The notes under the pieces: model-generated
Databases searched by the model: none
What the model saw: the letters and a program-made list of their open reading frames with translations, nothing else
What the model was told of the DNA's origin: nothing
Position numbers and translations under genes: made by a program
Shown: one piece after another, positions 1 through 64,000 of the stretch
Numbering within the stretch: position 1 is the stretch's first letter
Layout: each line of letters starts with the position of its first letter
Origin: Natrinema caseinilyticum
GTDB taxonomy: Archaea > Halobacteriota > Halobacteria > Halobacteriales > Natrialbaceae
DNA length: 64,000 bases
Reading direction: 5' to 3'
Assembly: GCF_024227435.1 (NCBI RefSeq)
Contig: NZ_CP100445.1
Span: 3,407,369 to 3,471,368, forward strand

Positions 1-18
1 GAACCGCCCGATCACAGC

Positions 19-537
19 TCAGTGGCCGTTCGAATCCGTGTCGCTCACCATCTGAATGCGCTCGATGCCGTTCATCTCCTCGACGACCTCGACGACCGCT
101 TCGGGAACCAGCGACTGCCAGTCGCCGCCGTTGATCATCCGCTCGCGGACCTCGGTTCCCTCCAAGACGTCCCGGTTGAACATCGGCGACTGGCGGATCT
201 CGATATCGGCCTCCCGAAAGAGCTGGATGACCAGCGGGTTGTTCGAGTACGCGACGTCGAAGTCGGGACTCATACTCTGGATGTGGCTCACCCAGACCGA
301 GTTCCGCTCCAGGTCCTCGATCGGGACCGCGTACGTTACGAGATCGTAGTCGACGAGCGATTTCGTGATCATCATGATCCGTTCGCCCGCGGTAAACGGA
401 TTGCGCCCGGTGTGCGAGTCGTCGGCGCTCCCGATTCCCAGGACGAGTTCGTCGACGTCCTCGGCGATCTGCTCGACCATGCTCAGGTGGCCGTTGTGAA
501 AGGGCTGAAAGCGGCCGATATAGAACCCCCGCGTCAT
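19..537 (-). CDS. nadM: Nicotinamide-nucleotide adenylyltransferase (archaeal NadM)
   Basis: Transfers AMP from ATP to NMN to make NAD+ in the cytoplasm. The N-terminus has the nucleotidyltransferase signature GRFQPFHNGHL with the HxGH motif, and GTEVRERM near the C-terminus takes the place of the second ATP-binding motif. About 172 aa, usual for archaeal NadM. The ATG at 537 is preferred over the GTG at 546 because the family begins MxRGFYIGRFQPFHxGH, and a TATA-like CTTAAG lies about 30 nt upstream on the minus strand. The downstream gene lies outside the window. Identity is secure; the start is slightly uncertain. Confidence 0.96.
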   Translation of the reverse strand: MTRGFYIGRFQPFHNGHLSMVEQIAEDVDELVLGIGSADDSHTGRNPFTAGERIMMITKSLVDYDLVTYAVPIEDLERNSVWVSHIQSMSPDFDVAYSNNPLVIQLFREADIEIRQSPMFNRDVLEGTEVRERMINGGDWQSLVPEAVVEVVEEMNGIERIQMVSDTDSNGH

Positions 538-906
538 GCCGGACACTGCTCGAGCAGCACGCTTAAGCGTGGCGAGTTCGCTGCGTACTGCGCGACGCCT
601 TCAACGTCTCATATATCTGTCGACCGAGTGTCGCCTCGCCTTCGCCGCTCTCTGTCATTCGGGGTAATCCGGCCTTGTCACTGCATTGTGGTAATAGGTA
701 TCACTGCACGCGAATACTAGTCGGATCGGACCGGTCGGCGATCCGAATATTCCAGATTTGCATATCATGAATCAATACGATCGCCCCTCTTCTTGATTTC
801 GACCCTCGGACGCTGTGCCCCCCGGTTTCCGCAACTGACACCATGCTCCGCATGGAGAAAGTATATCAGTCGCAATCCCTTCGAAACAGATACCGAACAG
901 AGTTCT
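538..906. other. Divergent intergenic region between nadM and lonB
   Basis: About 370 bases with no supportable gene. It carries outward promoters for nadM and lonB and some AT-rich patches (around 745-780, with GAATATTC and TGCATATCATG). The long open frame across 22-720 on the plus strand is a GC-driven shadow of nadM. Confidence 0.5.
841..866 (+). promoter_or_regulatory. lonB promoter with adjacent inverted repeat
   Basis: A GTATAT TATA-like element at 861-866 lies about 41 nt before the lonB ATG, which predicts a leader of about 15 nt. Just upstream, 841-855 is an inverted repeat CCATGC-TCC-GCATGG that would overlap the BRE/TFB site, so it is a candidate operator. Regulation is inferred from position only. 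Confidence 0.4.
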
Positions 907-3075
907 ATGAGTAACGATACGAACGTTGACGACCCTCCCGAAGACGCCCCGGAGGCTGCTCCCGACGAGGAATACGTCGAGGAGCACCCAGAGCGTCAGG
1001 GAGAGCGGTCGCCGCTCGAGGAGGAAGACGGTGACCGTCGCACCGACGTCGACGATCCGAGCGACGAGTTCGATTCGTCAACCGCCGACGAGGCAGAAGG
1101 GGGCGACGACATCGAGACCGTCGACGACCTCGGCAGTACGGTCGAGGTCGATCCCGGCGTCGAAGTCGACGAGGACATCGCCGAGGACGACCTTCTCGGC
1201 GGCCTCAAGATCGATTCGACGGAGGACATCGAGGTCCCCGATCGGCTCGTCGATCAGGTCATCGGACAGGACGAAGCACGCGATATAATCATCAAGGCGG
1301 CGAAGCAGCGCCGACACGTCATGATGATCGGCTCGCCGGGGACCGGCAAGTCGATGCTGGCGAAGGCGATGAGCCAACTGCTTCCCAAGGAGGATCTTCA
1401 GGACGTTTTAGTCTACCACAACCCGGACGACGGCAACGAGCCGAAAGTCCGCACCGTTCCCGCCGGCAAGGGCGAACAGATCATCGACGCACACAAGGAG
1501 GAAGCACGCAAGCGCAACCAGATGCGCTCGATCCTGATGTGGATCATCATCGCGATCGTCATCGGGTACGCGATCCTCGCCGGGCCCCTCCTGCTCGGCA
1601 TCGTCGCCGCGGGGATCATCTGGCTGATCTTCCGGTACACCAGCCGGGGCACCGACGCGATGGTGCCCAACATGATCGTCAACAACGGCGATCAGCGCGT
1701 CGCGCCCTTCGAGGACGCGACCGGCGCCCACGCCGGCGCGCTGCTGGGCGACGTCCGCCACGACCCGTTCCAGTCCGGCGGCATGGAAACGCCGAGCCAC
1801 GACCGCGTCGAACCCGGCTCCATCCACAAGTCCAACAAGGGCGTGCTGTTCGTCGACGAGATCAACACGCTCGACATCCGCACCCAGCAGAAGCTGATGA
1901 CGGCCATCCAGGAGGGCGAGTTCGCGATCACCGGCCAGTCCGAGCGCTCCTCGGGCGCGATGGTCCAGACCGAGCCCGTCCCCTGTGACTTCATCATGGT
2001 CGCGGCGGGTAACCTCGACGCCATGGAGAACATGCACCCCGCGCTCCGCAACCGGATCAAGGGGTACGGCTACGAGGTCTACATGGACGACACCATCGAG
2101 GACACCCCCGAGATGCGGCGCAAGTACGCCCGCTTCGTCGCCCAGGAGGTCGAACGCGACGGCCGCCTGCCTCACTTCACCGAGGAAGCCGTCGAAGAGG
2201 TCATCCTCGAGGCGAAACGCCGCTCGGGCCGAAAGAACCACCTGACGCTGCTGTTTCGCAGTCTCGGTGGTCTGGTCCGCGTCGCCGGCGACATCGCCCG
2301 CGCAGAGGACCGCGAGTTCACCACCCGCGAGGACGTCCTGCAGGCCAAGGAACGCTCGCGCTCGATCGAGCAACAGCTGGCCGACGACTACATCGAACGT
2401 CGCAAGGACTACGAACTGCAGGTCAACGAAGGCGGCGTCGAAGGTCGCGTCAACGGCCTCGCCGTCATGGGCGAGGACTCGGGCATCATGCTCCCCGTAA
2501 TGGCCGAAATCGCGCCCGCCCAGGGCGGCGGCCAGGTGATCGCGACCGGTCAACTCAAGGAGATGGCCGAGGAGTCGGTCCAGAACGTCTCCGCGATCAT
2601 CAAGAAGTTCTCCGACGTCGACCTCTCGGAGAAGGACATCCACATCCAGTTCGTCCAGGCTGGACAACAGGGCGTCGACGGCGACTCCGCCTCCATCACG
2701 GTGGCGACCGCCGTTATCAGCGCCCTCGAGAACATTCCGGTCGATCAGTCGGTCGCGATGACCGGCTCGCTGTCGGTCCGGGGCGACGTGCTTCCGGTCG
2801 GTGGGGTCACCCACAAGATCGAAGCCGCCGCCAAGGCCGGCTGCTCCAGGGTCATCATCCCCGAAGCGAACGAACAGGACGTGATGATCGAAGAGGAGTA
2901 CGAGGAGATGATCGAGATCATCCCCTGTGCGAACATCAGCGAAGTCCTCGACGTCGCCCTGATGGGCGAACCGAAGAAGGATTCGCTCGTCGACCGGCTC
3001 AAGTCGATCACCGGGTCGGCCTTCGATCAGAGCGCCGTCGGCTCCGCCGGCGGCTCGAACCCGAGCCCGCAGTAA
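907..3075 (+). CDS. lonB: ATP-dependent membrane protease LonB
   Basis: Membrane-anchored AAA+ protease degrading misfolded and regulatory proteins; in Haloferax volcanii, LonB is essential. About 722 aa. Layout: acidic N-terminus of about 110 residues, Walker A GSPGTGKS near residue 142, two closely spaced TM segments inside the AAA domain around 207-242 (the archaeal LonB hallmark), Walker B VLFVDE near 315, then a C-terminal Ser-Lys protease domain with the Ser in GDSAS (about 594) and the Lys in THKIEAA (about 637). The ATG at 907 is chosen over a TTG at 793 because the N-terminus MSNDTN is typical and a TATA box lies just upstream. The stop codon abuts the next gene. Confidence 0.97.
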
Positions 3076-4107
3076 ATGCCCCAGTGGGCGGCGTTCCTCG
3101 GTATCGCGGGCGTCGTCCTCGTGTTGTTACTCGTTTTATCGCATCTGACACAGTCGGCGTTTACCGACGGTGATCGGGCACCGAGCGGCAGCGACGGGTC
3201 TCGAGACGAGGCGCCGCCCGGCGGCGCCGATGGGTCGGTGGGGGCCGACCGCGCGGACGGGGCCACAGACGCCGACGCCGACCGCGCCGACATCGCGGTC
3301 GAGTTACCGCCGCGAACTCGCGAATCGGATCGAGCGTCGCACGCGGAGACGAACCCGACCGACTCGACGACTCGCGACGTCGACGGACGAACTCCTGGCG
3401 CCGAACACGGTCTCCACTCCGCCTCGAGTCGAGGGCCCGATTCGATCGCTTCGGACCCGGATCGCCGCCGGCCGAGCGACCGTCGCGGGGACCCGGCCTC
3501 GATGACCACGGGAATGGTCCTCCTGAACGTGGCCCTTTCCCAGGGGCTGTTCGCGCTCGTGTTGTTCGGTGCGGCCATCTACACAGGAATTCCGTCGTCG
3601 GCGCTGGGCCTCGAGTTCTCGGTGTCCGCTCTCGAATCGGGGCTCCTGGTGGGGTCGGTCGCCGGAGTCGCGTTCTACGTCGCGAACGAACTCGCCGCGG
3701 CGGCGGCGACGTGGATCGGCTTCGACCACGACGAAGGCCTGCGGGAGCTGCTGGCACCGGACTCGGTGGGCGGTTGGGCGGTTTTGCTGGTCGGCGTCCT
3801 GCCGATCATCGCCGTCTTCGAGGAGTTTCTCTTCCGAGCGGCCCTCATCGGCGTCCCGGCCGCGGGATTCGGCGTTTCGCCGTGGTTACTCGCGGTCGTC
3901 TCCTCGATCGCGTTCGCGATGGGCCACGGGATGCAGGGTTCGGTCGGCGTCGTCGTCACCGGCCTCCTCGGCTTCGTTCTCGCTGCCGTCTTCATCGTGA
4001 CGGGGAGTCTCCTTGTCGTCGTCGTCGCCCACTACCTCGTCAACGCCCTCGAATTCGTCGTCCACGAGGCGTTCGGCATCGAGTGGGCGGAAATCCTCGA
4101 AGGCTAA
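3076..4107 (+). CDS. CPBP-family intramembrane endopeptidase
   Basis: Rce1/CaaX-like membrane protease fold, 343 aa. The ATG follows the lonB stop with no gap, so the two are probably co-transcribed and co-translated. An N-terminal TM segment (about 1-20) is followed by a low-complexity polar region to about residue 140, then a multi-helix domain. The catalytic motif EEFLFR (Glu at about 249-250) lies in one helix, and a His in MGHGMQG (about 284) in the next. CPBP proteases cleave within membranes; the substrate here is unknown. Pairing with LonB suggests membrane protein quality control, an inference from context. Confidence 0.88.
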   Translation: MPQWAAFLGIAGVVLVLLLVLSHLTQSAFTDGDRAPSGSDGSRDEAPPGGADGSVGADRADGATDADADRADIAVELPPRTRESDRASHAETNPTDSTTRDVDGRTPGAEHGLHSASSRGPDSIASDPDRRRPSDRRGDPASMTTGMVLLNVALSQGLFALVLFGAAIYTGIPSSALGLEFSVSALESGLLVGSVAGVAFYVANELAAAAATWIGFDHDEGLRELLAPDSVGGWAVLLVGVLPIIAVFEEFLFRAALIGVPAAGFGVSPWLLAVVSSIAFAMGHGMQGSVGVVVTGLLGFVLAAVFIVTGSLLVVVVAHYLVNALEFVVHEAFGIEWAEILEG

Positions 4108-4131
4108 GGTTCGGGGGTCGGTAGTGGTCGC

Positions 4132-4476
4132 ATGAACGCGTCTCTCGAGCCGGGATCCCGGTCCCGCGTGATCGTCGGCCTGATCATCGCCTACTTCGTG
4201 GTGGTGGCGTACGCGACGAGTACGAACGATCCGCTGGCGGCCACCGTCGGCGCACTCGGCTTCGGCGTCATCGCCATCGCCGTCGGAGCGACGGTGTACG
4301 AACGCGGCGGACGCATCTCCTCCGTGCGGACGGTGGCCGCGGGCTCTCTCGTGGGCGGCGGGCTGTTGCAACTCGGTGCCGTCGTCACCGGTGCGGCCGT
4401 CCTCGACTTGCTCTCGTCGCTTCTGGTGTTTCTCGGGGTCGGCGCCTACGGGTACGCGATCTGGCGGAGGAACTGA
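4132..4476 (+). CDS. Small four-TM membrane protein, unknown function
   Basis: 114 aa with four predicted TM segments (about 14-28, 37-54, 66-85 and 88-106) joined by short loops and ending in a basic WRRN tail. It starts 24 nt after the CPBP gene on the same strand, so it probably belongs to the lonB transcription unit. I do not recognise the family. Codon use matches the neighbours, which supports a real gene. Confidence 0.7.
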   Translation: MNASLEPGSRSRVIVGLIIAYFVVVAYATSTNDPLAATVGALGFGVIAIAVGATVYERGGRISSVRTVAAGSLVGGGLLQLGAVVTGAAVLDLLSSLLVFLGVGAYGYAIWRRN

Positions 4477-4570
4477 CTCGTGGCGCGCTCGGTCGACGGC
4501 CTCGAGCGGACGGCGGTGGATCGAACCGATGGACCGCGAGATATTCGAGCGGCGACTCGGGACGGGCGGA

Positions 4571-4948
4571 TCACCCGGTCGGCTGCGATTCGCGGCGAGA
4601 TCGAACGCCGCTGACGACTCCCGAGAGGAGGCCGAGGACCGTCGCGCTCGCCATCGAACTCGTCACGCCCGCCTGGAACCCGCCGAGGCCGACGACGAAA
4701 ACGACGAGAAAGGTGACGCCGAACGTCCCGAGCGCCAGCGCGAGCGGCCGCGGTGCTCGATCCGTTTTGCGACCGAACTGGCCGAGAACGACGGCTGCCG
4801 CCAGGACGCCGGCCACGATCCCGGCCGGAATGCCCACGAGTACGGAGAACTCGACGAACGGCGCCAGGAGTTCCGTCACGACGACGAAGATCACGAGGAA
4901 CGTCGCGATCCCAGCAGCCCCGGCGAAGCCGAACGTTCGAGCGTTCAT
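4571..4948 (-). CDS. Small four-TM membrane protein, unknown function
   Basis: 125 aa with four hydrophobic helices, starting MNARTFGFAGAAG, and a basic/polar tail ending RRESQPTG. The frame stays open far upstream (to 5311), but that part is the shadow of rnhB; the ATG at 4948 is where membrane-protein composition begins. It is convergent with the 4132-4476 gene and leaves about 95 bases between them. It resembles small haloarchaeal DUF5518-like proteins, but I cannot confirm the family. Confidence 0.65.
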   Translation of the reverse strand: MNARTFGFAGAAGIATFLVIFVVVTELLAPFVEFSVLVGIPAGIVAGVLAAAVVLGQFGRKTDRAPRPLALALGTFGVTFLVVFVVGLGGFQAGVTSSMASATVLGLLSGVVSGVRSRRESQPTG

Positions 4949-5057
4949 CGTGGAGCACGATTCGCATATCTCCGAGGTAAGTGTTCGGATCGACGGGACG
5001 GGCGGGAATGGCGGTCGGGTGGCGCGCCCCGAATGCGTCGATTGCACCCGGACCGAC

Positions 5058-5729
5058 CTAAAACTGCTCGAGCCCGGTCTGCTCGGCCGCCGCGAGAACG
5101 CGTTCACAGGTCGACCACGACGTGCGCGCGAACGGCGGGAGGGTGCCGTGATCGTCGACGTAGCCCTCGAGAAACTCGCGGGTGGTCGAATCGCCCGGAT
5201 ACCCGCTCCCGATCGGTCCGTACTCGTCGGCGATGGCGGCCACGTGTGCGTCCCGTTCGACCTTGGCGACGATGCTCGCCGCGCCGACGAGCGCCGAGTC
5301 GTCGTCGGCACCGTGACGCGCGTCGATGTCGACGTCCTCGAGCGGACACGCCTCGGTCACGCGGCGCGCGAACCGGTCGGCGTCCGTGTCACAGGCGTCA
5401 CAGAGTCCGGACAGCGGCGCTGTCGTCGCGGGCCCTCGCTCGAGGTCCGCGACCGCGCGCTCGATCGCCGTGGCGTGAGCCGTGACGGCGAGCGAGTTCA
5501 TGTCCGTCTCCGGGGCATCGATCCGCTCGGGCGTGATTTCGGCGACGCCGATCGCGATCCGATCGTCGTCTCGGAGGGCCGTCGCCAGTTCAGCCCGGCG
5601 CTCGGGAGCGAGCCGTTTCGAGTCTCTGATCCCGTCCGGGAGGTCGGCCGGTTCCGCGAGGTAGACTGCCGCGGCGAACATCGACCCGAGTGCCGGGCCC
5701 TTTCCCGCTTCGTCGACGCCGAAAGGCAT
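5058..5729 (-). CDS. rnhB: Ribonuclease HII
   Basis: Cleaves the RNA strand of RNA-DNA hybrids and single ribonucleotides in DNA. About 223 aa. The N-terminal GVDEAGKGPALGSM has the first catalytic Asp and Glu (D-E-A-G-K/R-G), RDSKRLAPERR is the conserved DSK motif, and DSALVGAASIVAKVERD carries further conserved catalytic-site residues. The ATG at 5729 (MPFGVDEAGKG) is preferred over an upstream ATG at 5756. The GSGYPGD and TRRFL-like segments near the C-terminus also match archaeal RNase HII. Confidence 0.95.
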   Translation of the reverse strand: MPFGVDEAGKGPALGSMFAAAVYLAEPADLPDGIRDSKRLAPERRAELATALRDDDRIAIGVAEITPERIDAPETDMNSLAVTAHATAIERAVADLERGPATTAPLSGLCDACDTDADRFARRVTEACPLEDVDIDARHGADDDSALVGAASIVAKVERDAHVAAIADEYGPIGSGYPGDSTTREFLEGYVDDHGTLPPFARTSWSTCERVLAAAEQTGLEQF

Positions 5730-5825
5730 AGACGGCTGCTCGAGGGGCGGAGGCAAAATCGTTGCGTCTCCGACGAGCGGCCGACGGTGCTGGTGGCCCG
5801 CCGATGGGCGGACGACGGGCGGCTG

Positions 5826-6068
5826 TCAGCATCGAATTCGCTCCTCGAGCCGCCAAATCCTCTCCTCGAGCCGGCACCCACAGTCAGGCGTCTTCGATGG
5901 CGCCGGTTCGTTCTCCCAGTCGAACGTAGCGACGGACCGGCCGGCGTAGATCGCAACCGCCGGACTCCCGGAGAAGGGCCCGTACGCGCGCTTGTGAAGA
6001 CGAAATCGGAACGCGGGAGAAAACTGACCGGAGGGACATCTCACGAGAGCGGTCTCGGTCGTCGCCAA
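5826..6068 (-). CDS. Possible small ORF, hypothetical (weak)
   Basis: An 80-codon frame opening with TTG at 6068, about 23 nt downstream of an AT-rich AATATAAATA (6086-6095) that could be a TATA box for a leaderless message. The product has a plausible middle (YGPFSGSPAVAIYAG) and ends in two near-copies of RLEERI made by a short DNA repeat (TCCTCGAGCCG, twice). No family is recognised. The same promoter could serve the plus-strand gene instead. Without this ORF, 5730-6139 contains nothing I can support. Confidence 0.25.
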   Translation of the reverse strand: MATTETALVRCPSGQFSPAFRFRLHKRAYGPFSGSPAVAIYAGRSVATFDWENEPAPSKTPDCGCRLEERIWRLEERIRC

Positions 6069-6139
6069 GTGATACGTCCCGCCTCAATATAAATACTTTG
6101 GGAGTAAAATAACAATTTAACCACTCGTATCGGCAATAA

Positions 6140-7360
6140 ACTAGCGCGGCACCGACACGACGCAGCCTCTTGAGAACGGTCGGATCGGGCGGTTTGACCG
6201 CGCTCGGAGCGACAGCGTTGACCGGCAGCGCGGCGGCACACGAGGCCATCGAAATCCCGTCTCGCTACCTCGAGCAGTACCGGGAAACGGGATCCAACTG
6301 GGGGATGGACTGGACGTACCTGGCCGGCATCGGTGCGGTCGAGACGCAGCACGGTCAGTACGAGGAGGGCTGTGAGACGTCTTCGGCGGGCGCTCGCGGC
6401 CCCATGCAGTTCATGCCGTCGACCTGGGACGCCTACGGTGTGGACGGCACCGGCGACGGGACCGCGGACATTTGCGACTACTGCGACGCGATTCCGTCCG
6501 CCGCGAACTACCTCGAGGCGAACGGGGCGCCGGAGAACTGGGACGAGGCCCTGTACGCGTACAATCCACGGTGGTCCTACGTCGAGCACGTCACAGACCA
6601 CGCCGCCCGGTATCGGGATCGGTACGGGAGCGGCGACGGTGACGGCGGTGGTGACAGCAGCAGCGGCGACCGCGCCGCGTTCAGTGACGGCGACCGGATC
6701 ACGCCGACGATGGGTCTCAATACCCGACACCGGCCGGGAACCGGATCGGACGTACTCGCCACCATGCAACCCGGTTTGGCCGGTGAAATCGTCAACGGCC
6801 CGGAAACGGCTGACGGATACACGTGGTGGGGAGTCCACTGGCTCGAGGACGACGTCTGGGGCTGGTCGGTCGAACGGTATCTCACAGTAGCCGGCGAGAC
6901 GGACGGGGGCAGCGAAACCGATGGCGGCAGTGGAAGCGACGGAGCGGACTTTGCGTGGCCGATCGACGGGTACATCACCTCACCGTACGGCGATCGCCCC
7001 GGTCACCTCGCGGTCGACTTCGGCAACGACGGGATCGTTGGAACGCCGATCTACGCGGCGCGCGATGGCGTCGTCGACGTGGTCGGCTACGAGGCCACCG
7101 GCTGTGGCAATTACGTCAAACTCGGCCACGGAAGCGGGTATCAGACGATGTATTGCCACCTGAACAGCGTCGCCGTTTCCGATGGACAGCAGGTCTCGAG
7201 GGGCTAGCGGATCGGAGGCATGGGAGATACCGGACGGTCGACCGCACCGCACCTGCACTTTACCATCGAGCGAAATCGGACGCACCAGCCGATTCCCGGC
7301 GGTGACGGACGGACCGTCGGTGCGGGCGAGGCGATCCCGGAAGCGTACGCCGGACTCTGA
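6140..7360 (+). pseudogene. Secreted transglycosylase-SH3-M23 peptidase, cut by in-frame TAG and lacking a start
   Basis: Encodes a Tat-type signal (TRRSLL then a hydrophobic stretch ending SAAA). Next is a lytic-transglycosylase domain (catalytic-type Glu in GAVETQHG, GPMQFMPSTW, YNPRWSYV), an SH3-like domain (DRITPTMGLNTRHRPG to VERYL), Ser/Gly/Asp linkers, and an M23 metallopeptidase domain with HLAVDFG. The frame stops at TAG 7205-7207 after DGQQVSRG, yet the same frame continues for 50 sense codons to TGA 7358-7360 and includes the M23 HLH metal motif at 7250-7258. A CAG-to-TAG change (expected RGQRIG) explains it. The Tat region follows stop TAA 6137-6139 with no ATG, GTG or TTG before the twin Arg; the first start codon is TTG 6170, after the RR. 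Both lesions point to a decayed peptidoglycan hydrolase. Confidence 0.85.
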
Positions 7361-7427
7361 CCGAGACGTCGGGACGGTCGGGTCGACTCGCTGTGTCGGC
7401 GGTTCGTTCGCGTCGAACTCGCATCAG

Positions 7428-8777
7428 TCAGTTGCCACTCGATCGGTCAAGGAAGTATTCTTCGCGTTCGAACGGCTCGGTTTCACCGTCGACGCCGGTC
7501 ACGTCCAGTGCAGTCACCTCGGCGTCGGTTCCGAGCAGGCCCGCGAGACTCGGTTCCGTGCGTCCGTCGTCGCTGCTGATGAGTTCCTTGACGTAGAGAC
7601 CGCCCTCGCCGTGGAGCCGGACTTCCGCTTCAATCGACCCCCGGAGGTCGCCGTCGATCTCGTAGACCGTCCGCTCGCGGGTGAGGCCGGCCCGTCGGTG
7701 ATCGACCCGCTCGGGCGTGTACTGGTCGACGGTCGTCCCCGCGAGTTCGGCGAGGGCCGCGTCGAAATCGGCCTCGTCGATCGGGTCGGCGAACGCGACG
7801 TCGGCACGATACTGCTTGCTCGCATCGTGTTCTTTGACCCGTTCGACCATCTCGTGGGTCGCGAGTCGAAGCCCCTCCACCTCGACTGCACCGCCGGCGG
7901 CCTCGTTGATCGTCTCTTCGAGCGCCCCCGTATCGGGGTCGCGTTTCCGGGGCCGTTTCACCTCGAGGACGAACGGCCGCCCCTCGCCGAGCATGCGGGC
8001 GTCGACGTCCTCCCGTCCCGCACCGTGGAACGTTCCCTCGTCGCCGTCCATGGCCTCGACGACGTGGGGGCGAACGACCTGCTCGACGCTGGTGTCGTAC
8101 ATGTACCCCGAGCCGCCACAGTAGTCACAGGCCTCTTCGCCGTCGTCACCCAGCTGGACGCCGCTCCCGCCACACTCCCGACAGGGCCACTCCGTCTGCG
8201 GGATGTCGCGGTCGAGTTTTCGGTAGCGGCCGTAGACGAACGCCGGGTTGACCTGCACGTCGACCGCGTGGCTCGTGACGGTTCCCGATTCGAGCGCCTC
8301 GAGCGGATCGAACCCCTCGAGGTCGACGATGGCGAGCACGTCGGGTCTGTCGAAGTCGACGTCGGTTCCCGTTCTCGCGCCGACGCGACGGCCCACCTCG
8401 CGGTTGACCTCCCGTTTCATCGATTCGCCGACATCCGGCTCGAGGCCGGCGTCCTCCCGAAGCAGTCGTTCGTTTTCCTCGACCAGCGGCGGCACGCGCG
8501 TGCCGACCTGATAGGTGTCGAACCCGACGCTCTCCAGGGAGTCACAGATGGTTTCGGCGATCGCGTCGAAGGTCCCGCAGTACCCCTCACAGACCCAGCA
8601 ATCCGCGGGATCGGTGGGGTCGAAGTCCTCGTCGTCGGCCAGCGCGACCGTAATCCGCAGCGCTCGACCGCGCTCGGCGTTGGTCAGCCCGAAACTCCGC
8701 TCGGCGAAGGGGCGCCCGAGACAGGAGTCACAGACGGCTCCCGTCCCCAGCAACGCGCGGGCGTCTTCCGTGATCAT
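7428..8777 (-). CDS. pus10: tRNA pseudouridine synthase Pus10
   Basis: Makes pseudouridine at tRNA positions 54 and 55 in archaea. 449 aa. The N-terminus has zinc-type cysteines (CDSCLGRPF, CWVCEGYC), the middle is THUMP-like, a second CRECGGSG/CDYCGGSG pair follows, and the catalytic domain shows the Pus10 signature AGREDVDARMLGEGRPF with the nucleophilic Asp. It shares the tRNA-54 pathway with trmY at 12099, which methylates the pseudouridine formed here. Confidence 0.95.
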   Translation of the reverse strand: MITEDARALLGTGAVCDSCLGRPFAERSFGLTNAERGRALRITVALADDEDFDPTDPADCWVCEGYCGTFDAIAETICDSLESVGFDTYQVGTRVPPLVEENERLLREDAGLEPDVGESMKREVNREVGRRVGARTGTDVDFDRPDVLAIVDLEGFDPLEALESGTVTSHAVDVQVNPAFVYGRYRKLDRDIPQTEWPCRECGGSGVQLGDDGEEACDYCGGSGYMYDTSVEQVVRPHVVEAMDGDEGTFHGAGREDVDARMLGEGRPFVLEVKRPRKRDPDTGALEETINEAAGGAVEVEGLRLATHEMVERVKEHDASKQYRADVAFADPIDEADFDAALAELAGTTVDQYTPERVDHRRAGLTRERTVYEIDGDLRGSIEAEVRLHGEGGLYVKELISSDDGRTEPSLAGLLGTDAEVTALDVTGVDGETEPFEREEYFLDRSSGN

Positions 8778-8971
8778 GTCTCGGGTGTCGGGCGGCCGCG
8801 GGTAACACGTTTTCCCTTCGTCGGAACGGGATTTCTCTCGCTGGAACGAGACGAGTTCTCGTCGCGGGGACGAAACGAGGTCTCGACACGGAGACTATGA
8901 TCGAGCGCCGCGGCTCGAAAACGCAGGCCGGTTCCCCGGAGGTTGAAATGGATTGGCTCCGATCCCTCGCT

Positions 8972-10087
8972 ATGAACGATTCCCGACTGGACCGCCGGTC
9001 TTTTCTCGCGGCTGCAAGCGCCGGTCTCGCCGGTGCGGTCGCCGGCTGTTCCGAACCCCGGTCCGATAGTTCGATCGAGGGCGATTCCTCGTACAACATC
9101 GATCGGGACAACCTCGCGAACGGATCGGCGTTCACCGATCTGTACGACGCCCTCATCGAATCGGTCACGCAAGTTCGCGTCTTCGGCCTCGAGAATCCGG
9201 ACACGGGCGCAGAAGGCCGCGGACAGGGCTCGGGCTTCCTCTACGATACGCGCCACGTCGTCACCAACGACCACGTCATCGCCAACGGCACGGCGGCAGA
9301 TCTCCAGTACATTACCGGCGACTGGACCAGCACCACGCTCGTCGGCCGCGACTATTACAGCGATCTGGCCGTCCTCGAGGTCGATCACGTCCCCGATTCG
9401 GCGACACCGCTGTCCCTCACCGACCGACGGCCCGTCGTGGGCCAACAAGTCGCCGCCATCGGAAACCCGTACGGACTCGAGGGGTCGATGTCCGCAGGGA
9501 TCGTAAGCGGCGTCGATCGGACGTTGGACCTTCCCCAGCGACAGTTTTCGTTTCCGAACGTCATCCAGACGGATGCCGCGGTCAATCCCGGCAACAGCGG
9601 CGGTCCGCTCGTGGGCCTCGATGGCGACGTCGTCGGCGTCATCAATTCGGGTGGCGGAGACAACATCGGGTTCGCGATATCCGCAGCGCTCGCCGAGCGG
9701 GTCGTTCCGTCGCTCATCGAATCGGGTTCCTACGACCACTCCTATCTGGGAATCGGACTGAGAACCGTCGACCGCTTGCTCGCCGAGGCGAACGGTCTCC
9801 CCGAAGCGACCGGGGTGATGGTCACGGCCGTCGTCGACGATTCGGCCGCAGAGGGCGTCCTCGAACCTGCCCCTCGGTCGGTTCGGCGCCGCGGCGAATC
9901 GATCCCCGTCGGGGGCGACGTCATCCTCGAACTGAACGGTCGTTCGATACCCGACCGACACGCGCTATCGACGTTTCTCGCACTCGAGACCAGTCCCGGA
10001 GACCGACTCACGGTTCGACTCCGGCGTGGCGGACGAACCGTCACCAGGGATTTGATTCTCGATGCGTGGCCGCTGATACGACGGTGA
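8972..10087 (+). CDS. HtrA/DegP-like serine protease, Tat lipoprotein
   Basis: Trypsin-fold (S1C) protease on the outer face of the membrane, about 371 aa. The N-terminus LDRRSFLAAASAG is a Tat signal followed by lipobox AGC, so the mature protein is lipid-anchored. The catalytic triad is visible: His in TNDHVI (about 101), Asp in SDLAVLE (about 131), Ser in GNSGGPL (about 209). A C-terminal PDZ domain (about 265-365) includes GGDVILELNG. The ATG at 8972 is preferred over 8897 because the Tat motif follows directly. Likely role: extracytoplasmic protein quality control. Confidence 0.94.
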   Translation: MNDSRLDRRSFLAAASAGLAGAVAGCSEPRSDSSIEGDSSYNIDRDNLANGSAFTDLYDALIESVTQVRVFGLENPDTGAEGRGQGSGFLYDTRHVVTNDHVIANGTAADLQYITGDWTSTTLVGRDYYSDLAVLEVDHVPDSATPLSLTDRRPVVGQQVAAIGNPYGLEGSMSAGIVSGVDRTLDLPQRQFSFPNVIQTDAAVNPGNSGGPLVGLDGDVVGVINSGGGDNIGFAISAALAERVVPSLIESGSYDHSYLGIGLRTVDRLLAEANGLPEATGVMVTAVVDDSAAEGVLEPAPRSVRRRGESIPVGGDVILELNGRSIPDRHALSTFLALETSPGDRLTVRLRRGGRTVTRDLILDAWPLIRR

Positions 10088-10385
10088 CCGGATGGCGGCG
10101 TCGGTTCGGGCCCTGTCTAACGAGTGTGAAATAAAGAAAAAGATTGGTGAAATAAGCGTAAATGAGTCGTTGTAGCTGCGGGGAACACCATTTTTTGGAA
10201 TCGATTACCATCATAGCGGGTTCGTACACGTCAGGTCGTATAACGGTCTTTTTCGAGAGATTGAAACGTTTGAATCGTGTGGTTGATGCTCGCTATCGTC
10301 GGTATTCCTCACATTAGATACTCGATAACAATAGTATCAGATCCGGTAGCACTACCTGGCGCGAGTATCCGCCGCCTGACAACGT
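10088..10385. other. AT-richer intergenic region
   Basis: Just under 300 bases, lower in GC than the flanks, with A/T-rich runs (10120-10150, 10185-10200) and no convincing ORF. The minus-strand frame 10041-10229 has no recognisable content. It probably holds the HtrA terminator and the promoter of the next small gene. Confidence 0.4.
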
Positions 10386-10577
10386 ATGACCGACGCTGAC
10401 GTTCACCCATCAGACACCGAGGAACCGACACTCGAGTTCGATCACGTCACGGTTGAAAACGATCACGCACCGGACGAGTGTGCCATCTTCCCGCGCGATG
10501 CCAGCGAGGACGTCCTGATGACCGCCTGGATTTCGGCACACGACGACTCGTTTGTCGACCTCGAATCGATTCGGTAG
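10386..10577 (+). CDS. Small acidic haloarchaeal protein (DUF7511-like)
   Basis: 63 aa, acidic, no membrane segment. The core NDHAPDECAIFPRDASEDV followed by LMTAWISA and ending SFVDLESIR matches a small haloarchaeal family that I recall as DUF7511; the number is from memory and unverified. The gene ends 7 nt before the next ATG, suggesting co-transcription with the small membrane protein. Function unknown. Confidence 0.75.
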   Translation: MTDADVHPSDTEEPTLEFDHVTVENDHAPDECAIFPRDASEDVLMTAWISAHDDSFVDLESIR

Positions 10578-10584
10578 CCCTTCA

Positions 10585-10770
10585 ATGCACTTGAGCCACT
10601 CCGTCACCGCCGTCGGCTTCTGGCTCGGCACCATCCTGCCAGTCGTCTATCTGCCCGTCGTCATTTCAGGTATCGATTCGATAAGTCGCCTGTCCCTCTT
10701 CGTCGGGCTCCTGACGGTCCACGCCCTCGCCCTCGTCGTAGGTCACGACTACGCTGGATCGCGAACGTAG
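10585..10770 (+). CDS. Two-TM small membrane protein
   Basis: 61 aa starting MHLSHSVTAVGFW, with two hydrophobic helices (about 8-28 and 35-54) and a short polar tail. It starts 7 nt after the upstream small gene. The longer frame from 10552 overlaps that gene and is less likely. No known function. Confidence 0.65.
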   Translation: MHLSHSVTAVGFWLGTILPVVYLPVVISGIDSISRLSLFVGLLTVHALALVVGHDYAGSRT

Positions 10771-10983
10771 TGACCGCCCGGTTCGCGTTCCCTCGACGGT
10801 CTCGAGTCGATAACGCGGCTCGGCGCGGATACCCGCCGTCCAGGAAACTCCGGCCACACAGCCGCGCTCGATCCGCGCGGAGACGCTGACAGGGCCGACC
10901 CCGTCTCGGTCTCCCATCGTCGGTCGGGTTCGATACACGACGACAGATAAAGAAATATATGCTGGTTCGTTGGTCGTCCTCCT

Positions 10984-11142
10984 ATGCGCACTCGCTGTCC
11001 ACTCTGTCGGCGGTCCATCACGAGCGACGCACAGCGCTGGTGTCGTTGCGGCAAAGCGTTCGGCACCCACTGTTACGGGGATCACAGCAACTGGTGTGCC
11101 GTGAGCGGCGCCGACGCCTGGATCGGGGCGCTCGAGCGCTAG
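10984..11142 (+). CDS. Small zinc-finger protein (52 aa)
   Basis: Reads MRTRCPLCRRSITSD then WCRCGKAFGTHCYGDHSNWC, ending GALER. Cysteine pairs CPLC and CRC with later Cys/His residues suggest a treble-clef or zinc-ribbon fold. Its stop codon overlaps the stop of the convergent zinc-finger gene on the minus strand by 4 bp (11139-11142). Such CPxC microproteins are common in haloarchaea and mostly uncharacterised. A TATA-like AAAGAAATATAT lies at about 10950, about 30 nt upstream. Confidence 0.72.
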   Translation: MRTRCPLCRRSITSDAQRWCRCGKAFGTHCYGDHSNWCAVSGADAWIGALER

Positions 11143-11324
11143 TCGAGCGAAACCGACCAGACCTGCGCTTGCGGCGTGCCGCACTCGTCACAGACGACGG
11201 CCCTGTTGTCCTTGTAGCGGCCGCGTTCGAGTACGCCCTCGTCACAGGACGGGCACGGCCGCCCATCGAGAATCGCGAGCAATCGTCTCTTTCCGCGGGC
11301 GTGCGTAGACTCCGATTTCGCCAT
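11139..11324 (-). CDS. Small zinc-finger protein, HVO_A0556-like
   Basis: 61 aa, MAKSESTHARGKRRLLAIL followed by CPSC and CDEC pairs spaced by about 22 residues, a classic two-CxxC zinc ribbon. The sequence is close to what I recall of the HVO_A0556 zinc-finger family (from memory). The ATG at 11324 is used; the frame extends to 11402 but the extra residues do not fit the family. It converges on, and overlaps by 4 bp, the 10984-11142 gene. Confidence 0.8.
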   Translation of the reverse strand: MAKSESTHARGKRRLLAILDGRPCPSCDEGVLERGRYKDNRAVVCDECGTPQAQVWSVSLD

Positions 11325-11432
11325 ATAGTCACACCATACCGGTGATACTGGAAACTGTTGGCCATGCCTATGCAGTGTGTGCGGTGTCTCGAGTCGAAGC
11401 ACCTATGCCCGCCTCCGGAGAATGGCCGCAGG

Positions 11433-11996
11433 ATGTGGCCCTGGGGACACCTCGCCGTCGCCTACCTGTCGTATTCCGTCGCCGTCCGCCGTCAGTTCGA
11501 CCGACCACCGCGAGCCGCCCCGGCGATGGCGCTCGTGGTCGGTTCGCAGACGCCCGACCTGATCGACAAACCCCTCGCGTGGAACGTCGGGGTGTTGCCC
11601 GGCGGCCGAACGCTCGCACACTCCCTCTTCGTCGCCGCGCTCCTCGTGCCGACCGTCCTCGTTGCCGCAGACCGACTCGACGGCCGCACGGTCGGGGTCG
11701 GCTTCCTCGTCGGCTACTGCTCGCATCTGCTCGCGGACATTCCGCCGACCGTTTTCACGGGCAACGTCGCCGGTGGCGCCTACCTTCTGTGGCCGATTCT
11801 CGAGCAACCGCCCGAAGACCCCGTCGCCGGTATTCTCGACGCGATACTCCACTATTACGAACTGGGTGCCTACGAATGGGTCCAGTTCGGCCTCTTCGCC
11901 GCTGCAGTTTTCGTCTGGTATCTGGACGGAATGCCCGGTCTCGGCGTCGTCCGAACGACGCTCGAACGGCGACTCGGCGTCGGCTCGCGGTCGTAA
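11433..11996 (+). CDS. Membrane-bound metal-dependent hydrolase (DUF457/YdjM-like)
   Basis: 187 aa multi-helix membrane protein. The N-terminus MWPWGHLAVAYL has a conserved His, GSQTPDLIDKP and GRTLAHSLF supply the Asp and His typical of the DUF457/YdjM fold, and YCSHLLADIPP gives a second His-Asp set. These form the putative metal site of the family, whose substrate is unknown. The ATG at 11433 is chosen because the family begins at MxxxGH. Confidence 0.82.
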   Translation: MWPWGHLAVAYLSYSVAVRRQFDRPPRAAPAMALVVGSQTPDLIDKPLAWNVGVLPGGRTLAHSLFVAALLVPTVLVAADRLDGRTVGVGFLVGYCSHLLADIPPTVFTGNVAGGAYLLWPILEQPPEDPVAGILDAILHYYELGAYEWVQFGLFAAAVFVWYLDGMPGLGVVRTTLERRLGVGSRS

Positions 11997-12098
11997 CGCG
12001 TCCCGGCTGATTCGCGAGTCGACTCGTGGACGCACGGCGTCGCCCCGAACGCGGCGCCGAACCGGTGGGGCTATCCCGGCGGCCGGCTTCGTCCCGGC

Positions 12099-12701
12099 AT
12101 GCGCCAGTTCGTCCTCATCGGTCACGACGTCCCGACGACGCCCGATTTCTCGCTCGACGACCTTGCCGGCGGAGCCGGCCGCCTCGATGCGCTCTGTCGG
12201 TCGATCACGTCTGCATTCGTCACGTCCCACGGTATCCGCGAGTCCGTTCGCGTCCACCTCGTCGCTCGGGACCGGCTGACGATATCCTTCGACGGACGCG
12301 ACCTCCGCCGACTCAACCCCGACGAGCGAAGCACTGCCGCGCTCGTCCGGACGGCCCTCGAACACCGCGACGAAGCCATCGGCGCCCTTCCCGCGGACCC
12401 CAGCCCCGGCATCGAACTGTACCGGCGCGGCTTCGCGGGGACGCTCGAGGAAATCGCCGCCGACGGCCCCATCGTCCACCTCCACGAGGACGGCGATGCG
12501 GTGGTCGACGTCGACGCCGACGCGCTCGCGGATGCGATTTTCGTCCTGTCGGACCATCGCGACTTCACCGACGCGGAAGCGGCACTGCTCGAGGACGCCG
12601 CCGACTATCGGCTCCGGCTCGGTCCCGAGCGGCTCCACGCCGACCAGGCCATCACCGTCGCCCACCACTACCTCGATACGGAGGGCTACGAGCGGTTTTG
12701 A
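12099..12701 (+). CDS. trmY: tRNA (pseudouridine54-N1)-methyltransferase TrmY
   Basis: SPOUT-class methyltransferase converting pseudouridine 54 to m1-pseudouridine with S-adenosylmethionine. About 200 aa. MRQFVLIGHDVPTTPDFSLDDL is the family N-terminus, and the C-terminal LSDHRDFTDAE and GPERLHADQAITVAHHYLD lie in the SPOUT knot region. It works directly after Pus10 (encoded at 7428-8777). Confidence 0.95.
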   Translation: MRQFVLIGHDVPTTPDFSLDDLAGGAGRLDALCRSITSAFVTSHGIRESVRVHLVARDRLTISFDGRDLRRLNPDERSTAALVRTALEHRDEAIGALPADPSPGIELYRRGFAGTLEEIAADGPIVHLHEDGDAVVDVDADALADAIFVLSDHRDFTDAEAALLEDAADYRLRLGPERLHADQAITVAHHYLDTEGYERF

Positions 12702-12801
12702 GGCGCGAACGGGTCCGGATCCGGCGCACCGAATCGCCCGCCGGCGCTCGGACGGCGGCTTTCGGAAGCGTTAAACGAACAGATGCGTACACTACGAATG
12801 C

Positions 12802-12874
12802 GGGCCGGTGGGGTAGCTTGGTATCCTTCGGCCTTCGGGTGGCCGTAACCGCAGTTCGAATCTGCGCCGGCCCA
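12802..12874 (+). tRNA. tRNA-Pro (anticodon CGG)
   Basis: 73-nt cloverleaf. Acceptor GGGCCGG pairs with CCGGCCC, with discriminator A at 12874 and no encoded CCA. D-arm with AGCTTGGTA loop; anticodon stem CGGCC/GGCCG with loop TTCGGGT, giving anticodon CGG (proline, codon CCG); T-arm CGCAG-TTCGAAT-CTGCG. No intron. The accessory island begins at its 3' end, the usual target of archaeal tyrosine integrases. Confidence 0.96.
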
Positions 12875-13061
12875 CTTTACCTCACACCGTTTCTGGAGTC
12901 GAACCAAATCGCCATATAACCCCGGGTTCAGGGGGTCTAGTTACCACTTCCGCGGTGAGAGTTCAATTGCACTGCAATGGGGCGTTCGGGCCGTCATGCG
13001 ATTTGGCTCGAAGCTACCAGGACGAAAGTGTTGCCATCCACCAGTGGCGCGGGCGCGCGTT

Positions 13062-13163
13062 TCACCCGCCCCAGTCGCACGCGCGGCACTCCCGCCGCGG
13101 GAGCCCGCCGCGAGAAGTCGTCGTCTCGATGCGGCCGCCACAGTCAGGACAGTACCGCATCAT
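13062..13163 (-). CDS. 33-aa zinc-ribbon microprotein
   Basis: Starts ATGATG and reads MMRYCPDCGGRIETTT with a later CRAC and WGG at the end, a two-CxxC zinc ribbon. Its ATG overlaps the stop codon of the upstream winged-helix gene (ATGA overlap at 13160-13163), which supports a real, translationally coupled gene. Function unknown; small zinc ribbons are common at the end of plasmid/virus operons. The 13,000-12,880 stretch beyond it, towards the tRNA, has only very short frames. Confidence 0.6.
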   Translation of the reverse strand: MMRYCPDCGGRIETTTSRGGLPRRECRACDWGG

Positions 13164-13526
13164 CGTTTCTTCGCCTCCTCGACGTACCGCGCGAGTTCTT
13201 GTTGGCCGACAATCTCACCGCGATTGCCCTCGCTGGAGGTGTAGCGCTCCAGCGCGTCCCACGCACGCCGAGTGGTTTCCCATTCGCCGTTCTCGCGCTG
13301 CTCAATCAGCCCACGGTTTCGCATGGTGCACAGGACCGAGCGCGACAGCGAGCAGTCGCCCCACCGCCACGTCGCACCGGGTGCCGGCAGATGCTCGTCG
13401 AGCGTCTTCCGGTTCGCCCGCATCCAGCACGCGTTCGCATGGGGTGAGCTTCTGACTGCCGTGGATGGCCGTCGACGACGGCCCGACACCACCAGCGCCA
13501 CCACCGGCAGGCTGCTGCGTACTCAT
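13160..13526 (-). pseudogene. Winged-helix DNA-binding protein, frameshifted
   Basis: The 3' part (13160-13423) reads MRANRKTLDEHLPAPGATW, then LSRSVLCTMRNRGLIEQRE and AWDALERYTSSEGNRGEI, a winged-helix with beta-hairpin. The natural N-terminus MSTQQPAGGGAGGVGPS followed by KLTPCERVLDA lies in another frame starting at ATG 13526, which overlaps the helicase stop by 4 bp. Joining the two needs a one-base shift around 13420-13430. Either the gene is frameshifted or translation restarts at ATG 13423. The tight overlaps on both sides suggest a former operon helicase-wHTH-zinc ribbon. Confidence 0.6.
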
Positions 13527-15003
13527 TCGCTCTCACCCCCAGGCTTCGATGCCTTCGCCGGGCACGTGTAGCGCGTCACCACCAGCGTCCTCGACCACTT
13601 CGCGCGCGCGACGAGTTCGTCGATCGCGCGCTCGACGGCGTCCGGGTCGACCGGGCCGCACAGCCGACCGCTGACCGCAGCGCGGCTGATTTGGCCGCTT
13701 GCCGTCTTCCGCGCGCCGACGCATTTCTTTCTCGACACGGTCGATCGTGCGGCTGTCCGGCACGTCCTCGCCGTCACTCGTGGTGGTGTCGCTGTCGACG
13801 TCCTCGCCGTCACCACCAGCGTCGGGGTCGTCGTCTCCGTCGTCATCGTCGTCGCTGTCCGTGTCAAGCGGGGTACTGACGGTGTCCTGGCTGACGTGTT
13901 CGATTTCCGTGCCGGTCGTGATGAGCAGGGTCTCAAACCCGTTTTCGTCTCGCACCACCTTGCAGTCTCGCAGGATGTAGGTCTCGCCAGCTTCGAGCAC
14001 CGGGGAGTGGGCACGTGCGTGGTATTCTACACCCGCACCACCGTCGTCGATTTCCCCCTCTTCGGCGAGCCAGGGGCGGGCGTCCTCGCCGGCTGCCGAG
14101 TACGTGACCGGCGCGACCACGTCGACGACCGTTCCCGGTTCGATCGCGTCCGGCGGGGTGAGACCGCCGACAACGGTCTCTTCGTCGCTACTGCTGTTGG
14201 CGTCGGCTTCCTCGTCGCCGGCGAGACCGTACCGCGCGGCGACGTTGTCGGGCAGGTGGCGCTCGGCGCCGTCGACCCACTGCACACCCTTCCACGCAGG
14301 CTTCGGGCTGTCCTCGTCGTGGTGGCGGCGAGACTGACCGGTCTCGGCGGCTGCGAGCGGCCCGCGCGTCATCTCCCTTGAGAAGTCCGACTTTGACAGC
14401 TGCTTCACCGATGCCATCTCGTCTGCGACCGACAGGTACGCCATGTGCGCATGTTCTTTGACGATGATGTCGTCGCTCGCGCCCGTGTGCTCGATGAGAC
14501 CGCCGACACGCTGCACCGGGTCGCTGAGGCTCTCGTAAGCCTCCATCCGCTCTTCTTTGCTCTCGGGGATGCTCGTCTCACCGTTTTCGAGGAGGCGCTG
14601 CGCACCCTCGATCGCGAGCGCGAGCAGACGCTCTTGCTCTTCGTCGGTCGTGAGCTTGGCCTTGAGGTTGCGGTCCTTGTCGGGCAGCTCAGGGTCCTCG
14701 TCGCTGTGCTTGTTGGTGAAGGGCACGTGGTACAGCCGTTCCGCGACGGCAGGCCCCTTGTCGCCGAGCGTCGGTGGGTCGTTCGAGCTGAAGATGAGGG
14801 TCACGCGGTTGCGGAAATTGAACGCGTCAACCCCCTTGGGCTCCGCAGCAACCTGGTCGTCCCCGGTCAACTTCTTGAACGTCGACATCTCGTTGATGCG
14901 CTTGCCTGACAGGTCGCTCCCGATGTTCGCCATCGAGTCGACGAGGCTGTACGTCGCGTACGGGTTGGTCGCTAGGCGCTGGAGCTCTCGGTGCGACGTC
15001 TTC
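13523..15003 (-). pseudogene. C-terminal half of a P4/D5-type primase-helicase, 5' truncated and frameshifted
   Basis: Recognisable SF3-helicase C-terminal core: SHRELQRLATNPYATY, then SLVDSMANIGSDLSGKRI, STFKKLTGDDQVAAEPKG, and RVTLIFSSNDPPT (sensor-like Asn). The Walker A and B motifs and the whole primase domain are missing: the homologous frame begins at about 15,003, just after an in-frame TGA. The main frame then runs to about 13,700, where the sense reading moves to another frame (ASGQISRAAVSGRL to KPGGESE, ending 13523). A one-base indel therefore also hits the 3' end. Replication gene of a plasmid or virus, now non-functional. Confidence 0.75.
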
Positions 15004-16599
15004 CCAGCTGTCAGTCACGTCCCCATCTTCATCCAGTTCTTTGAGAGCGTCAGCCAGTTCTTTTTCAGCTACTCCTCCCCAGTCGAAGAGAGTCTCAACT
15101 TCGTGGAATTTGTCTTTCAGAGGCTTGTACCGATCCTGAATGAAGTGTTTCTCATCGCGGCTGAGTTCAGGAGCTACGACGTTAATCGGGATAACCCAAA
15201 GCAGTTCTTCTACGTCGACCTCATGACGAATGTCTGCTGCGACCAAGTCTGCTACTACTGCTTCCCTACCGACAGTCAGTATTTCCATTGCTTCGAAGTT
15301 CTTCTCAATCTTGCCCTCGTATCAGTCGCTTGATTCCTCAATCACAGTCTCCTTCTTGGGGAATGCCTCGTATGAGGGGGCTTCAAAGGGCATTACTGCA
15401 ACAAACGAACCGTCCTCCCACTCGTCTTGTGGCGGCAGTAACGGTTTGATTTCCTCTTCCAGAAAATCAGCAGCAGACTCGTACGTTTGGTTGGCATAGG
15501 TTGCCCTCATGCTCAGAAACTTCGGACTCGGATACCCCTCTCCGGCGACCGACCTCCCCTTCCAACGAATTGTCAGGGGGAAGTTGCTCTCGAATTCATC
15601 TACAACACCATGCTTGTCCTCGGCCGTCATCAATTTCATCGAGAGTACAAGATAGCTACTGTATCGGTCATTTGCCTCTCTCAGTTCCTGCTTTACCTTA
15701 TCCACTTTCTCTTGGATCACATCTTGGGTCAGGCTCCCGATGTCGACTCGGCCAAGCCGGATTAGGTCTGCGAGAGTATCTCGGAACTCGCGGGCCTGTG
15801 CCTCATTGCTAGTCAGATACTGGTAGATCGTCCGATCAGTGTATTTTCTCATAAACTCCCGAACGAGAGCGTCGTTAGGATCTCTAATCTGATCAAACAC
15901 CTCGCCTGGGTCATGTTCCTTCCAAGACTCCTGTCTGAACGATTGATAGACTGAAAGAATTATCTGGGCACGCTTGTCAAGAGGGCGGAAAGACACTCCT
16001 GAGAGAAGGGTGTCGATTTCAGCCTTGTACTTCGACTCAGTGGGAGTGCTCTCTGCTTCGTCGATCTCGTAACTCAGAATCGTAATGAGTCGCGCCTCAG
16101 TCCGATGGTGGTCTTCCTCTGGCAGGAGTTCTTCCGCTGCCTTCTGGTATACCGTTGTCTTCTCAACACTTTCTCTCTCCTCAATCACCGCATCTGCCAC
16201 GGCCTGTTTTTCTGTTGCTGCAGTTTCGGGGGTGTGAATCCCGACTTCGTTAGCCACCTCCAGGAATTCTTCGCAGAGATCGATTGCTGTATTGCGCTTT
16301 TCTTTCGCTTCTCGAGCCTTCTCAACGTGTTCGTAGCTGGCTTTTAGACTCGTGGAGAGGAGACTCAGAAGTGCTAGTCCGACCTGCCGACGGGCTTCAG
16401 GTGCCTTCGAGCGCCCCCATGGAAAGTACCGAAGATTCGTTTTCTTACTCCGCTAGTGCCACCAAAAAGACCGATAATAAGACATGCGCCCCCGAGAATC
16501 ATAAACGGTTGTCGAGGACTCAACTCAAGGAAAACCGTTGCACTCCAAACCATTAGCGCAAGCCCGTACCAGTAGAGGTTATCGTTTTTTCTTTTTCAT
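15004..16599 (-). pseudogene. Two-TM protein with a large soluble domain, broken by two frameshifts, a TGA and 3' truncation
   Basis: Reconstructed as one gene downstream of the JAB-E1 gene. ATG 16599 is followed by an A6 run; with five A's it reads MKKKNDNLYWYG and continues into two TM helices (VWSATVFLEL and FMILGGACLIIGLFGG). A second, compensating shift near 16,430 leads into PWGRSKAPEARRQ and a helical soluble domain that is open to TGA 15324-15322. The same frame continues past that TGA as YEGKIEKNFEAMEILTVG and runs to DSWEDV at about 15,004. There it runs out of frame into the helicase fragment. Open pieces: 15322-16257 (GTG) and 14827-15288. No family recognised. Lower GC than its neighbours. 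A possible effector or partner of the ubiquitin-like operon, by position only. Confidence 0.6.
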
Positions 16600-16637
16600 T
16601 GAAACAGCCCTTTTGATGGCGTATTTGAGTATCCCTT

Positions 16638-18395
16638 TCAGCTATCTTTCCCCGGTAGTTCGTCATGGATGCTCGTGAACGCGTCAAGTTCTCTACGTAG
16701 GTCGTAGTCGTGGCCAGTTCCGAGGTCGTGTGTATCTCCACGGGCCGTCGCCTCGGGACGAGTACACTCGCCACGGCACTCAGTACGGCGCTCACCGTCT
16801 GAGCTACGCCACTGCATGGTCCCATAGTACAGCCGATAGCGCTGCCCACCGACAATCGTCTCAGTGGTAGTCCCAACTATGAGTGCTTGAAGGCGCTCAG
16901 CCATTATTGAAGCGACCAACCCGTTCGTCGGGGCTACACTTGGGTCACGCGGGGCATCTGCCCCGTCATCATCGTTTGGTTCGGCGTACAGATCAGGGCC
17001 ACCACCACGGTCAGCGGGGGGTTTCTTGTCCCGAATGACACCCTCTTCACGATCGCCCCACATCCACACGTTCTGACATTCGAAGCATGGGTGGACGGGA
17101 CCCGTTGCGGTGATCTCTGAGCGCGACATAGGGTGCATCGTGTCGGCCGACTTGTCAGCCCGCAAGTCTGTTCCTCCGTTGATAACCGGAATAAGATGGG
17201 CCCGTGCGAGCTCGTCAACAACCATCCGTACCCAATGCGGGTCTGCTGCGTTCAGGATCACATCACAGTCCAGTAGATCCCCAACAGCAGCGTGCTCGGG
17301 AGACTGGTTCTCAACGATGCTGCCGACTACAGCGCGAGCTTCAAACCCAGGGGCAGTCGCGTGCTGTTCAGCGACTCGACGGGCGACCTCTGCTTTCGGC
17401 CGCTGGTGGCGGGCATCTTCTTTTGTCGCGCCGAGCGCTCGGTTCCGGTTTACTGGTTTGACCCGATCGAAGTCGACAAACACGGCGCCGCCAACACCCA
17501 GCATCGCGAGCTCAGCAGCGAGGTACGATCCTACACCACCACACCCGACGACGCCAACACGGACACCACTGAGAGCGAACTGACCTCGTTTTCCCCACAG
17601 TTGCACGGCACTATCCTGTTCCGTCGGGTTCACCCGACCGCTAATCCCAGCTGGACCTGCTGCTCGAGACGTGTGAGTGGTCGCCAGCTTCTGAAAACCA
17701 GGGCCAACAACGCGAATCGCAGTCGCATGTCGCTGTCGGGCCGATTCTTCGCCAGTCGGCTTGAGATCGGGATCGTCAACGGTCGCTGGCGTGTCGAATT
17801 CATAGGCCCGGAAGGACCATTCGCGATGGCCACTCTCTCGGCGCGGCCGTTCTGCGATGATGCCGGCTGCCAGTGGGACATCCGGCCCAAGATTCTTTGC
17901 CGCGTTGTAGAGACGCGTTCGATCCGCACGTAGGTCTGGGTCGGAGGGATACGCGCTACCCCCTGGGTGCGAGTGGAAATAGACGAGTCCCCCGCCGGAA
18001 ACCTCTGCTGCGCGGGCAGTTGCTCGCGTCCGGTATCCTGGACTGAACAGCAGGCGTGGATGCCCCTGTCTGGTGTCGATATAGACGTCGTCGTCACTGG
18101 TCGGGGCGACAATGTCTTTAAGCAGATACGTTGTCCGGGTCTCACCCGTACTCCTAGTGATGATACCGATTACGCCCCGCTCGCGCATCCCGGTCAGATA
18201 CTCGGCGCCAGTAGGTCGATCCTCAGTGCTATCTCTGGCGGGTTCCGATCCGCGATTAAGGAGTCCCTCGCCATCGGGGAACAGGTAGCCGTAGAGCTCA
18301 TCGTAGTGCTCTTCGGTTAGTGCGAACTGGAACTCCTCGGCGTCCGTGACTGAATATCGTTCGGGCAGGCCAGGGTCGCGACTGGCGTCCCTCAT
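16638..18395 (-). CDS. JAB metalloprotease - E1-like (ThiF) activating enzyme fusion
   Basis: 585 aa. N-terminal JAB/JAMM domain with FHSHPGG, fitting H-x-H-x7-S-x2-D (H141, H143, S151, D154), the deubiquitinase-type zinc site. C-terminal ThiF/E1 adenylation domain with nucleotide loop GCGGVG (284-289), VDFDRVKPVNRNR, and a Lys in RPKAEVA. A zinc-binding set follows, C437-x2-C440 and C540-x3-C544. The only other Cys are C285 (in the loop) and C377, so no E1 catalytic Cys is seen in the crossover region. Its ATG overlaps the E2 stop by 1 nt. Expected role: process the Ubl tail and adenylate it, and possibly remove it from targets. Confidence 0.88.
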   Translation of the reverse strand: MRDASRDPGLPERYSVTDAEEFQFALTEEHYDELYGYLFPDGEGLLNRGSEPARDSTEDRPTGAEYLTGMRERGVIGIITRSTGETRTTYLLKDIVAPTSDDDVYIDTRQGHPRLLFSPGYRTRATARAAEVSGGGLVYFHSHPGGSAYPSDPDLRADRTRLYNAAKNLGPDVPLAAGIIAERPRRESGHREWSFRAYEFDTPATVDDPDLKPTGEESARQRHATAIRVVGPGFQKLATTHTSRAAGPAGISGRVNPTEQDSAVQLWGKRGQFALSGVRVGVVGCGGVGSYLAAELAMLGVGGAVFVDFDRVKPVNRNRALGATKEDARHQRPKAEVARRVAEQHATAPGFEARAVVGSIVENQSPEHAAVGDLLDCDVILNAADPHWVRMVVDELARAHLIPVINGGTDLRADKSADTMHPMSRSEITATGPVHPCFECQNVWMWGDREEGVIRDKKPPADRGGGPDLYAEPNDDDGADAPRDPSVAPTNGLVASIMAERLQALIVGTTTETIVGGQRYRLYYGTMQWRSSDGERRTECRGECTRPEATARGDTHDLGTGHDYDLRRELDAFTSIHDELPGKDS

Positions 18396-18973
18396 CAGTT
18401 ACCTCCTCCCGCGTTAAGCGCACTCTCGGCAGCCAATACGGCCCTGCTCATATCGGCTGGATCGTCTGGTTCCAAATCCATGTGGCTCCACCGCCAGCTC
18501 CAGGCGAGCGCGGTGTCAGCGTCGCTAACCTCCAGCACGAGACTGACCTTATCGCCGTGATTCTGGTCGGGGTCACGGAACGTGTTCCGGTCGCAGTGAT
18601 CTCCGACATCGCGGCCGTTCACCGTCAGTGCTGGTGTCGTAATAAACCAATGCGGGTCGTCTTGAGGGAAGTCCTCGCTCAAGAGGAAGTACCCTTCGGC
18701 GCGTGATTGATCGTAGTCGGGTGTGCAGTCAGTGAGGTCAAACACACCCAACCAGACGAGGACGTCGTTTCCTCGCCGTTTGACTGGTCTAGCCTCCTGG
18801 CACCGGTCCCGGTCACGAAGGGCAGTAAGTCCCGTTTGGAAGTCCGGTTTCAATTCCGACTCGTCGATTGCTGCTGGCGGTTCAGGATCGTCTGTTGTTG
18901 CTATGTGGTTACCCCCAGACGTCCTGGCGCCGGCGTCACCACTGTCTTCGCGAGTTGTCGGTTTGTCAGCCAT
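18395..18973 (-). CDS. E2-like ubiquitin-conjugating family protein (Prok-E2_E-like)
   Basis: 192 aa. A disordered acidic N-terminus (about 1-40) precedes an alpha/beta domain. EGYFLLSEDFPQDDPHWFI resembles the E2 strand plus YPxxPP segment, NGRDVGDHCDRN holds a Cys (127) at about the position of an E2 active site, and WSWRWSHMDLEPDDP with a final helix matches the end of bacterial E2-like proteins. Other Cys: C58, C83. Position between a Ubl gene and a JAB-E1 gene, with a 1-nt overlap to the latter, is the main support. The active residue cannot be assigned from sequence alone. Confidence 0.72.
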   Translation of the reverse strand: MADKPTTREDSGDAGARTSGGNHIATTDDPEPPAAIDESELKPDFQTGLTALRDRDRCQEARPVKRRGNDVLVWLGVFDLTDCTPDYDQSRAEGYFLLSEDFPQDDPHWFITTPALTVNGRDVGDHCDRNTFRDPDQNHGDKVSLVLEVSDADTALAWSWRWSHMDLEPDDPADMSRAVLAAESALNAGGGN

Positions 18974-18985
18974 CGACTTGTCGCT

Positions 18986-19309
18986 CTAAGCGATGGTGTC
19001 CGAGTTCCCGTCGGTGCGGGTCTGGACGAAGAATCGTTCGCGACCGGGCTCGCTGAGGTCGACCGTATCGCTAGGGCGGTAGTCTTCCTCATCATCGGGG
19101 GCTACGAGAACTGACTTGCTGATTTCGTCGTCGGTGTAGCCCGCGTCTTCCATGAGCGTGCGGGCGGTCTGTTCGGAGTCTGGGTATGAGAGTGTGGTGT
19201 CGCCGACCCGCACCTCGAAAGTACCATCGACCGACCCATCAGCGTTCTCTGAGCCGCGAGAGTTGTTTTCTGTCGATTCGTCTTCCGTGTGGTGGTCCTC
19301 TGAACTCAT
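18986..19309 (-). CDS. Ubiquitin-like modifier (Multi_ubiq-type beta-grasp), single copy
   Basis: 107 aa. An acidic disordered N-terminus (1-29) is followed by one beta-grasp-like domain, about 30-97. It opens with a strand FEVRVGDTTLSY and has a helix SEQTARTLMEDAG. It ends with VDLSEPGRERFFVQTR, the VDL...G.E.FF pattern of the Pfam Multi_ubiq family. The C-terminus is TDGNSDTIA, not a bare GG, so it would need trimming after Gly101 if a Gly end is used; the JAB domain of the E1 fusion could do this. First gene of the operon, 12 nt before the E2-like gene. Confidence 0.72.
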   Translation of the reverse strand: MSSEDHHTEDESTENNSRGSENADGSVDGTFEVRVGDTTLSYPDSEQTARTLMEDAGYTDDEISKSVLVAPDDEEDYRPSDTVDLSEPGRERFFVQTRTDGNSDTIA

Positions 19310-19351
19310 GTGATCACTGCTCGATGTCGGCTCGAGCGGGCCTTCCAGTGT

Positions 19352-19363
19352 GAATCTGCGCCG
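19352..19363. repeat. 12-bp copy of the tRNA-Pro T-arm (candidate att)
   Basis: GAATCTGCGCCG here is identical to 12858-12869 in the T-arm/acceptor of tRNA-Pro. It lies in the 5' leader of the Ubl operon. The identity ends at CCGT versus CCGG. Short, so chance cannot be excluded. Confidence 0.35.
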
Positions 19364-19419
19364 TCTGAATCATTTCGCGTCTGGAAAGAGGGACGAGTTG
19401 ACAATAAGGGTTCTCTAAA

Positions 19420-19439
19420 CTACTCTCGATCGAGAGTAG
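19420..19439. promoter_or_regulatory. 20-bp perfect palindrome between Ubl operon and TrmB-like gene
   Basis: CTACTCTCGA and its exact reverse complement TCGAGAGTAG meet at the centre. It sits between divergent promoters, 111 bp from the Ubl start and 59 bp from the regulator start. TrmB-type regulators bind palindromes, so this is a likely operator; the partner is inferred. Confidence 0.7.
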
Positions 19440-19463
19440 GTAGTCACAACTAATGAGAAGTAG

Positions 19464-19488
19464 TTTTAAATACTCACCAAGATGAGTA
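19464..19488 (+). promoter_or_regulatory. TATA box and inverted repeat at the TrmB-like promoter
   Basis: TTTTAAATA (19464-19472) lies about 28 nt before ATG 19498, giving a leaderless transcript. Overlapping its 3' end is TACTCA-N6-TGAGTA (19471-19488), whose half-site echoes the TACTCT half-site of the nearby palindrome. A bound repressor here would block initiation, suggesting autoregulation. Confidence 0.6.
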
Positions 19489-19497
19489 TGTGCTTAC

Positions 19498-20256
19498 ATG
19501 GTCGGGTCGGACTCGAATATCGCCCAGCTCAAATCGATTCTTAGGGGGGAACTTGGCTGGACCCAGTACCAGGCTGCTGCTTACTGTGCGCTGGTTGTTG
19601 GTGGAGAGATGCAGGCTAGCGACGTCGAACTTGAGGCCGACATCCCGAACTCGCGAGTTTACGGCGTTTTAAACAAGCTTGAGGATCAGGGCCGAATTCG
19701 CCAAACGGGGATGCGCCCGAAGACGTACGACGCGATCCACCCAAGAGACGTGATTAACGATGAGGTGAACCAATACCGTCAGAAGTCCGAGACAGCGAAA
19801 AGCCACCTCGAACAAGCCTGGGAAACGGAACGAGTTGCTGGTGACGGGAGCGACGGGACGTGGGCACTCAATAGCAGCCGCGGCTTGATCAACCAAGCCC
19901 GTAGTCAGATCGAGCAGGCGGAAAGTAGTGTTCGAGTGGTCGATCGAAACCTACGGTGGATGTCGCGGGACGACAGGGAAACCTTAGCAGACCTGTCTGA
20001 CGGGGATGTCGATGTGAAGGTCATCGGTAGTGTTGACGCTAAAACCACGGAACGACTCGCAGATGATGGGGTAGAGGCGTATCAACACGAGGAAATCGTA
20101 CGGAACTTCTACGTAATTGACGAACAGCAGGTAGTCGCTCGCGTCGCGCGTGATGGGACTGGAATCGCGTTCACTGACGAAAGCATGGCAACAATTTATA
20201 TACAAGACTTCGAAGATACACTAGAGGAGGCAACCGAGGTGGCCCCAATTGCGTAG
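19498..20256 (+). CDS. TrmB-family transcriptional regulator
   Basis: 252 aa. N-terminal winged helix (about 10-80: TQYQAAAYCALVVGGEMQAS, SRVYGVLNKLEDQGRIR, then KTYDAIHPRDVI), a coiled-coil helix about 85-115, and a C-terminal domain resembling the TrmB/PLD-like sensor fold. TrmB proteins are archaeal repressors or activators, often sugar-responsive, but no sugar site is evident. Divergent from the Ubl operon with two palindromes between them, so probably its regulator and its own. Its stop overlaps the next gene by 8 nt. Confidence 0.82.
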   Translation: MVGSDSNIAQLKSILRGELGWTQYQAAAYCALVVGGEMQASDVELEADIPNSRVYGVLNKLEDQGRIRQTGMRPKTYDAIHPRDVINDEVNQYRQKSETAKSHLEQAWETERVAGDGSDGTWALNSSRGLINQARSQIEQAESSVRVVDRNLRWMSRDDRETLADLSDGDVDVKVIGSVDAKTTERLADDGVEAYQHEEIVRNFYVIDEQQVVARVARDGTGIAFTDESMATIYIQDFEDTLEEATEVAPIA

Positions 20257-20683
20257 AGAACTGATTCCACTGGCGTTGATGTATTCACAGGATCAGGAAG
20301 AAATCCAGGGTCGTACTCGGTTCCAGAAGATGGTTTTCTTACTCCAACAGGAGTTTGGGAATACCGAGTTCTACGATTTCGAGGCCTACGATTACGGCCC
20401 CTTCTCAAAGGGACTCTACGACGACTTAGACGACCTCATTGACCGGAATCTCATAAAGGAAACGAGAGAGGAATTTGATGAGGATAAGGTGTACTACGAG
20501 TACAAGCTGACTGACGCGGGGCGAGAACTGATTGAACGCCTTTCTGACCAAGAGCGGGCGCAGGACATTATGGCGCTCTCGGAGCGACTAAAACAGGAGA
20601 TCAACTCAGAGGATCTTTCGGTAGTCTTGGACCGCGTGTACTCAGAATATCCTGAATACGCTGAAAATAGCGTTCTTCGATAA
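20249..20683 (+). CDS. YwgA/Panacea-like protein
   Basis: 144 aa, TTG start overlapping the TrmB-like stop by 8 nt; an ATG at 20279 is the alternative. The segments RTRFQKMVFLLQQEFG, FEAYDYGPFSKGLYDDLDDLI and YKLTDAGRELIE match the YwgA / SocA-Panacea type fold, which occurs in phage-associated proteins and as antitoxin domains in toxin-antitoxin systems. The final part is helical. Coupling to a regulator next to the Ubl operon suggests a control or neutralising role, which is inference. Codon use is less GC-rich than core genes. Confidence 0.6.
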   Translation: MRRELIPLALMYSQDQEEIQGRTRFQKMVFLLQQEFGNTEFYDFEAYDYGPFSKGLYDDLDDLIDRNLIKETREEFDEDKVYYEYKLTDAGRELIERLSDQERAQDIMALSERLKQEINSEDLSVVLDRVYSEYPEYAENSVLR

Positions 20684-20779
20684 TCGCTCGCTTGGCTTCT
20701 CAACTCTAACTGCCCTCACCAGAATCCCATAATCAGACTGTTGGCAGTTCATGCTATACTCTCGCTAGTCCATCCTTCC

Positions 20780-21175
20780 CTAATCGCGGCTGTCGAGCCA
20801 ATCAATTGTATCATTGACGAGACCAAGCCGATATTCGATCAACCGACCCTCCTGTTCTTCGGACTGGCCAGCGCATTCGGTCAATTCCCGACGGAGTTGG
20901 GCGAGATCGTCACGGTCGTGTTCTTCGACAAGGCGCCGTATCTCTTGTTCGCGCTCGTAGCCCGGGTTGGGCGCGTACGTTCTCTCACCACCGTCGTCGA
21001 CAGTCTCCACCACGCCGGCATCGGCTAATTATGAAAGGTGCTTCTGTGCTGTTTCTATGGGTACGAGGACTGTATCAGCTATCCAGCCGGCCGGCCGCGG
21101 TTGCGAGAGGGTGCGCACGACGCTACGAACGCGCTCGCAATCAGACGCTACGTTCTCCCACTCTGACCGGCCCAT
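20780..21175 (-). pseudogene. Haloarchaeal winged-helix protein (DUF7342-like), split by TAA
   Basis: One frame runs from ATG 21175 to 20780 (132 codons): MGRSEWENVASDCERVRSVV, then RPAGWIADTVLVPIETAQKHLS, a TAA at 21031-21029, then LADAGVVETVDDGGERTYAP and REQEIRRLVEEHDRDDLAQ. The wHTH reads smoothly across the stop, so this is a nonsense lesion in one gene. The downstream part alone opens with GTG at 21013. The family is recalled as DUF7342, unverified. Confidence 0.65.
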
Positions 21176-21672
21176 AGGTCAGAGTAAACACAAGAAGAGA
21201 ATAAACCCGGGGTTAGATGTCGTCTAGGTTGCATACAGAATCACCGTCGCTAGATAGCGACTCTTCAACTGATTGTCCGTATATTTCAGTTTGAGAGGGA
21301 TGACTGTTTGTTTCATCCAGCGATCGACGAGGATTTATGTGCCTGCGGGGGAACCTTCGACGCTTCGACCGGGAATCGGAATGCGGACCTGCTCACGAAC
21401 GGCGGAACCGGCACCGTACTCCGTTCGACGACGGCGGCGTTCGATCACGATCCGTCTGGCGTAGAATTACAACGCGTCTTGGGTATCACTTCCAGGGCCT
21501 CCAACGGTTCGTTGCTCTCGAGATGATCGCCGACGTCATCGATAGACGGTCGACGACGAGGAGACCGATCAACAGAGCGACGAACGGCCGGCCGCCTCAC
21601 TACCCGTCCCGGCTTACCCGGGTCGCTGTTTTCGAACGACACACTACCGCTCGTTCGACTGACCCTCGCACG
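21176..21672. other. Intergenic region with a 7-bp perfect hairpin; no gene supported
   Basis: About 500 bases at the right edge of the accessory region. It contains GTCGCTA-GA-TAGCGAC at 21246-21261, a perfect inverted repeat (operator or terminator-like). Frames such as 21308-21526 (+) and 21445-21642 (-) show no recognisable protein signal and look like decayed or non-coding sequence. Confidence 0.4.
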
Positions 21673-22068
21673 TCACGTGACTGCCGCCACCGCATCCCGG
21701 AGGGTCCAGACGAACGACCGGAACTTGTATCCGATCGACCCCGTCCGATAGCCGGTCCAGCCGCTCATCCCACCCGAAAGCGTCGCTGCGTCGTATCCTT
21801 CCTCGTCGAGCACGCTGGTCGCCCGTTTGGCGACCACGCCCATCTTACACACCACGATCACGTCGGTCTCCGACGGGACCTCTTCGAGTCGATCGCGCAA
21901 TGCGGAGTCGTCGCCTCGTCGCAGGTCGTCGTAGACGGGGATGTTGTAACTCGTCTCGATCGAATCCGCCCGAAAGGTTTCCTCCGGGCGGATATCGAGG
22001 ACGAAGAGGTCGTCTCTCGAGTCCGACTCGAGGCGCGCTTCGAGCTCGTTCGGTCGAATAGCTTCCAT
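21673..22068 (-). CDS. Rhodanese-like sulfurtransferase domain protein
   Basis: 131 aa single rhodanese domain. MEAIRPNELEARL and FVLDIRPEETFRADSI are the N-terminal features, and the active-site Cys is in VVCKMGVVAKRA. GGMSGWTGYR is the usual C-terminal motif. Such proteins move sulfane sulfur or act as phosphatase-like scaffolds. The ATG at 22068 is chosen because the upstream extension to 22239 is shadow sequence. Confidence 0.9.
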   Translation of the reverse strand: MEAIRPNELEARLESDSRDDLFVLDIRPEETFRADSIETSYNIPVYDDLRRGDDSALRDRLEEVPSETDVIVVCKMGVVAKRATSVLDEEGYDAATLSGGMSGWTGYRTGSIGYKFRSFVWTLRDAVAAVT

Positions 22069-22354
22069 TGGTACTATATTGTAATAGGCACACAAAACCG
22101 TGACGTTTCGGCGGGTGATCGGACGGTTCGGAGACGGTCGAATCGGCTCCGCCCGACTCGGAGCAGGGGCCAGCCAATCGCGATGGTCCCGAACGGCGGG
22201 CCCGGTTCCAGGACCGGGCCCGGACCAACCGTTCGTCACAGCGCGTGTCGCGGGAGCGTCATCCAGGCCTCCGGGGTCGGATGATGGACGAGGAACGGGT
22301 TCGGTACGACGCCCGATCGGGACTGAGACGTCACGGACAGACGTTCGTCGACGC

Positions 22355-22440
22355 GAGTGCCGCGGTGGCGTGACTGTCGGAGTGGCGGGAGTGCCGCGGT
22401 GGCGTGACTGTCACAGTGGCGGGAGTGTCATTACTGGCGG
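22355..22440. repeat. 34-bp tandem repeat, two full copies plus a remnant
   Basis: 22355-22388 and 22389-22422 are near-identical (unit begins GAGTGCCGCGGTGGCGTGAC; they differ at two adjacent bases), followed by a degenerate partial copy to 22440. It is in the 381-base gap (22069-22449) between the rhodanese and the APC transporter, which has no supported gene. The direct repeat suggests slippage. Confidence 0.85.
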
Positions 22441-22449
22441 CGAGTCCGA

Positions 22450-24816
22450 TCAGGACCGCGAGAACAGCCGGCGGAGGCGGGACGTAATACCGAGGTTCCG
22501 TTTCGCCATGATGACCGTCCCGTCCGCTTCTCGCCCGACCGTCTCCGGAATCGCGCCGAATACGAGCTGTTGGAAGAGTCCTTCGCGAGTCGCGCCGACG
22601 ATCGTCACGTCGTGGTCGCTCGAGGTATCCACGATCGTGTCGGCGACGTCCGCGCCCTCGACGAGTTGCGTTTCGAAGGGGACGTCCTCGAGTATCGTTC
22701 CGATCTCGTCTAAGGACGCCGCGGCCAACTCGCGATTCTGTTCGTCGTCGGGTTCGACGACCTGGAGGACGGTGATGGTCGCGTCGGTCGAGTGTGCGAT
22801 GGCGCGTGCGACCTCGGCGGCGTATTTCGCGTGGGGCCCCCCGGCGATCGGGAGGAGGATCGAGTCGACGGATCCGTCGGCACCGATCCGTTCGACGAGC
22901 ACGTTACAGTCGGCTTCGCGAACCACGGTATCGACTGTCGATCCGACGACCACGTCACGGCGCCGAGCGGGTCGGCCGCGCCACCCCATCAAGACGGCGT
23001 CCGAGCCGTGCTGGGTCACGGTGTGGAGGATCGCATCGTCGACGTGATGGCCGATTTTGACGATTCCGTTAACCGGGATATCATCGTCTCCGCCTCCGAC
23101 GTCGACGTTCATCGCCTCGTTGATGATCGCACGCCGCTCGTCGACCATCTCGTGGCCCTCCGTAAGCGGCGTCTGTTCGGGGAGGGCGACGACCGACAGA
23201 ACGAGTATTTCCCCGTTCTTGTCCGCCGCAACGTTCCTGGCGGTTCGCATGAGCTGTTCAGTGTGCTCGGGGTCTGCGATGGGGACGAGTATCTGGTATT
23301 CGCGGTCCTCGGGATAGCTTTCCTCGACGACGGTCGGCGCCTCCTGTTCGATGGTTTCCTTGGTCGTGGTCCCGATAACCGTAACCCAGAGCACGACGCC
23401 GACGACTTCTGCGAGGAGTCCGAGCAGAAACGCCCCCGGCTCGACGTTGACCATGAGAACCAGGTTCGCGAGCACGGCGACGATCGGGACGTAGGGGACG
23501 GCCGGCACCTCGAAGCCGCGATCGATATCGGGATACTTCTGTCTGGATCTGACGATCGCGAAGTTCACGACGATGAGGCCGGTCAACAGCATGAAGTCAG
23601 CGAAGTGAGCGATCGCCTCGATACCCATGTGGAACTCGAGGAACCCGGCGTGGATCGTCGTCGTCCCGAAGATCAGTTGCGGCAGGACGGTAAAGAAGAA
23701 GATGAAGAACGCGATCAATCCCCCGGTGAGCAGCACTGACCAGTACGGCGTGTTGAACGCCGGATGGAGGTCCTCGAAGCGTTCGGGTAAGTGCTCACGA
23801 CGGCTCATCGCCAACTTCACGCGCGACCCGGCGAGAACGGTCGCATTTGCCGCCGATAGCATCGAGAACAGTGCACCGACGATGATTACGTAGAAGCCGA
23901 TGTTTCCGAGGTAAAACGACGCTGCGTACCCCATCGCGATTTCTCCGTTTTCTGTGATATACGACTCTGCGCCGGCGGTATCGGCTACCGTCTCGACGGT
24001 TCCGATGAGGAACTCGAGATACTCGGGAGTGTTGATCGCGAGCGTTACGACGAGGACGACGAGCGCGTACACGAAGGTGACGAACCCCATCGCAAAGAAG
24101 ATGGCTCGCGGGACGTTCCGTCCGGGTTTCTCGATTTCCTCGGCGTTGGTCGCGATGGCCTCGAAGCCGAAGAAGGTGATAAACACCAGCGCGCTGGTCA
24201 GGCCGATCTGGCGGTATTTGTCGGCGTTTTCCGCGAACGACGTTGCGATCGTCTCGGAGTCGAACGCCTGGAGGCCACCGAGTAGAAAGACGAGAATGAG
24301 CAGGACCTTCAATACGGTGACGACGATCTGGAACTGGCCGGACTCCTCGGTTCCTTTCAAGTTCAGCCCGACCAGGAGGCCGAGGATGATAACTCCCGAG
24401 AGCCAGAACGGGAGCGCCTCGTTCAAGCCGGCGGAAAACAACGGGACGATGAACCGATCGAACCAGTCGGAAAACGAGGCGAGGTAGAACGCGGCCGACG
24501 CGGGGTATCCGAGGATCATCGACCAGCCGACGATGTACGTCAGGTCCGAGTCGAACGTGTTCGAGACGTAGGCGTAGCCACCACCTGATTCGGGATAGAT
24601 CGAGGCGAACTCGGCGTACGCGAAGGCGGTAAAGGAGGCCACGATCGCCGCGATGATGAACGCGACGATGGCCATCGCCCCGATATTGCTGACCGCGAGG
24701 CCCGAGAGAACGAAAATACCCGCCGCGATCATCGTCCCGACGCCGAGTGAAATTGCGCCAACGATCCCAATATCCCGGTCGAGTTCGGTCTCGATCGTCG
24801 AGGGATCTCCGCTCAT
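22450..24816 (-). CDS. APC-superfamily amino acid transporter with two C-terminal Usp domains
   Basis: About 788 aa. The N-terminal half is a 12-TM APC permease starting IVGAISLGVGTMIAAGIFVL (the conserved GxGxxxGxGIF-type first helix). The C-terminal third holds two tandem universal stress protein domains, with DREYQILVPIADPEHTEQL and ADGSVDSILLPIAGGPHAKY as their first strands. The Usp pair probably senses nucleotides or stress to tune transport. TATA box CTTTTAT at about 24841-24847 is 26-28 nt from ATG 24816, so this start (MSGDPSTIE) is leaderless and better than GTG 24858. Confidence 0.93.
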   Translation of the reverse strand: MSGDPSTIETELDRDIGIVGAISLGVGTMIAAGIFVLSGLAVSNIGAMAIVAFIIAAIVASFTAFAYAEFASIYPESGGGYAYVSNTFDSDLTYIVGWSMILGYPASAAFYLASFSDWFDRFIVPLFSAGLNEALPFWLSGVIILGLLVGLNLKGTEESGQFQIVVTVLKVLLILVFLLGGLQAFDSETIATSFAENADKYRQIGLTSALVFITFFGFEAIATNAEEIEKPGRNVPRAIFFAMGFVTFVYALVVLVVTLAINTPEYLEFLIGTVETVADTAGAESYITENGEIAMGYAASFYLGNIGFYVIIVGALFSMLSAANATVLAGSRVKLAMSRREHLPERFEDLHPAFNTPYWSVLLTGGLIAFFIFFFTVLPQLIFGTTTIHAGFLEFHMGIEAIAHFADFMLLTGLIVVNFAIVRSRQKYPDIDRGFEVPAVPYVPIVAVLANLVLMVNVEPGAFLLGLLAEVVGVVLWVTVIGTTTKETIEQEAPTVVEESYPEDREYQILVPIADPEHTEQLMRTARNVAADKNGEILVLSVVALPEQTPLTEGHEMVDERRAIINEAMNVDVGGGDDDIPVNGIVKIGHHVDDAILHTVTQHGSDAVLMGWRGRPARRRDVVVGSTVDTVVREADCNVLVERIGADGSVDSILLPIAGGPHAKYAAEVARAIAHSTDATITVLQVVEPDDEQNRELAAASLDEIGTILEDVPFETQLVEGADVADTIVDTSSDHDVTIVGATREGLFQQLVFGAIPETVGREADGTVIMAKRNLGITSRLRRLFSRS

Positions 24817-24960
24817 TGGACCCGACGACTCACTCGGCGGATAAAAGCCATTCGACACGCGGAAAACTGTACACAGATTCGGATAAACGGCGATATAGAT
24901 GGTCGTCTGTCATATCCGCGTTGCCATCCGTTCGACTGGCGGCGGAGACCGTCCGTCCGA

Positions 24961-25938
24961 TCACGTCCACCGGTCCAATCCGGTCTGCGTGACGCTCTCT
25001 TCGATCCGCTCGAAGCCGCGTTCGACTTCGTCGGCGTGGACGTCCCACTCTTCGGTGACGTAGGCTCTGGCTGCCTCGAGATCCGGATCGAGGGACGTGT
25101 CGAATTCGTACTCGTCGATCACGTCGGGATCACGGAACAGCTGTCGAATCCGATCGCCGTGCTCGATGTGTTCGCCGCGGTCCTCGAGGACGCTCCAGAG
25201 GTCGCCGTGCTCGGTGATCGCCGAAATCGCCGTTTTCGGTCCGATTCCCGACACGCCGTCGTTGAAGTCCGTCCCGATGAGGATCGCCGCGTCGATCAAC
25301 TGCTCCAGAGAGAGGTCGTGGTGATCGAGGGTGGCCTCGAGATCCATCAGTTCGGGATTGCCTTTGCTCGTCAGTTGGCGGAGGGTGAGGGGAGCACCGA
25401 ACAGCAGGGCATCGTAGTCCTCGGAGCCGACGTAGTCCGCGTCTCCTCGTTTGGCCATGTAGGCGGCCTGGGCTTCTCCCTCCGCCGGCGCTTCGACGAT
25501 CGGCACGTCGAGCAGCGCGAGGAGTTCCCGGCTGGTCTCCTGTATGGTCGGCGTCAGCCGCTGGGTTCGAGATTCGAGTTGGGCGATCGCGACCTCGTCG
25601 CCTTCCTCGCGTGCGGTCTCGAGTTGTGCTTCGTAGCTGCGGCGTTGTTCGCGTCGGGACTCGATCTCGTCGGTCTTGAGGTCGGAGGGACCACCGTCGA
25701 AGACCATCACCGGCGTGACGTCGTTTTCGAAGAACTTGGGCAGCCCCTGGACGATCCCGACGAGGTTCGCGACCTCGATACCGTCAGCGGTCGTGTAAAC
25801 GTCGCTGTTGGTCCACTTGACCGTCGTCGTCAGGTACCGATAGAGCCAGTTGTGTGCATCGACGGCGACGACGCCTTCGATGTCGTCGAACGGGATCTCC
25901 TCGATAACGGCGATGTCCCGAAGTGCAGCGTTTCCCAT
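24961..25938 (-). CDS. fen: Flap endonuclease FEN-1
   Basis: Structure-specific nuclease for Okazaki fragment maturation and repair. 325 aa, typical for archaea. Metal-binding acids are visible: [60 protein letters not shown] (with the helix-hairpin-helix). The C-terminus has QTGLDRWT, a PIP box (QxxLxxW) for binding the sliding clamp PCNA. Confidence 0.97.
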
Positions 25939-26154
25939 TGACGACGTCTTGGGACGACTGGGATTTGAATCGTTGGCTTTTCGGCCATCTCTCGAGTGCG
26001 ACGGGACGCGCCACCGGACCCCTATCGGTGCTGCGAGTGGCCGCGTGTTGTGAGCCCGCGGCTCTACCCGTTAGCGAACACCGCACGACGATCGCGACTG
26101 GACAGAACTCGGGGACGAATCACGACCTCCGGCGCGGTCGAGCGGCGACGTCGA

Positions 26155-28080
26155 TCAGTCGTCGCCCGAGACGGCCGCACCGCCGCTACCGCTGACGCCC
26201 GTTCCGGGGCCGATGTCGATCCCGAGTTCGTCGAGTTTCTCGTCGGGGACGACGCCGTCGACCCACCCGCGGTGCTCGTAGTATTCCGCTTTCATCTCCT
26301 CGAGTTCACAGTATTCGCCTTCGCTCGCGCCCTGGCCGCGGATGCCGTCCTCGAGGAAGCGCTCGGGCAGGGAGTCGTCCGCTCCGTCGAAGCCGTTTAG
26401 GTTGTTGTAGTAGCGTTCCAGGTTGTAGACTCGTTCCCCGGCCTCGAGGAGTTCCTCTTCGGTGACGTCGAGTCCGGTCATCCCGTTGTACTGCGTGACG
26501 TACTCTTCGATGCCCTCGGCGAAGGCGTTGAACTTGCAGATGTCGAAGGAGTCGCTGATGGCGTGGAGATCCTGGAACTGGGCGGTGAGTTCGCCTTTGC
26601 CTTCGTATTCGTAGGGGTCGACCTTCTCGGGAATGCCCAGAATTTCGGCGGCGGGCGTGTACCCGCGCAGGTGGCAGGCACCGCGATTCGAGGTGGCGTA
26701 GCCGATTCCCATGCCCTTCATGCAGCGGGGGTCGTACGCCGCGATGGTCTGGCCCTTGACCGCCAGCGAGTTCTCGTGTGCATCTCTTCGGTCGGCGACC
26801 CGACGCGGTCCCTCGGCCAGCAAATCGGCGAACTCGTCCTCGCGGTGGGCGATCCGCTCGATCATGTCGATCATCGTCTCGGTGTCGCCCCAGTCCAGTT
26901 CCCCGACGCCCTCGAGTTTGCCCTCTTCGGTCATCTCCATGGCCATCGCCATCATGTTCCCGGTGTCGATGGTGTCGACGCCCATGTCGTTACAGCGGTC
27001 CAACATGAGGGCGACGGCGTCGCGGTCGGTGTGGCCGGAGTTCGGACCCAGCGCGTACGCCGATTCGTACTCGTAGGACTCGGTGCGGACGTTCATCTCC
27101 TCGCCCTTGTGCATCGCCGTGACCTCGACTTCCTTCTTGCAGGCGACCGGACAGGAGTGACACGTCGGTTCGTCGACGAGAATGTTTTCGCGGACGTTTT
27201 CTCCGGAGACGCGTTCGGCGTCGATGTCGACGCCTTCCGCCTCGCGCATGCTCTCGGTCGACGTGTATCGACCGTTCTTGGTCGGGAGGCCGTCCATCTC
27301 CTCGCCGATGTTCATCAGAACGTTCGTCCCGTACATCGAGAGTCCGCCCTCGTTCGGCGCGGTGACTTCGGATTCCTGGATGGCCTGCATCGCCTGCTGG
27401 TGGCCTTCCCTGAACGTCTCCGGGTCGGCCGGTTTGGGCATCTTCGTGGTCGACTTGACGACGACTGCCTTGAGGTTCTTCGACCCCATCACACAGCCCG
27501 TGCCGCCTCGGCCCGAGGCGCGGTCGTCCTCGTTCATAATGCAGGCGTACTTGACGCCGTTCTCGCCGCCGGGGCCGATTCCCATGATGCTGAGATTCTT
27601 TCCGTAGGCCCCCTCGACTTCCTCTTCGATGGTGTCGCGCGTCTCGTGGAACCCGTTCCCCCAGAGGTGCGATGCGTCCCGCAGTTCGACTTCGCCGTCC
27701 TCGACGACGGCGTAAACTGGGTCCTCGGCCTCGCCCTCGAAGAGCAACCCGTCGAAGCCGGCCCACTTGAGGCGGGCGCCCGACCAACCGCCGTGGTGAC
27801 TGTCGGTAACGGTGCCGGTCAGTGGCGACTTCGTACAGACGGCGATCCGCCCGCTCATCGTCACCTGGGTCCCCGACAACGGCCCGTTCATGAACGCGAG
27901 TAGGTTCTCGGGCTCGAGCGGATCGACGTCCGGCCCCTGGTCGAAGACGTACTTTACACCCAGGCCGCGCGCACCGATGTATTTCTTCGCGTCCTCCTCG
28001 TCGATCGACTCGTACGCGACCGTCTCCTCAGAGAGGTCGATGCGAGCGACCCTGTCCTGGAATCCACCGAGTTCAGTCAT
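26155..28080 (-). CDS. Aldehyde:ferredoxin oxidoreductase family tungsten enzyme
   Basis: 641 aa AOR-family enzyme, oxidising aldehydes to acids with a tungstopterin and one [4Fe-4S] cluster, usually giving electrons to ferredoxin. The N-terminal domain (GARGLGVKYVFDQGPDVDPL) and GRGGTGCVMGSKNLKAV are family hallmarks, CHSCPVACKKE supplies three cluster Cys, and a fourth is likely in FDICKFNAF. No ferredoxin gene is adjacent. The substrate cannot be told from sequence. Confidence 0.93.
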   Translation of the reverse strand: MTELGGFQDRVARIDLSEETVAYESIDEEDAKKYIGARGLGVKYVFDQGPDVDPLEPENLLAFMNGPLSGTQVTMSGRIAVCTKSPLTGTVTDSHHGGWSGARLKWAGFDGLLFEGEAEDPVYAVVEDGEVELRDASHLWGNGFHETRDTIEEEVEGAYGKNLSIMGIGPGGENGVKYACIMNEDDRASGRGGTGCVMGSKNLKAVVVKSTTKMPKPADPETFREGHQQAMQAIQESEVTAPNEGGLSMYGTNVLMNIGEEMDGLPTKNGRYTSTESMREAEGVDIDAERVSGENVRENILVDEPTCHSCPVACKKEVEVTAMHKGEEMNVRTESYEYESAYALGPNSGHTDRDAVALMLDRCNDMGVDTIDTGNMMAMAMEMTEEGKLEGVGELDWGDTETMIDMIERIAHREDEFADLLAEGPRRVADRRDAHENSLAVKGQTIAAYDPRCMKGMGIGYATSNRGACHLRGYTPAAEILGIPEKVDPYEYEGKGELTAQFQDLHAISDSFDICKFNAFAEGIEEYVTQYNGMTGLDVTEEELLEAGERVYNLERYYNNLNGFDGADDSLPERFLEDGIRGQGASEGEYCELEEMKAEYYEHRGWVDGVVPDEKLDELGIDIGPGTGVSGSGGAAVSGDD

Positions 28081-28387
28081 GGTAACTGCTCACTGTTACT
28101 TACGGCCGCCAGCACGTTAGGAGTTGACAATCAAAGGTAACCGGATGCGGTTACGTCCCGGCGTGGCGCTCCCCCGAACGATCACCGGAGCGAAGACCGG
28201 ACGGAACGACCGAGTTCGTCCGACCCCTCTCGAGGGGAGTGTCCAATCGAACCCTGGATTGACGGGCCGTGGGTGGACGATTTCCGGCGGTGCGACCGAG
28301 AGAGCGGACGGTTCGCCGGCTGAACCTGGAACTGGCGTCCGAGTCGGAACCCGATACTGGCCGTGCCCGTGCCAGTACGGACGGCAC
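28081..28387. other. Promoter region of the AOR gene
   Basis: About 300 bases with no supported gene. It has an inverted repeat GTAAC-N8-GTTAC (28082-28099) right before the AOR ATG and another GGTAACC at about 28136, which might be regulator sites. Nothing else recognised. Confidence 0.35.
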
Positions 28388-28573
28388 TCACAACAGTAAG
28401 GCGACCACCGCGAGGATGATGAAGATCAGGACGAAGATCCGCGCGATCTCCATCGAGATTCCGGCGACCCCCCGGGCACCGACCGCGGCGGCGACGATGG
28501 CGAGGAGGAAGAATATGATCGCCCAGTACAGGAATCCACCACCCGTCTGAAGCGGCATTGCGAACGCGAGCAT
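28388..28573 (-). CDS. DUF1328-family small membrane protein
   Basis: 61 aa with two TM helices (FLYWAIIFFLLAIVAAAVG and ARIFVLIFIILAVVALLL) joined by a short GVAGISME loop, the DUF1328/YtjA pattern. ATG 28573 lies about 28 nt from a TATA-like TTTATG (28599-28604), so leaderless; GTG 28588 and ATG 28558 are alternatives. Function unknown. Confidence 0.85.
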   Translation of the reverse strand: MLAFAMPLQTGGGFLYWAIIFFLLAIVAAAVGARGVAGISMEIARIFVLIFIILAVVALLL

Positions 28574-28685
28574 GCGATCGATTCCCACGACAGGCTACAT
28601 AAACGGCAGCGACCGTCCGCGACCGTTTGCGGGCCTAAGTACGGACTACAGGCCACGATTCGTGAATTTCCTCGATTCGAGAACG

Positions 28686-30572
28686 CTACATATCACCGAA
28701 AAAGGCCCGGCACAGTTTCGCCTCGGCCGTGCGCAGATGCTCGTGGAAGGTCGGGCGCGACACGCCCATCGATTGGGCGAGTTCCTCGCCGGTCGTCGGC
28801 CGCGGCCACTCGAAGTACCCGCCGAGGTAGGCTCGCTGTAACGCGGCGAACTGACGGTCCGTCAGCGCGTCCTCGAGTCGGGCCGCGAACTCCTGGCGCG
28901 TCTCGCGGTCGCGCTCGCGCTGCTGGAACGAGACGACGTCGGTCCCCGAGTAGCGGTCCTCGACGGCTTCGACGACCGAACGGACGTTTGCCGATCGTGG
29001 AATCTCGAGGGTGACGCGGGCCCGGCCGTCTTCGCTCTCGATGGCCTGCGTACGCGCCCCGCGCTCGGAGAGCCAGCCGACGAGGTCTTCGGCCCCGCTC
29101 AGTTTGATGAGACACTCCCCGTCGCGCTCGACGACGACGCGGCAATCGACGTCCGAGAGTTCCGTTGCGGCCGCGACGAGGCCGTCGGCGCTCACACCGG
29201 TTGCGGTGAACAGCGCCGTCGTTTCGTCGTCGGTGTGGTGCACCGAACGGCGATAGTCCAGCCGACAGTCGGCCGCTGCTGAGAGGGCGACCGGCGCGAG
29301 TGACCGATCCGTGAGTTCGAGTTCGACGGCGACGACGGCGTCGGTCGCGAGGACGCGACTGGTCTCTCGCGCGTTGATTCCGCTCGCGACTGCACGGGCG
29401 AGCGCCGAGAGGATCACCCGTTCCCGATCGTCGACGGTTCGATCCCGGTCCGTCAGAACGGTCAACACGCCGTATTCGATAGCGTTGTAGGACAGCGGAA
29501 ACGCGGCGCGAGCCGTTCCGTCGGCGGTATCGACGGCGGGATCGGTCGTCGCGAGCGTCTCGGCGGCGGGATGGTCGGTGTCGGTCGCGATGCTGCCACT
29601 CTCGGGTTCGGCTCCCGCGCTCGAGCGGATCTCGATCGTCCCGGTTGCGGGATTTCGCTCGCCGATCCAGGCCCTCTCGTAGCCGTCCGCTTCGGCGATT
29701 CGGGTACAGACCTCGTCCTCGAGTTCGGAGCGGTCGGTCGAACCAGCGATGACGGCAGTCACGTCCTGGATCAAGCCCTCGACGCGATCGAGGATGTACT
29801 CCAGTTCCGCGGTTCGTCGTTCGAGCGCGAGTTCGGCCTCTTTGCGGGCGGTGATGTCGTTCTGGAACCCGACGTAGTTGGTCACGCTGCCGTCCTGGTC
29901 GCGAACGGGGGCGATCGTTACCTCGTTCCAGAATTCGGTGCCGTTCTTCCGGTAGTTTTTCAGTTCGACGGTGACGGGCCGCTCGTCGTCGATCGCGGCC
30001 GCCATCTCGGCGATCGCGTCCTCGTTGGAGTCTTCACCCTGTAGAAACCGACAGTTTCTGCCGACGACCTCGTCGAATTCGTACCCGGTGATCGTTTCGT
30101 ACGCCTCGTTGACGTAGACCAGCGGATTGTCTTCGCGATCGGGATCGGAGATCGTGATCCCGACCGGCGCCTCTTCGAGCGCGCGGTCTTTTACCAGGCG
30201 ATCGCTCGCGCCGGGTTGCGAACCGGCGGCCTCGTCGGTGCCGGTCGGTTCTGGGTCGAACGTGATCGTCGCCCCGTCGGCACCGCGGTGGATCCGTGCG
30301 CTGCCCTGTTCCCCCTCGAGGTCGACCTGGCGGGCGGTTCCGACCGTCGTCTCGTCGATGGCCGTCGCGAGTCGGGTCCATCGGGCGCCCAGCGCGGTCG
30401 CCGCGTCGCGGCCGGCCTCGCCGAGTTCGAAGGCGTCCCTGGCGGCCTCGTTGGCGAACGTAATCGTCCCATCGGCGACCGCTACCACCGGATCGACGAC
30501 GCGATCGAGAGCACGCGCCGCACCGGGAGCGTCGCCGACGTCGCTACCGCGTTTCGCGTCGACGTCATCCAT
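28686..30572 (-). CDS. Bat-type regulator with PAS, LOV, GAF-like and HTH-10 domains
   Basis: 628 aa cytoplasmic regulator. A first PAS-like region (about 22-112) is followed by a LOV-type PAS domain at 126-242 with GRNCRFLQGED (flavin-adduct Cys174), NYRKNGTEFWNEV and YVGFQNDIT, the Asn/Gln residues that hold FMN. Then a GAF-like segment (about 265-400), a bacterio-opsin-activator domain, and a C-terminal HTH-10 helix-turn-helix (LTDRQFAALQRAYLGGYFEW, GVSRPTFHEHLR). In relatives such as Bat this controls opsin and carotenoid genes. The intact LOV Cys suggests blue-light sensing. No opsin gene in this window. Confidence 0.92.
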   Translation of the reverse strand: MDDVDAKRGSDVGDAPGAARALDRVVDPVVAVADGTITFANEAARDAFELGEAGRDAATALGARWTRLATAIDETTVGTARQVDLEGEQGSARIHRGADGATITFDPEPTGTDEAAGSQPGASDRLVKDRALEEAPVGITISDPDREDNPLVYVNEAYETITGYEFDEVVGRNCRFLQGEDSNEDAIAEMAAAIDDERPVTVELKNYRKNGTEFWNEVTIAPVRDQDGSVTNYVGFQNDITARKEAELALERRTAELEYILDRVEGLIQDVTAVIAGSTDRSELEDEVCTRIAEADGYERAWIGERNPATGTIEIRSSAGAEPESGSIATDTDHPAAETLATTDPAVDTADGTARAAFPLSYNAIEYGVLTVLTDRDRTVDDRERVILSALARAVASGINARETSRVLATDAVVAVELELTDRSLAPVALSAAADCRLDYRRSVHHTDDETTALFTATGVSADGLVAAATELSDVDCRVVVERDGECLIKLSGAEDLVGWLSERGARTQAIESEDGRARVTLEIPRSANVRSVVEAVEDRYSGTDVVSFQQRERDRETRQEFAARLEDALTDRQFAALQRAYLGGYFEWPRPTTGEELAQSMGVSRPTFHEHLRTAEAKLCRAFFGDM

Positions 30573-30684
30573 AGTCTCCCCTACGGTCTGACGACTAAGA
30601 ACCGTTGTGTTGTGAGCAGACGTCGGGGAGGTGTGTCGGTCCGAAGGCTAGGGTGTTATACGTTACCACGACATAGTGTATCAC

Positions 30685-30876
30685 ATGTCGGTTCACCGGT
30701 CACCATTCGAGCGTCTCCGCGAAAAGTTCGACGACTCAGAACTCCGCTGTCCGGCGTGTGGTTACGTCGATACCGAAGGCGGGTGGCGTGTTACCACCTC
30801 GGGGGGACGAGTCCAGTACCAGTTCGTCTGTCCGTCCTGCGACGCGATCGAGACCAGGGAGCTCCGTCTCGAGTAA
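30685..30876 (+). CDS. Small zinc-finger protein, HVO_0649-like
   Basis: 63 aa. MSVHRSPFERLREKF then CPAC and CPSC pairs around a strand-rich stretch VQYQFV, a two-CxxC zinc ribbon. Close to the haloarchaeal HVO_0649 family as I recall it. TATA-like GTTATAC at about 30655 gives a leaderless start at ATG 30685; ATG 30676 is an alternative three codons upstream. Confidence 0.85.
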   Translation: MSVHRSPFERLREKFDDSELRCPACGYVDTEGGWRVTTSGGRVQYQFVCPSCDAIETRELRLE

Positions 30877-31176
30877 CTGGAACGACGATGGCGTTCGTTC
30901 CGGTACCAGCGCTCGTGGGGCTCGTTCGTCGATTCGATCGCGTCCAGCCGTCCTTTCGAGGCGACAACCGGAGGTTTCGATGCGGGACGGTGGAGACGCA
31001 GTCGCTGGAAGGACGAGAACTGGCCGGCCTCACGGTGGAGCCGACCCCGCTTTCGGCGCCGATCGATCGACGCTCTTGGAGTCGGATCGCCGCTCTGACT
31101 CAACGGCCGTTTTCCGGCCGATAATATCGTAACAGTCGTCCCGTTTTAGCCCTGGAACTGCCGTACGTCGGATCGT
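30877..31176. other. Intergenic, no gene supported
   Basis: 300 bases. ATAATATC at about 31118-31125 may be a promoter element for the secreted protein that follows. Open frames here have no recognisable content. Confidence 0.4.
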
Positions 31177-32352
31177 ATGGTTTCACGACCGCGATCGACC
31201 GGTGTCGCATTCGTCGCGCTGTTAGTCGTGCTTTCGGGGGGTCCCGCTCTCGCCGGTGGGGCAACGCCCGCTGACGGCGACACCGGAGACATGAGCGCAT
31301 CGCAACCGAGTGCAACACTCACGAACGTACAGGTCGGCACGCTCGAACTCGAGAATCTCACCATCGAGAACGCCACGATCGAGCAGCTCACCGTCCAGCA
31401 GTTGGACGTACAGGCCGACGAAGAAGTCCAGCAGCAATTGAACGAAACCGACGGAAATCAGACCGCGGCGAACGAGTCGGCTGGCAACCGGACGGCCCAA
31501 CCGGTGACCATCTCGAACGTCGCCTTCGATTCGCTGTCGCTCGAGAACGTCTCGCTCGAGGAACTCGGCGACGGTGCAAACGAGAGTATGGCCGACGACG
31601 AGACGGACGAGGGCAACGAAACCGACGTCGCTAACGAGACCGGAACGGGTCTCCAGCAGGTGGTCGACGAGAACGCGAGCAACGTCACGGTAGGGAACCT
31701 GACGATCGAGAACATGACCACCGATCGGCTGACGATCGAGGAGTTGACCGTCGAGGAAAGCGGCGACGGTGGCGGCATCCTCTCGGGCATCGCCGATTTC
31801 ATCGGCGGCCTGTTCGGCGGCGGTGACGGCGACGGCGGCGACGCCGGAAACCGGACGAACGCCACCGCGACCAACGGACCCGAAACCGAACAGGAGATCG
31901 AGTCGCTGACCATCGAAACGTTCGACGTCGACGAGATCACGTTCGAATCGATGACCGTCGGTACCCTCGAGAGTCGTCAGGCCGGAAACGCGACGGCAGC
32001 GAACGACACCGGCGGCAACGTGACGCAGAATCAGACCGCCGCGGACGACACCGAGACGGCGACGGGCGAGACCGTCTCCGCGGTCTCCGCGAGTTCGATG
32101 ACGGTCGAAAATAGCTCCGTCGACACGCTCACACTCGGCGAAACCCGGGGACTCGAGCAAGCGTTGCAACAACGAGCCGACGGCGCCGCGAACGAGACCG
32201 CGGGTGACGACAATGAGACTGCGGACGCCGCAAACGAGACCGACGACGCCGCGAACGAGACCGCGGGTGACGCAAACGAGACCGCGGGTGACGACAATGA
32301 GACTGCGGACGCCGCAAACGAGACCGACGACGCCGCGAACGAAACGGGCTGA
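31177..32352 (+). CDS. Secreted Asn-X-Thr/Ser-rich protein
   Basis: 391 aa. Sec-type signal peptide (VAFVALLVVLSGGPALAGG). The mature part has short repeats such as LELENLTIENATIEQLTVQQ, NVTVGNLTIENMT and SLTIETFDVDEITF that could form a beta-solenoid. There are dozens of N-X-S/T sequons, many in NET runs, so heavy N-glycosylation at the cell surface is likely. One Gly-rich stretch (SGIADFIGGLFGGGDGDGG) lies mid-protein. The C-terminus is built from tandem NETADAANETDDAANETAG units. One base off frame, the sequence after the stop still codes DDSNETADH, suggesting a tail shortened by frameshift. Confidence 0.82.
   Translation: MVSRPRSTGVAFVALLVVLSGGPALAGGATPADGDTGDMSASQPSATLTNVQVGTLELENLTIENATIEQLTVQQLDVQADEEVQQQLNETDGNQTAANESAGNRTAQPVTISNVAFDSLSLENVSLEELGDGANESMADDETDEGNETDVANETGTGLQQVVDENASNVTVGNLTIENMTTDRLTIEELTVEESGDGGGILSGIADFIGGLFGGGDGDGGDAGNRTNATATNGPETEQEIESLTIETFDVDEITFESMTVGTLESRQAGNATAANDTGGNVTQNQTAADDTETATGETVSAVSASSMTVENSSVDTLTLGETRGLEQALQQRADGAANETAGDDNETADAANETDDAANETAGDANETAGDDNETADAANETDDAANETG
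32185..32350 (+). repeat. 63-bp coding tandem repeat in the NET-rich tail
   Basis: A 21-codon unit beginning GCCGCGAACGAGACCGCGGG occurs at 32185-32247 and again, in the same order, from within the following unit to about 32347; the copies are nearly identical in DNA. In-frame repeats like this expand and contract. Confidence 0.8.
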
Positions 32353-32405
32353 CGATTCGAACGAAACCGCTGATCACCGCCGCGGCATCGCGGGCCGTCG
32401 GGCGG

Positions 32406-32978
32406 TCACTCCGTTTTCGATCGACTGTACGCCGCGTCGAACAGCTGATAGTACGAGAGGGCGAGGACCGTCCGTCCGTCTCGGATCTCGCCGTCGGCCA
32501 CCGCGTCGGTCAACGCTTCGAGCGACAGTTCGATCGGTCGGATGCTTTCGTTGTGGTCGAGTTGCTGTTCGGCGGTCGGCCGACAGCCCTGTGCGACGAA
32601 GAAGTGCACGAGCGTGTCTGCGATTCCGTTAGCCGGCTCGACGGTGACCAGGGTCTCGAGCCCCTCGGCCTCGTAGCCGGTCTCTTCGGCGAGTTCCCTG
32701 CGAGCCGCGGCCTCGAGGTCGTCGTCGTCGGGTTCGACGCCGCCGACGGGGAGGCCGCGGTTGATCCGGGAGACGGCCTGTCGCCACTCCTCGATGCAGA
32801 CGACGTCGCCGGCGGGCGTAAACGGAAGGACGCAGACGCTCGCCGGTTCCGAGAGGTAGTCGAACTCGGTTTCCGTGCCGTCGGGGAGGCGAACGGACTC
32901 GTTAACGATCTCGAATCCAGGACAACTGTAGGCTACCCGGCGCTCGCGGGTCTCCCAGGCGAGTGGATCGGTTGGCAT
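32406..32978 (-). CDS. NUDIX hydrolase, ADP-ribose pyrophosphatase-like
   Basis: 190 aa. The Nudix box is complete: GGVEPDDDDLEAAARRELAEE followed by TGY fits GX5EX7REUXEEXGU. The upstream segment VVCIEEWRQAVSRINRGLPV is typical of ADP-ribose/nucleoside-diphosphate-sugar pyrophosphatases, and VEPANGIADTLVHFFVA supports this subgroup. The ATG at 32978 is preferred over TTG 33005. The true substrate cannot be told. Confidence 0.9.
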   Translation of the reverse strand: MPTDPLAWETRERRVAYSCPGFEIVNESVRLPDGTETEFDYLSEPASVCVLPFTPAGDVVCIEEWRQAVSRINRGLPVGGVEPDDDDLEAAARRELAEETGYEAEGLETLVTVEPANGIADTLVHFFVAQGCRPTAEQQLDHNESIRPIELSLEALTDAVADGEIRDGRTVLALSYYQLFDAAYSRSKTE

Positions 32979-33107
32979 GGCGGCTGGTACGGCGGTGGTC
33001 GTCAAAAACGCCCCGTCACGCCCGCGGGGCCAGTCCCGGGCGACAATCTGTCCGTCAGCTGTTAGAAACGGACCCAGGCCGGTCCTACAGGATGTGTTCT
33101 GCGTTAT

Positions 33108-33172
33108 TACGATATCGTACCAGCCCTATAACAAAACCACAGAGCGGTGAACGTCGTCATTCAGAGGGTGAT
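33108..33172 (+). promoter_or_regulatory. PadR-gene promoter: palindrome, TATA box and Shine-Dalgarno
   Basis: TACGATATCGTA (33108-33119) is a perfect 12-bp palindrome, followed by TATA box CTATAA (33126-33131). GAGGGTGAT at 33164-33172 matches the 16S 3' end, with the GAGG core 7 nt before ATG 33175. This is one of the few leadered starts here. The palindrome overlaps the BRE, fitting autorepression by the PadR protein. Confidence 0.6.
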
Positions 33173-33174
33173 CC

Positions 33175-33450
33175 ATGGATCAGCTAACTGGCTTCCAACG
33201 TGATCTGTTGTACGTGATCGCAGGGAAAGACCGTCCGTCCGGACAGGAGATTCTCGACGACATCAATAGCTACATCGACCAGCCGGTTACACACGGCCGG
33301 CTGTACCCGAATCTCGACACGCTCGTCGAGACGGAACTCGTCGAAAAAGGAGAGCTCGACCGCCGGACGAACTACTACGCGCTAACGCCGAAGGGCCGAC
33401 GCGCGCTGCAGCGCCGTCAGGAGTGGGTCGACCAGTACGTCGACGTCTAG
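33175..33450 (+). CDS. PadR-family transcriptional regulator
   Basis: 91 aa winged-helix protein. GFQRDLLYVIAGKDRPSGQE, ITHGRLYPNL-like VTHGRLYPNLDTLVETELVE and YYALTPKGRRALQ are the PadR signature. Haloarchaeal PhiH1-type repressors are of this kind. No effector domain. Confidence 0.92.
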   Translation: MDQLTGFQRDLLYVIAGKDRPSGQEILDDINSYIDQPVTHGRLYPNLDTLVETELVEKGELDRRTNYYALTPKGRRALQRRQEWVDQYVDV

Positions 33451-33760
33451 CTCCGCGGGCTGTCCTCTTTCGCGCCAGTTACCGGGGAGCGACTCGCTTC
33501 GCGCCCGTATCGCCAATCAGGGTTCACAGGTTGTCGAGGCGGATGCCACGGGGCGTGACCCCGAGGCGGTTGACGTATAGAGTGATTGGGTCCGCTCCGT
33601 ATCGCTTCGAACGCTGTCGAAAGCAGAGCAGGGAATCGTAGCCGGGCCGAAAGCGGAGCAGGGAATCATACCGAGCCCAAAACGAAGTGCGAAATCCAGA
33701 ACGGCGGAAGGCGACCATACGACGCTCTGCGTCGGGTCTCCGGCGGCGACTCGAGTATCC
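33451..33760. other. Intergenic with a 30-bp tandem repeat
   Basis: About 310 bases. 33618-33647 and 33648-33677 are a tandem duplication (CGAAAGC[A/G]GAGCAGGGAATC core, several mismatches). A minus-strand frame (33524-33718) reads through both copies as YDSLLRFRP/YDSLLCFRQ but has no recognised match, so I do not call it a gene. Confidence 0.5.
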
Positions 33761-34492
33761 TTAGCCGACCTCGAACGTAATTGCCTCGAGATCCGCTTCG
33801 AGGTCGTCGACGTAATCGTTGAACGCGGCGACGAATGCGGGAACGTCGTCGGCGAACCGACGAAGGTCGGGGGCTGTGGGTGGCCCGTACTGTGACAGGA
33901 GGTAGGTTCCGTCGGAGCCTCCGACGCGCAGGTAGGAAGCCACGTCGCCGTCCCATTTCAGTTCCCATCGGGTTCCCGAGACCGTCGTCGCGTAGGTGCC
34001 GTACTCGCCGTCGTACCGATGGAGCTGTCCCGCCATCGCGTCGCCGACGGTGCGAATGCGGTCGACGATCCGGTCACGCTCGGCGACGAGTTTCGCCGTC
34101 GATTCGATCTCGGGAAAGTCGTCCGGAACGGCCTCGAACAGGCCGTCGAACGAGCGGACGTACTCGTTGTACGCCACGACGAACGCCCCGTAGTCGGCCA
34201 TCGCGGTCTCGAGGGCGTCGGGTTCCGGCGGGTGCTTACTCGAGACGACGTACGTCTCCGGCCCCGACTTCGGGTCGAATCGGAGGTACTGGACGTCACC
34301 GGCGTCGTACTTGAGCGTCCAGCGACCGCTGGCCGTGTCGAACGTCTCCTGTCCGTAGTCGCCACCCTGCAGGACGGCGAGTTCCCGCGCGATTTCGCCA
34401 GCGTGGGCTCGCACGCGGTCGGCAAGTGCGTCGCGACGCTCGGCGATCTCGCCCGCCCCCTCGACGTCCGTCTCGAGTCCGTCGGTCATCAT
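33761..34492 (-). CDS. Internally duplicated soluble protein, unknown function
   Basis: 243 aa with two similar halves of about 100 residues. Half one has GDYGQETFDTASGRWTLKYD, GPETYVVSSKHPPEPDAL and YGAFVVAYNEYVRSFDGL; half two has GEYGTYATTVSGTRWELKWD, SDGTYLLSQYGPPTAPDL and VPAFVAAFNDYVDDLEADL. No signal or TM segments. No characterised family is recognised. Two adjacent ATGs (34492, 34489). A clear duplication-fusion origin. Confidence 0.82.
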   Translation of the reverse strand: MMTDGLETDVEGAGEIAERRDALADRVRAHAGEIARELAVLQGGDYGQETFDTASGRWTLKYDAGDVQYLRFDPKSGPETYVVSSKHPPEPDALETAMADYGAFVVAYNEYVRSFDGLFEAVPDDFPEIESTAKLVAERDRIVDRIRTVGDAMAGQLHRYDGEYGTYATTVSGTRWELKWDGDVASYLRVGGSDGTYLLSQYGPPTAPDLRRFADDVPAFVAAFNDYVDDLEADLEAITFEVG

Positions 34493-34583
34493 CCGAAGAA
34501 AGAGCCGAGGATCGGTAACGGTTTCGCCGGCTGCCGGCTTTTCGTTTCGGGCACGGAATCTCGGTCGACAACGGTCCGGACGA

Positions 34584-34841
34584 CTACTCGCTCTCGTTCG
34601 TTTCGTTCGTCTCGTTCATTCCGGTCTCGTTCGTCTCGTTGCCCGTTTCGTTCGTCTCGTTCATTCCGGTCTCGTTGTCTTCGGTCGGTTCCTCGTCCAT
34701 CCCATTGCCGTTTCCGTCACCGTTCCCGTCGGTATCGTCGCCATTGCCTGGGCCGCCACAACCGGCAACGAGGGCAGTCGACGCCGCGGCACCTGTGAGT
34801 TTCAATACTCGTCTGCGCGTCGATCGCTGCTGATCGGACAT
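34584..34841 (-). CDS. Small Tat lipoprotein with NET repeats
   Basis: 85 aa. STRRRVLKLTGAAASTALVAG ends in lipobox AGC, a Tat lipoprotein signal. The mature chain is low complexity: GNGDD runs followed by NETNETGNETNETGMNET, potential N-glycosylation sites as in the 31177 gene. TATA-like CTTATGG at about 34866 gives a leaderless start at ATG 34841. Confidence 0.72.
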   Translation of the reverse strand: MSDQQRSTRRRVLKLTGAAASTALVAGCGGPGNGDDTDGNGDGNGNGMDEEPTEDNETGMNETNETGNETNETGMNETNETNESE

Positions 34842-35018
34842 ACTGCCGAGAACCATGTCGTTCTCCATAAGCCGTTAGCCGTCACTTGCGGGGGCATTGA
34901 CAAACCATGATATGTGGCACCTTTGCCCACATCGGCCAGATTCCGTCACAGACGACGCAAATTCGGTCGCTATCAGTGTAGGCACCATACACAAAAGTGG
35001 GGGCGGTGAACGAAGCCC

Positions 35019-35408
35019 ATGGCTTCGATACCAGACGAGTTCCACGATCTGTTCGAGAAAAAGACGTTCGCCCACGTCGCGACGCTGACGAACGACGGGC
35101 TCCCCCACGTCACGCCGGTCTGGATAGATTACGATGCGGACGACGGCCATCTACTGGTCAACACCGAGCGGCACCGCCAGAAAGCGCGCAACGCCGAACA
35201 CGACTCCGGCGTCGGCGTCAGCATGACCGATCCGGACGATCCCTATCGGCACCTCTCCGTGATCGGCGAAATCGACGAGATCACGACCGAGGGCGCTCGA
35301 GAGCACATCGACGAACTGGCCCAGCGGTATATGGATGTCGACGAGTACCCGAATCCGATCGAATCGGAGCGCGTCATCCTTCGGATCCGGCCCGATCGGG
35401 TGCTGTGA
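35019..35408 (+). CDS. PPOX-class F420-dependent/flavin-binding oxidoreductase
   Basis: 129 aa split-barrel protein. MASIPDEFHDLFEKKTFAHV then ATLTNDGLPHVTPVWIDYD and LVNTERHRQKARN are the hallmarks of PPOX-class F420-dependent enzymes, which reduce small molecules with F420H2. Single domain, cytoplasmic. TATA-like ACACAAAAG at about 34990. Confidence 0.88.
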   Translation: MASIPDEFHDLFEKKTFAHVATLTNDGLPHVTPVWIDYDADDGHLLVNTERHRQKARNAEHDSGVGVSMTDPDDPYRHLSVIGEIDEITTEGAREHIDELAQRYMDVDEYPNPIESERVILRIRPDRVL

Positions 35409-35528
35409 TTCCGGAGTCGGCCCGATCGCGGCCCGGAGCGGGTCGATGGCGACCGCCGACCGTTCCGCGTGCCGCCCGCTCCGTGTGCGCGCCGTCCATT
35501 AATGTCGAGCGGCGTGGACGACCCGAGC

Positions 35529-37112
35529 ATGCAAACGGCATCCGACCTGCTCGTCGAGTGTCTCGAGGCGGAGGGCGTCGACCGCGTGTTCGGTGTTCCG
35601 GGCGAGGAAATCGAGGATTTCCTCTTCTCACTTCGGGATTCTTCGATCCGGTTCGTACCGACCCGCCACGAACAGGGCGCGGCGTTCATGGCCGACGTCC
35701 ACGGCCGGTTGACCGGCGACGCGGGCGTCTGTTGCTCGACGCTCGGTCCCGGTGCGACGAACCTCATGACCGGCGTCGCCGACGCCCAACTCGACAAGAG
35801 CCCAGTGGTGGCGATCACCGGACAGGGCGGCCGCGAGCGGTTACACAAGGAGAGCCATCAGGCCCTCGACGTGGTCGACATCTTCGAGCCGATCGTCGCG
35901 TGGAACACCCAGATTACGGACCCCGAGATCGTCCCGGAGTCGGTTCGCAAGGCGTTCAAACTCGCCGAGTACGAGAAACCGGGCGCGACCCACCTCGAGT
36001 TCCCCGAGGACGTCGCGGCCGAGTCGGTCGGTGGCGGCCCCATCGAAACCCACAGCCCGGTCCGACGGCCGGATCCCGACGACGAGTCGGCCGAACGCGC
36101 AGCGCGATTGCTCGAGTCGGCGGAGCGGCCGATCATCCTCGCGGGCAACGGCGCGGTCCGAACCCGCACGTCGGAGACCATCCGGGCTTTCGTCGACCGC
36201 GTTGGCGTTCCCGTCGTCGAGACGTACATGGGAAAGGGCTCGATCTCGGATCGCGAGCCGGCGTCGCTGATGACCCTCGATTCGGGACCGGACGGCGAGG
36301 CCGCGCGCGCCATCGAACGAGCCGACTGCGTCGTCGCCGTCGGCTACGATATCGCGGAACACGATCCGGAGGGCTGGAACGCGGATCTCGAGAAGACGAT
36401 CATCCACGTCGATTACGAACCCGCCGAGGTCTATCGACACTACAACCCCGACGTGGAAATCGTCGCGGACGTCGGCGCGGCGATCGCCGCCATCGACGAT
36501 CACCTCCCCGGCGGAGCGTGCTCGCTGTGGTGTGACGACCTGCACGATCGGCTGCTCGAGTCGGTGACGGAGCCGCCATCCGAAGCCGATCCGATCGGCG
36601 TCAGGAACGCCCTTCCGCTCTTGCGCGAGGCCATGGCCGACTCGGACGTCCTCGTCTCCGACGTGGGGAGTCACAAGATGGCGATCGCCCAGTCGTTTCC
36701 GACGTTCGAGCCGAACACGTGCGTGATTTCGAACGGCCTGGCGAGCATGGGGATCGCCGTTCCGGGAGCCCTCGCGGCCGACCTGGCGGTCGACGCGAAC
36801 GTGGTCGCCGGAACCGGCGACGGCGGCTTCCTGATGAACGCGGCCGAACTCGAGACCGCGAGCCGACTGGACTGTGGCTTTACCACCGTCGTGTTCACCG
36901 ACGACGATTACGGACTCATCTCGGAAAAACAAGACGCCCACCGCGGCGAACACACCGGCACCGAGTTGACGAATCCCGACCTGGTGACGTTCGCCGAGAG
37001 CTTCGGGATCGAGGCCTCCCGGCCGGAAACGTGGGGCGACCTCGAAGCGGCGTTCGAAGCGGCGGTGCCGTCCGAGGAACTGGCGCTGATCGAGGTCAGA
37101 CTCGAGGGATAA
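35529..37112 (+). CDS. Thiamine-pyrophosphate enzyme, acetolactate synthase large-subunit family
   Basis: 527 aa. The N-terminal TPP-binding domain (VFGVPGEEIEDF; catalytic Glu in RHEQGAAFMADVHGRLTG), the central domain, and the C-terminal domain with the TPP/Mg motif GDGGFLMNAAELETA are all present. No small regulatory subunit (ilvN) is adjacent, so it may be a non-biosynthetic member of the family. TATA-like CATTAATG (35497-35504) places a leaderless start at ATG 35529 (MQTASDLLVECLE); ATG 35502 is the alternative. Confidence 0.88.
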   Translation: MQTASDLLVECLEAEGVDRVFGVPGEEIEDFLFSLRDSSIRFVPTRHEQGAAFMADVHGRLTGDAGVCCSTLGPGATNLMTGVADAQLDKSPVVAITGQGGRERLHKESHQALDVVDIFEPIVAWNTQITDPEIVPESVRKAFKLAEYEKPGATHLEFPEDVAAESVGGGPIETHSPVRRPDPDDESAERAARLLESAERPIILAGNGAVRTRTSETIRAFVDRVGVPVVETYMGKGSISDREPASLMTLDSGPDGEAARAIERADCVVAVGYDIAEHDPEGWNADLEKTIIHVDYEPAEVYRHYNPDVEIVADVGAAIAAIDDHLPGGACSLWCDDLHDRLLESVTEPPSEADPIGVRNALPLLREAMADSDVLVSDVGSHKMAIAQSFPTFEPNTCVISNGLASMGIAVPGALAADLAVDANVVAGTGDGGFLMNAAELETASRLDCGFTTVVFTDDDYGLISEKQDAHRGEHTGTELTNPDLVTFAESFGIEASRPETWGDLEAAFEAAVPSEELALIEVRLEG

Positions 37113-37168
37113 GCCCTGGATGGGGAGACGGAGAGTTCGCCGAATCCGGGCTCAGCGGCGTCGATCGC

Positions 37169-38152
37169 TCAGAAGAGGTGGTCGTCCTCCTCGAGCAGGC
37201 GAGCGGGGCCGCCGACGCTCCAGGTCGTCGTGGAGACGCCGCAGTCCGAGATCTCTTCCTCGACTTCCTCGGCGTATTCCTCGGTAGTGTTGACGTAGAC
37301 GCTAGCGCCGGTATCGGTCGAGAAGTAGACCGGGATGTCCTCTTCCTCGCGGAGTTCACGGACGCGGTTGAAGATCGCGAGGGTAGCCGGTTGCCAGTAA
37401 ACCCATCCCGACGGTCCGGTCATCGTCGTCGCGGCCAGCGATAACGAGTCGTGTTCTGCGAGTTCGAACACGCGTTCGAAATCGTCGGTGCGTAACGCGT
37501 CACGCATCTCAACGATCTGGTCGTGGATGTGCGCGTTGCGCGCCTGGAACATGTGGCTATCGGCGGCCTCGCGGTGTGCGTCCTCGGTTTCCTTGTGGTA
37601 CGGGACGAGACCGACGATGATCCTGAGATCCTCGTGGAGAGTGGACGGAATTCGACGGGAGCGACAGTCCTCGTCGTTCAAGCCGGTGTGAAGCTGGGAG
37701 AACGCGCCGGTGACCGCACGGGCGGCCGAGGCCGACCCGACGCGGGCGATTGTCGAAATTTCTTGTTTCGATGCGTCCAGTTCCGCCGCTTCGGCCAGGG
37801 CCATCGCCGCCGCCGCGAATCCCGACGAGGAAGAGCCGAGCCCGACGTTCGAGGGGAAACTGTTCTCGCTCTCGAGGCGGACCGGATACACCGTGTGGGC
37901 CGCATCGGACAGCGAACGTGCCTTCTCGACGACGGCATCGACCCGTTCGAACGCGCGCCCTTCGAGTTCCTCGCCGTCGACGACGTACGTGTCGTCGTCG
38001 TGATCCATCGAGAACTCGACCGTCGTCCGGGTGTGACTGGGTGCAGTGCAGACGCTGATGCTGTCGTGATACGGGTACCGCTCGATCTCGTCGCGCATCC
38101 CGTGATACTTGACCAGCCCCTGGATGGGGTGGGCCATGGCCGTAGCTTTCAT
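37169..38152 (-). CDS. mvaD: Phosphomevalonate decarboxylase (haloarchaeal MvaD)
   Basis: GHMP-kinase fold, 327 aa. Known from Haloferax volcanii to decarboxylate mevalonate 5-phosphate, giving isopentenyl phosphate in the archaeal mevalonate route. KATAMAHPIQGLVKYHGMRD is the haloarchaeal N-terminus, FPSNVGLGSSSSGFAAAAMAL the GHMP glycine-rich loop, and STDTGASVYVNTT the C-terminal motif. The ATG at 38152 is chosen; the extension to 38314 is shadow sequence. It fits the lipid pathway with the prenyl synthase at 42672. Confidence 0.93.
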   Translation of the reverse strand: MKATAMAHPIQGLVKYHGMRDEIERYPYHDSISVCTAPSHTRTTVEFSMDHDDDTYVVDGEELEGRAFERVDAVVEKARSLSDAAHTVYPVRLESENSFPSNVGLGSSSSGFAAAAMALAEAAELDASKQEISTIARVGSASAARAVTGAFSQLHTGLNDEDCRSRRIPSTLHEDLRIIVGLVPYHKETEDAHREAADSHMFQARNAHIHDQIVEMRDALRTDDFERVFELAEHDSLSLAATTMTGPSGWVYWQPATLAIFNRVRELREEEDIPVYFSTDTGASVYVNTTEEYAEEVEEEISDCGVSTTTWSVGGPARLLEEDDHLF

Positions 38153-38344
38153 ACCCTGATAGGTGGATGATGACCGCTTAAAGTTCACGGCATCCCGTCG
38201 ACAGATCGAACGCTGTGTCGTCGGCGCTTCCAGACGGCGTAGAACCTCGAGGGACCGGGGTTCCGGACCGCACTGCGGGGTGTTTTCGACCGAACCGATC
38301 ACACGTCGATCCACTCCCCGCTGCGAACGGGGATGCGGTGGCGA

Positions 38345-39046
38345 TCAGTACCGACGAACCTCGTCGTTTGCGTTCGACTGCGATCTGTTCGACTGCGATC
38401 TGTTCGACTGCGATCTGTTCGACTGCGATCTGTTCGACTGCGATCTACTCTGGTCAGCCGCGTTGTTCCGAGTCTCCACCTCGAGCGCCCGCAGTCGCCG
38501 CCGCATCGCGTCGAGGTCGGCCTCGTAGTTCGCCTGCATCGATTCGAGATCGTTCTCGAGATTCGACGTGATCTTCTTGAAGGCGTTGCCGACCGTTTGC
38601 TCGAGTTCGTCGAGTTCCGCCGCGACGGCATCGACGTCTGCCGAGTCGGCGTCGGCTTCTACGTCCTCGAGCGAGTCGCGAACGTCGGTGAACTCCGATT
38701 TGAGACCGCGCATTTCGGCCCTGACGCTCGTCAGTTCCTCGTCGAGTTCGCCCAGACGCCGATCGAGCGAGAGCAATCGCGGCTTGATCTGGTTCTCGAT
38801 TTTCGACTCCCGCTCGGTCTCGGCTGCCGAAAGCTGATTGACCTCCGCTCGAAGCGACATCACCTCGTTCTGAAGCGTCTCGAGTTTCTGCTCTGAGCCG
38901 TTCTCCTCGACGTCGAGCGTCCATCGAAGGGCCGCTGTGCGCTCCCCGTCGTCGGCTTCGAGTTCGGCTAGCAGTACGTCGAGAATACCTGTCGCCTGTT
39001 CTTTACTACGGCTGTCCAACTGCGTGTTGTGGTTGTCCCCCGTCAT
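38345..39046 (-). CDS. Coiled-coil protein with RSQSN tandem repeats
   Basis: 233 aa. A short N-terminal globular part (about 1-45, LDVLLAELEADDGERTAALR) is followed by a long heptad-rich coiled coil (about 50-190: LETLQNEVMSLRAEVNQLS, LDRRLGELDEELTSVRAEM, FKKITSNLENDLESMQANY), then five exact RSQSN repeats and NANDEVRRY. No TM segment. Archaeal coiled-coil proteins of this kind may act in cell division or DNA organisation; function unknown. Confidence 0.85.
   Translation of the reverse strand: MTGDNHNTQLDSRSKEQATGILDVLLAELEADDGERTAALRWTLDVEENGSEQKLETLQNEVMSLRAEVNQLSAAETERESKIENQIKPRLLSLDRRLGELDEELTSVRAEMRGLKSEFTDVRDSLEDVEADADSADVDAVAAELDELEQTVGNAFKKITSNLENDLESMQANYEADLDAMRRRLRALEVETRNNAADQSRSQSNRSQSNRSQSNRSQSNRSQSNANDEVRRY
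38372..38446. repeat. 15-bp perfect tandem repeat x5 (in coding sequence)
   Basis: GTTCGACTGCGATCT repeated five times without a mismatch, encoding RSQSN on the minus strand near the C-terminus. Perfect identity marks recent expansion and likely copy-number variation. Confidence 0.97.
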
Positions 39047-39207
39047 TGTCGGATCTCCATCCCGTCGACTCGTCTTTTCGTAACACGTGTGCGATACATA
39101 ATAATAGTATCTATTCGACGAAATTCAGTGGACGGTCCGCCTTCGGCGGACGCGGATCGCCGACTCGAATCGAACGGCTCAAATGGCCGGTCTCGCAACG
39201 GGTCTCC

Positions 39208-39891
39208 ATGGGAACTCCCCTCGAGACCCCCGTCGACCAGGCCGAGGAGATCGTCAGCCGACTCGAGGACGCGTACCCGGATTCGACGATCTCGCTTCGG
39301 TACTCGAACCGACTCGAGTTACTGATCGCGGTTATCCTTTCGGCACAGTGTACGGACGAGCGGGTCAACGAGGAGACGAAACACCTGTTCGAGACGTACC
39401 GGAGTCCGGAGGACTACGCGAACGCGCCCCAGGACGAACTCGCGGAGGCCCTGAATTCGATCACGTACTACAACAACAAGGCGAAGTACATCCGAAGCGC
39501 CTGCGAAACGATCGTCGAGGAACACGACGGCGAAGTCCCGGATACGATGGACGAATTGACCGACCTCTCGGGCGTCGGCCGAAAGACCGCGAACGTCGTG
39601 TTGCAGCACGGACACGACATCGTCGAGGGCGTGGTCGTCGATACGCACGTTCAGCGCCTCTCGCGGCGATTGGGACTGACCGAGGAGGAACGGCCCGAAC
39701 GCATCGAACCGGAACTGATGGAGATCGTCCCCGAATCCGACTGGCAACAGTTTACCCACCTCTGTATCGATCACGGTCGTGCGGTCTGTACGGCGCGAAA
39801 TCCGGACTGTTCCGAGTGCATTCTCGCGGACATCTGTCCATCGGAGCGCGGCGACAGCGAGATCGACCTCGCGTCCGGCGAGCCCTGGTAA
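39208..39891 (+). CDS. nth: Endonuclease III (DNA glycosylase/AP lyase)
   Basis: 227 aa. Helix-hairpin-helix DLSGVGRKTANVVL with the catalytic Lys, VVDTHVQRL with the catalytic Asp, and a C-terminal [4Fe-4S] cluster CTARNPDCSECILADIC (C-x6-C-x2-C-x5-C). Removes oxidised pyrimidines from DNA. The ATG at 39208 (MGTPLETPVDQA) is preferred over the long upstream extension. A spurious antisense frame runs opposite. Confidence 0.96.
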   Translation: MGTPLETPVDQAEEIVSRLEDAYPDSTISLRYSNRLELLIAVILSAQCTDERVNEETKHLFETYRSPEDYANAPQDELAEALNSITYYNNKAKYIRSACETIVEEHDGEVPDTMDELTDLSGVGRKTANVVLQHGHDIVEGVVVDTHVQRLSRRLGLTEEERPERIEPELMEIVPESDWQQFTHLCIDHGRAVCTARNPDCSECILADICPSERGDSEIDLASGEPW

Positions 39892-40014
39892 CTGGCGAGA
39901 CCGTCCCCGGTACACAGGGGGTCCGGACGGCGCCTGCGCGGGCCACCTCGAGGCGCCGACCATGGCAAGCCCAACGCCTTTTCGCGAATCGCGGGTAGCC
40001 CCCGACGAAATCCC

Positions 40015-40275
40015 ATGTCCGACGACACAGATCAGCGCGACTCCACCGGAAAGGACGAACACGGCCGTGACGTCGAACTCGCGAAAGAGAAGACCGATCC
40101 CGAGGAAGCCGACGACGAGGAGGGCCTCACCGAAGCGGAGCAGGAAGCCCGCGAGCGACGGGACGAAGAGCAGCGTCGTCAGGACATCGAACACAAGTCT
40201 GTCGACCGTGAGGACGACGCCCTCGAGAACACGAATCCGGACGACCATCGGGACGAAGAACCGTACAACAGCTGA
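40015..40275 (+). CDS. Acidic disordered protein, unknown function
   Basis: 86 aa, nearly all charged or polar (Asp, Glu, Arg, Gln), no hydrophobic core, probably disordered or a coiled coil (EGLTEAEQEARERRDEEQRR). Starts MSDDTDQRDSTGK. Codon use matches the neighbours. It ends 49 bases before the end of the gene on the opposite strand. Plausible haloarchaeal gene of unknown role. Confidence 0.65.
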   Translation: MSDDTDQRDSTGKDEHGRDVELAKEKTDPEEADDEEGLTEAEQEARERRDEEQRRQDIEHKSVDREDDALENTNPDDHRDEEPYNS

Positions 40276-40323
40276 GCCGACCGGTTCTTGCGGTCCGGTC
40301 TCGGCTCGATTCTGCGGCCTCGA

Positions 40324-41145
40324 CTATCGGTCCGCCAGTTGCTCGTCCGGAACGACCAGCGTCTGGAGCGGTTCGGTCGCAGCGACGGCGATTCGCGAAT
40401 CGACGGTGACCGACCCGACCGGTCGGCCGTCGACGACGAGGGTGACGTCCCCCTCGTCGCGCTCGACCGTCAGGGCGAGATCGTCGTCGGGGAGCACCCA
40501 TCGCCGGGTCTGGGTGACGAAGGGGCCGATCGGGGCGACCGCGATCGCGTCGACTGCCGCCGAGAGGCGGGGTGCCCCGACGGCGCTCGCGTAGCCGTTG
40601 CTTCCGGCGGGAGTCGCCACCACGACGCCGTCAGCGCGAAAGGTCGCGACGGTCGCATCCGTACCGTGGACGCCGTATTCCGAGATCCGGGCGGGTTCGT
40701 CGGTGACGAGCGTCACGTCGAAGAGCGCGCGTTCGCGGCTGCTCGCGTCGTGTGCGTCGGACAGGCCCTCGCGTTCCGAGCGAGTCTCGAGCGCGACGTC
40801 GAGAACGGGCCGCGCGCGACGAACGGCGCGTCCGTCGAGCGCAGCCGCGAGCGCATCGGGAACCCGGTCGCGATCGATCGACTCGATGCCAGTGACGGGT
40901 CCCACCGGGAGAATCGGCGTTTCGACGCCAGCACGGGCCGCCGCCGCCAGTGACGCGTCGCCGACTGCGACCAGCACCGACGGTTCGGCCGCGAGGACGG
41001 TTTCGCGGCTACCACGGACGATCCTCGCGTCGTCGACCGACGCTGCGTCGAGGGATTCGGCTATCTCGGCGGCGTCGCGTCCGTCACCCTCACTGTCGAC
41101 AATACCGACGACGGGATCCTCGCCCGCGCTCCACGCGGCATCCAT
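40324..41145 (-). CDS. NAD kinase-like protein lacking the usual GGDGT motif
   Basis: 273 aa. The C-terminal half resembles NAD kinase: GVVVATPAGSNGYASAVGAP matches the conserved PTGSTAYxxSAGGP region, and SAAVDAIAVAPIGPFVTQTR follows as usual. The N-terminal motif that holds ATP phosphates, normally GGDGT, reads VAVGDASL here, with the GG-D-G pattern broken. Catalytic activity is therefore doubtful, and a second, true NAD kinase probably exists elsewhere in the genome. Leaderless ATG at 41145 with a TATA-like CTTTTGAT about 27 nt upstream. Confidence 0.75.
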   Translation of the reverse strand: MDAAWSAGEDPVVGIVDSEGDGRDAAEIAESLDAASVDDARIVRGSRETVLAAEPSVLVAVGDASLAAAARAGVETPILPVGPVTGIESIDRDRVPDALAAALDGRAVRRARPVLDVALETRSEREGLSDAHDASSRERALFDVTLVTDEPARISEYGVHGTDATVATFRADGVVVATPAGSNGYASAVGAPRLSAAVDAIAVAPIGPFVTQTRRWVLPDDDLALTVERDEGDVTLVVDGRPVGSVTVDSRIAVAATEPLQTLVVPDEQLADR

Positions 41146-41232
41146 ATCCGTCAGTTCACGCGGCCCGATCAAAAGCGTACGGTTGTCGTTCGCGGATCTA
41201 CCGCCGGGTATCGGTCTCGACTCGCTCGAGTC

Positions 41233-42543
41233 TCACCCGTCGTAGGGCCAGTCGCCAGTGATCCGCATCCCCTCTGCGAGGCCCTGCGACTCGAGGTCGG
41301 CGGCGATAGCTGCGGGCTCCCTGTGTTCGACCGTCACCTCGTCGCGGGCGAGTTCGACGACGTAGGCGGAAAGAAGGACGGCCTGTTCAGACAGCGTTCG
41401 GGGCTCGAGTTTCTCGATGGTGTCCGCGAAGGTGTGGCCCCAGCCGCGGCCGGCGTCGTCCGACATCGATTTGACGTGACAGCCGGGGACTCCCCATTTG
41501 GCAAACGACCAGTGGTCGCTGTGGGGACCGACGCGCGGCACCGTCTCGATCGGGTGATCGTAGCGGTCCGCGACGGTAGTCGCGGTCTCCTCGAGCGCAT
41601 CGAATCCGTGCGTGACGATCGACAGCGTTCGATCGCGGACGACACCGTCGTTGTTGACCACCGCCTTGATCGCCTCGCGGTCGGCGCGCTCCGCGTACCG
41701 CGTGGATCCGACGAGTCCGACCTCTTCGGCGCCGAACGCGACGAATTCGACGCGGGTCTCGAGTTCGTCCTCGCGATCCGCGAGCGCGTTCGCCAGTTCG
41801 ACCACCATCGCGGTTCCCGCTCCGTTGTCCATGGCGCCCTCCGAGATGTCGTGGGCGTCGACGTGACTCGTCACGAGGACGCGTTCGTCCGTGTCGGGCC
41901 CGAGTTCGGCCCGGACGTTCTGACTCCGGGCCGGGTTGATATCCGCTTCGACGGAGACCGAGATCGATTGGCCGTCGAACCGGCGAGCCAACCGGGCACC
42001 GACCTCGCTCGAGACGCCGAGGGCGGGGATCGGGCCGATGGGGTCTTCTTTCCAGCCGACGCTGCCGGTCGGCGGGAGACACCCCTCGACGTGATTTCGA
42101 TAGAGAAAGCCCGCCGCGCCGCCCTCGACGGCGTGGTGGTATTTCTCCCGCCGGTGGATATACCGGTCGGAGTAGGCGGGCACGTCGCTGCGAACCATCA
42201 CGATGGCGTCTTCGACGTCGGTCGCTGCGAAGTCTTCGGGCAGGCCGTAGCCGAGATCGATCAGTCGCGCATCGACGCGGCCGGAGGGACTGCGCGGCAG
42301 GGCGATGCAGTCCTGGGTCGTGTCGCCGGCCCCGATCGCGCTCTCGTCGCGCGTCCACCCCTGAATGTCGAACGACTCGAGGCGAGCGTTTCGCGCGCCG
42401 ACGTCGGTGAGCGCGTCTCGGGTCAGTTCCGCGGCCTCGCGTTCCCCCTCGCTGCCGGCCATCCGGTTTCCCACGTCGACCAGACGCTCGAGGTGGGTCC
42501 AGCCGACGTCGCTCTCGAACACGGGTCCGATCCAGTCGGTCAT
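41233..42543 (-). CDS. M28-family zinc aminopeptidase
   Basis: 436 aa. A PA-like insert sits in the N-terminal half. Zinc ligands: His/Asp in VTSHVDAHDISEGAMDNGAG, GluGlu in FGAEEVGLVGS, Asp in VVNNDGV, and His in GWGHTFADTIEKL. M28 enzymes cleave N-terminal residues. No signal peptide seen, so cytoplasmic, perhaps finishing peptides made by the proteasome or Lon. ATG at 42543 is preferred to GTG 42552. Confidence 0.92.
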   Translation of the reverse strand: MTDWIGPVFESDVGWTHLERLVDVGNRMAGSEGEREAAELTRDALTDVGARNARLESFDIQGWTRDESAIGAGDTTQDCIALPRSPSGRVDARLIDLGYGLPEDFAATDVEDAIVMVRSDVPAYSDRYIHRREKYHHAVEGGAAGFLYRNHVEGCLPPTGSVGWKEDPIGPIPALGVSSEVGARLARRFDGQSISVSVEADINPARSQNVRAELGPDTDERVLVTSHVDAHDISEGAMDNGAGTAMVVELANALADREDELETRVEFVAFGAEEVGLVGSTRYAERADREAIKAVVNNDGVVRDRTLSIVTHGFDALEETATTVADRYDHPIETVPRVGPHSDHWSFAKWGVPGCHVKSMSDDAGRGWGHTFADTIEKLEPRTLSEQAVLLSAYVVELARDEVTVEHREPAAIAADLESQGLAEGMRITGDWPYDG

Positions 42544-42642
42544 GGCAGCCACCTCGAGACACGACCGGGTAATTGTATCGTTCGATCGCCACGTCTCCCG
42601 TGGTCGATGGCACCATCCAGTGATACGACAAACTACGAATCT

Positions 42643-42651
42643 TTTTTACGC
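42643..42651 (+). promoter_or_regulatory. Poly-T TATA-like element before the prenyl synthase
   Basis: CTTTTTTAC about 25 nt before ATG 42672, consistent with a leaderless transcript. Confidence 0.5.
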
Positions 42652-42671
42652 CGCTCCAACTCGACACGGGT

Positions 42672-43736
42672 ATGCGGGAGACGCTTGCCGACTGGCGGCC
42701 GGCGATCGACGAGGAGATCGCCACCCTGATTCCACGCGATATCGACGCCGATTACCTCGAGTCCTTCTTTGGTCCCCCGACGTACGCGTACGATCCGCAC
42801 GGTATCCAGAACGCCTTAGCGGTGCCACTGTGGGACCTGCTCGACCGCGGCGGGAAGCGGTGGCGTGCGGTACTCTTCCTCGTGTTCGTCGAAGGCTTCG
42901 GCGAGGACCCGGCCGAGTACCTGCCGTACGCGTGTATTCCAGAGATCCTGCACAACGGGACGATCATCGTCGACGACGTCGAGGACGGCGCCACGATTCG
43001 ACGCGGCGAACCAGCACTGCACCGCGTCTACGGTCGCGACGTCGCACTGAACGCCGGCAACGCGATGTACTTTTTGCCGCTGAAGATCCTCACGCGGGAT
43101 CCGGCAAACCTCCCGGCAGAACAGCGATTGGCCGCCTACGAGATGCTGATGCACGAACTCAACCGGACGCACCTCGGTCAGGGGATGGATATCTGCTGGC
43201 ACAACGAACGCGAGGTCCGGATCGGTACGGAAGAGTACCTCGAAATGTGCGCGTGCAAGACCGGCTGTCTCGGCCGGATCGTCGCTCGATTGGCCGCGAT
43301 AATCACCGGCCAGCCACCCGAGGTAGAACAGGCGGTCGCCGACTACGCTGAACTGACCGCGGTCGCGTTCCAGATCGGCGACGACATCCTGGACGTCGAG
43401 CACTCGCTCGGTCGGGCCGGCGAGTTCGGCAAGGAGTTCGGAAACGACATTCGGGAGGGCAAGAAGACGCTGCTCGTGATTCACGCACTCCGAGAAAGCG
43501 ACCCCGACGGCGCTCGACGCCTCCAGGAAATCCTCGAGTCCGACGACAACACCGACGACGAGATCAGAGCCGCCCTCGAAATACTCGAGGACGCCGGCAG
43601 CATCGATTACGCCCGCGAACGCGCGCTCGAGTTGGCCGCCGAGGCTCGAGCGGCGATCGACGGCCTGGATTTCGACGACGAGACGACTCGCAAACTCGAG
43701 GAATTCACCGAGTTCGTCATCGAACGCGACGAGTAG
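42672..43736 (+). CDS. Polyprenyl synthetase (short-chain isoprenyl diphosphate synthase)
   Basis: 354 aa all-helical prenyltransferase adding isopentenyl units to allylic diphosphates. First Asp-rich motif IIVDDVEDG, second QIGDDILDVE, with EGKKTLLVIHAL after it. It could be the geranylgeranyl or farnesylgeranyl diphosphate synthase for archaeal lipids; chain length cannot be set from sequence without the residues before the first motif being modelled. Pairs in pathway with mvaD at 37169. Confidence 0.93.
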   Translation: MRETLADWRPAIDEEIATLIPRDIDADYLESFFGPPTYAYDPHGIQNALAVPLWDLLDRGGKRWRAVLFLVFVEGFGEDPAEYLPYACIPEILHNGTIIVDDVEDGATIRRGEPALHRVYGRDVALNAGNAMYFLPLKILTRDPANLPAEQRLAAYEMLMHELNRTHLGQGMDICWHNEREVRIGTEEYLEMCACKTGCLGRIVARLAAIITGQPPEVEQAVADYAELTAVAFQIGDDILDVEHSLGRAGEFGKEFGNDIREGKKTLLVIHALRESDPDGARRLQEILESDDNTDDEIRAALEILEDAGSIDYARERALELAAEARAAIDGLDFDDETTRKLEEFTEFVIERDE

Positions 43737-43761
43737 CGGTGTCCGATGCTGGCCATCGGTA

Positions 43762-44466
43762 TCATTTCCAACTGCCGGGCTCCTCGCCGTGGAACTCGCC
43801 TTTCGCTTTCCGCCGGCCCGATTTGAACGTGAACACGGTCACGGCGAGATAGAACGCGGCGACGGCGACGATTACGACTTCGCCCGGGACGCCGGGGATG
43901 GAGGCGGTTTGTGTCCACACCTCACCGGGCTCGTAGAGCGAGATCCGAAACAGCCACGCGACCCCGAGAAGCACGAAGAGGGGATAATAGATCCGTCGCA
44001 ATCGGCGTGAGAGGGCCTCCCTGTAGGATACCTTGATCGTCGGGTTCCGGAGGTCGTCGCTGAGTTCGCCGCGCCAGTCCTCGAGCGACGTGCCGTTCGG
44101 TTGGAAGGCGTTAGCGAACAGGTTCTCCTCCAGGAGGCGAACCCGTGCCCGGGTCGCGTCGTACGCCCGGTAGCGCCGAACGTCGAACACGAGAAACAAG
44201 GAGACGCCAACGAGGCCGATCAACAGCATGTACGCGGAGGCGTCACCCCCCTGGAAGGCGAGCGCGAGGACGGCCGTGACGGTGACGATCGCCCAGTCGG
44301 TCGTGAGATCGAGTCGCGAAAGGCGGTTTCCCTGCTTCGATACCTCGCCACGGTAGTAATGGGGCATCAGCGAGAGGAATTCCTCGCGGTCGGCCGCGGC
44401 GGCGGCCGCGACGTTTCGCTCCTCGGAGCCCGTCGAATCGAACTCTTCGGGGTCTGGTTCCGTCAC
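43762..44466 (-). CDS. DUF2270-family membrane protein
   Basis: 234 aa. An acidic N-terminus, then FLSLMPHYYRGEVSKQGN (the family opening) and about four TM segments: two near AIVTVTAVLALAFQGG/AYMLLIGLVGVSLFLVF and two in the C-terminal half (YYPLFVLLGVAWLFRI, VVIVAVAAFYLAVTVF). Conserved polar stretch DVRRYRAYDATRARVRLLEEN. A GTG at 44466 is the likely start; the frame further upstream is not protein-like. Function unknown. Confidence 0.85.
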   Translation of the reverse strand: MTEPDPEEFDSTGSEERNVAAAAAADREEFLSLMPHYYRGEVSKQGNRLSRLDLTTDWAIVTVTAVLALAFQGGDASAYMLLIGLVGVSLFLVFDVRRYRAYDATRARVRLLEENLFANAFQPNGTSLEDWRGELSDDLRNPTIKVSYREALSRRLRRIYYPLFVLLGVAWLFRISLYEPGEVWTQTASIPGVPGEVVIVAVAAFYLAVTVFTFKSGRRKAKGEFHGEEPGSWK

Positions 44467-44878
44467 TATCCTCCACCTCCGGCACCCGGCAAACGCGTTC
44501 CGGCACCCGGCAAACGCGTCCGTGCGCGACCTCGAGGCGGGTGCGAGCCCCATCGATCGAACGCCGTTCCTCGAGTCGTCGTGCGATAGTCGGGACCCCT
44601 CGAGGACTGCAAGCGCTCGGGGAGCGGACCGGGCGCGGCGGGCGCCAGATTCACAGAATACATAGGATCCGTAGTCGTGGCACGACGATGACCCTTTCGT
44701 CGCAGACGGACCGCCTCCGGACTCCGGCTGGGTCCGACGGTGGATTCCGGCTCGAGCGACCCGTGATCCCGACTCGAGGAGTGGGTCCCGGCGCGCGCGT
44801 TGACCGTTCGCGCACGTGACAGTCACGACACCCGACCGGTAGGGCCAGGTTCAACGTCCTCGACGTGGAACGACGGCT
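44467..44878. other. Intergenic region with a 21-bp tandem duplication
   Basis: 412 bases. 44481-44501 and 44502-44522 are a tandem repeat (GGCACCCGGCAAACGCGT core, differing at the end). No gene is supported; a 43-codon frame at 44688-44819 follows an AATACATA element by about 26 nt but has no recognisable content. Confidence 0.5.
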
Positions 44879-45268
44879 ATGGCGGATCACTCGATCCAGG
44901 CCGAACCCGATCGGACCGACCCCGCACGGCCGTGGCACGTCCTCGTGGCCCTCGGATTCGCCGGCTCGGAAGTGGGCATCGTCGTCGACGCGGTCCCCGT
45001 CGCCGTCGTCGGACTGGTCCTGTTCGCCGCGAGCGTCGCCGGCATCCTCCGGGACGCTGACTACGTCGACGATCCGGTGGCACTCGCGGGCGGGTTCGGC
45101 GCGGCGTTCGTCGCCGTCGGCGCAGTGCTGGTCGCCCACGGAACCGGGACGGTTCCGGTCGGGGTCCTCGAGCCACTCTCCGGATTGGCGAGTCGCGGCG
45201 TCGCGCTCGTCGTGGCCGGCTTCCTGACGATCGGTGGCGCCGTGGCCGTGCGCTCTCGGAAGCCCTAG
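44879..45268 (+). CDS. Four-TM small membrane protein (DUF7541-like)
   Basis: 129 aa with a polar N-terminus (ADHSIQAEPDRTDPARPWHV) and four helices, ending RSRKP. I recall such proteins grouped with the two that follow here near terminal oxidase genes in haloarchaea, but no oxidase gene is in this window; the family numbers are from memory. Confidence 0.65.
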   Translation: MADHSIQAEPDRTDPARPWHVLVALGFAGSEVGIVVDAVPVAVVGLVLFAASVAGILRDADYVDDPVALAGGFGAAFVAVGAVLVAHGTGTVPVGVLEPLSGLASRGVALVVAGFLTIGGAVAVRSRKP

Positions 45269-45358
45269 CGGATGGAATCGCCGATTCGACTGCGGAACCG
45301 CACCCGCGGCTCCGCCCGATAAACCACCCGACGTCTCAATGAGTCACCCAGCATCCCG

Positions 45359-45607
45359 ATGAGCCGACCAGCGTTCGACGCGGAAGTCGCACTCGATCTC
45401 GCGGTCAACCTGATCCCGTTCGCGATCATCGCGTTTTTCGTCCTCGTCTTCGCGGTGTTCAACCCGTGGGGGTTCGATCCGCTTCAGTCGACCGTCCAGT
45501 TCACCATTCTCCTGGCGACGATGCTTCTCCTCGCGGTCGTGACCCTCATCGCGGCCAGGGCGATCGAGACGGACGATCGCACGCAACAGGAAGTAACTGA
45601 GTACTGA
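45359..45607 (+). CDS. Small two-TM protein (DUF6684-like)
   Basis: 82 aa. DLAVNLIPFAIIAFFVLVFA, a NPWGFDPLQSTVQF loop and a second helix MLLLAVVTLIAARAI, ending in an acidic tail. The NPWGFDPLQS loop is typical of the haloarchaeal family. Probably one unit with its neighbours. Confidence 0.75.
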   Translation: MSRPAFDAEVALDLAVNLIPFAIIAFFVLVFAVFNPWGFDPLQSTVQFTILLATMLLLAVVTLIAARAIETDDRTQQEVTEY

Positions 45608-45675
45608 TATGCACGAAACGATGTTCTCCCGCGTGCTCGTCCCGTCGCTGCGCGGGAAAACCCTCCGTTCGAACC

Positions 45676-45957
45676 GTGAGACGAATACCCGTGCTCGCTG
45701 ATCGAACGGTCGGCGGCCGGACCGCCGTCGCCGGCCTCGGTCTCGCGCTCGTGGCCGCGACCGCCGCGTTCGGAGCGCTGCTCGGTGCGACGCTGCCGCG
45801 CCACCTCGGCGTCGAGGACATGTCCCTGTTCGCGCTCGCGATTCCCATCACGCCGCTGACGCTCGCCGTCTACGGAGCCGCCGCGATGGGTTCCGTGCTG
45901 CTGACCGTCGGCCTCGTCGTCCGCGTCGTGTCTCGATTCGACGACGAGGGAGGATAG
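45676..45957 (+). CDS. Three-TM small membrane protein (DUF7520-like)
   Basis: 93 aa, GTG start. Helices around 18-38, 49-69 and 71-90, with an acidic end FDDEGG. Family assignment is from memory. Could be part of a membrane cluster with 44879 and 45359. A 31-codon frame at 45609 overlaps its start and is not supported. Confidence 0.65.
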   Translation: MRRIPVLADRTVGGRTAVAGLGLALVAATAAFGALLGATLPRHLGVEDMSLFALAIPITPLTLAVYGAAAMGSVLLTVGLVVRVVSRFDDEGG

Positions 45958-46021
45958 TCGGACGCGACGGCCTCGAGTGGCAACTTCGCGGGGACCAGTT
46001 TCGAGTCGCGTTCGAGGTCAC

Positions 46022-47722
46022 TCACGCCAGTCCGATCTTCTCGCTGTAGGCCCCGTACTGCGCTTCGAACACCGCCATGATCTCCCCCATCGTCGCGTAG
46101 GCTTTCACCGCGTCGACGATGTACGGCATCGCGTTTTCGCCCCGCTCGCAGGCCGCACCCAGATCCGCGAGCGCCCGTTCGACCGCCTCGTCGTCTCGGT
46201 CCGTCTTGACGTCCTCGAGCCGGTCGAGCTGGCGCTCGGCGGTGGCCTCGTCGATCTGCAGGATGTCGGGGCTGGTGTCTTCCTCGAGCGTGTACTCGTT
46301 GACGCCGACGACGACTTCCTCGCCCCGTTCGACGCGTTCCTGGTACTCGTAGGAGGCCTCCTGGATCTCGCGAAGGAAGTAGCCATCGTCGATTCCTGCG
46401 AGGATACCGTCGCGGACCGACCCGTCGCCCAGGTCGCGAATTTCCTCGATGTAGCGCATGGCTCGCGCCTCGATTTCGTTCGTGAGCGTTTCGACGGCGA
46501 AGGAGCCACCCATCGGGTCGACGATGTCGGCCGCGCCGGACTCCTCGGCGATGATCTGTTGGGTGCGCAGTGCGACCCGGACGGCCTCCTCGCCGGGCAG
46601 CGCCAGCGCCTCGTCGAAGCTGTTGGTGTGTAGCGATTGGGTGCCGCCGAGGACGCCGGCGAGCGCCTGGATCGTCACCCGGACGACGTTGTTCAGCGGT
46701 TGCTGAGCCGTCAGCGACTGCCCCGCCGTCTGCGTGTGGAACTTGAGCCGCTTCGACTCGTCGGCTTCGGCGCCGTACCACTCGTCCATCACTCGCGCGT
46801 AGATCCGACGCGCCGCTCGGAACTTCGCGATTTCCTCGAAAAAGGAGTTGTGACAGTTGAAGAAAAACGACAGACGGGGGGCGAACTCGTCGACGTCGAG
46901 CCCCCTGTCGAGTGCGTCTTCCACGTATCCGAACCCGTCGGCGAGCGTGAACGCGAGTTCCTGGACCGCCGTCGACCCGGCCTCGCGGATGTGGTACCCC
47001 GAAATCGAGATCGGATGGAACCGTGGCGTCTCCGCCGTACTGAACTCGAGGACGTCCGTGACGAGACCGAGCGAGGCCTCCGGTGGGATCACCCACTCTT
47101 TCTGGGCGATAAACTCCTTGAACATATCGTTCTGGAGGGTTCCACGCAGTTTCTCGCGAGGGACGCCGCGTCGATCGGCCAGCGCGATGTACATGGCGTA
47201 GATAACCGGCGCGGACGGGTTGATCGTGAACGACGTCGAAATGTCGGCGAGGTCGATCCCGTCGAAGAGGATCTCCATGTCCCGCAGCGTGTCGACCGCG
47301 ACGCCTTCCTTCCCGATCTCGCCCTGGCTCATGGGATCGTCCGAATCGAGTCCCATAAGCGACGGCATGTCGAATGCCACCGAGAGCCCGGTCTGGCCCT
47401 CGTCGATCAGGTAGTGAAAGCGCTCGTTGGTCTCTTCGGCGGTTCCGAAGCCGGCGAACTGGCGCATCGTCCACGTCCGACCGCGGTACATCGTCGGATA
47501 CGGCCCTCTGGTGTAGGGCTCTTCGCCCGGGAATCCGAGATCCTCGAGGTAATCGAGATCCGAAACGTCCGCGGGCGTGTAGAGGCGGTCGACCTCGTGA
47601 TTCGAGACGGTCGCGAACTCGTCGGCACGCTCGCCGTGGCGCTCGAGTGCCGACTCGAGCGTCTCGGCTTCCCACCGTCGTTCAGCCTCGCGAATTTGCT
47701 CGAGATCCTCCGTATCGTACAT
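46022..47722 (-). CDS. mutA: Methylmalonyl-CoA mutase, large (alpha, N-terminal) subunit
   Basis: 566 aa, B12-dependent isomerase of methylmalonyl-CoA and succinyl-CoA. The TIM-barrel domain is clear: RGPYPTMYRGRTWTMRQFAG, GLSVAFDMPSLMGLDSD, SITINPSA-like STSFTINPSAPVIYAMY and TQTAGQSLTAQQPLNNVVR. No B12-binding domain (DxHxxG) is fused, as in archaea where a separate small subunit carries it; that gene is not next door. ATG at 47722 (MYDTEDLEQIREAE) is chosen; GTG 47743 is the alternative. Confidence 0.95.
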   Translation of the reverse strand: MYDTEDLEQIREAERRWEAETLESALERHGERADEFATVSNHEVDRLYTPADVSDLDYLEDLGFPGEEPYTRGPYPTMYRGRTWTMRQFAGFGTAEETNERFHYLIDEGQTGLSVAFDMPSLMGLDSDDPMSQGEIGKEGVAVDTLRDMEILFDGIDLADISTSFTINPSAPVIYAMYIALADRRGVPREKLRGTLQNDMFKEFIAQKEWVIPPEASLGLVTDVLEFSTAETPRFHPISISGYHIREAGSTAVQELAFTLADGFGYVEDALDRGLDVDEFAPRLSFFFNCHNSFFEEIAKFRAARRIYARVMDEWYGAEADESKRLKFHTQTAGQSLTAQQPLNNVVRVTIQALAGVLGGTQSLHTNSFDEALALPGEEAVRVALRTQQIIAEESGAADIVDPMGGSFAVETLTNEIEARAMRYIEEIRDLGDGSVRDGILAGIDDGYFLREIQEASYEYQERVERGEEVVVGVNEYTLEEDTSPDILQIDEATAERQLDRLEDVKTDRDDEAVERALADLGAACERGENAMPYIVDAVKAYATMGEIMAVFEAQYGAYSEKIGLA

Positions 47723-47996
47723 GGGTGTAACATTTGCCGACACCGCAATGAAGGTTCGGGGACGACGGCCATCCGTGAGAACTGTTCGGGAGGGAGAATA
47801 CGCTCAAACCGCTGGCATCGACGACTCCGCTCGAACCGTTAGCGTCAACGACGACCGGTGAGACCCGACGTGTCCCCGGTGGTCTACAGTATCGCTGGTT
47901 CTGCGGGTCCGGCGCGGTGCCCGTCGGTTGTCGTCGATTCTCGCAGTCGTCGTTCCACACCTCTCGACGGTCGCTTCACGCCTCGCGGCCGCCGTC

Positions 47997-48830
47997 TCAC
48001 GCGTCGTCGTCGCTCGCTACGTCGCTGCGGTCAGATTGGAGTCGCTTAGTCGTCTGGACCAGCGGGTGGCGGGCGTAATCGACGACGTCGATGTCGTCGA
48101 TTCGATCGAGGCCTTCCTTCTCCGCCGTGCGAGCCATCCCGAGATCGATCTCGTATTCGACGACGATGACGTACGCGTCCATCTCGTCGATTCCGAGTCG
48201 GTCGGCCGCGAGGACACGATGGTGGCCGTCCGCCAGGAGAAGGGTTCCGCCGTTGTCGATAACCACCAGCGGCTCGGCGAGGCCTCGCTCGAGTTCGTAT
48301 CGCCGCCCCTCGAGTTCGTCGGCGTATACCCGCCCCTGGGTCGGGGTGAGATCCGCGAGCGGGACCGTTCGGCGCTCCTCCCGCAGATCGATCTCGTGGA
48401 TCTGCTCTAGAGTCCGCATCAATTTGCCGACCTTCTCCGGGGTCGCACGTTCGATCTGACTGCGGATGACGTCGGCGTTGGAGATGATCCCCACGAGGTT
48501 GCCCGCGTCGTCGACGACGGGGAGTTTCTGAATGCCCGACCGCAGAATGACTCGGGCGGCGTCGTTTACCTTCATGTCGGGGTGGGCGACCAGCAGATCG
48601 GTCGCCATGACCTTGAAGATTGGATCGCCGTCGTCGGCGAGCAACAGGTCGCGGGCGCTGACGAACCCTTCGACGCGGCGGCGATCGCAGACGGGAAAGC
48701 CGCTGTGCTCTTCGCTTTCGGCGATCCGCGTCGCGACCTCTCCGACGGTTTCGTCGGGCGAGACCGTCGCCACGTCGCGCGTCATGTAGTCTTTGACCCG
48801 GGGTTTCGTCCGGTCCGGCACGACCTCCAT
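47997..48830 (-). CDS. CBS-domain pair fused to a ParB-like domain
   Basis: 277 aa. Two CBS motifs (VKDYMTRDVATVSPDETVGE and MATDLLVAHPDMKVNDAA) form one Bateman module that senses adenosyl nucleotides. The C-terminal half is ParB-like: DLTPTQGRVYADELEGRRYE and VIDNGGTLLLADGHHRVLAA (the GHHR motif of the ParB/sulfiredoxin fold). Possible nucleotide-sensing DNA or phosphate enzyme. A leaderless ATG at 48830 with CTTTTGCG (about 48856-48863) upstream. Confidence 0.88.
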   Translation of the reverse strand: MEVVPDRTKPRVKDYMTRDVATVSPDETVGEVATRIAESEEHSGFPVCDRRRVEGFVSARDLLLADDGDPIFKVMATDLLVAHPDMKVNDAARVILRSGIQKLPVVDDAGNLVGIISNADVIRSQIERATPEKVGKLMRTLEQIHEIDLREERRTVPLADLTPTQGRVYADELEGRRYELERGLAEPLVVIDNGGTLLLADGHHRVLAADRLGIDEMDAYVIVVEYEIDLGMARTAEKEGLDRIDDIDVVDYARHPLVQTTKRLQSDRSDVASDDDA

Positions 48831-48939
48831 ACGCGGCCGTACGCGGTCCGCGCGCAAAAGTACTGGTACTTTACCCGCTCCGGGAAAACGACCGCGGCCG
48901 GACTCGACGGCTCCTCACCGCACCCCGAGCGCGACCGGT

Positions 48940-49080
48940 TCAATTCAGAATGAGGGCGAACCCGGCCACCGACATCATGATCGCGATCCCAACCAGCAGA
49001 AGTAAGAACAACTCCTTTTCGGATAGTCGTCCTCGCTGGACCCGAGTCGACGCGTCTGGATCGCCGTTATCCGGACTCAC
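48940..49080 (-). CDS. 46-aa single-TM protein
   Basis: GTG start at 49080, MSPDNGDPDASTRVQRGRLS, then KELFLLLLVGIAIMMSVAGF and ALILN. One TM helix close to the end and a polar N-terminus, a clean membrane microprotein with haloarchaeal codon use. No family recognised. Confidence 0.6.
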   Translation of the reverse strand: MSPDNGDPDASTRVQRGRLSEKELFLLLLVGIAIMMSVAGFALILN

Positions 49081-49097
49081 GTGGGATCAGTGTCCTT

Positions 49098-49304
49098 CTA
49101 CACCCCCGTCACGGAAGAGCGTTTCCCGGCGGCCTGGTCCCGAACCCGCATCGACGATCGAGTCCCGTCCCGATACCACCGCGTCTCGACGACGAACGCT
49201 CGAACGACCGCCGGTCCGACGACATCCGTCCGATCCGTCACCGCGATCCAGGCGACATCGACGTCGTGCTCGAGGCCGCCGTCGACGATGGCGACCGGGA
49301 ACAC
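49098..49304 (-). CDS. Possible small ORF downstream of the beta-helix gene
   Basis: 68 codons starting at GTG 49304 just past the beta-helix stop. Reads as plausible protein (PVAIVDGGLEHDVDVAWIAV, VVRAFVVETRWYRDGTRSS), including an aromatic-rich segment, but no family or domain is recognised. Could be a small partner gene or chance. Confidence 0.3.
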   Translation of the reverse strand: MFPVAIVDGGLEHDVDVAWIAVTDRTDVVGPAVVRAFVVETRWYRDGTRSSMRVRDQAAGKRSSVTGV

Positions 49305-49312
49305 GATTTCCG

Positions 49313-51481
49313 TTACTGGCTCCCTATCTCCCGAACCATGATGTCGTCGAGGTAGACGTGATCCGCGGCGCTGATCCAGTAGGCGATGCTCGATCGTCCG
49401 TATCCCGTGTACTGGGTCGGATCGGAGGTGAACTCGCCGAGTTTCGCGGTTCCCTCGCCGGTGTCGACGGAGATGGTCCAGCTATCCGAGCCGGTACCGT
49501 CGACGACCGTCCGATACCAGGTGTTCGTCGAGAGCGACAGATCGGCGTGGCCGAGGTAATTGTCGCCGCTCGTGCCGCGTTCCTGGATCTGGACGAACTG
49601 GTTGGCACTGTCGAGGCGGATCAGGATACGAAACGCCTCCGACAGATCGCTCGACTGGATCCCGAAGGAGATGCTGAAGAACTCGCCGGTCGTCTGGGGG
49701 TTCCACCAGAACTCCCAGATGTCGTCCGGGGCGGGATAGTTCGGCAGGCCGGAATCGGAGCGGGTGGTTCCGGAGGTGTTGTCCCTGCCGTTCAGATCCA
49801 GTCCGTACGGTTCGAGATAGTTTGCGGAACTCGAGACGGTGGCCTCGGCGCCGTGGGAGTACTGGTCCAGACCGACGCTATCGAAGGTGTCGATAACGGT
49901 GGTGTCTCCGCCGTCCCCGTCTTCGTATCCGAAGTAGAACTCGGGGAGGTTGCCGTTTTCGTCCAGCGGACTCGCGAGCCCTAACTCCGAGGCCGACACC
50001 GCCGTATCGCGATACGTGTTCCCGTTGTGATGGAGTTCCGGCCAGATGCCCTCGGGCGTGATGTGGTCGATGAAAAACTCGGTGCCGTTGTCGCTCGCGA
50101 CGCGAACGTCGTTTTCGAGGTAGACGGTACCCGGGTTGTGCCAATCTGGGAACTCCCGTCCGATGAGGAACGTGTGTGCGTTCGATCCTTCGTCGTAGAT
50201 GTACATCTCTTCGAACGTCGCTGCGACGTTCTCCGTACTGTCGACGCGGATCGGCCGATTCGACCCGTTTTTACCGTGAATTACGCATTTTCGGAAGGTG
50301 ATCTCCTGACAGCTCGTGCGAAGTTGGACCAGGTCGGCTCCCCACCCGTCACCCGCGCCGATAATTTCGAGTCCGACGACCTCCATGTCCCACCCGTAGT
50401 CGGATACGAGAGGAGTGCCTAGCTGACCACTGGTTCTGCCGGATACTTCCGTCCTCCCGCCGATGATCTTGTCGTGATGGGAGATCCGCATCCCACCACG
50501 GGCGTTGTCTACGGCCGTACAGTTCCAGAGGATATTCCGTCCCGGTTCGGTATCCGACAGGACGTAGAACGCATTGGCCTCGAAATTCTTCGCGACACAA
50601 TCCTTCCAGACGTTGAATCCTCTGTGTTTCGGATCGGCGTTGGGGCCATATGCGTGATCGTGCGTGTCGCCATCGCTGTGCCAGGTCATATCCGTCCCCC
50701 CGTCCGGGAACTCGCACCTGTGCACGAAGCCGGTCCCGCCTTCGGCCATCTGGATTTTAAACGTGGCTTCGCCTCCGACATTTTCCAGTACAGGCCCATC
50801 CTTATCCGAATCGGGGTTCGAATACAGGTCCTGTTGGCGGTGTCGGGCACCTTCCAGTTTGACGTCTTCACACCAGGCTTCTTGCCCGATGCCGAACGTC
50901 TGGACAATCGCGACGTCGCTGCTGTACTCGCCCGCATCTTCGGTGATGTCGAACGTCACACCCTCTAACACGAGGTACTCCGGACTGGCGTGGATGAGCG
51001 TGTGGACACTTGGGTTGACTCCAACGTAGTGAATGCGTGCCCCGTCTCCGATGATGCCGACGATGTCACCGATGTCAGAATTCGTGACCATCGACTCCAT
51101 CTCGTACGTCCCGTTTCCGAGGTCGACGATCGCATCGTTCTGTGACGCCTGAACGATCCGTTCAGCGAGGTCGCCGCTCCGACCGTCGTAACTCGAGGCG
51201 TCCCATATATCGTACGCCCGGCTATCCCGAAATTCCCCGTCGGCGCGAAAGTCGGGCTTGGACTGCCAGAGGTTCCAGGCTTCGTCCGTGAGATCGTAGT
51301 AGTCGTTCGATTCAGGTTTTGTGGTTCCGGTGGCCGCCGCTGTCGGAGTTACTCCGTGTGACAATCCCACCATGGAGGCGCCGATCCCTGCCACCCCCGT
51401 TTTTAGCCAGTCGCGCCTGCTGAATCGATAGTCGTTTTCGGTCTGCTTCCAACCGACGCCTTCTTCACCTTCATTATCTAT
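49313..51481 (-). CDS. Secreted beta-helix and LamG-like protein, Tat signal, no standard start codon
   Basis: About 722 aa. Tat signal (RFSRRDWLKTGVAGIGASMVG) upstream of a parallel beta-helix, pectate-lyase-like domain (about 70-470) with repeated strand-turn units such as LEGVTFDIT, WNCTAVDNARGG and KCVIHGKNG, and a C-terminal LamG/concanavalin-like domain (FEFWWNP-like EFWWNPQTTGEFFSI to TISVDTGEGTAK). The Tat frame opens at a TAA with no ATG/GTG/TTG before the RR; the first residue fitting a start is ATA (51481-51479), one base from a consensus ATG. The first standard start, GTG 51394, lies after the RR. Probably binds or cleaves polysaccharide. Confidence 0.82.
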   Translation of the reverse strand: MDNEGEEGVGWKQTENDYRFSRRDWLKTGVAGIGASMVGLSHGVTPTAAATGTTKPESNDYYDLTDEAWNLWQSKPDFRADGEFRDSRAYDIWDASSYDGRSGDLAERIVQASQNDAIVDLGNGTYEMESMVTNSDIGDIVGIIGDGARIHYVGVNPSVHTLIHASPEYLVLEGVTFDITEDAGEYSSDVAIVQTFGIGQEAWCEDVKLEGARHRQQDLYSNPDSDKDGPVLENVGGEATFKIQMAEGGTGFVHRCEFPDGGTDMTWHSDGDTHDHAYGPNADPKHRGFNVWKDCVAKNFEANAFYVLSDTEPGRNILWNCTAVDNARGGMRISHHDKIIGGRTEVSGRTSGQLGTPLVSDYGWDMEVVGLEIIGAGDGWGADLVQLRTSCQEITFRKCVIHGKNGSNRPIRVDSTENVAATFEEMYIYDEGSNAHTFLIGREFPDWHNPGTVYLENDVRVASDNGTEFFIDHITPEGIWPELHHNGNTYRDTAVSASELGLASPLDENGNLPEFYFGYEDGDGGDTTVIDTFDSVGLDQYSHGAEATVSSSANYLEPYGLDLNGRDNTSGTTRSDSGLPNYPAPDDIWEFWWNPQTTGEFFSISFGIQSSDLSEAFRILIRLDSANQFVQIQERGTSGDNYLGHADLSLSTNTWYRTVVDGTGSDSWTISVDTGEGTAKLGEFTSDPTQYTGYGRSSIAYWISAADHVYLDDIMVREIGSQ

Positions 51482-51680
51482 ATTATATGTGGAATTAATA
51501 AATACCCTATATTAAAATTACCTATGATTAGAAGTATTACTTATTTGTGTTTTGGGATATGTGTGGTTGATACTATTAAATATTATCGAGCGGATATCGT
51601 ATTACAGAGAACCGTCAGCGGATTAATAAACGATTTGGGCGGAATCGGGCTCCCGTGTGCGGCGTGCAGTCTCCTCGCTG

Positions 51681-53180
51681 TCAGGCCGATTCACTCTCGT
51701 CTTGCTCTCCCCGCTGTGTGAACAGCCACTGGCTGGTCTGCGTGTACGCCCCCACCGGCGTTCCCGGCTGCGTTTCGATGGCCTCGAAGAACCGATTCGT
51801 GATGACCTCCTCGACGACGCTGACGATCGATTCCACCTCCTCTTCGTCATCGGCGCTGCCGAGGATGCCGATCTCGAGTTGCGCGCCGGCCATGTCGGCG
51901 TGGCCTCCCGCACTGCCGATCCGGTCGTAGGCGTCCCGGAGCGTCTCGCCCAGGTCGACGTCTGCCGTTCTCGAGCGGGCCGACAGGTACACCATTTCGT
52001 CGTTGAACCCGAAGACGAGCGTCGTCTCCACCCCCTCCATCGAAAGCAATTCGTCGGCCGCCTGTGGTAACGCGTCGCGGTCGCCGATTCGGCCGACGCT
52101 CGCGACCGCCACCGAGTCCCGTTGCACTCGGTTCTTGATCGCCCGCGCGATCGTTTCGAGGGTCTCTCCCTCGAGGGAGGGCTGTTCGATCTGGCGCAGA
52201 ATCGACGTGTCGACGTGGGGCCACAGCAGCGATGCGGCCCGGAAGTCCGCGGGAGACACTTCGCGGGTGAAGTCGTTCGTATCGACGCGAATACCGAAGA
52301 GCAGCGCCGTTGCGGTCGCCGAATCGAACGCGAGGCCGAATCGATCGACGTACTCGGTCAGGACCGTACTGGTCGCGCCCACCCCCTGGCGAAGGTCCAC
52401 GAACTCGCCCGGAACCGGTCCGCGAGGCGGGTGGTGATCGATGACGATATCGACGTGACTGTCTTCCGGGAGCTGGTCGTTGACGCCGGGTCGAGAGTGG
52501 TCCACTAGGGCGATAGCCGAATAGTTCTCGAGGGAGTGCTCGCGGCCGACGTTGCGAAGATCTAGCTCCAGCAGGTTCACCATCGCCCGGTTCTCCTGGT
52601 GGGAGATGTCGCCGAAGTAGCAGGCGTCGGCTTCGACGCCGACCGACTCGGCGATGTCGACCATCGCCACCGCGCTCGCGATGGCGTCCGGATCCGGGTT
52701 GTCGTGGGTCACCACGGCCAGCCGACCGTCGATCGCCGACAGCCGTTCCCGGAGTTCGATCGCAGTTTCGGCGGCCGGATTCGTCGTTCGCTCGAGCACC
52801 CGATCTGCCATCGCGGCCGACGGGTCGACGATGTGATCGGCGAGCGCATCGAAGCGGTCGATATCCGCCGCCGTCGCGTTCCCACCCAGATAGGCAACGA
52901 TCGACGTGTCGGGGAACCGGTCTCGCGCGGCCTCGAGCGTGGCTCGGTTGACGTCCGTTCGATCGCCGGCGACGAAAACCACGTCCGGCGTCTCGACGGT
53001 CGCGATGGATTCGGGATCTGCCGGATCGGCGCTCCGGGCCGGCACGCTTTCGTCGCGCAACGTCTCGACGACGCCGTCGTCGTCGGTGATGACGAGCAAT
53101 CGCCCGCCGTCGCCCGCGGACAGCTGCTCTGTCACCTGCCGACAGATGGTCCCGCAGCCCAGCACGAGCCAGAAAACCAT
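51681..53180 (-). CDS. RCK (TrkA-N)-like domain fused to DHH phosphoesterase
   Basis: 499 aa. The N-terminal Rossmann-like domain (WLVLGCGTICRQVTEQL, VVFVAGDRTDVNRAT) is a RCK/TrkA-N fold, and the C-terminal part is a DHH-DHHA1 phosphoesterase: THDNPDPDAIASA, VDHSRPG, VIDHHPPRG and GGHADMAGAQLE. Such fusions are widespread in haloarchaea; bacterial relatives hydrolyse oligonucleotides or cyclic dinucleotides. Signal-nucleotide hydrolysis is an inference. Confidence 0.9.
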   Translation of the reverse strand: MVFWLVLGCGTICRQVTEQLSAGDGGRLLVITDDDGVVETLRDESVPARSADPADPESIATVETPDVVFVAGDRTDVNRATLEAARDRFPDTSIVAYLGGNATAADIDRFDALADHIVDPSAAMADRVLERTTNPAAETAIELRERLSAIDGRLAVVTHDNPDPDAIASAVAMVDIAESVGVEADACYFGDISHQENRAMVNLLELDLRNVGREHSLENYSAIALVDHSRPGVNDQLPEDSHVDIVIDHHPPRGPVPGEFVDLRQGVGATSTVLTEYVDRFGLAFDSATATALLFGIRVDTNDFTREVSPADFRAASLLWPHVDTSILRQIEQPSLEGETLETIARAIKNRVQRDSVAVASVGRIGDRDALPQAADELLSMEGVETTLVFGFNDEMVYLSARSRTADVDLGETLRDAYDRIGSAGGHADMAGAQLEIGILGSADDEEEVESIVSVVEEVITNRFFEAIETQPGTPVGAYTQTSQWLFTQRGEQDESESA

Positions 53181-53226
53181 GTATCGCCGCCTGCGACCCC
53201 AACGGATAAAAGAGACGCGGTCTCGA

Positions 53227-54752
53227 TCAGGGAACGATCGCGGCCGCCGCCTCGAGTGCGGCGTTCGCGATCGGATCGAACGCCGGCAGGATGAGAACCG
53301 TAATTACGGCGGCTGCGATGACCGCCGCGTAGAGCCCGGTCGGTTGAGCGAGGCGGTCGCGGTCGAGGACCGGATCCTCGATCCAGAGTGCCTTGACCAG
53401 CCGGGAGTAGTAGTACAGCGAGAGCGCGCTGTTGACGACGAGTGCACCGGCGACGACGAGCATCGCCGCGTTGTCGGCGGCCGCTTCGATCGCTGCGGTG
53501 TACAGCAGGTACTTGCTCCAGAAACCGCCGAAGAGGGGGAATCCCGCGAGGCTGAACATGAAGACGGCCATCGCGGCGCAGGCGACCGGCGCCTGTCTGG
53601 CCAGACCGCTGTAGTCTTCGAACGTTCGACCGACGCCCCAGTACTCGGCCAATCCGACGAACAGGAACGCGCCCGTGTTCATGAAGCCATAGACCAGCAG
53701 GTGCATCATCGCCGCGCCCATGACCGAGTCGGCGGCTCCGGTCGAGAGACCCGCGAGCCCGATCAACACGTAGCCGGCGTGGCCGATCGAGGAGTACGCG
53801 AGCATTCGCTTGACGTTCTCCTGTGTCGCCGCGGCGAAGTTCCCGACCGTCATCGTCACGATCGCGAGGACGACGAACGCCCACGTCCACTCGACGCCGA
53901 TGACGTCGGTCGTCGCGTCGAGCGGGAACGCCGTCGTGAACACGCGGAACGCGAGGACGAAGCCGGCGGCCTTCGAGGCCGACGAGAGGAACGCGGAGAT
54001 CGGCGCGGGCGCTCCCTCGTAGGCCTCGGGGGCCCAGAAGTGGAACGGAACGCTCGCCGTCTTGAACGCGATTCCACCGATCAACATCAGGATGCCGAGT
54101 CCGAGCAGCCCGCCCATCTCACCGGCGTTTCCGAGCCCCGTCGCGATGGCCTCGAGCTGCAAGGAGCCGGTCGCACCGTACACGAGGCTGATTCCATAGA
54201 CGAAAATCGCCGACGACAGCGCCCCGATCAGGAAGTACTTCAGCCCGGCTTCGACGCTGCCGCGGTTGTCCTTCAGGATCGCGACCAGCGCGTACGACGG
54301 CAAACTCGTTAGCTCGAGGGCGATGAAGATCGTCACGAGGCTGTTGGCCGCGGCCATCATCGACATGCCCGTCGCCGCGAGGATCACCAGCGAGTAGTAC
54401 TCGGCCTGATAGGTGTGATCCCGCAGGTAATCGTGGCTCGCGACCGCGACGAGGGTCGTGACGGCGGCGATGATGATCATGAAGTAAAGCGCCAGTCGGT
54501 CGACGACGAACTGGTCGCCCATGATATCGATGACGCCGTAGTTTTCGATTCCCGTCGCACCGACGCCGGCGGCGCTGAACCACACGGCGACGGCGAGCGA
54601 CGAGAGCGAGCCGACCACGGCGACGCCGGACAGCAGCGTGCGGTTCGTCGAGTGCGGATCGATGCTGTCGAGCAGGAACAAGACGAGCGCCGTCCCCGCG
54701 AGGATCAGTGCCGGTGCGAGCGCCGCCCACTCTGGTAGCTGTACGACCGCCA

Positions 54753-54753
<1 letters not shown>
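53227..54753 (-). CDS. nuoN: NADH-quinone-oxidoreductase-type complex I subunit N
   Basis: 508 aa, antiporter-like membrane subunit with about 14 helices. Contains the conserved Lys/Glu helices (ASHDYLRDHTYQAEYYSLVI, SSASKAAGFVLAFRVF, KRMLAYSSIGHAGYVLIGL). Its ATG shares one base with the nuoM stop. Last gene of the operon. Pumps or conducts protons as the quinone site is reduced. Confidence 0.96.
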
Positions 54754-56272
<1,519 letters not shown>

Positions 56273-56276
<4 letters not shown>

Positions 56277-58321
56277 ACGAACCACCCTCCGAGCACGCCG
56301 AGAATCAACAGTAAGCCGATAAACCCGGCGACCAACAACGCCGCGTAGTTAGTCACGATACCCGTCTGCAGTCGCTTCATCCAGTTACTGCCGAAGAGGC
56401 TGATCGTCGACGTCCCGTTGACGATGCCGTCGATGACGGTCTGATCGAACCTGTCGGCCGTTCGAGCGAGCGGGAGCGTCAGGCCCTCCGCGAGCCAGAC
56501 CTGGTACTCGTCCTGGTAGTAGTTGCTTCGCAGGACGTGGTACGCGCCGCCGAGCTTCTCGGTGTGACGGGTTGGTTCGGGCACGTTGTACAGCGTGTGT
56601 GCGACGGCCGCGCCCAAAAGTGCCAGTCCGAGCGACAGACCGGCACTGAGCAGCATGGTCGTCGTTTCGGACCCGATCGCGCCCTCTTCGAAGGCCACCG
56701 TCTCGTGGTACTCGTGGTAGGTCAGCCCTTCGACGTATCCGTACTCGCCGTCGAGCCAGAACTCGAGGAACGTGATATCGAGGTCGAGCAGGGAAGCGAC
56801 GGGCGCGAGGTTGACGAACCCGGCGACGGTCGCGAGGATTCCGAGGACGACCAGCGGCACCTTGATCGAGAGCCCGACGGGGTGGGGGTCCTCTGCCGTC
56901 TCCGTCCGGGGCTCGCCGTGGAAGGTCAGAAAGACCATCCGGAAGGTGTAGAACCCGGTGAAAAACACCGCGATCAGGCCCATCGCGTAGGCCGCGAGGA
57001 TGACCGGCTGCTCCAACCCGACCGCGAGGGCGTCGAATAGTACCTCGTCTTTCGACCAGAAGCCGGCGAAGGGGACGATCCCCGCGAGCGCGAGCGCGCC
57101 GGCGAGGAACGTGTAGTAGGTAACGGGCGCTCTGTCTTTCAGGCCGCCCATCTCCCACATGTCCTGTTCGTGGTGCATCAGGATGATGACGGACCCCGCA
57201 CCGAGGAACAGCAGCGCCTTGAAGAAGGCGTGGTTCATGAGGTGGAAAACGCCGGCGACGTAACCGCCGACGCCGAGGCCGAGCATCATATAGCCGTACT
57301 GGCTGATCGTGGAGTACGCCAGCACCTGCTTGATGTCGTCTTTGACGACGGCCATCGACGCGGCGAAGAGCGCGGTAAAGCCGCCCACGAAGGCGATGAT
57401 CGCCAGCGCGGTCGGTGACAACGCGTAGTAGCCGAACATCCGGGCGACCAGGTAGACGCCGGCCGCGACCATCGTCGCCGCGTGGATGAGTGCCGAGACG
57501 GTCGTCGGACCTTCCATCGCGTCCGGCAGCCAGGTGTGGAAGGGGAACTGCGCGGACTTTCCGAGGACCCCGCCGAGGACGAGGAGTCCGGTGATCGTCA
57601 CCCACGTCTCGGCGTCGAAGCCGAACAACGTCGCACCGTCGTCGATGGCCGCCTCGGCGGCGGTAACGAACGACTCTTCGCCGGCGAAGCCGAGTGAACC
57701 GAACGTCGCCGCGATCGCGACGACTCCGATCAGGAAGAAGTAGTCGCCGAAGCGGGTGACCAGAAACGCCTTCTTCGCGGCCGACGGGGCCGATTCCGTG
57801 CGGAACCAGAACCCGATCAGCAGGTACGAACAGAGCCCCACGAGTTCGAAGAACATGAACGCCATCAGCAGATTGTCCGCGAAGACGAACGCGAGCATAC
57901 TGAACGTAAAGAGACCGAGTTCGGCGTAGTACCGCCGCAGTCCCGTTTCTCCTTCGTCGTTCATGTAGCCGAGGCTGAACACGTGGACGAGCAACGCGAT
58001 GAGCGACACGATCACCAGCATGAGCGCCGACAGCGGATCGATCAGCACACCGAACGAGAAGGCGACACTCTCGGCTCCCGTTTCGCTGGCGGCAGCGCCG
58101 GCCGTCCACTCGTACAGCGTCGTGTGGTGGACGTCGCCGCCCGCGACGGCCGCGAACATCACGAGCGAGATCAGAAGCGACCCGGCCGTCGCGATAATAC
58201 CCGGAAGCGCGCCCTTTTTCGGCAGGTAGGTCCCGAACAGCAGCGTGACCACGAAGGCCACGAGCGGGAGCACTGCGATCGCCGGTGCGAATCCAAACGG
58301 TCCTGTTGCTGTTGCTGCCAT
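56273..58321 (-). CDS. nuoL: Complex I subunit L
   Basis: 682 aa, the largest proton-pumping subunit, with the long C-terminal lateral helix region. Motifs: FWFRTESAPSAAKKAFLVTR, FPFHTWLPDAMEGPTTVSAL and KQVLAYSTISQYGYMMLGLG. One base separates it from nuoK. Confidence 0.97.
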
Positions 58322-58322
58322 C

Positions 58323-58628
58323 TTACCACCTCATCGTCGTTGGAACCGTGACGTCGACGTCACGGAAGTTTCGGTACAGCACCAGAATGATCCCGAGTCC
58401 GACGGCAACCTCCGCGGCAGCCAGCGCCATCGTAAACAGCGCGAACAGCTGTCCCGTCAGGTTGCCGTGATAGAACGCGAACGCGATCAGGTTGATGTTC
58501 GCCGCGTTCAACATCAACTCGACGGACATCAGGAACAACAGTGCGTTGCGACGCGTCAGGACGCCGAACAGCCCGATACAGAACACCGCCATCGACAGCA
58601 GGACGTAGTACTGTACGTCGACGGTCAT
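58323..58628 (-). CDS. nuoK: Complex I subunit K
   Basis: 101 aa, three TM helices with the conserved Glu in LMSVELMLNAANINLIAF. Overlaps nuoJ2 by 4 bp and lies 1 base from nuoL. Confidence 0.95.
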   Translation of the reverse strand: MTVDVQYYVLLSMAVFCIGLFGVLTRRNALLFLMSVELMLNAANINLIAFAFYHGNLTGQLFALFTMALAAAEVAVGLGIILVLYRNFRDVDVTVPTTMRW

Positions 58629-59110
58629 CGGGACTCACCCCCGGCGTCTGCGGACTCGGACCGCTTACCGCCGTCGGAACGCCGTTCCGACGAGGATCGC
58701 GATCCGTCTCCGGACCGCTTACCGCCGTCCGTAACGGCCGGCTCCGGTCCCGTATCACTGCTCGAGGACGCACCCGTGCTCGAGAGCGCCGAGACGGGTT
58801 CGCCGCCTTCCTCGCGTTTCGCGAGGACGAGCGAGGCGTCGAGTGCCGCGTCCAGTGCGACGGCGACGAGCAAGACGGCGGCGAGGAACGGTTCCGTGCC
58901 GCCAACTTGCTGCAGCGAGTCGAAGCCGAACAGCGCGTAGCCGAGTTCGGCCGTGATCGAGACGTCGTCGGGGAAGCCGGCTCCCGCGGCCGCAGTCATG
59001 GGCTCGAACGTCGTGTTCAGCGCGATGAGCGCCATCACGCCGAACAGCCCGACGGCGAGTAATCCCGGAACGAGCGTCCGGCCGAGCCGGAGTTTCGGGC
59101 CGGTCGTCAT
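58625..59110 (-). CDS. nuoJ2: Complex I subunit J, second half (NuoJ2) with disordered tail
   Basis: 161 aa. Two TM helices (LVPGLLAVGLFGVMALIALN, PFLAAVLLVAVALDAALDAS) then a 60-residue polar tail rich in Ser/Gly/Arg/Asp (VTDGGKRSGDGSRSSSERRS, ESADAGGESR) with two GGKRS copies. Complements NuoJ1, giving the full NuoJ. It overlaps both neighbours by 4 bp. The tail is not expected of NuoJ in bacteria. Confidence 0.88.
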   Translation of the reverse strand: MTTGPKLRLGRTLVPGLLAVGLFGVMALIALNTTFEPMTAAAGAGFPDDVSITAELGYALFGFDSLQQVGGTEPFLAAVLLVAVALDAALDASLVLAKREEGGEPVSALSSTGASSSSDTGPEPAVTDGGKRSGDGSRSSSERRSDGGKRSESADAGGESR

Positions 59111-59385
59111 GCCTGTACCACCTCGTCGGAATCGGCGTCGGATTCCTCGCGCTGGGTCAGCATGACGGCGAACGTGATGAGGACGAGGACCCCGCCCACG
59201 TAGACGAGGACCTGCATCATGGCGACGAATTCGGCCGCCAGCATCACGTAGTGAACCGCCACGCTGAGCAGCGCAACACCCAGCAGGAGCGCCGAATGCC
59301 ACGGGTCCTGCACGAGTACGACACCCACCGCGCTGGAAAGCGTGACGAACGCGAACAGCGCGAACGCGATCAACTCGTAGTTCAT
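59107..59385 (-). CDS. nuoJ1: Complex I subunit J, first half (NuoJ1)
   Basis: 92 aa, three helices: AFALFAFVTLSSAVGVVLV, SALLLGVALLSVAVHYVML, AMMQVLVYVGGVLVLITFAV, the N-terminal half of NuoJ with its conserved VYVGGVLVL motif. Overlaps nuoJ2 by 4 bp. Confidence 0.92.
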   Translation of the reverse strand: MNYELIAFALFAFVTLSSAVGVVLVQDPWHSALLLGVALLSVAVHYVMLAAEFVAMMQVLVYVGGVLVLITFAVMLTQREESDADSDEVVQA

Positions 59386-59424
59386 GTTTGTTGGTAGTGC
59401 CCGTTTGCGGGACGGGCGGACCCG

Positions 59425-59886
59425 TTACTGGTAGTCGACCTCCCCTTCACCCTCGCCGACCCACGCTCCCCGGTCAGGTTCGCGGGACGCGAGCGGGTCG
59501 ATGTCCTTGTACCACGGTACCGCTTTCAGCTGCTCTTTGTTGTAGACGAAATCGTGTTTCGTGTCCGCCGTGAACTCGAAGTTCTCCGTCAACAGGATGG
59601 CGTCGACGGGGCAAACTTCCTCGCACAACCGGCAGTAGATGCACTGTCCGATGTGGAGGTTGTACTGTTCGCCGTTTCGCTGTTCGTCCATGACGATCTG
59701 AATCGTGTCGTTCGGACAGACGTTCTCGCACTGGCGACACCAGATGCACCGCTCCTGACTGAACTTGTGGACGCCGCGGAACCGCGGCGACACGTCGGGT
59801 GCGGTCTCCGGATATTCCACCGTGAAGGTGGAGCCGTCCAGCGCGTGTTTCATCGTCGTTGCCATCGATTTGAGTATCCCGATCAT
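59425..59886 (-). CDS. nuoI: Complex I subunit I (two [4Fe-4S] ferredoxin)
   Basis: 153 aa. Two cluster motifs CIWCRQCENVCP and CIYCRLCEEVCP carry electrons to the quinone arm. N-terminal helix GILKSMATTMKHAL; ATG at 59886 overlaps the nuoH stop by 4 bp. A 39-base gap separates it from nuoJ1. Confidence 0.95.
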   Translation of the reverse strand: MIGILKSMATTMKHALDGSTFTVEYPETAPDVSPRFRGVHKFSQERCIWCRQCENVCPNDTIQIVMDEQRNGEQYNLHIGQCIYCRLCEEVCPVDAILLTENFEFTADTKHDFVYNKEQLKAVPWYKDIDPLASREPDRGAWVGEGEGEVDYQ

Positions 59887-60962
59887 GCTATCAGCCCCAC
59901 GATTACCGCGGTCAGGACGAGATTGGCGAACGAGAGGACGAGAAGCCCCTTCCAGCCGATCTCGATCAGTTGGTCGATTCGAACCCGGGGTACCGCCGAG
60001 CGCAGCCACTGCGTCGCGAAGAACACCGCCCAGATTTTGACGAGGAACCAGACGATGCCCGGAAGGACGGGCCCGGCCGGACCGCCGAGGAAGATCGTCG
60101 CGATGATCGCACCGCCGAGAAAGATGTGGAGGAACTCTCCGAGGTAGATCAACACGAAGTAGACCGAGGAGTACTCGGTCTGGTAGCCCGCGACGATTTC
60201 GGTCGGTGCCTCCGGCGTATCGAAGGGGTTGCGGCCGACCTCCGCGAAGTTCGCGACGAGAAAGAGGATGAACGCAAAGGGATTGACCAGCGCGTACCAC
60301 GTCGGAATGGAGACGCCGGCGATCTCCACCAGCGTCTCGTGCTGTACCGCGACGATCTCTCCCATCTGCAGCGTGCCGGCGAAGATGACGACCGACATCC
60401 CGGTGACGACCAGCGGGATCTCGTATGCGATGTTCTGTGCGACGGCGCGGAGTCCGCCGATCAGGGAGTACTTGTTCGCCGAGGCGTATCCGGCCATCAC
60501 CAGGCCGATACTGGCGATACCCGACACCGCGAAGACGTACGCGAGCCCGACTTCGGGGTCCGCGAGTTGAATCTCGCTTCCCATCGGAATAACGGCGAAG
60601 CCGAGCAGCGCCGACGCTGCGACGATGATCGGCGCGATATCGTAGGCGGGCCGATCCGCGTTTTCGGGTACCACCAGCTCCTTCGAGAGGAGTCGGACGG
60701 CGTCGGCGACGATGATGCCGATTCCGGCCGGACCGAGTCGGTTGACCGCGATCCGGTCGGTGAATGCGGCGGTGATCTTGCGCTTGGCCCACGGCCCCGC
60801 GACGCCTGTCATCGCGAGCATCAGGGACCCGACGAACGCCGCCGCGAGGAACGTGGCCAGCAGTTCGCCGGCGAATCCGAACTGGTCGAGTCCCGTCAGG
60901 GTCCCGAGCCGCTCGGGGAGTAAGACTGTGTCCTGCAGCGGGACGGGCACCAGACCGGCCAT
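59883..60962 (-). CDS. nuoH: Complex I subunit H
   Basis: 359 aa, about eight TM helices forming the quinone-binding base with NuoBD. Motifs: EVGLAYVFAVSGIASIGLVM, NPFDTPEAPTEIVAGYQTEY and RIDQLIEIGWKGLLVLS. Overlaps nuoI by 4 bp; one base lies between it and nuoCD. Confidence 0.96.
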   Translation of the reverse strand: MAGLVPVPLQDTVLLPERLGTLTGLDQFGFAGELLATFLAAAFVGSLMLAMTGVAGPWAKRKITAAFTDRIAVNRLGPAGIGIIVADAVRLLSKELVVPENADRPAYDIAPIIVAASALLGFAVIPMGSEIQLADPEVGLAYVFAVSGIASIGLVMAGYASANKYSLIGGLRAVAQNIAYEIPLVVTGMSVVIFAGTLQMGEIVAVQHETLVEIAGVSIPTWYALVNPFAFILFLVANFAEVGRNPFDTPEAPTEIVAGYQTEYSSVYFVLIYLGEFLHIFLGGAIIATIFLGGPAGPVLPGIVWFLVKIWAVFFATQWLRSAVPRVRIDQLIEIGWKGLLVLSFANLVLTAVIVGLIA

Positions 60963-60963
60963 A

Positions 60964-62625
60964 CTAGCGGTCCACCTCCCCGAGGACGATATCGAGACTC
61001 CCCAGCGACGCGATCATGTCCGGAACGAATTCGCCCTCGGCCATTTCGGGAAGCGCCGAGAGGTTGTGGAAACAGGGACTGCGGATCTTGAACCGCCCCG
61101 GCTTGTCCGTCCCGTCGGACCGAATGTAGATGCCGAGTTCGCCCTTCGCGGCCTCGACGCTGCGGTAGGTTTCCGTGTCCGCATCCGGCTTCAGCGTCCG
61201 CGGGACGTTGCTCTGGACAGTCCGCTCGTCTTCCGGCCAGTCCGCGAGCAGATCGAGACACTGCTCGATTATCTTCGCGGACTCCTCGACTTCGCGCATC
61301 CGAACGAGAACGCGGCTGTAGTTGTCACAGCCGTCTTCCGTGACGACGTCCCACTCTAGGTTCTCGTAGTAGCCGTAGGGGTCGTCCCGACGGAGGTCGT
61401 AGTCGATGCCCGAACCCCGTGCGACCGGGCCGGTACAGCCGTACTGCTTGGCGACCTCGGGCTCTAAGATGCCCGTGTTGTGGGTTCGAATCTGGAATAT
61501 CTCGTTTGCGGTCAGCAAGTCGTGGTACTCGTCGACCTTCGCGGGAAGCCCGTCGAGGAAGTCCCGCGTCTTTTCGACGAACTCCTCGCGAGGTTCGGGC
61601 AGGTCCCACGCGACGCCGCCGAGTCGGAAGTAGTTGAACATGAGCCGTTGGCCGGTCAGGTCCTCCAAAATGTCCTGGACGACCTCACGGTCGCGCATGC
61701 CGTACTGGAAGATGGCGGTGAAGTCGCCGTAAACGTCCAGTGCGAACGTGGCCAGCGCGAGCATGTGAGAGGCGATCCGACAGAGTTCGGCCCCCATCGT
61801 GCGGATGACCTGCGCGTAATCGGGGACCTCGATGTCGGCGAGATCCTCGATCGCGCGTGCGTACGCCCACTCGTTCAACAGACCGGCCGAGACGTAGTCC
61901 CAACGGTCCGGGTAGGGCATGATCTGGTGACGGTACGTTCCCTGCTGGCACATCTGCTCTTCGCACCGGTGGAGATAGCCGATGTCGGGGTCGACGTCCA
62001 CCACCGTCTCGCCGTCGAGAACCGTCTCGATGTGGAGGACGCCGTGGGTCGCCGGATGGTGCGGGCCGATGTTCAGAAACATCGTATCCGACTCGTCGTC
62101 GTGGTGGTCCGGCTGGATCGGATTCGCGTGTTCGGTGAGGGTGACGATCTGTGGTTTCTCCTGGTCGTACCCCCGTGAAAGCGGGTGCCCCTGCCACGTT
62201 TCGGGCAAGAGGATTCGGCGCGGATCCGGGTGACCCTCGTAGTCGATGCCGACGAGGTCGAACGCCTCTCGCTCGTGCCAGTCTGCGGTTCGGAAGACCG
62301 GTTCGGCGGTCTCGCTGACCGGGTCGTCGGTCGTCGTCGGGACGACGACCGAGACCTCCTGGGTCGGATCGGCGTATTTCTTGAGGTGGTAGATCGACTC
62401 GTATCGGTCCGGGTACTCCTGGGCGGTCAGACAGGACAGGTGATCGAACCCGGCCTCGTCGCGGAGGTCGGTGAGAACGTCCTGTACGTCGTCCGGTCGG
62501 ATAACGAACCCAGGGGCGTTCAGATGGTCGTCACGCGCGAGCGCACGGTCCCCGACCAGCGACTCGAGGTCGTCCTCCGTGACGTCTCTCGGCGGCCGTT
62601 GTGATCGCTCGAGTCCCGTGCTCAT
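60964..62625 (-). CDS. nuoCD: Complex I fused subunit CD
   Basis: 553 aa. The N-terminal NuoC part (about 1-175: LSCLTAQEYPDRYESIYHLK, FRTADWHEREAFDLVGIDY) is joined to NuoD, the 49-kDa quinone-site subunit (NIGPHHPATHGVLHIETVLD, EQMCQQGTYRHQIMPYPDRW, and the C-terminal SLGSLDIVLGEVDR). NuoC-NuoD fusion is known in other lineages; here it is intact. Overlaps nuoB by 4 bp. Confidence 0.96.
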   Translation of the reverse strand: MSTGLERSQRPPRDVTEDDLESLVGDRALARDDHLNAPGFVIRPDDVQDVLTDLRDEAGFDHLSCLTAQEYPDRYESIYHLKKYADPTQEVSVVVPTTTDDPVSETAEPVFRTADWHEREAFDLVGIDYEGHPDPRRILLPETWQGHPLSRGYDQEKPQIVTLTEHANPIQPDHHDDESDTMFLNIGPHHPATHGVLHIETVLDGETVVDVDPDIGYLHRCEEQMCQQGTYRHQIMPYPDRWDYVSAGLLNEWAYARAIEDLADIEVPDYAQVIRTMGAELCRIASHMLALATFALDVYGDFTAIFQYGMRDREVVQDILEDLTGQRLMFNYFRLGGVAWDLPEPREEFVEKTRDFLDGLPAKVDEYHDLLTANEIFQIRTHNTGILEPEVAKQYGCTGPVARGSGIDYDLRRDDPYGYYENLEWDVVTEDGCDNYSRVLVRMREVEESAKIIEQCLDLLADWPEDERTVQSNVPRTLKPDADTETYRSVEAAKGELGIYIRSDGTDKPGRFKIRSPCFHNLSALPEMAEGEFVPDMIASLGSLDIVLGEVDR

Positions 62626-63329
62626 GGCGAATCAGCCCAGTTGTACCGCATGACGAGGTCGTCTTCGTCGATTTCGTCGGCGAGCTTCTGGACGAGTTCG
62701 TCCTTCGGCAGATCGCCGAACTCCTCTAGTTCGTACGGTTTGACGACGACGGGGGACGACTCGCCGTTGCGGATCCGCTCTTGAAGTTTCATGATGCCGT
62801 AGACGAGCGCCTCCGGCCGCGGCGGACAGCCGGGGACGTGGATGTCGATCGGGATGATCTCTTCGGCACCCTTGACGACGTTGTATCCCTCCTGGAAGGG
62901 GCCGCCGGAGATAGTACACGATCCCATGCCGACGACGAACTTGGGTTCGGGCATCTGGTCGTAGACCCGCTTCATCCGCGGGCCGAATTTCGAGACGATC
63001 GTTCCCGGCACGATCATCACGTCGGCCTGTCGGGGCGAGGCTCGGGGTACGCCGGCCCCGAAACGGTCGAGATCGTGCTTGATCGCGTACGTGTGCATCA
63101 TCTCGATGCTGCAACACGCGATTCCGAATTGCAGCATGAACATCGAGTTGCCCCGGACCCAGTTCATGAACGTGTCGAACTTCGTGAGGATGAACGGGGT
63201 TGAGCCGAAGGCTTCCCGAAGCTTGGAGTTGAATCGGTCGTCGACCCCTTCTCCGATTCGCGAGTCCCGGGTGTCCGTTGACGGTGCGGTACTGCCGTGG
63301 ATCGATTGGCGAGGTTGGTCGCTACTCAT
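62622..63329 (-). CDS. nuoB: Complex I subunit B (N2 cluster)
   Basis: 235 aa. Cys for the terminal [4Fe-4S] cluster N2: FGIACCSIEMMHTYA, GMGSCTISGGPF, VPGCPPRPEALVYGI. A polar N-terminal extension of about 35 residues precedes the core. Overlaps nuoA by 4 bp (ATGA). Confidence 0.96.
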   Translation of the reverse strand: MSSDQPRQSIHGSTAPSTDTRDSRIGEGVDDRFNSKLREAFGSTPFILTKFDTFMNWVRGNSMFMLQFGIACCSIEMMHTYAIKHDLDRFGAGVPRASPRQADVMIVPGTIVSKFGPRMKRVYDQMPEPKFVVGMGSCTISGGPFQEGYNVVKGAEEIIPIDIHVPGCPPRPEALVYGIMKLQERIRNGESSPVVVKPYELEEFGDLPKDELVQKLADEIDEDDLVMRYNWADSP

Positions 63330-63730
63330 AGTCTTTCAGTCTCCAGTTGGCGGGGTGTCCGTGCCCACTGCACCGCGCCGTTGCGCCACGCCCACGCGAG
63401 GCCGACGAGCAGGATGGCGACGAACAACAACATCGGCCCGAGTGCGCGGATGAGCGGGATATCCGCAGCGAGCGCATCCCGATACACGACCGCCCACGGG
63501 AACAACAGGACGGTCTCGATATCGAAAACGACGAACAGAAGCGCAACCATGTAGTACTGGATGTTAAACCGGATGCGCGTCCCGCCGGTCGGAATTTCGC
63601 CACTCTCGTAGGTGGCACGTTTGCTCGTTTCGGGCACGGTGGGCCGCAGGAGGTACGATACCGCCATCATACTGAGCGGTATCAACATCCCGACGAGCGC
63701 CAGCGCCCCGATGGCGATCCAATCATTCAT
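63326..63730 (-). CDS. nuoA: Complex I subunit A
   Basis: 134 aa, three TM helices around LALVGMLIPLSMMAVSYLLR, FNIQYYMVALLFVVFDIETV and PLIRALGPMLLFVAILLVGL. VVFDIET is the conserved Asp/Glu loop. First gene of the operon; ATG at 63730 with TATA-like CTTATGTG at about 63764 upstream (leaderless). Confidence 0.96.
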   Translation of the reverse strand: MNDWIAIGALALVGMLIPLSMMAVSYLLRPTVPETSKRATYESGEIPTGGTRIRFNIQYYMVALLFVVFDIETVLLFPWAVVYRDALAADIPLIRALGPMLLFVAILLVGLAWAWRNGAVQWARTPRQLETERL

Positions 63731-64000
63731 CTCGGTAACGTTCGAGGCTTCAAACCGCACACACATAAGGGTTGATTCTTCATTTTTCGGCAAATCACGG
63801 GCCGTGCGGCGATTTCAGCGGTGAACAACTCGTATGAATAATCGCCTTAAATTACGGATCGTTGTGTGGTCGACAACCGGGCCGGTAATATGGTATTATC
63901 GTCGGTCACGTTCGACCACTCCTCGGCGAGTGGACGGCTGTCCGAGTCGGGAATCTCGCTGCTATCGAATCGTAGTGGCTACGCTGTGATGCCGATCCGC
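63731..64000. other. Complex I promoter and window end
   Basis: The nuo promoter (TATA-like CTTATGTG about 63762-63770) and a further AT-patch (AATAATCGCCTTAAATTACG about 63836-63855). Nothing else supported; a plus-strand gene could start outside the window. Confidence 0.35.

Follow-up and report, generated by a model that had tools for sequence, protein, structure and literature searches.

Operons of type 6e encode a cysteine-less E2/RWD-like protein together with an E1 to which a JAB domain is fused at the N-terminus (PMC1779556). In 2006, Iyer, Burroughs and Aravind regarded the E2-like proteins of this type as inactive for want of the cysteine, and their study reported the type from proteobacteria, cyanobacteria and actinobacteria only (PMC1779556). 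The Bub pathway comprises, in Citrobacter, the proteins BubA, BubB and BubCD (Gong et al. 2025; Ye et al. 2026, both as cited in PMC13373217). Bacterial Bub operons often stand under DNA-damage regulators, and phage protection by them has not been demonstrated (PMC13373217). In the literature consulted, Bub operons are described from bacteria only. Here we describe an operon from the haloarchaeon Natrinema caseinilyticum, found in a stretch of 64,000 nucleotides that is referred to below as the window. It encodes a ubiquitin-like protein (Ubl), an E2-like protein and a JAB-E1 fusion, and is probably best explained as a haloarchaeal Bub-like (operon type 6e), cysteine-free protein-modification module, for which a stress or anti-element role would be the most likely.

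All three reading frames lie on the reverse strand at the coordinates in Table 1, are intact and are tightly packed. They are transcribed in the order Ubl, E2-like, JAB-E1, with 12 nt between the Ubl stop and the E2-like start, while the E2-like stop overlaps the JAB-E1 start in the sequence TGATGA. Halobacteria genomes were scanned for the JAB-E1 fusion, 292 in a first set and then 391, yielding 18 full-length relatives in 17 of the 391 genomes (E ≤ 1.6e-186), the window's own counted. The window JAB-E1 and its full-length relatives define the haloarchaeal operon set that we call type A. E2-like and Ubl genes were found directly upstream of the JAB-E1 gene at every type-A locus inspected, and type-A operons are mostly located on plasmids or small replicons; for example, a 181,778 bp replicon of one genome (G242) holds the same operon, and named plasmids also carry relatives. 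Between close type-A relatives, dN/dS is mostly 0.07-0.3 for both E1 and E2 and, judged by these ratios, the two proteins are under purifying selection. The trio is therefore not a chance arrangement, as it recurs in 16 other genomes of the 391 searched and has low dN/dS, and the three-gene operon proposed from the sequence alone is real. A single-protein scan of genome contigs found no relatives, and a search of IMG/VR returned one distant locus only (L061). This locus, on a 143 kb contig classified as viral, has separate JAB and E1 genes together with an ImmA/IrrE-like gene and an E2 of Bub type with the motif KFSWSH.

Table 1. Features of the operon and its surroundings, in window positions.
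Feature	Position	Strand	Basis
Ubl, 107 aa; acidic, disordered N-terminus, then a single beta-grasp domain (about residues 27-101)	18986..19309	-	Multi_ubiq and AlphaFold
Predicted maturation site, Gly101 followed by tail NSDTIA	18989..19009	-	Gly and tail in family
E2-like protein, 192 aa, UBC fold, without conserved cysteine	18395..18973	-	AlphaFold and structural match
Ser159 codon of E2-like protein, candidate nucleophile, motif [FYW]-S	18497..18499	-	Invariant in E2 alignment
JAB-E1 fusion, 585 aa	16638..18395	-	N-terminal JAMM peptidase, C-terminal ThiF-type adenylation domain with Zn knuckle
JAMM core H141-x-H143 ... S151 ... D154	17934..17975	-	Sequence
Nucleotide-binding loop GCGGVGS, residues 284-290	17526..17546	-	Sequence and relatives
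First Zn cysteine pair, C437 and C440	17076..17087	-	Sequence and relatives
Second Zn cysteine pair, C540 and C544	16764-16778	-	Sequence and relatives
Genomic insertion holding the operon, about 8.7 kb	12877..21611	.	Comparison with same-genus genome G391
tRNA-Pro (CGG), left border of insertion	12802..12875	+	Homology to G391 site stops at tRNA 3' end
Truncated P4-type primase, inside insertion	13533-14933		Similarity to primases begins at an internal position
Divergent TrmB-type regulator adjoining operon	19498..20256	+	TrmB 1.3e-15

The JAB-E1 fusion matched the Pfam models ThiF (7.4e-31) and Prok-JAB (5.2e-7), and Citrobacter BubCD matched the JAB-E1 profile at 1.7e-38 over 427 positions. 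The JAMM residues E72, H141, H143, S151 and D154 are all present in the window protein. H141 and D154 are invariant across 16 relatives, as are most of the JAMM, nucleotide-loop and zinc residues, and D154 aligns with D104 of BubCD, which is replaced in the D104A structures. The sequence-only reading had described these three sites as intact, and the conserved residues agree with it. In one type-A subclade (L009, L011 and L021), HTQ replaces HxH in the JAMM motif, and the JAB domain of these members may, to go by that motif, be inactive or altered.

The phylogenetic placement of the E1 also points towards Bub. In a phylogeny of 34 E1s, whose long branches leave the exact position of individual sequences uncertain, type A forms one clade (100/100), which is adjoined by a Rhodococcus operon (100/99) and has bacterial Bub sequences near it. 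A second haloarchaeal JAB-E1 family, type B (L012, L049, L050, L052, L053, L054, L056, L057 and L059), resembles type A in that a JAB-E1 fusion is preceded by E2-like and Ubl genes, likewise in Halobacteria, but it forms a separate clade (97/91), its E2 carries a Cys in the canonical position and its Ubl ends near ...FG. Loci L052, L053, L054 and L059 of type B carry a second, cysteine-less E2-like protein.

For the Ubl, the match to Multi_ubiq (E=1.3e-4, 22.6 bits) falls marginally below the curated cut-off of 24.5. The beta-grasp fold that had been predicted for it appears in the AlphaFold model, computed with an alignment of relatives, in which residues of about 30-98 are well modelled and whose best matches are the Citrobacter, E. 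coli and Methylobacterium multi-ubiquitin proteins and BubA (Z 8.7-9.3; next 6.5). Every haloarchaeal type-A Ubl has a Gly followed by 2-6 tail residues (...RTDG-NSDTIA in the window), and bacterial Ubls have 0-3 residues after the Gly. Such a Gly and short tail would fit the maturation to be expected of the fused JAMM domain.

The E2-like protein gave no Pfam match at E≤1, Prok-E2_E (PF14462) included, a model matched at that level by 3 of the 17 type-A E2-like proteins (set A1). The HMM search proposed with the sequence-only reading thus succeeded for ThiF and Prok-JAB, fell just short for Multi_ubiq and failed for Prok-E2_E. HHalign nevertheless related the type-A E2-like proteins to bacterial Bub E2s at 3e-8, and the AlphaFold model computed with an alignment of relatives (pLDDT 81.2) has the UBC fold that had been anticipated. 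Its top solved match is Citrobacter BubB (9eae_C), which reached a VIA Z of 10.4 across 127 residues, well clear of the following chains (6.5). The Foldseek E-value of the same model (0.039) and the missing Prok-E2_E match count against the Bub reading. Neither condition named for rejecting the sequence-only reading, a Ubl without a beta-grasp or an E2-like protein without a UBC fold, was borne out by the models.

No conserved cysteine was found in an alignment of 27 type-A and bacterial Bub E2s, in which C127 of the window protein has a counterpart in two close relatives only, and that shifted. Similarly, the catalytic cysteine of UbaA-type E1s, which lies within PDCATTG in the host's own E1, has no Cys counterpart in the aligned E1s of type A, type B and Bub. 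As E1 and E2 are both without catalytic cysteines, the usual thioester relay is absent, and the earlier description of the trio as a full conjugation set of the conventional kind is not supported. The alternative that the alignments offer is a putative oxyester on Ser159. This residue is invariant in 17/17 haloarchaeal and 10/10 Bub E2s (27/27), occupying one column in the merged type-A alignment. A profile-profile comparison of Bub with type B E2s (3.2e-12) sets wqRWSrH over w..wCihd and so places the Bub Ser on the E2 Cys, with the caveat that L028 and L064 (FSWH) are gapped differently from RWSRH and have their Ser outside the Cys column. The residue following the Ser is His in bacterial Bub E2s and R, K, Q or another in type A, a difference that speaks against the Bub reading. 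Ser159 could also serve a structural role. A Ser that replaces the E2 Cys raises the testable question of whether a ubiquitin-type relay can run on oxyesters.

From these parts we infer a sequence of catalytic steps in which the JAMM domain would trim the Ubl tail to expose Gly101, and the E1 domain would adenylate this residue. The UBC-fold partner would then relay the Ubl to an amine or hydroxyl of the target, with no cysteine thioester on either E1 or E2 and most likely through the invariant Ser159, and the JAMM domain would also remove the tag. Our specific proposal, which we hold tentatively, is of a haloarchaeal Ubl cascade without cysteine that forms a Ser oxyester on the E2-like protein, operates alongside SAMPylation and is encoded by a cassette swapped among plasmid DNA-repair/defence islands. 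It is also conceivable, though rather unlikely, that the E2-like protein is an inactive RWD/UEV-like scaffold that positions the Ubl or its target, with the E1 alone moving the Ubl from Ubl-AMP to a lysine. The description of the 6e proteins as inactive and cysteine-less (PMC1779556) would suit such a role, as would the UEV domains that score level with active E2s after BubB in the structural comparison (Z about 6.3-6.5) and the lack of the UbaA-type cysteine in the E1s of types A, B and Bub. However, an invariant Ser at the place of the type B E2 Cys exceeds the needs of a pure scaffold.

Comparison with the same-genus genome G391 confirmed that the operon is part of a haloarchaeal island. 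Homology between the two genomes stops at 12876, at the 3' end of tRNA-Pro, and restarts at 21612, whereas in G391 only 719 bp of unrelated sequence separates the same flanks; a GC drop from about 0.62-0.68 to 0.55-0.58 was also seen. A search of the 64-kb window for an attR duplicate of this tRNA end found none. Across the genus, the 3' end of tRNA-Pro serves as a hotspot for insertion, with partial copies of it 0.1-20 kb downstream in three relatives (G143, G291 and G376), and a short tandem repeat with 17-nt steps lies just outside the insertion (22352-22419).

The DNA around the operon had been called otherwise decayed, which holds for the neighbouring primase but not for the TrmB-type regulator or a 311-aa ORF, both of which are open frames. 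The TrmB-type protein is a possible regulator of the operon, and it was not seen at the other type-A loci inspected. An ORF at 20249-20683 overlaps the stop of the TrmB-type gene and matches SocA/Panacea and DarG C-terminal-like models. The truncated primase would be in keeping with a non-functional passenger that is decaying on an element integrated long ago, but this is very unlikely given that none of the three frames is disrupted, that every predicted active-site residue is retained and that the relatives are under purifying selection. Least probable is a sulphur-carrier or small-molecule pathway of the ThiS/MoaD kind, in which the adenylated Ubl would become a thiocarboxylate or a donor in metabolite synthesis and the JAB domain act as a processing protease, since, although the adenylation domain is ThiF/MoeB-like, no conserved sulphurtransferase, rhodanese or biosynthetic gene lies beside the operon at the loci inspected, a UBC-fold partner is always there and the closest solved relatives come from a conjugation pathway.

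The plasmid neighbourhoods of type-A operons give some indication of what a Bub-like module might do in the cell. On several plasmids, the operon is located among genes for UvrD-PD-(D/E)XK, an HRQ1/MrfA-like helicase and an RNase_H_2 nuclease. For example, the plasmids of Haloarcula litorea (L018) and Halorarius halobius (L026) share flanks of 92-95% identity with genes for UvrD-PDDEXK, an MrfA-like helicase and RNase_H_2, while the E1s between them are only 37% identical, and the module was therefore replaced at its site. Such in-place exchange is common for defence genes, and a replacement within almost unchanged plasmid surroundings favours a function in conflict or stress, while the DNA-repair neighbours echo the DNA-damage control of bacterial Bub operons. 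On a Salinirubellus plasmid, the Ubl operon is preceded by a PLD-like gene, and two genes ahead of the latter stands a Piwi-domain (Argonaute-like) gene (L025:1-2176). The mobility of the module, its patchy distribution and its exchange between plasmids beside DNA-processing genes lead us to infer that, at the level of the cell, it most likely acts inducibly in stress or against mobile elements.

Among other prokaryotic systems, SAMP, UbaA and HvJAMM1 are similar to the window set in combining an archaeal Ubl, a ThiF-family E1 and a JAMM protease. However, the SAMP system has no E2 and relies on a stand-alone UbaA with a catalytic Cys, whereas type-A operons always have a UBC-fold gene and their E1 has no Cys in the region corresponding to PDCATTG. 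The small SAMP Ubls are not known to be Multi_ubiq proteins. The host encodes a UbaA-type E1 in a separate gene (G000:C1:1971932), and the distinctness from SAMP and UbaA noted in the sequence-only reading is thereby upheld. Bil and CBASS Cap2/Cap3 are likewise prokaryotic E1/E2/JAB sets in mobile defence loci, but differ in gene architecture and in having an E2 with a catalytic Cys, which the window E2-like protein lacks; the PADLOC E1-E2 models gave a weak match, to the adenylation core only.

The suggested kinship to the Multi_ubiq/Prok-E2_E operon type is supported, as the three parts, analysed independently, all point to the same system, Bub. The window operon shares with type 6e a Multi_ubiq-type Ubl, an E2/RWD-like protein of the kind described as inactive and a JAB-E1. 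It contains an N-terminal JAB-ThiF fusion and an adjacent Ubl of the Multi_ubiq family, whose members have 1-3 beta-grasp domains, with a cysteine-less UBC-fold gene between them, but it lacks the Zn-finger gene Y (DUF6527) of that type. DUF6527 (PF20137) was found by motif and HMM search in 0/17 type-A genomes and is annotated at 8/10 of the bacterial loci inspected, so that it is usual but not universal in Bub operons. Its absence counts against the Bub reading and is the reason why type A is named Bub-like, a diverged branch, and not a plain member. Bub and type A have in common a Ubl, a cysteine-less UBC-fold protein with a conserved [FW]-S and an N-terminal JAB on a ThiF-type E1, as well as the gene order and a frequent location on mobile elements. 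In contrast to Bub, type A is an archaeal clade with a single Ubl domain that bears an N-terminal disordered or long coiled-coil-like extension, an E2 that falls outside Prok-E2_E by HMM and has lost the H after the S, and an E1 that keeps four Zn cysteines; neither CapH/CapP nor CapW was seen beside the operon. Type A appears to be an archaeal variant of Bub and type 6e that the literature consulted does not describe, and this archaeal branch makes a Bub-like system testable in Haloferax, where good genetics and a well-studied SAMP background are available.
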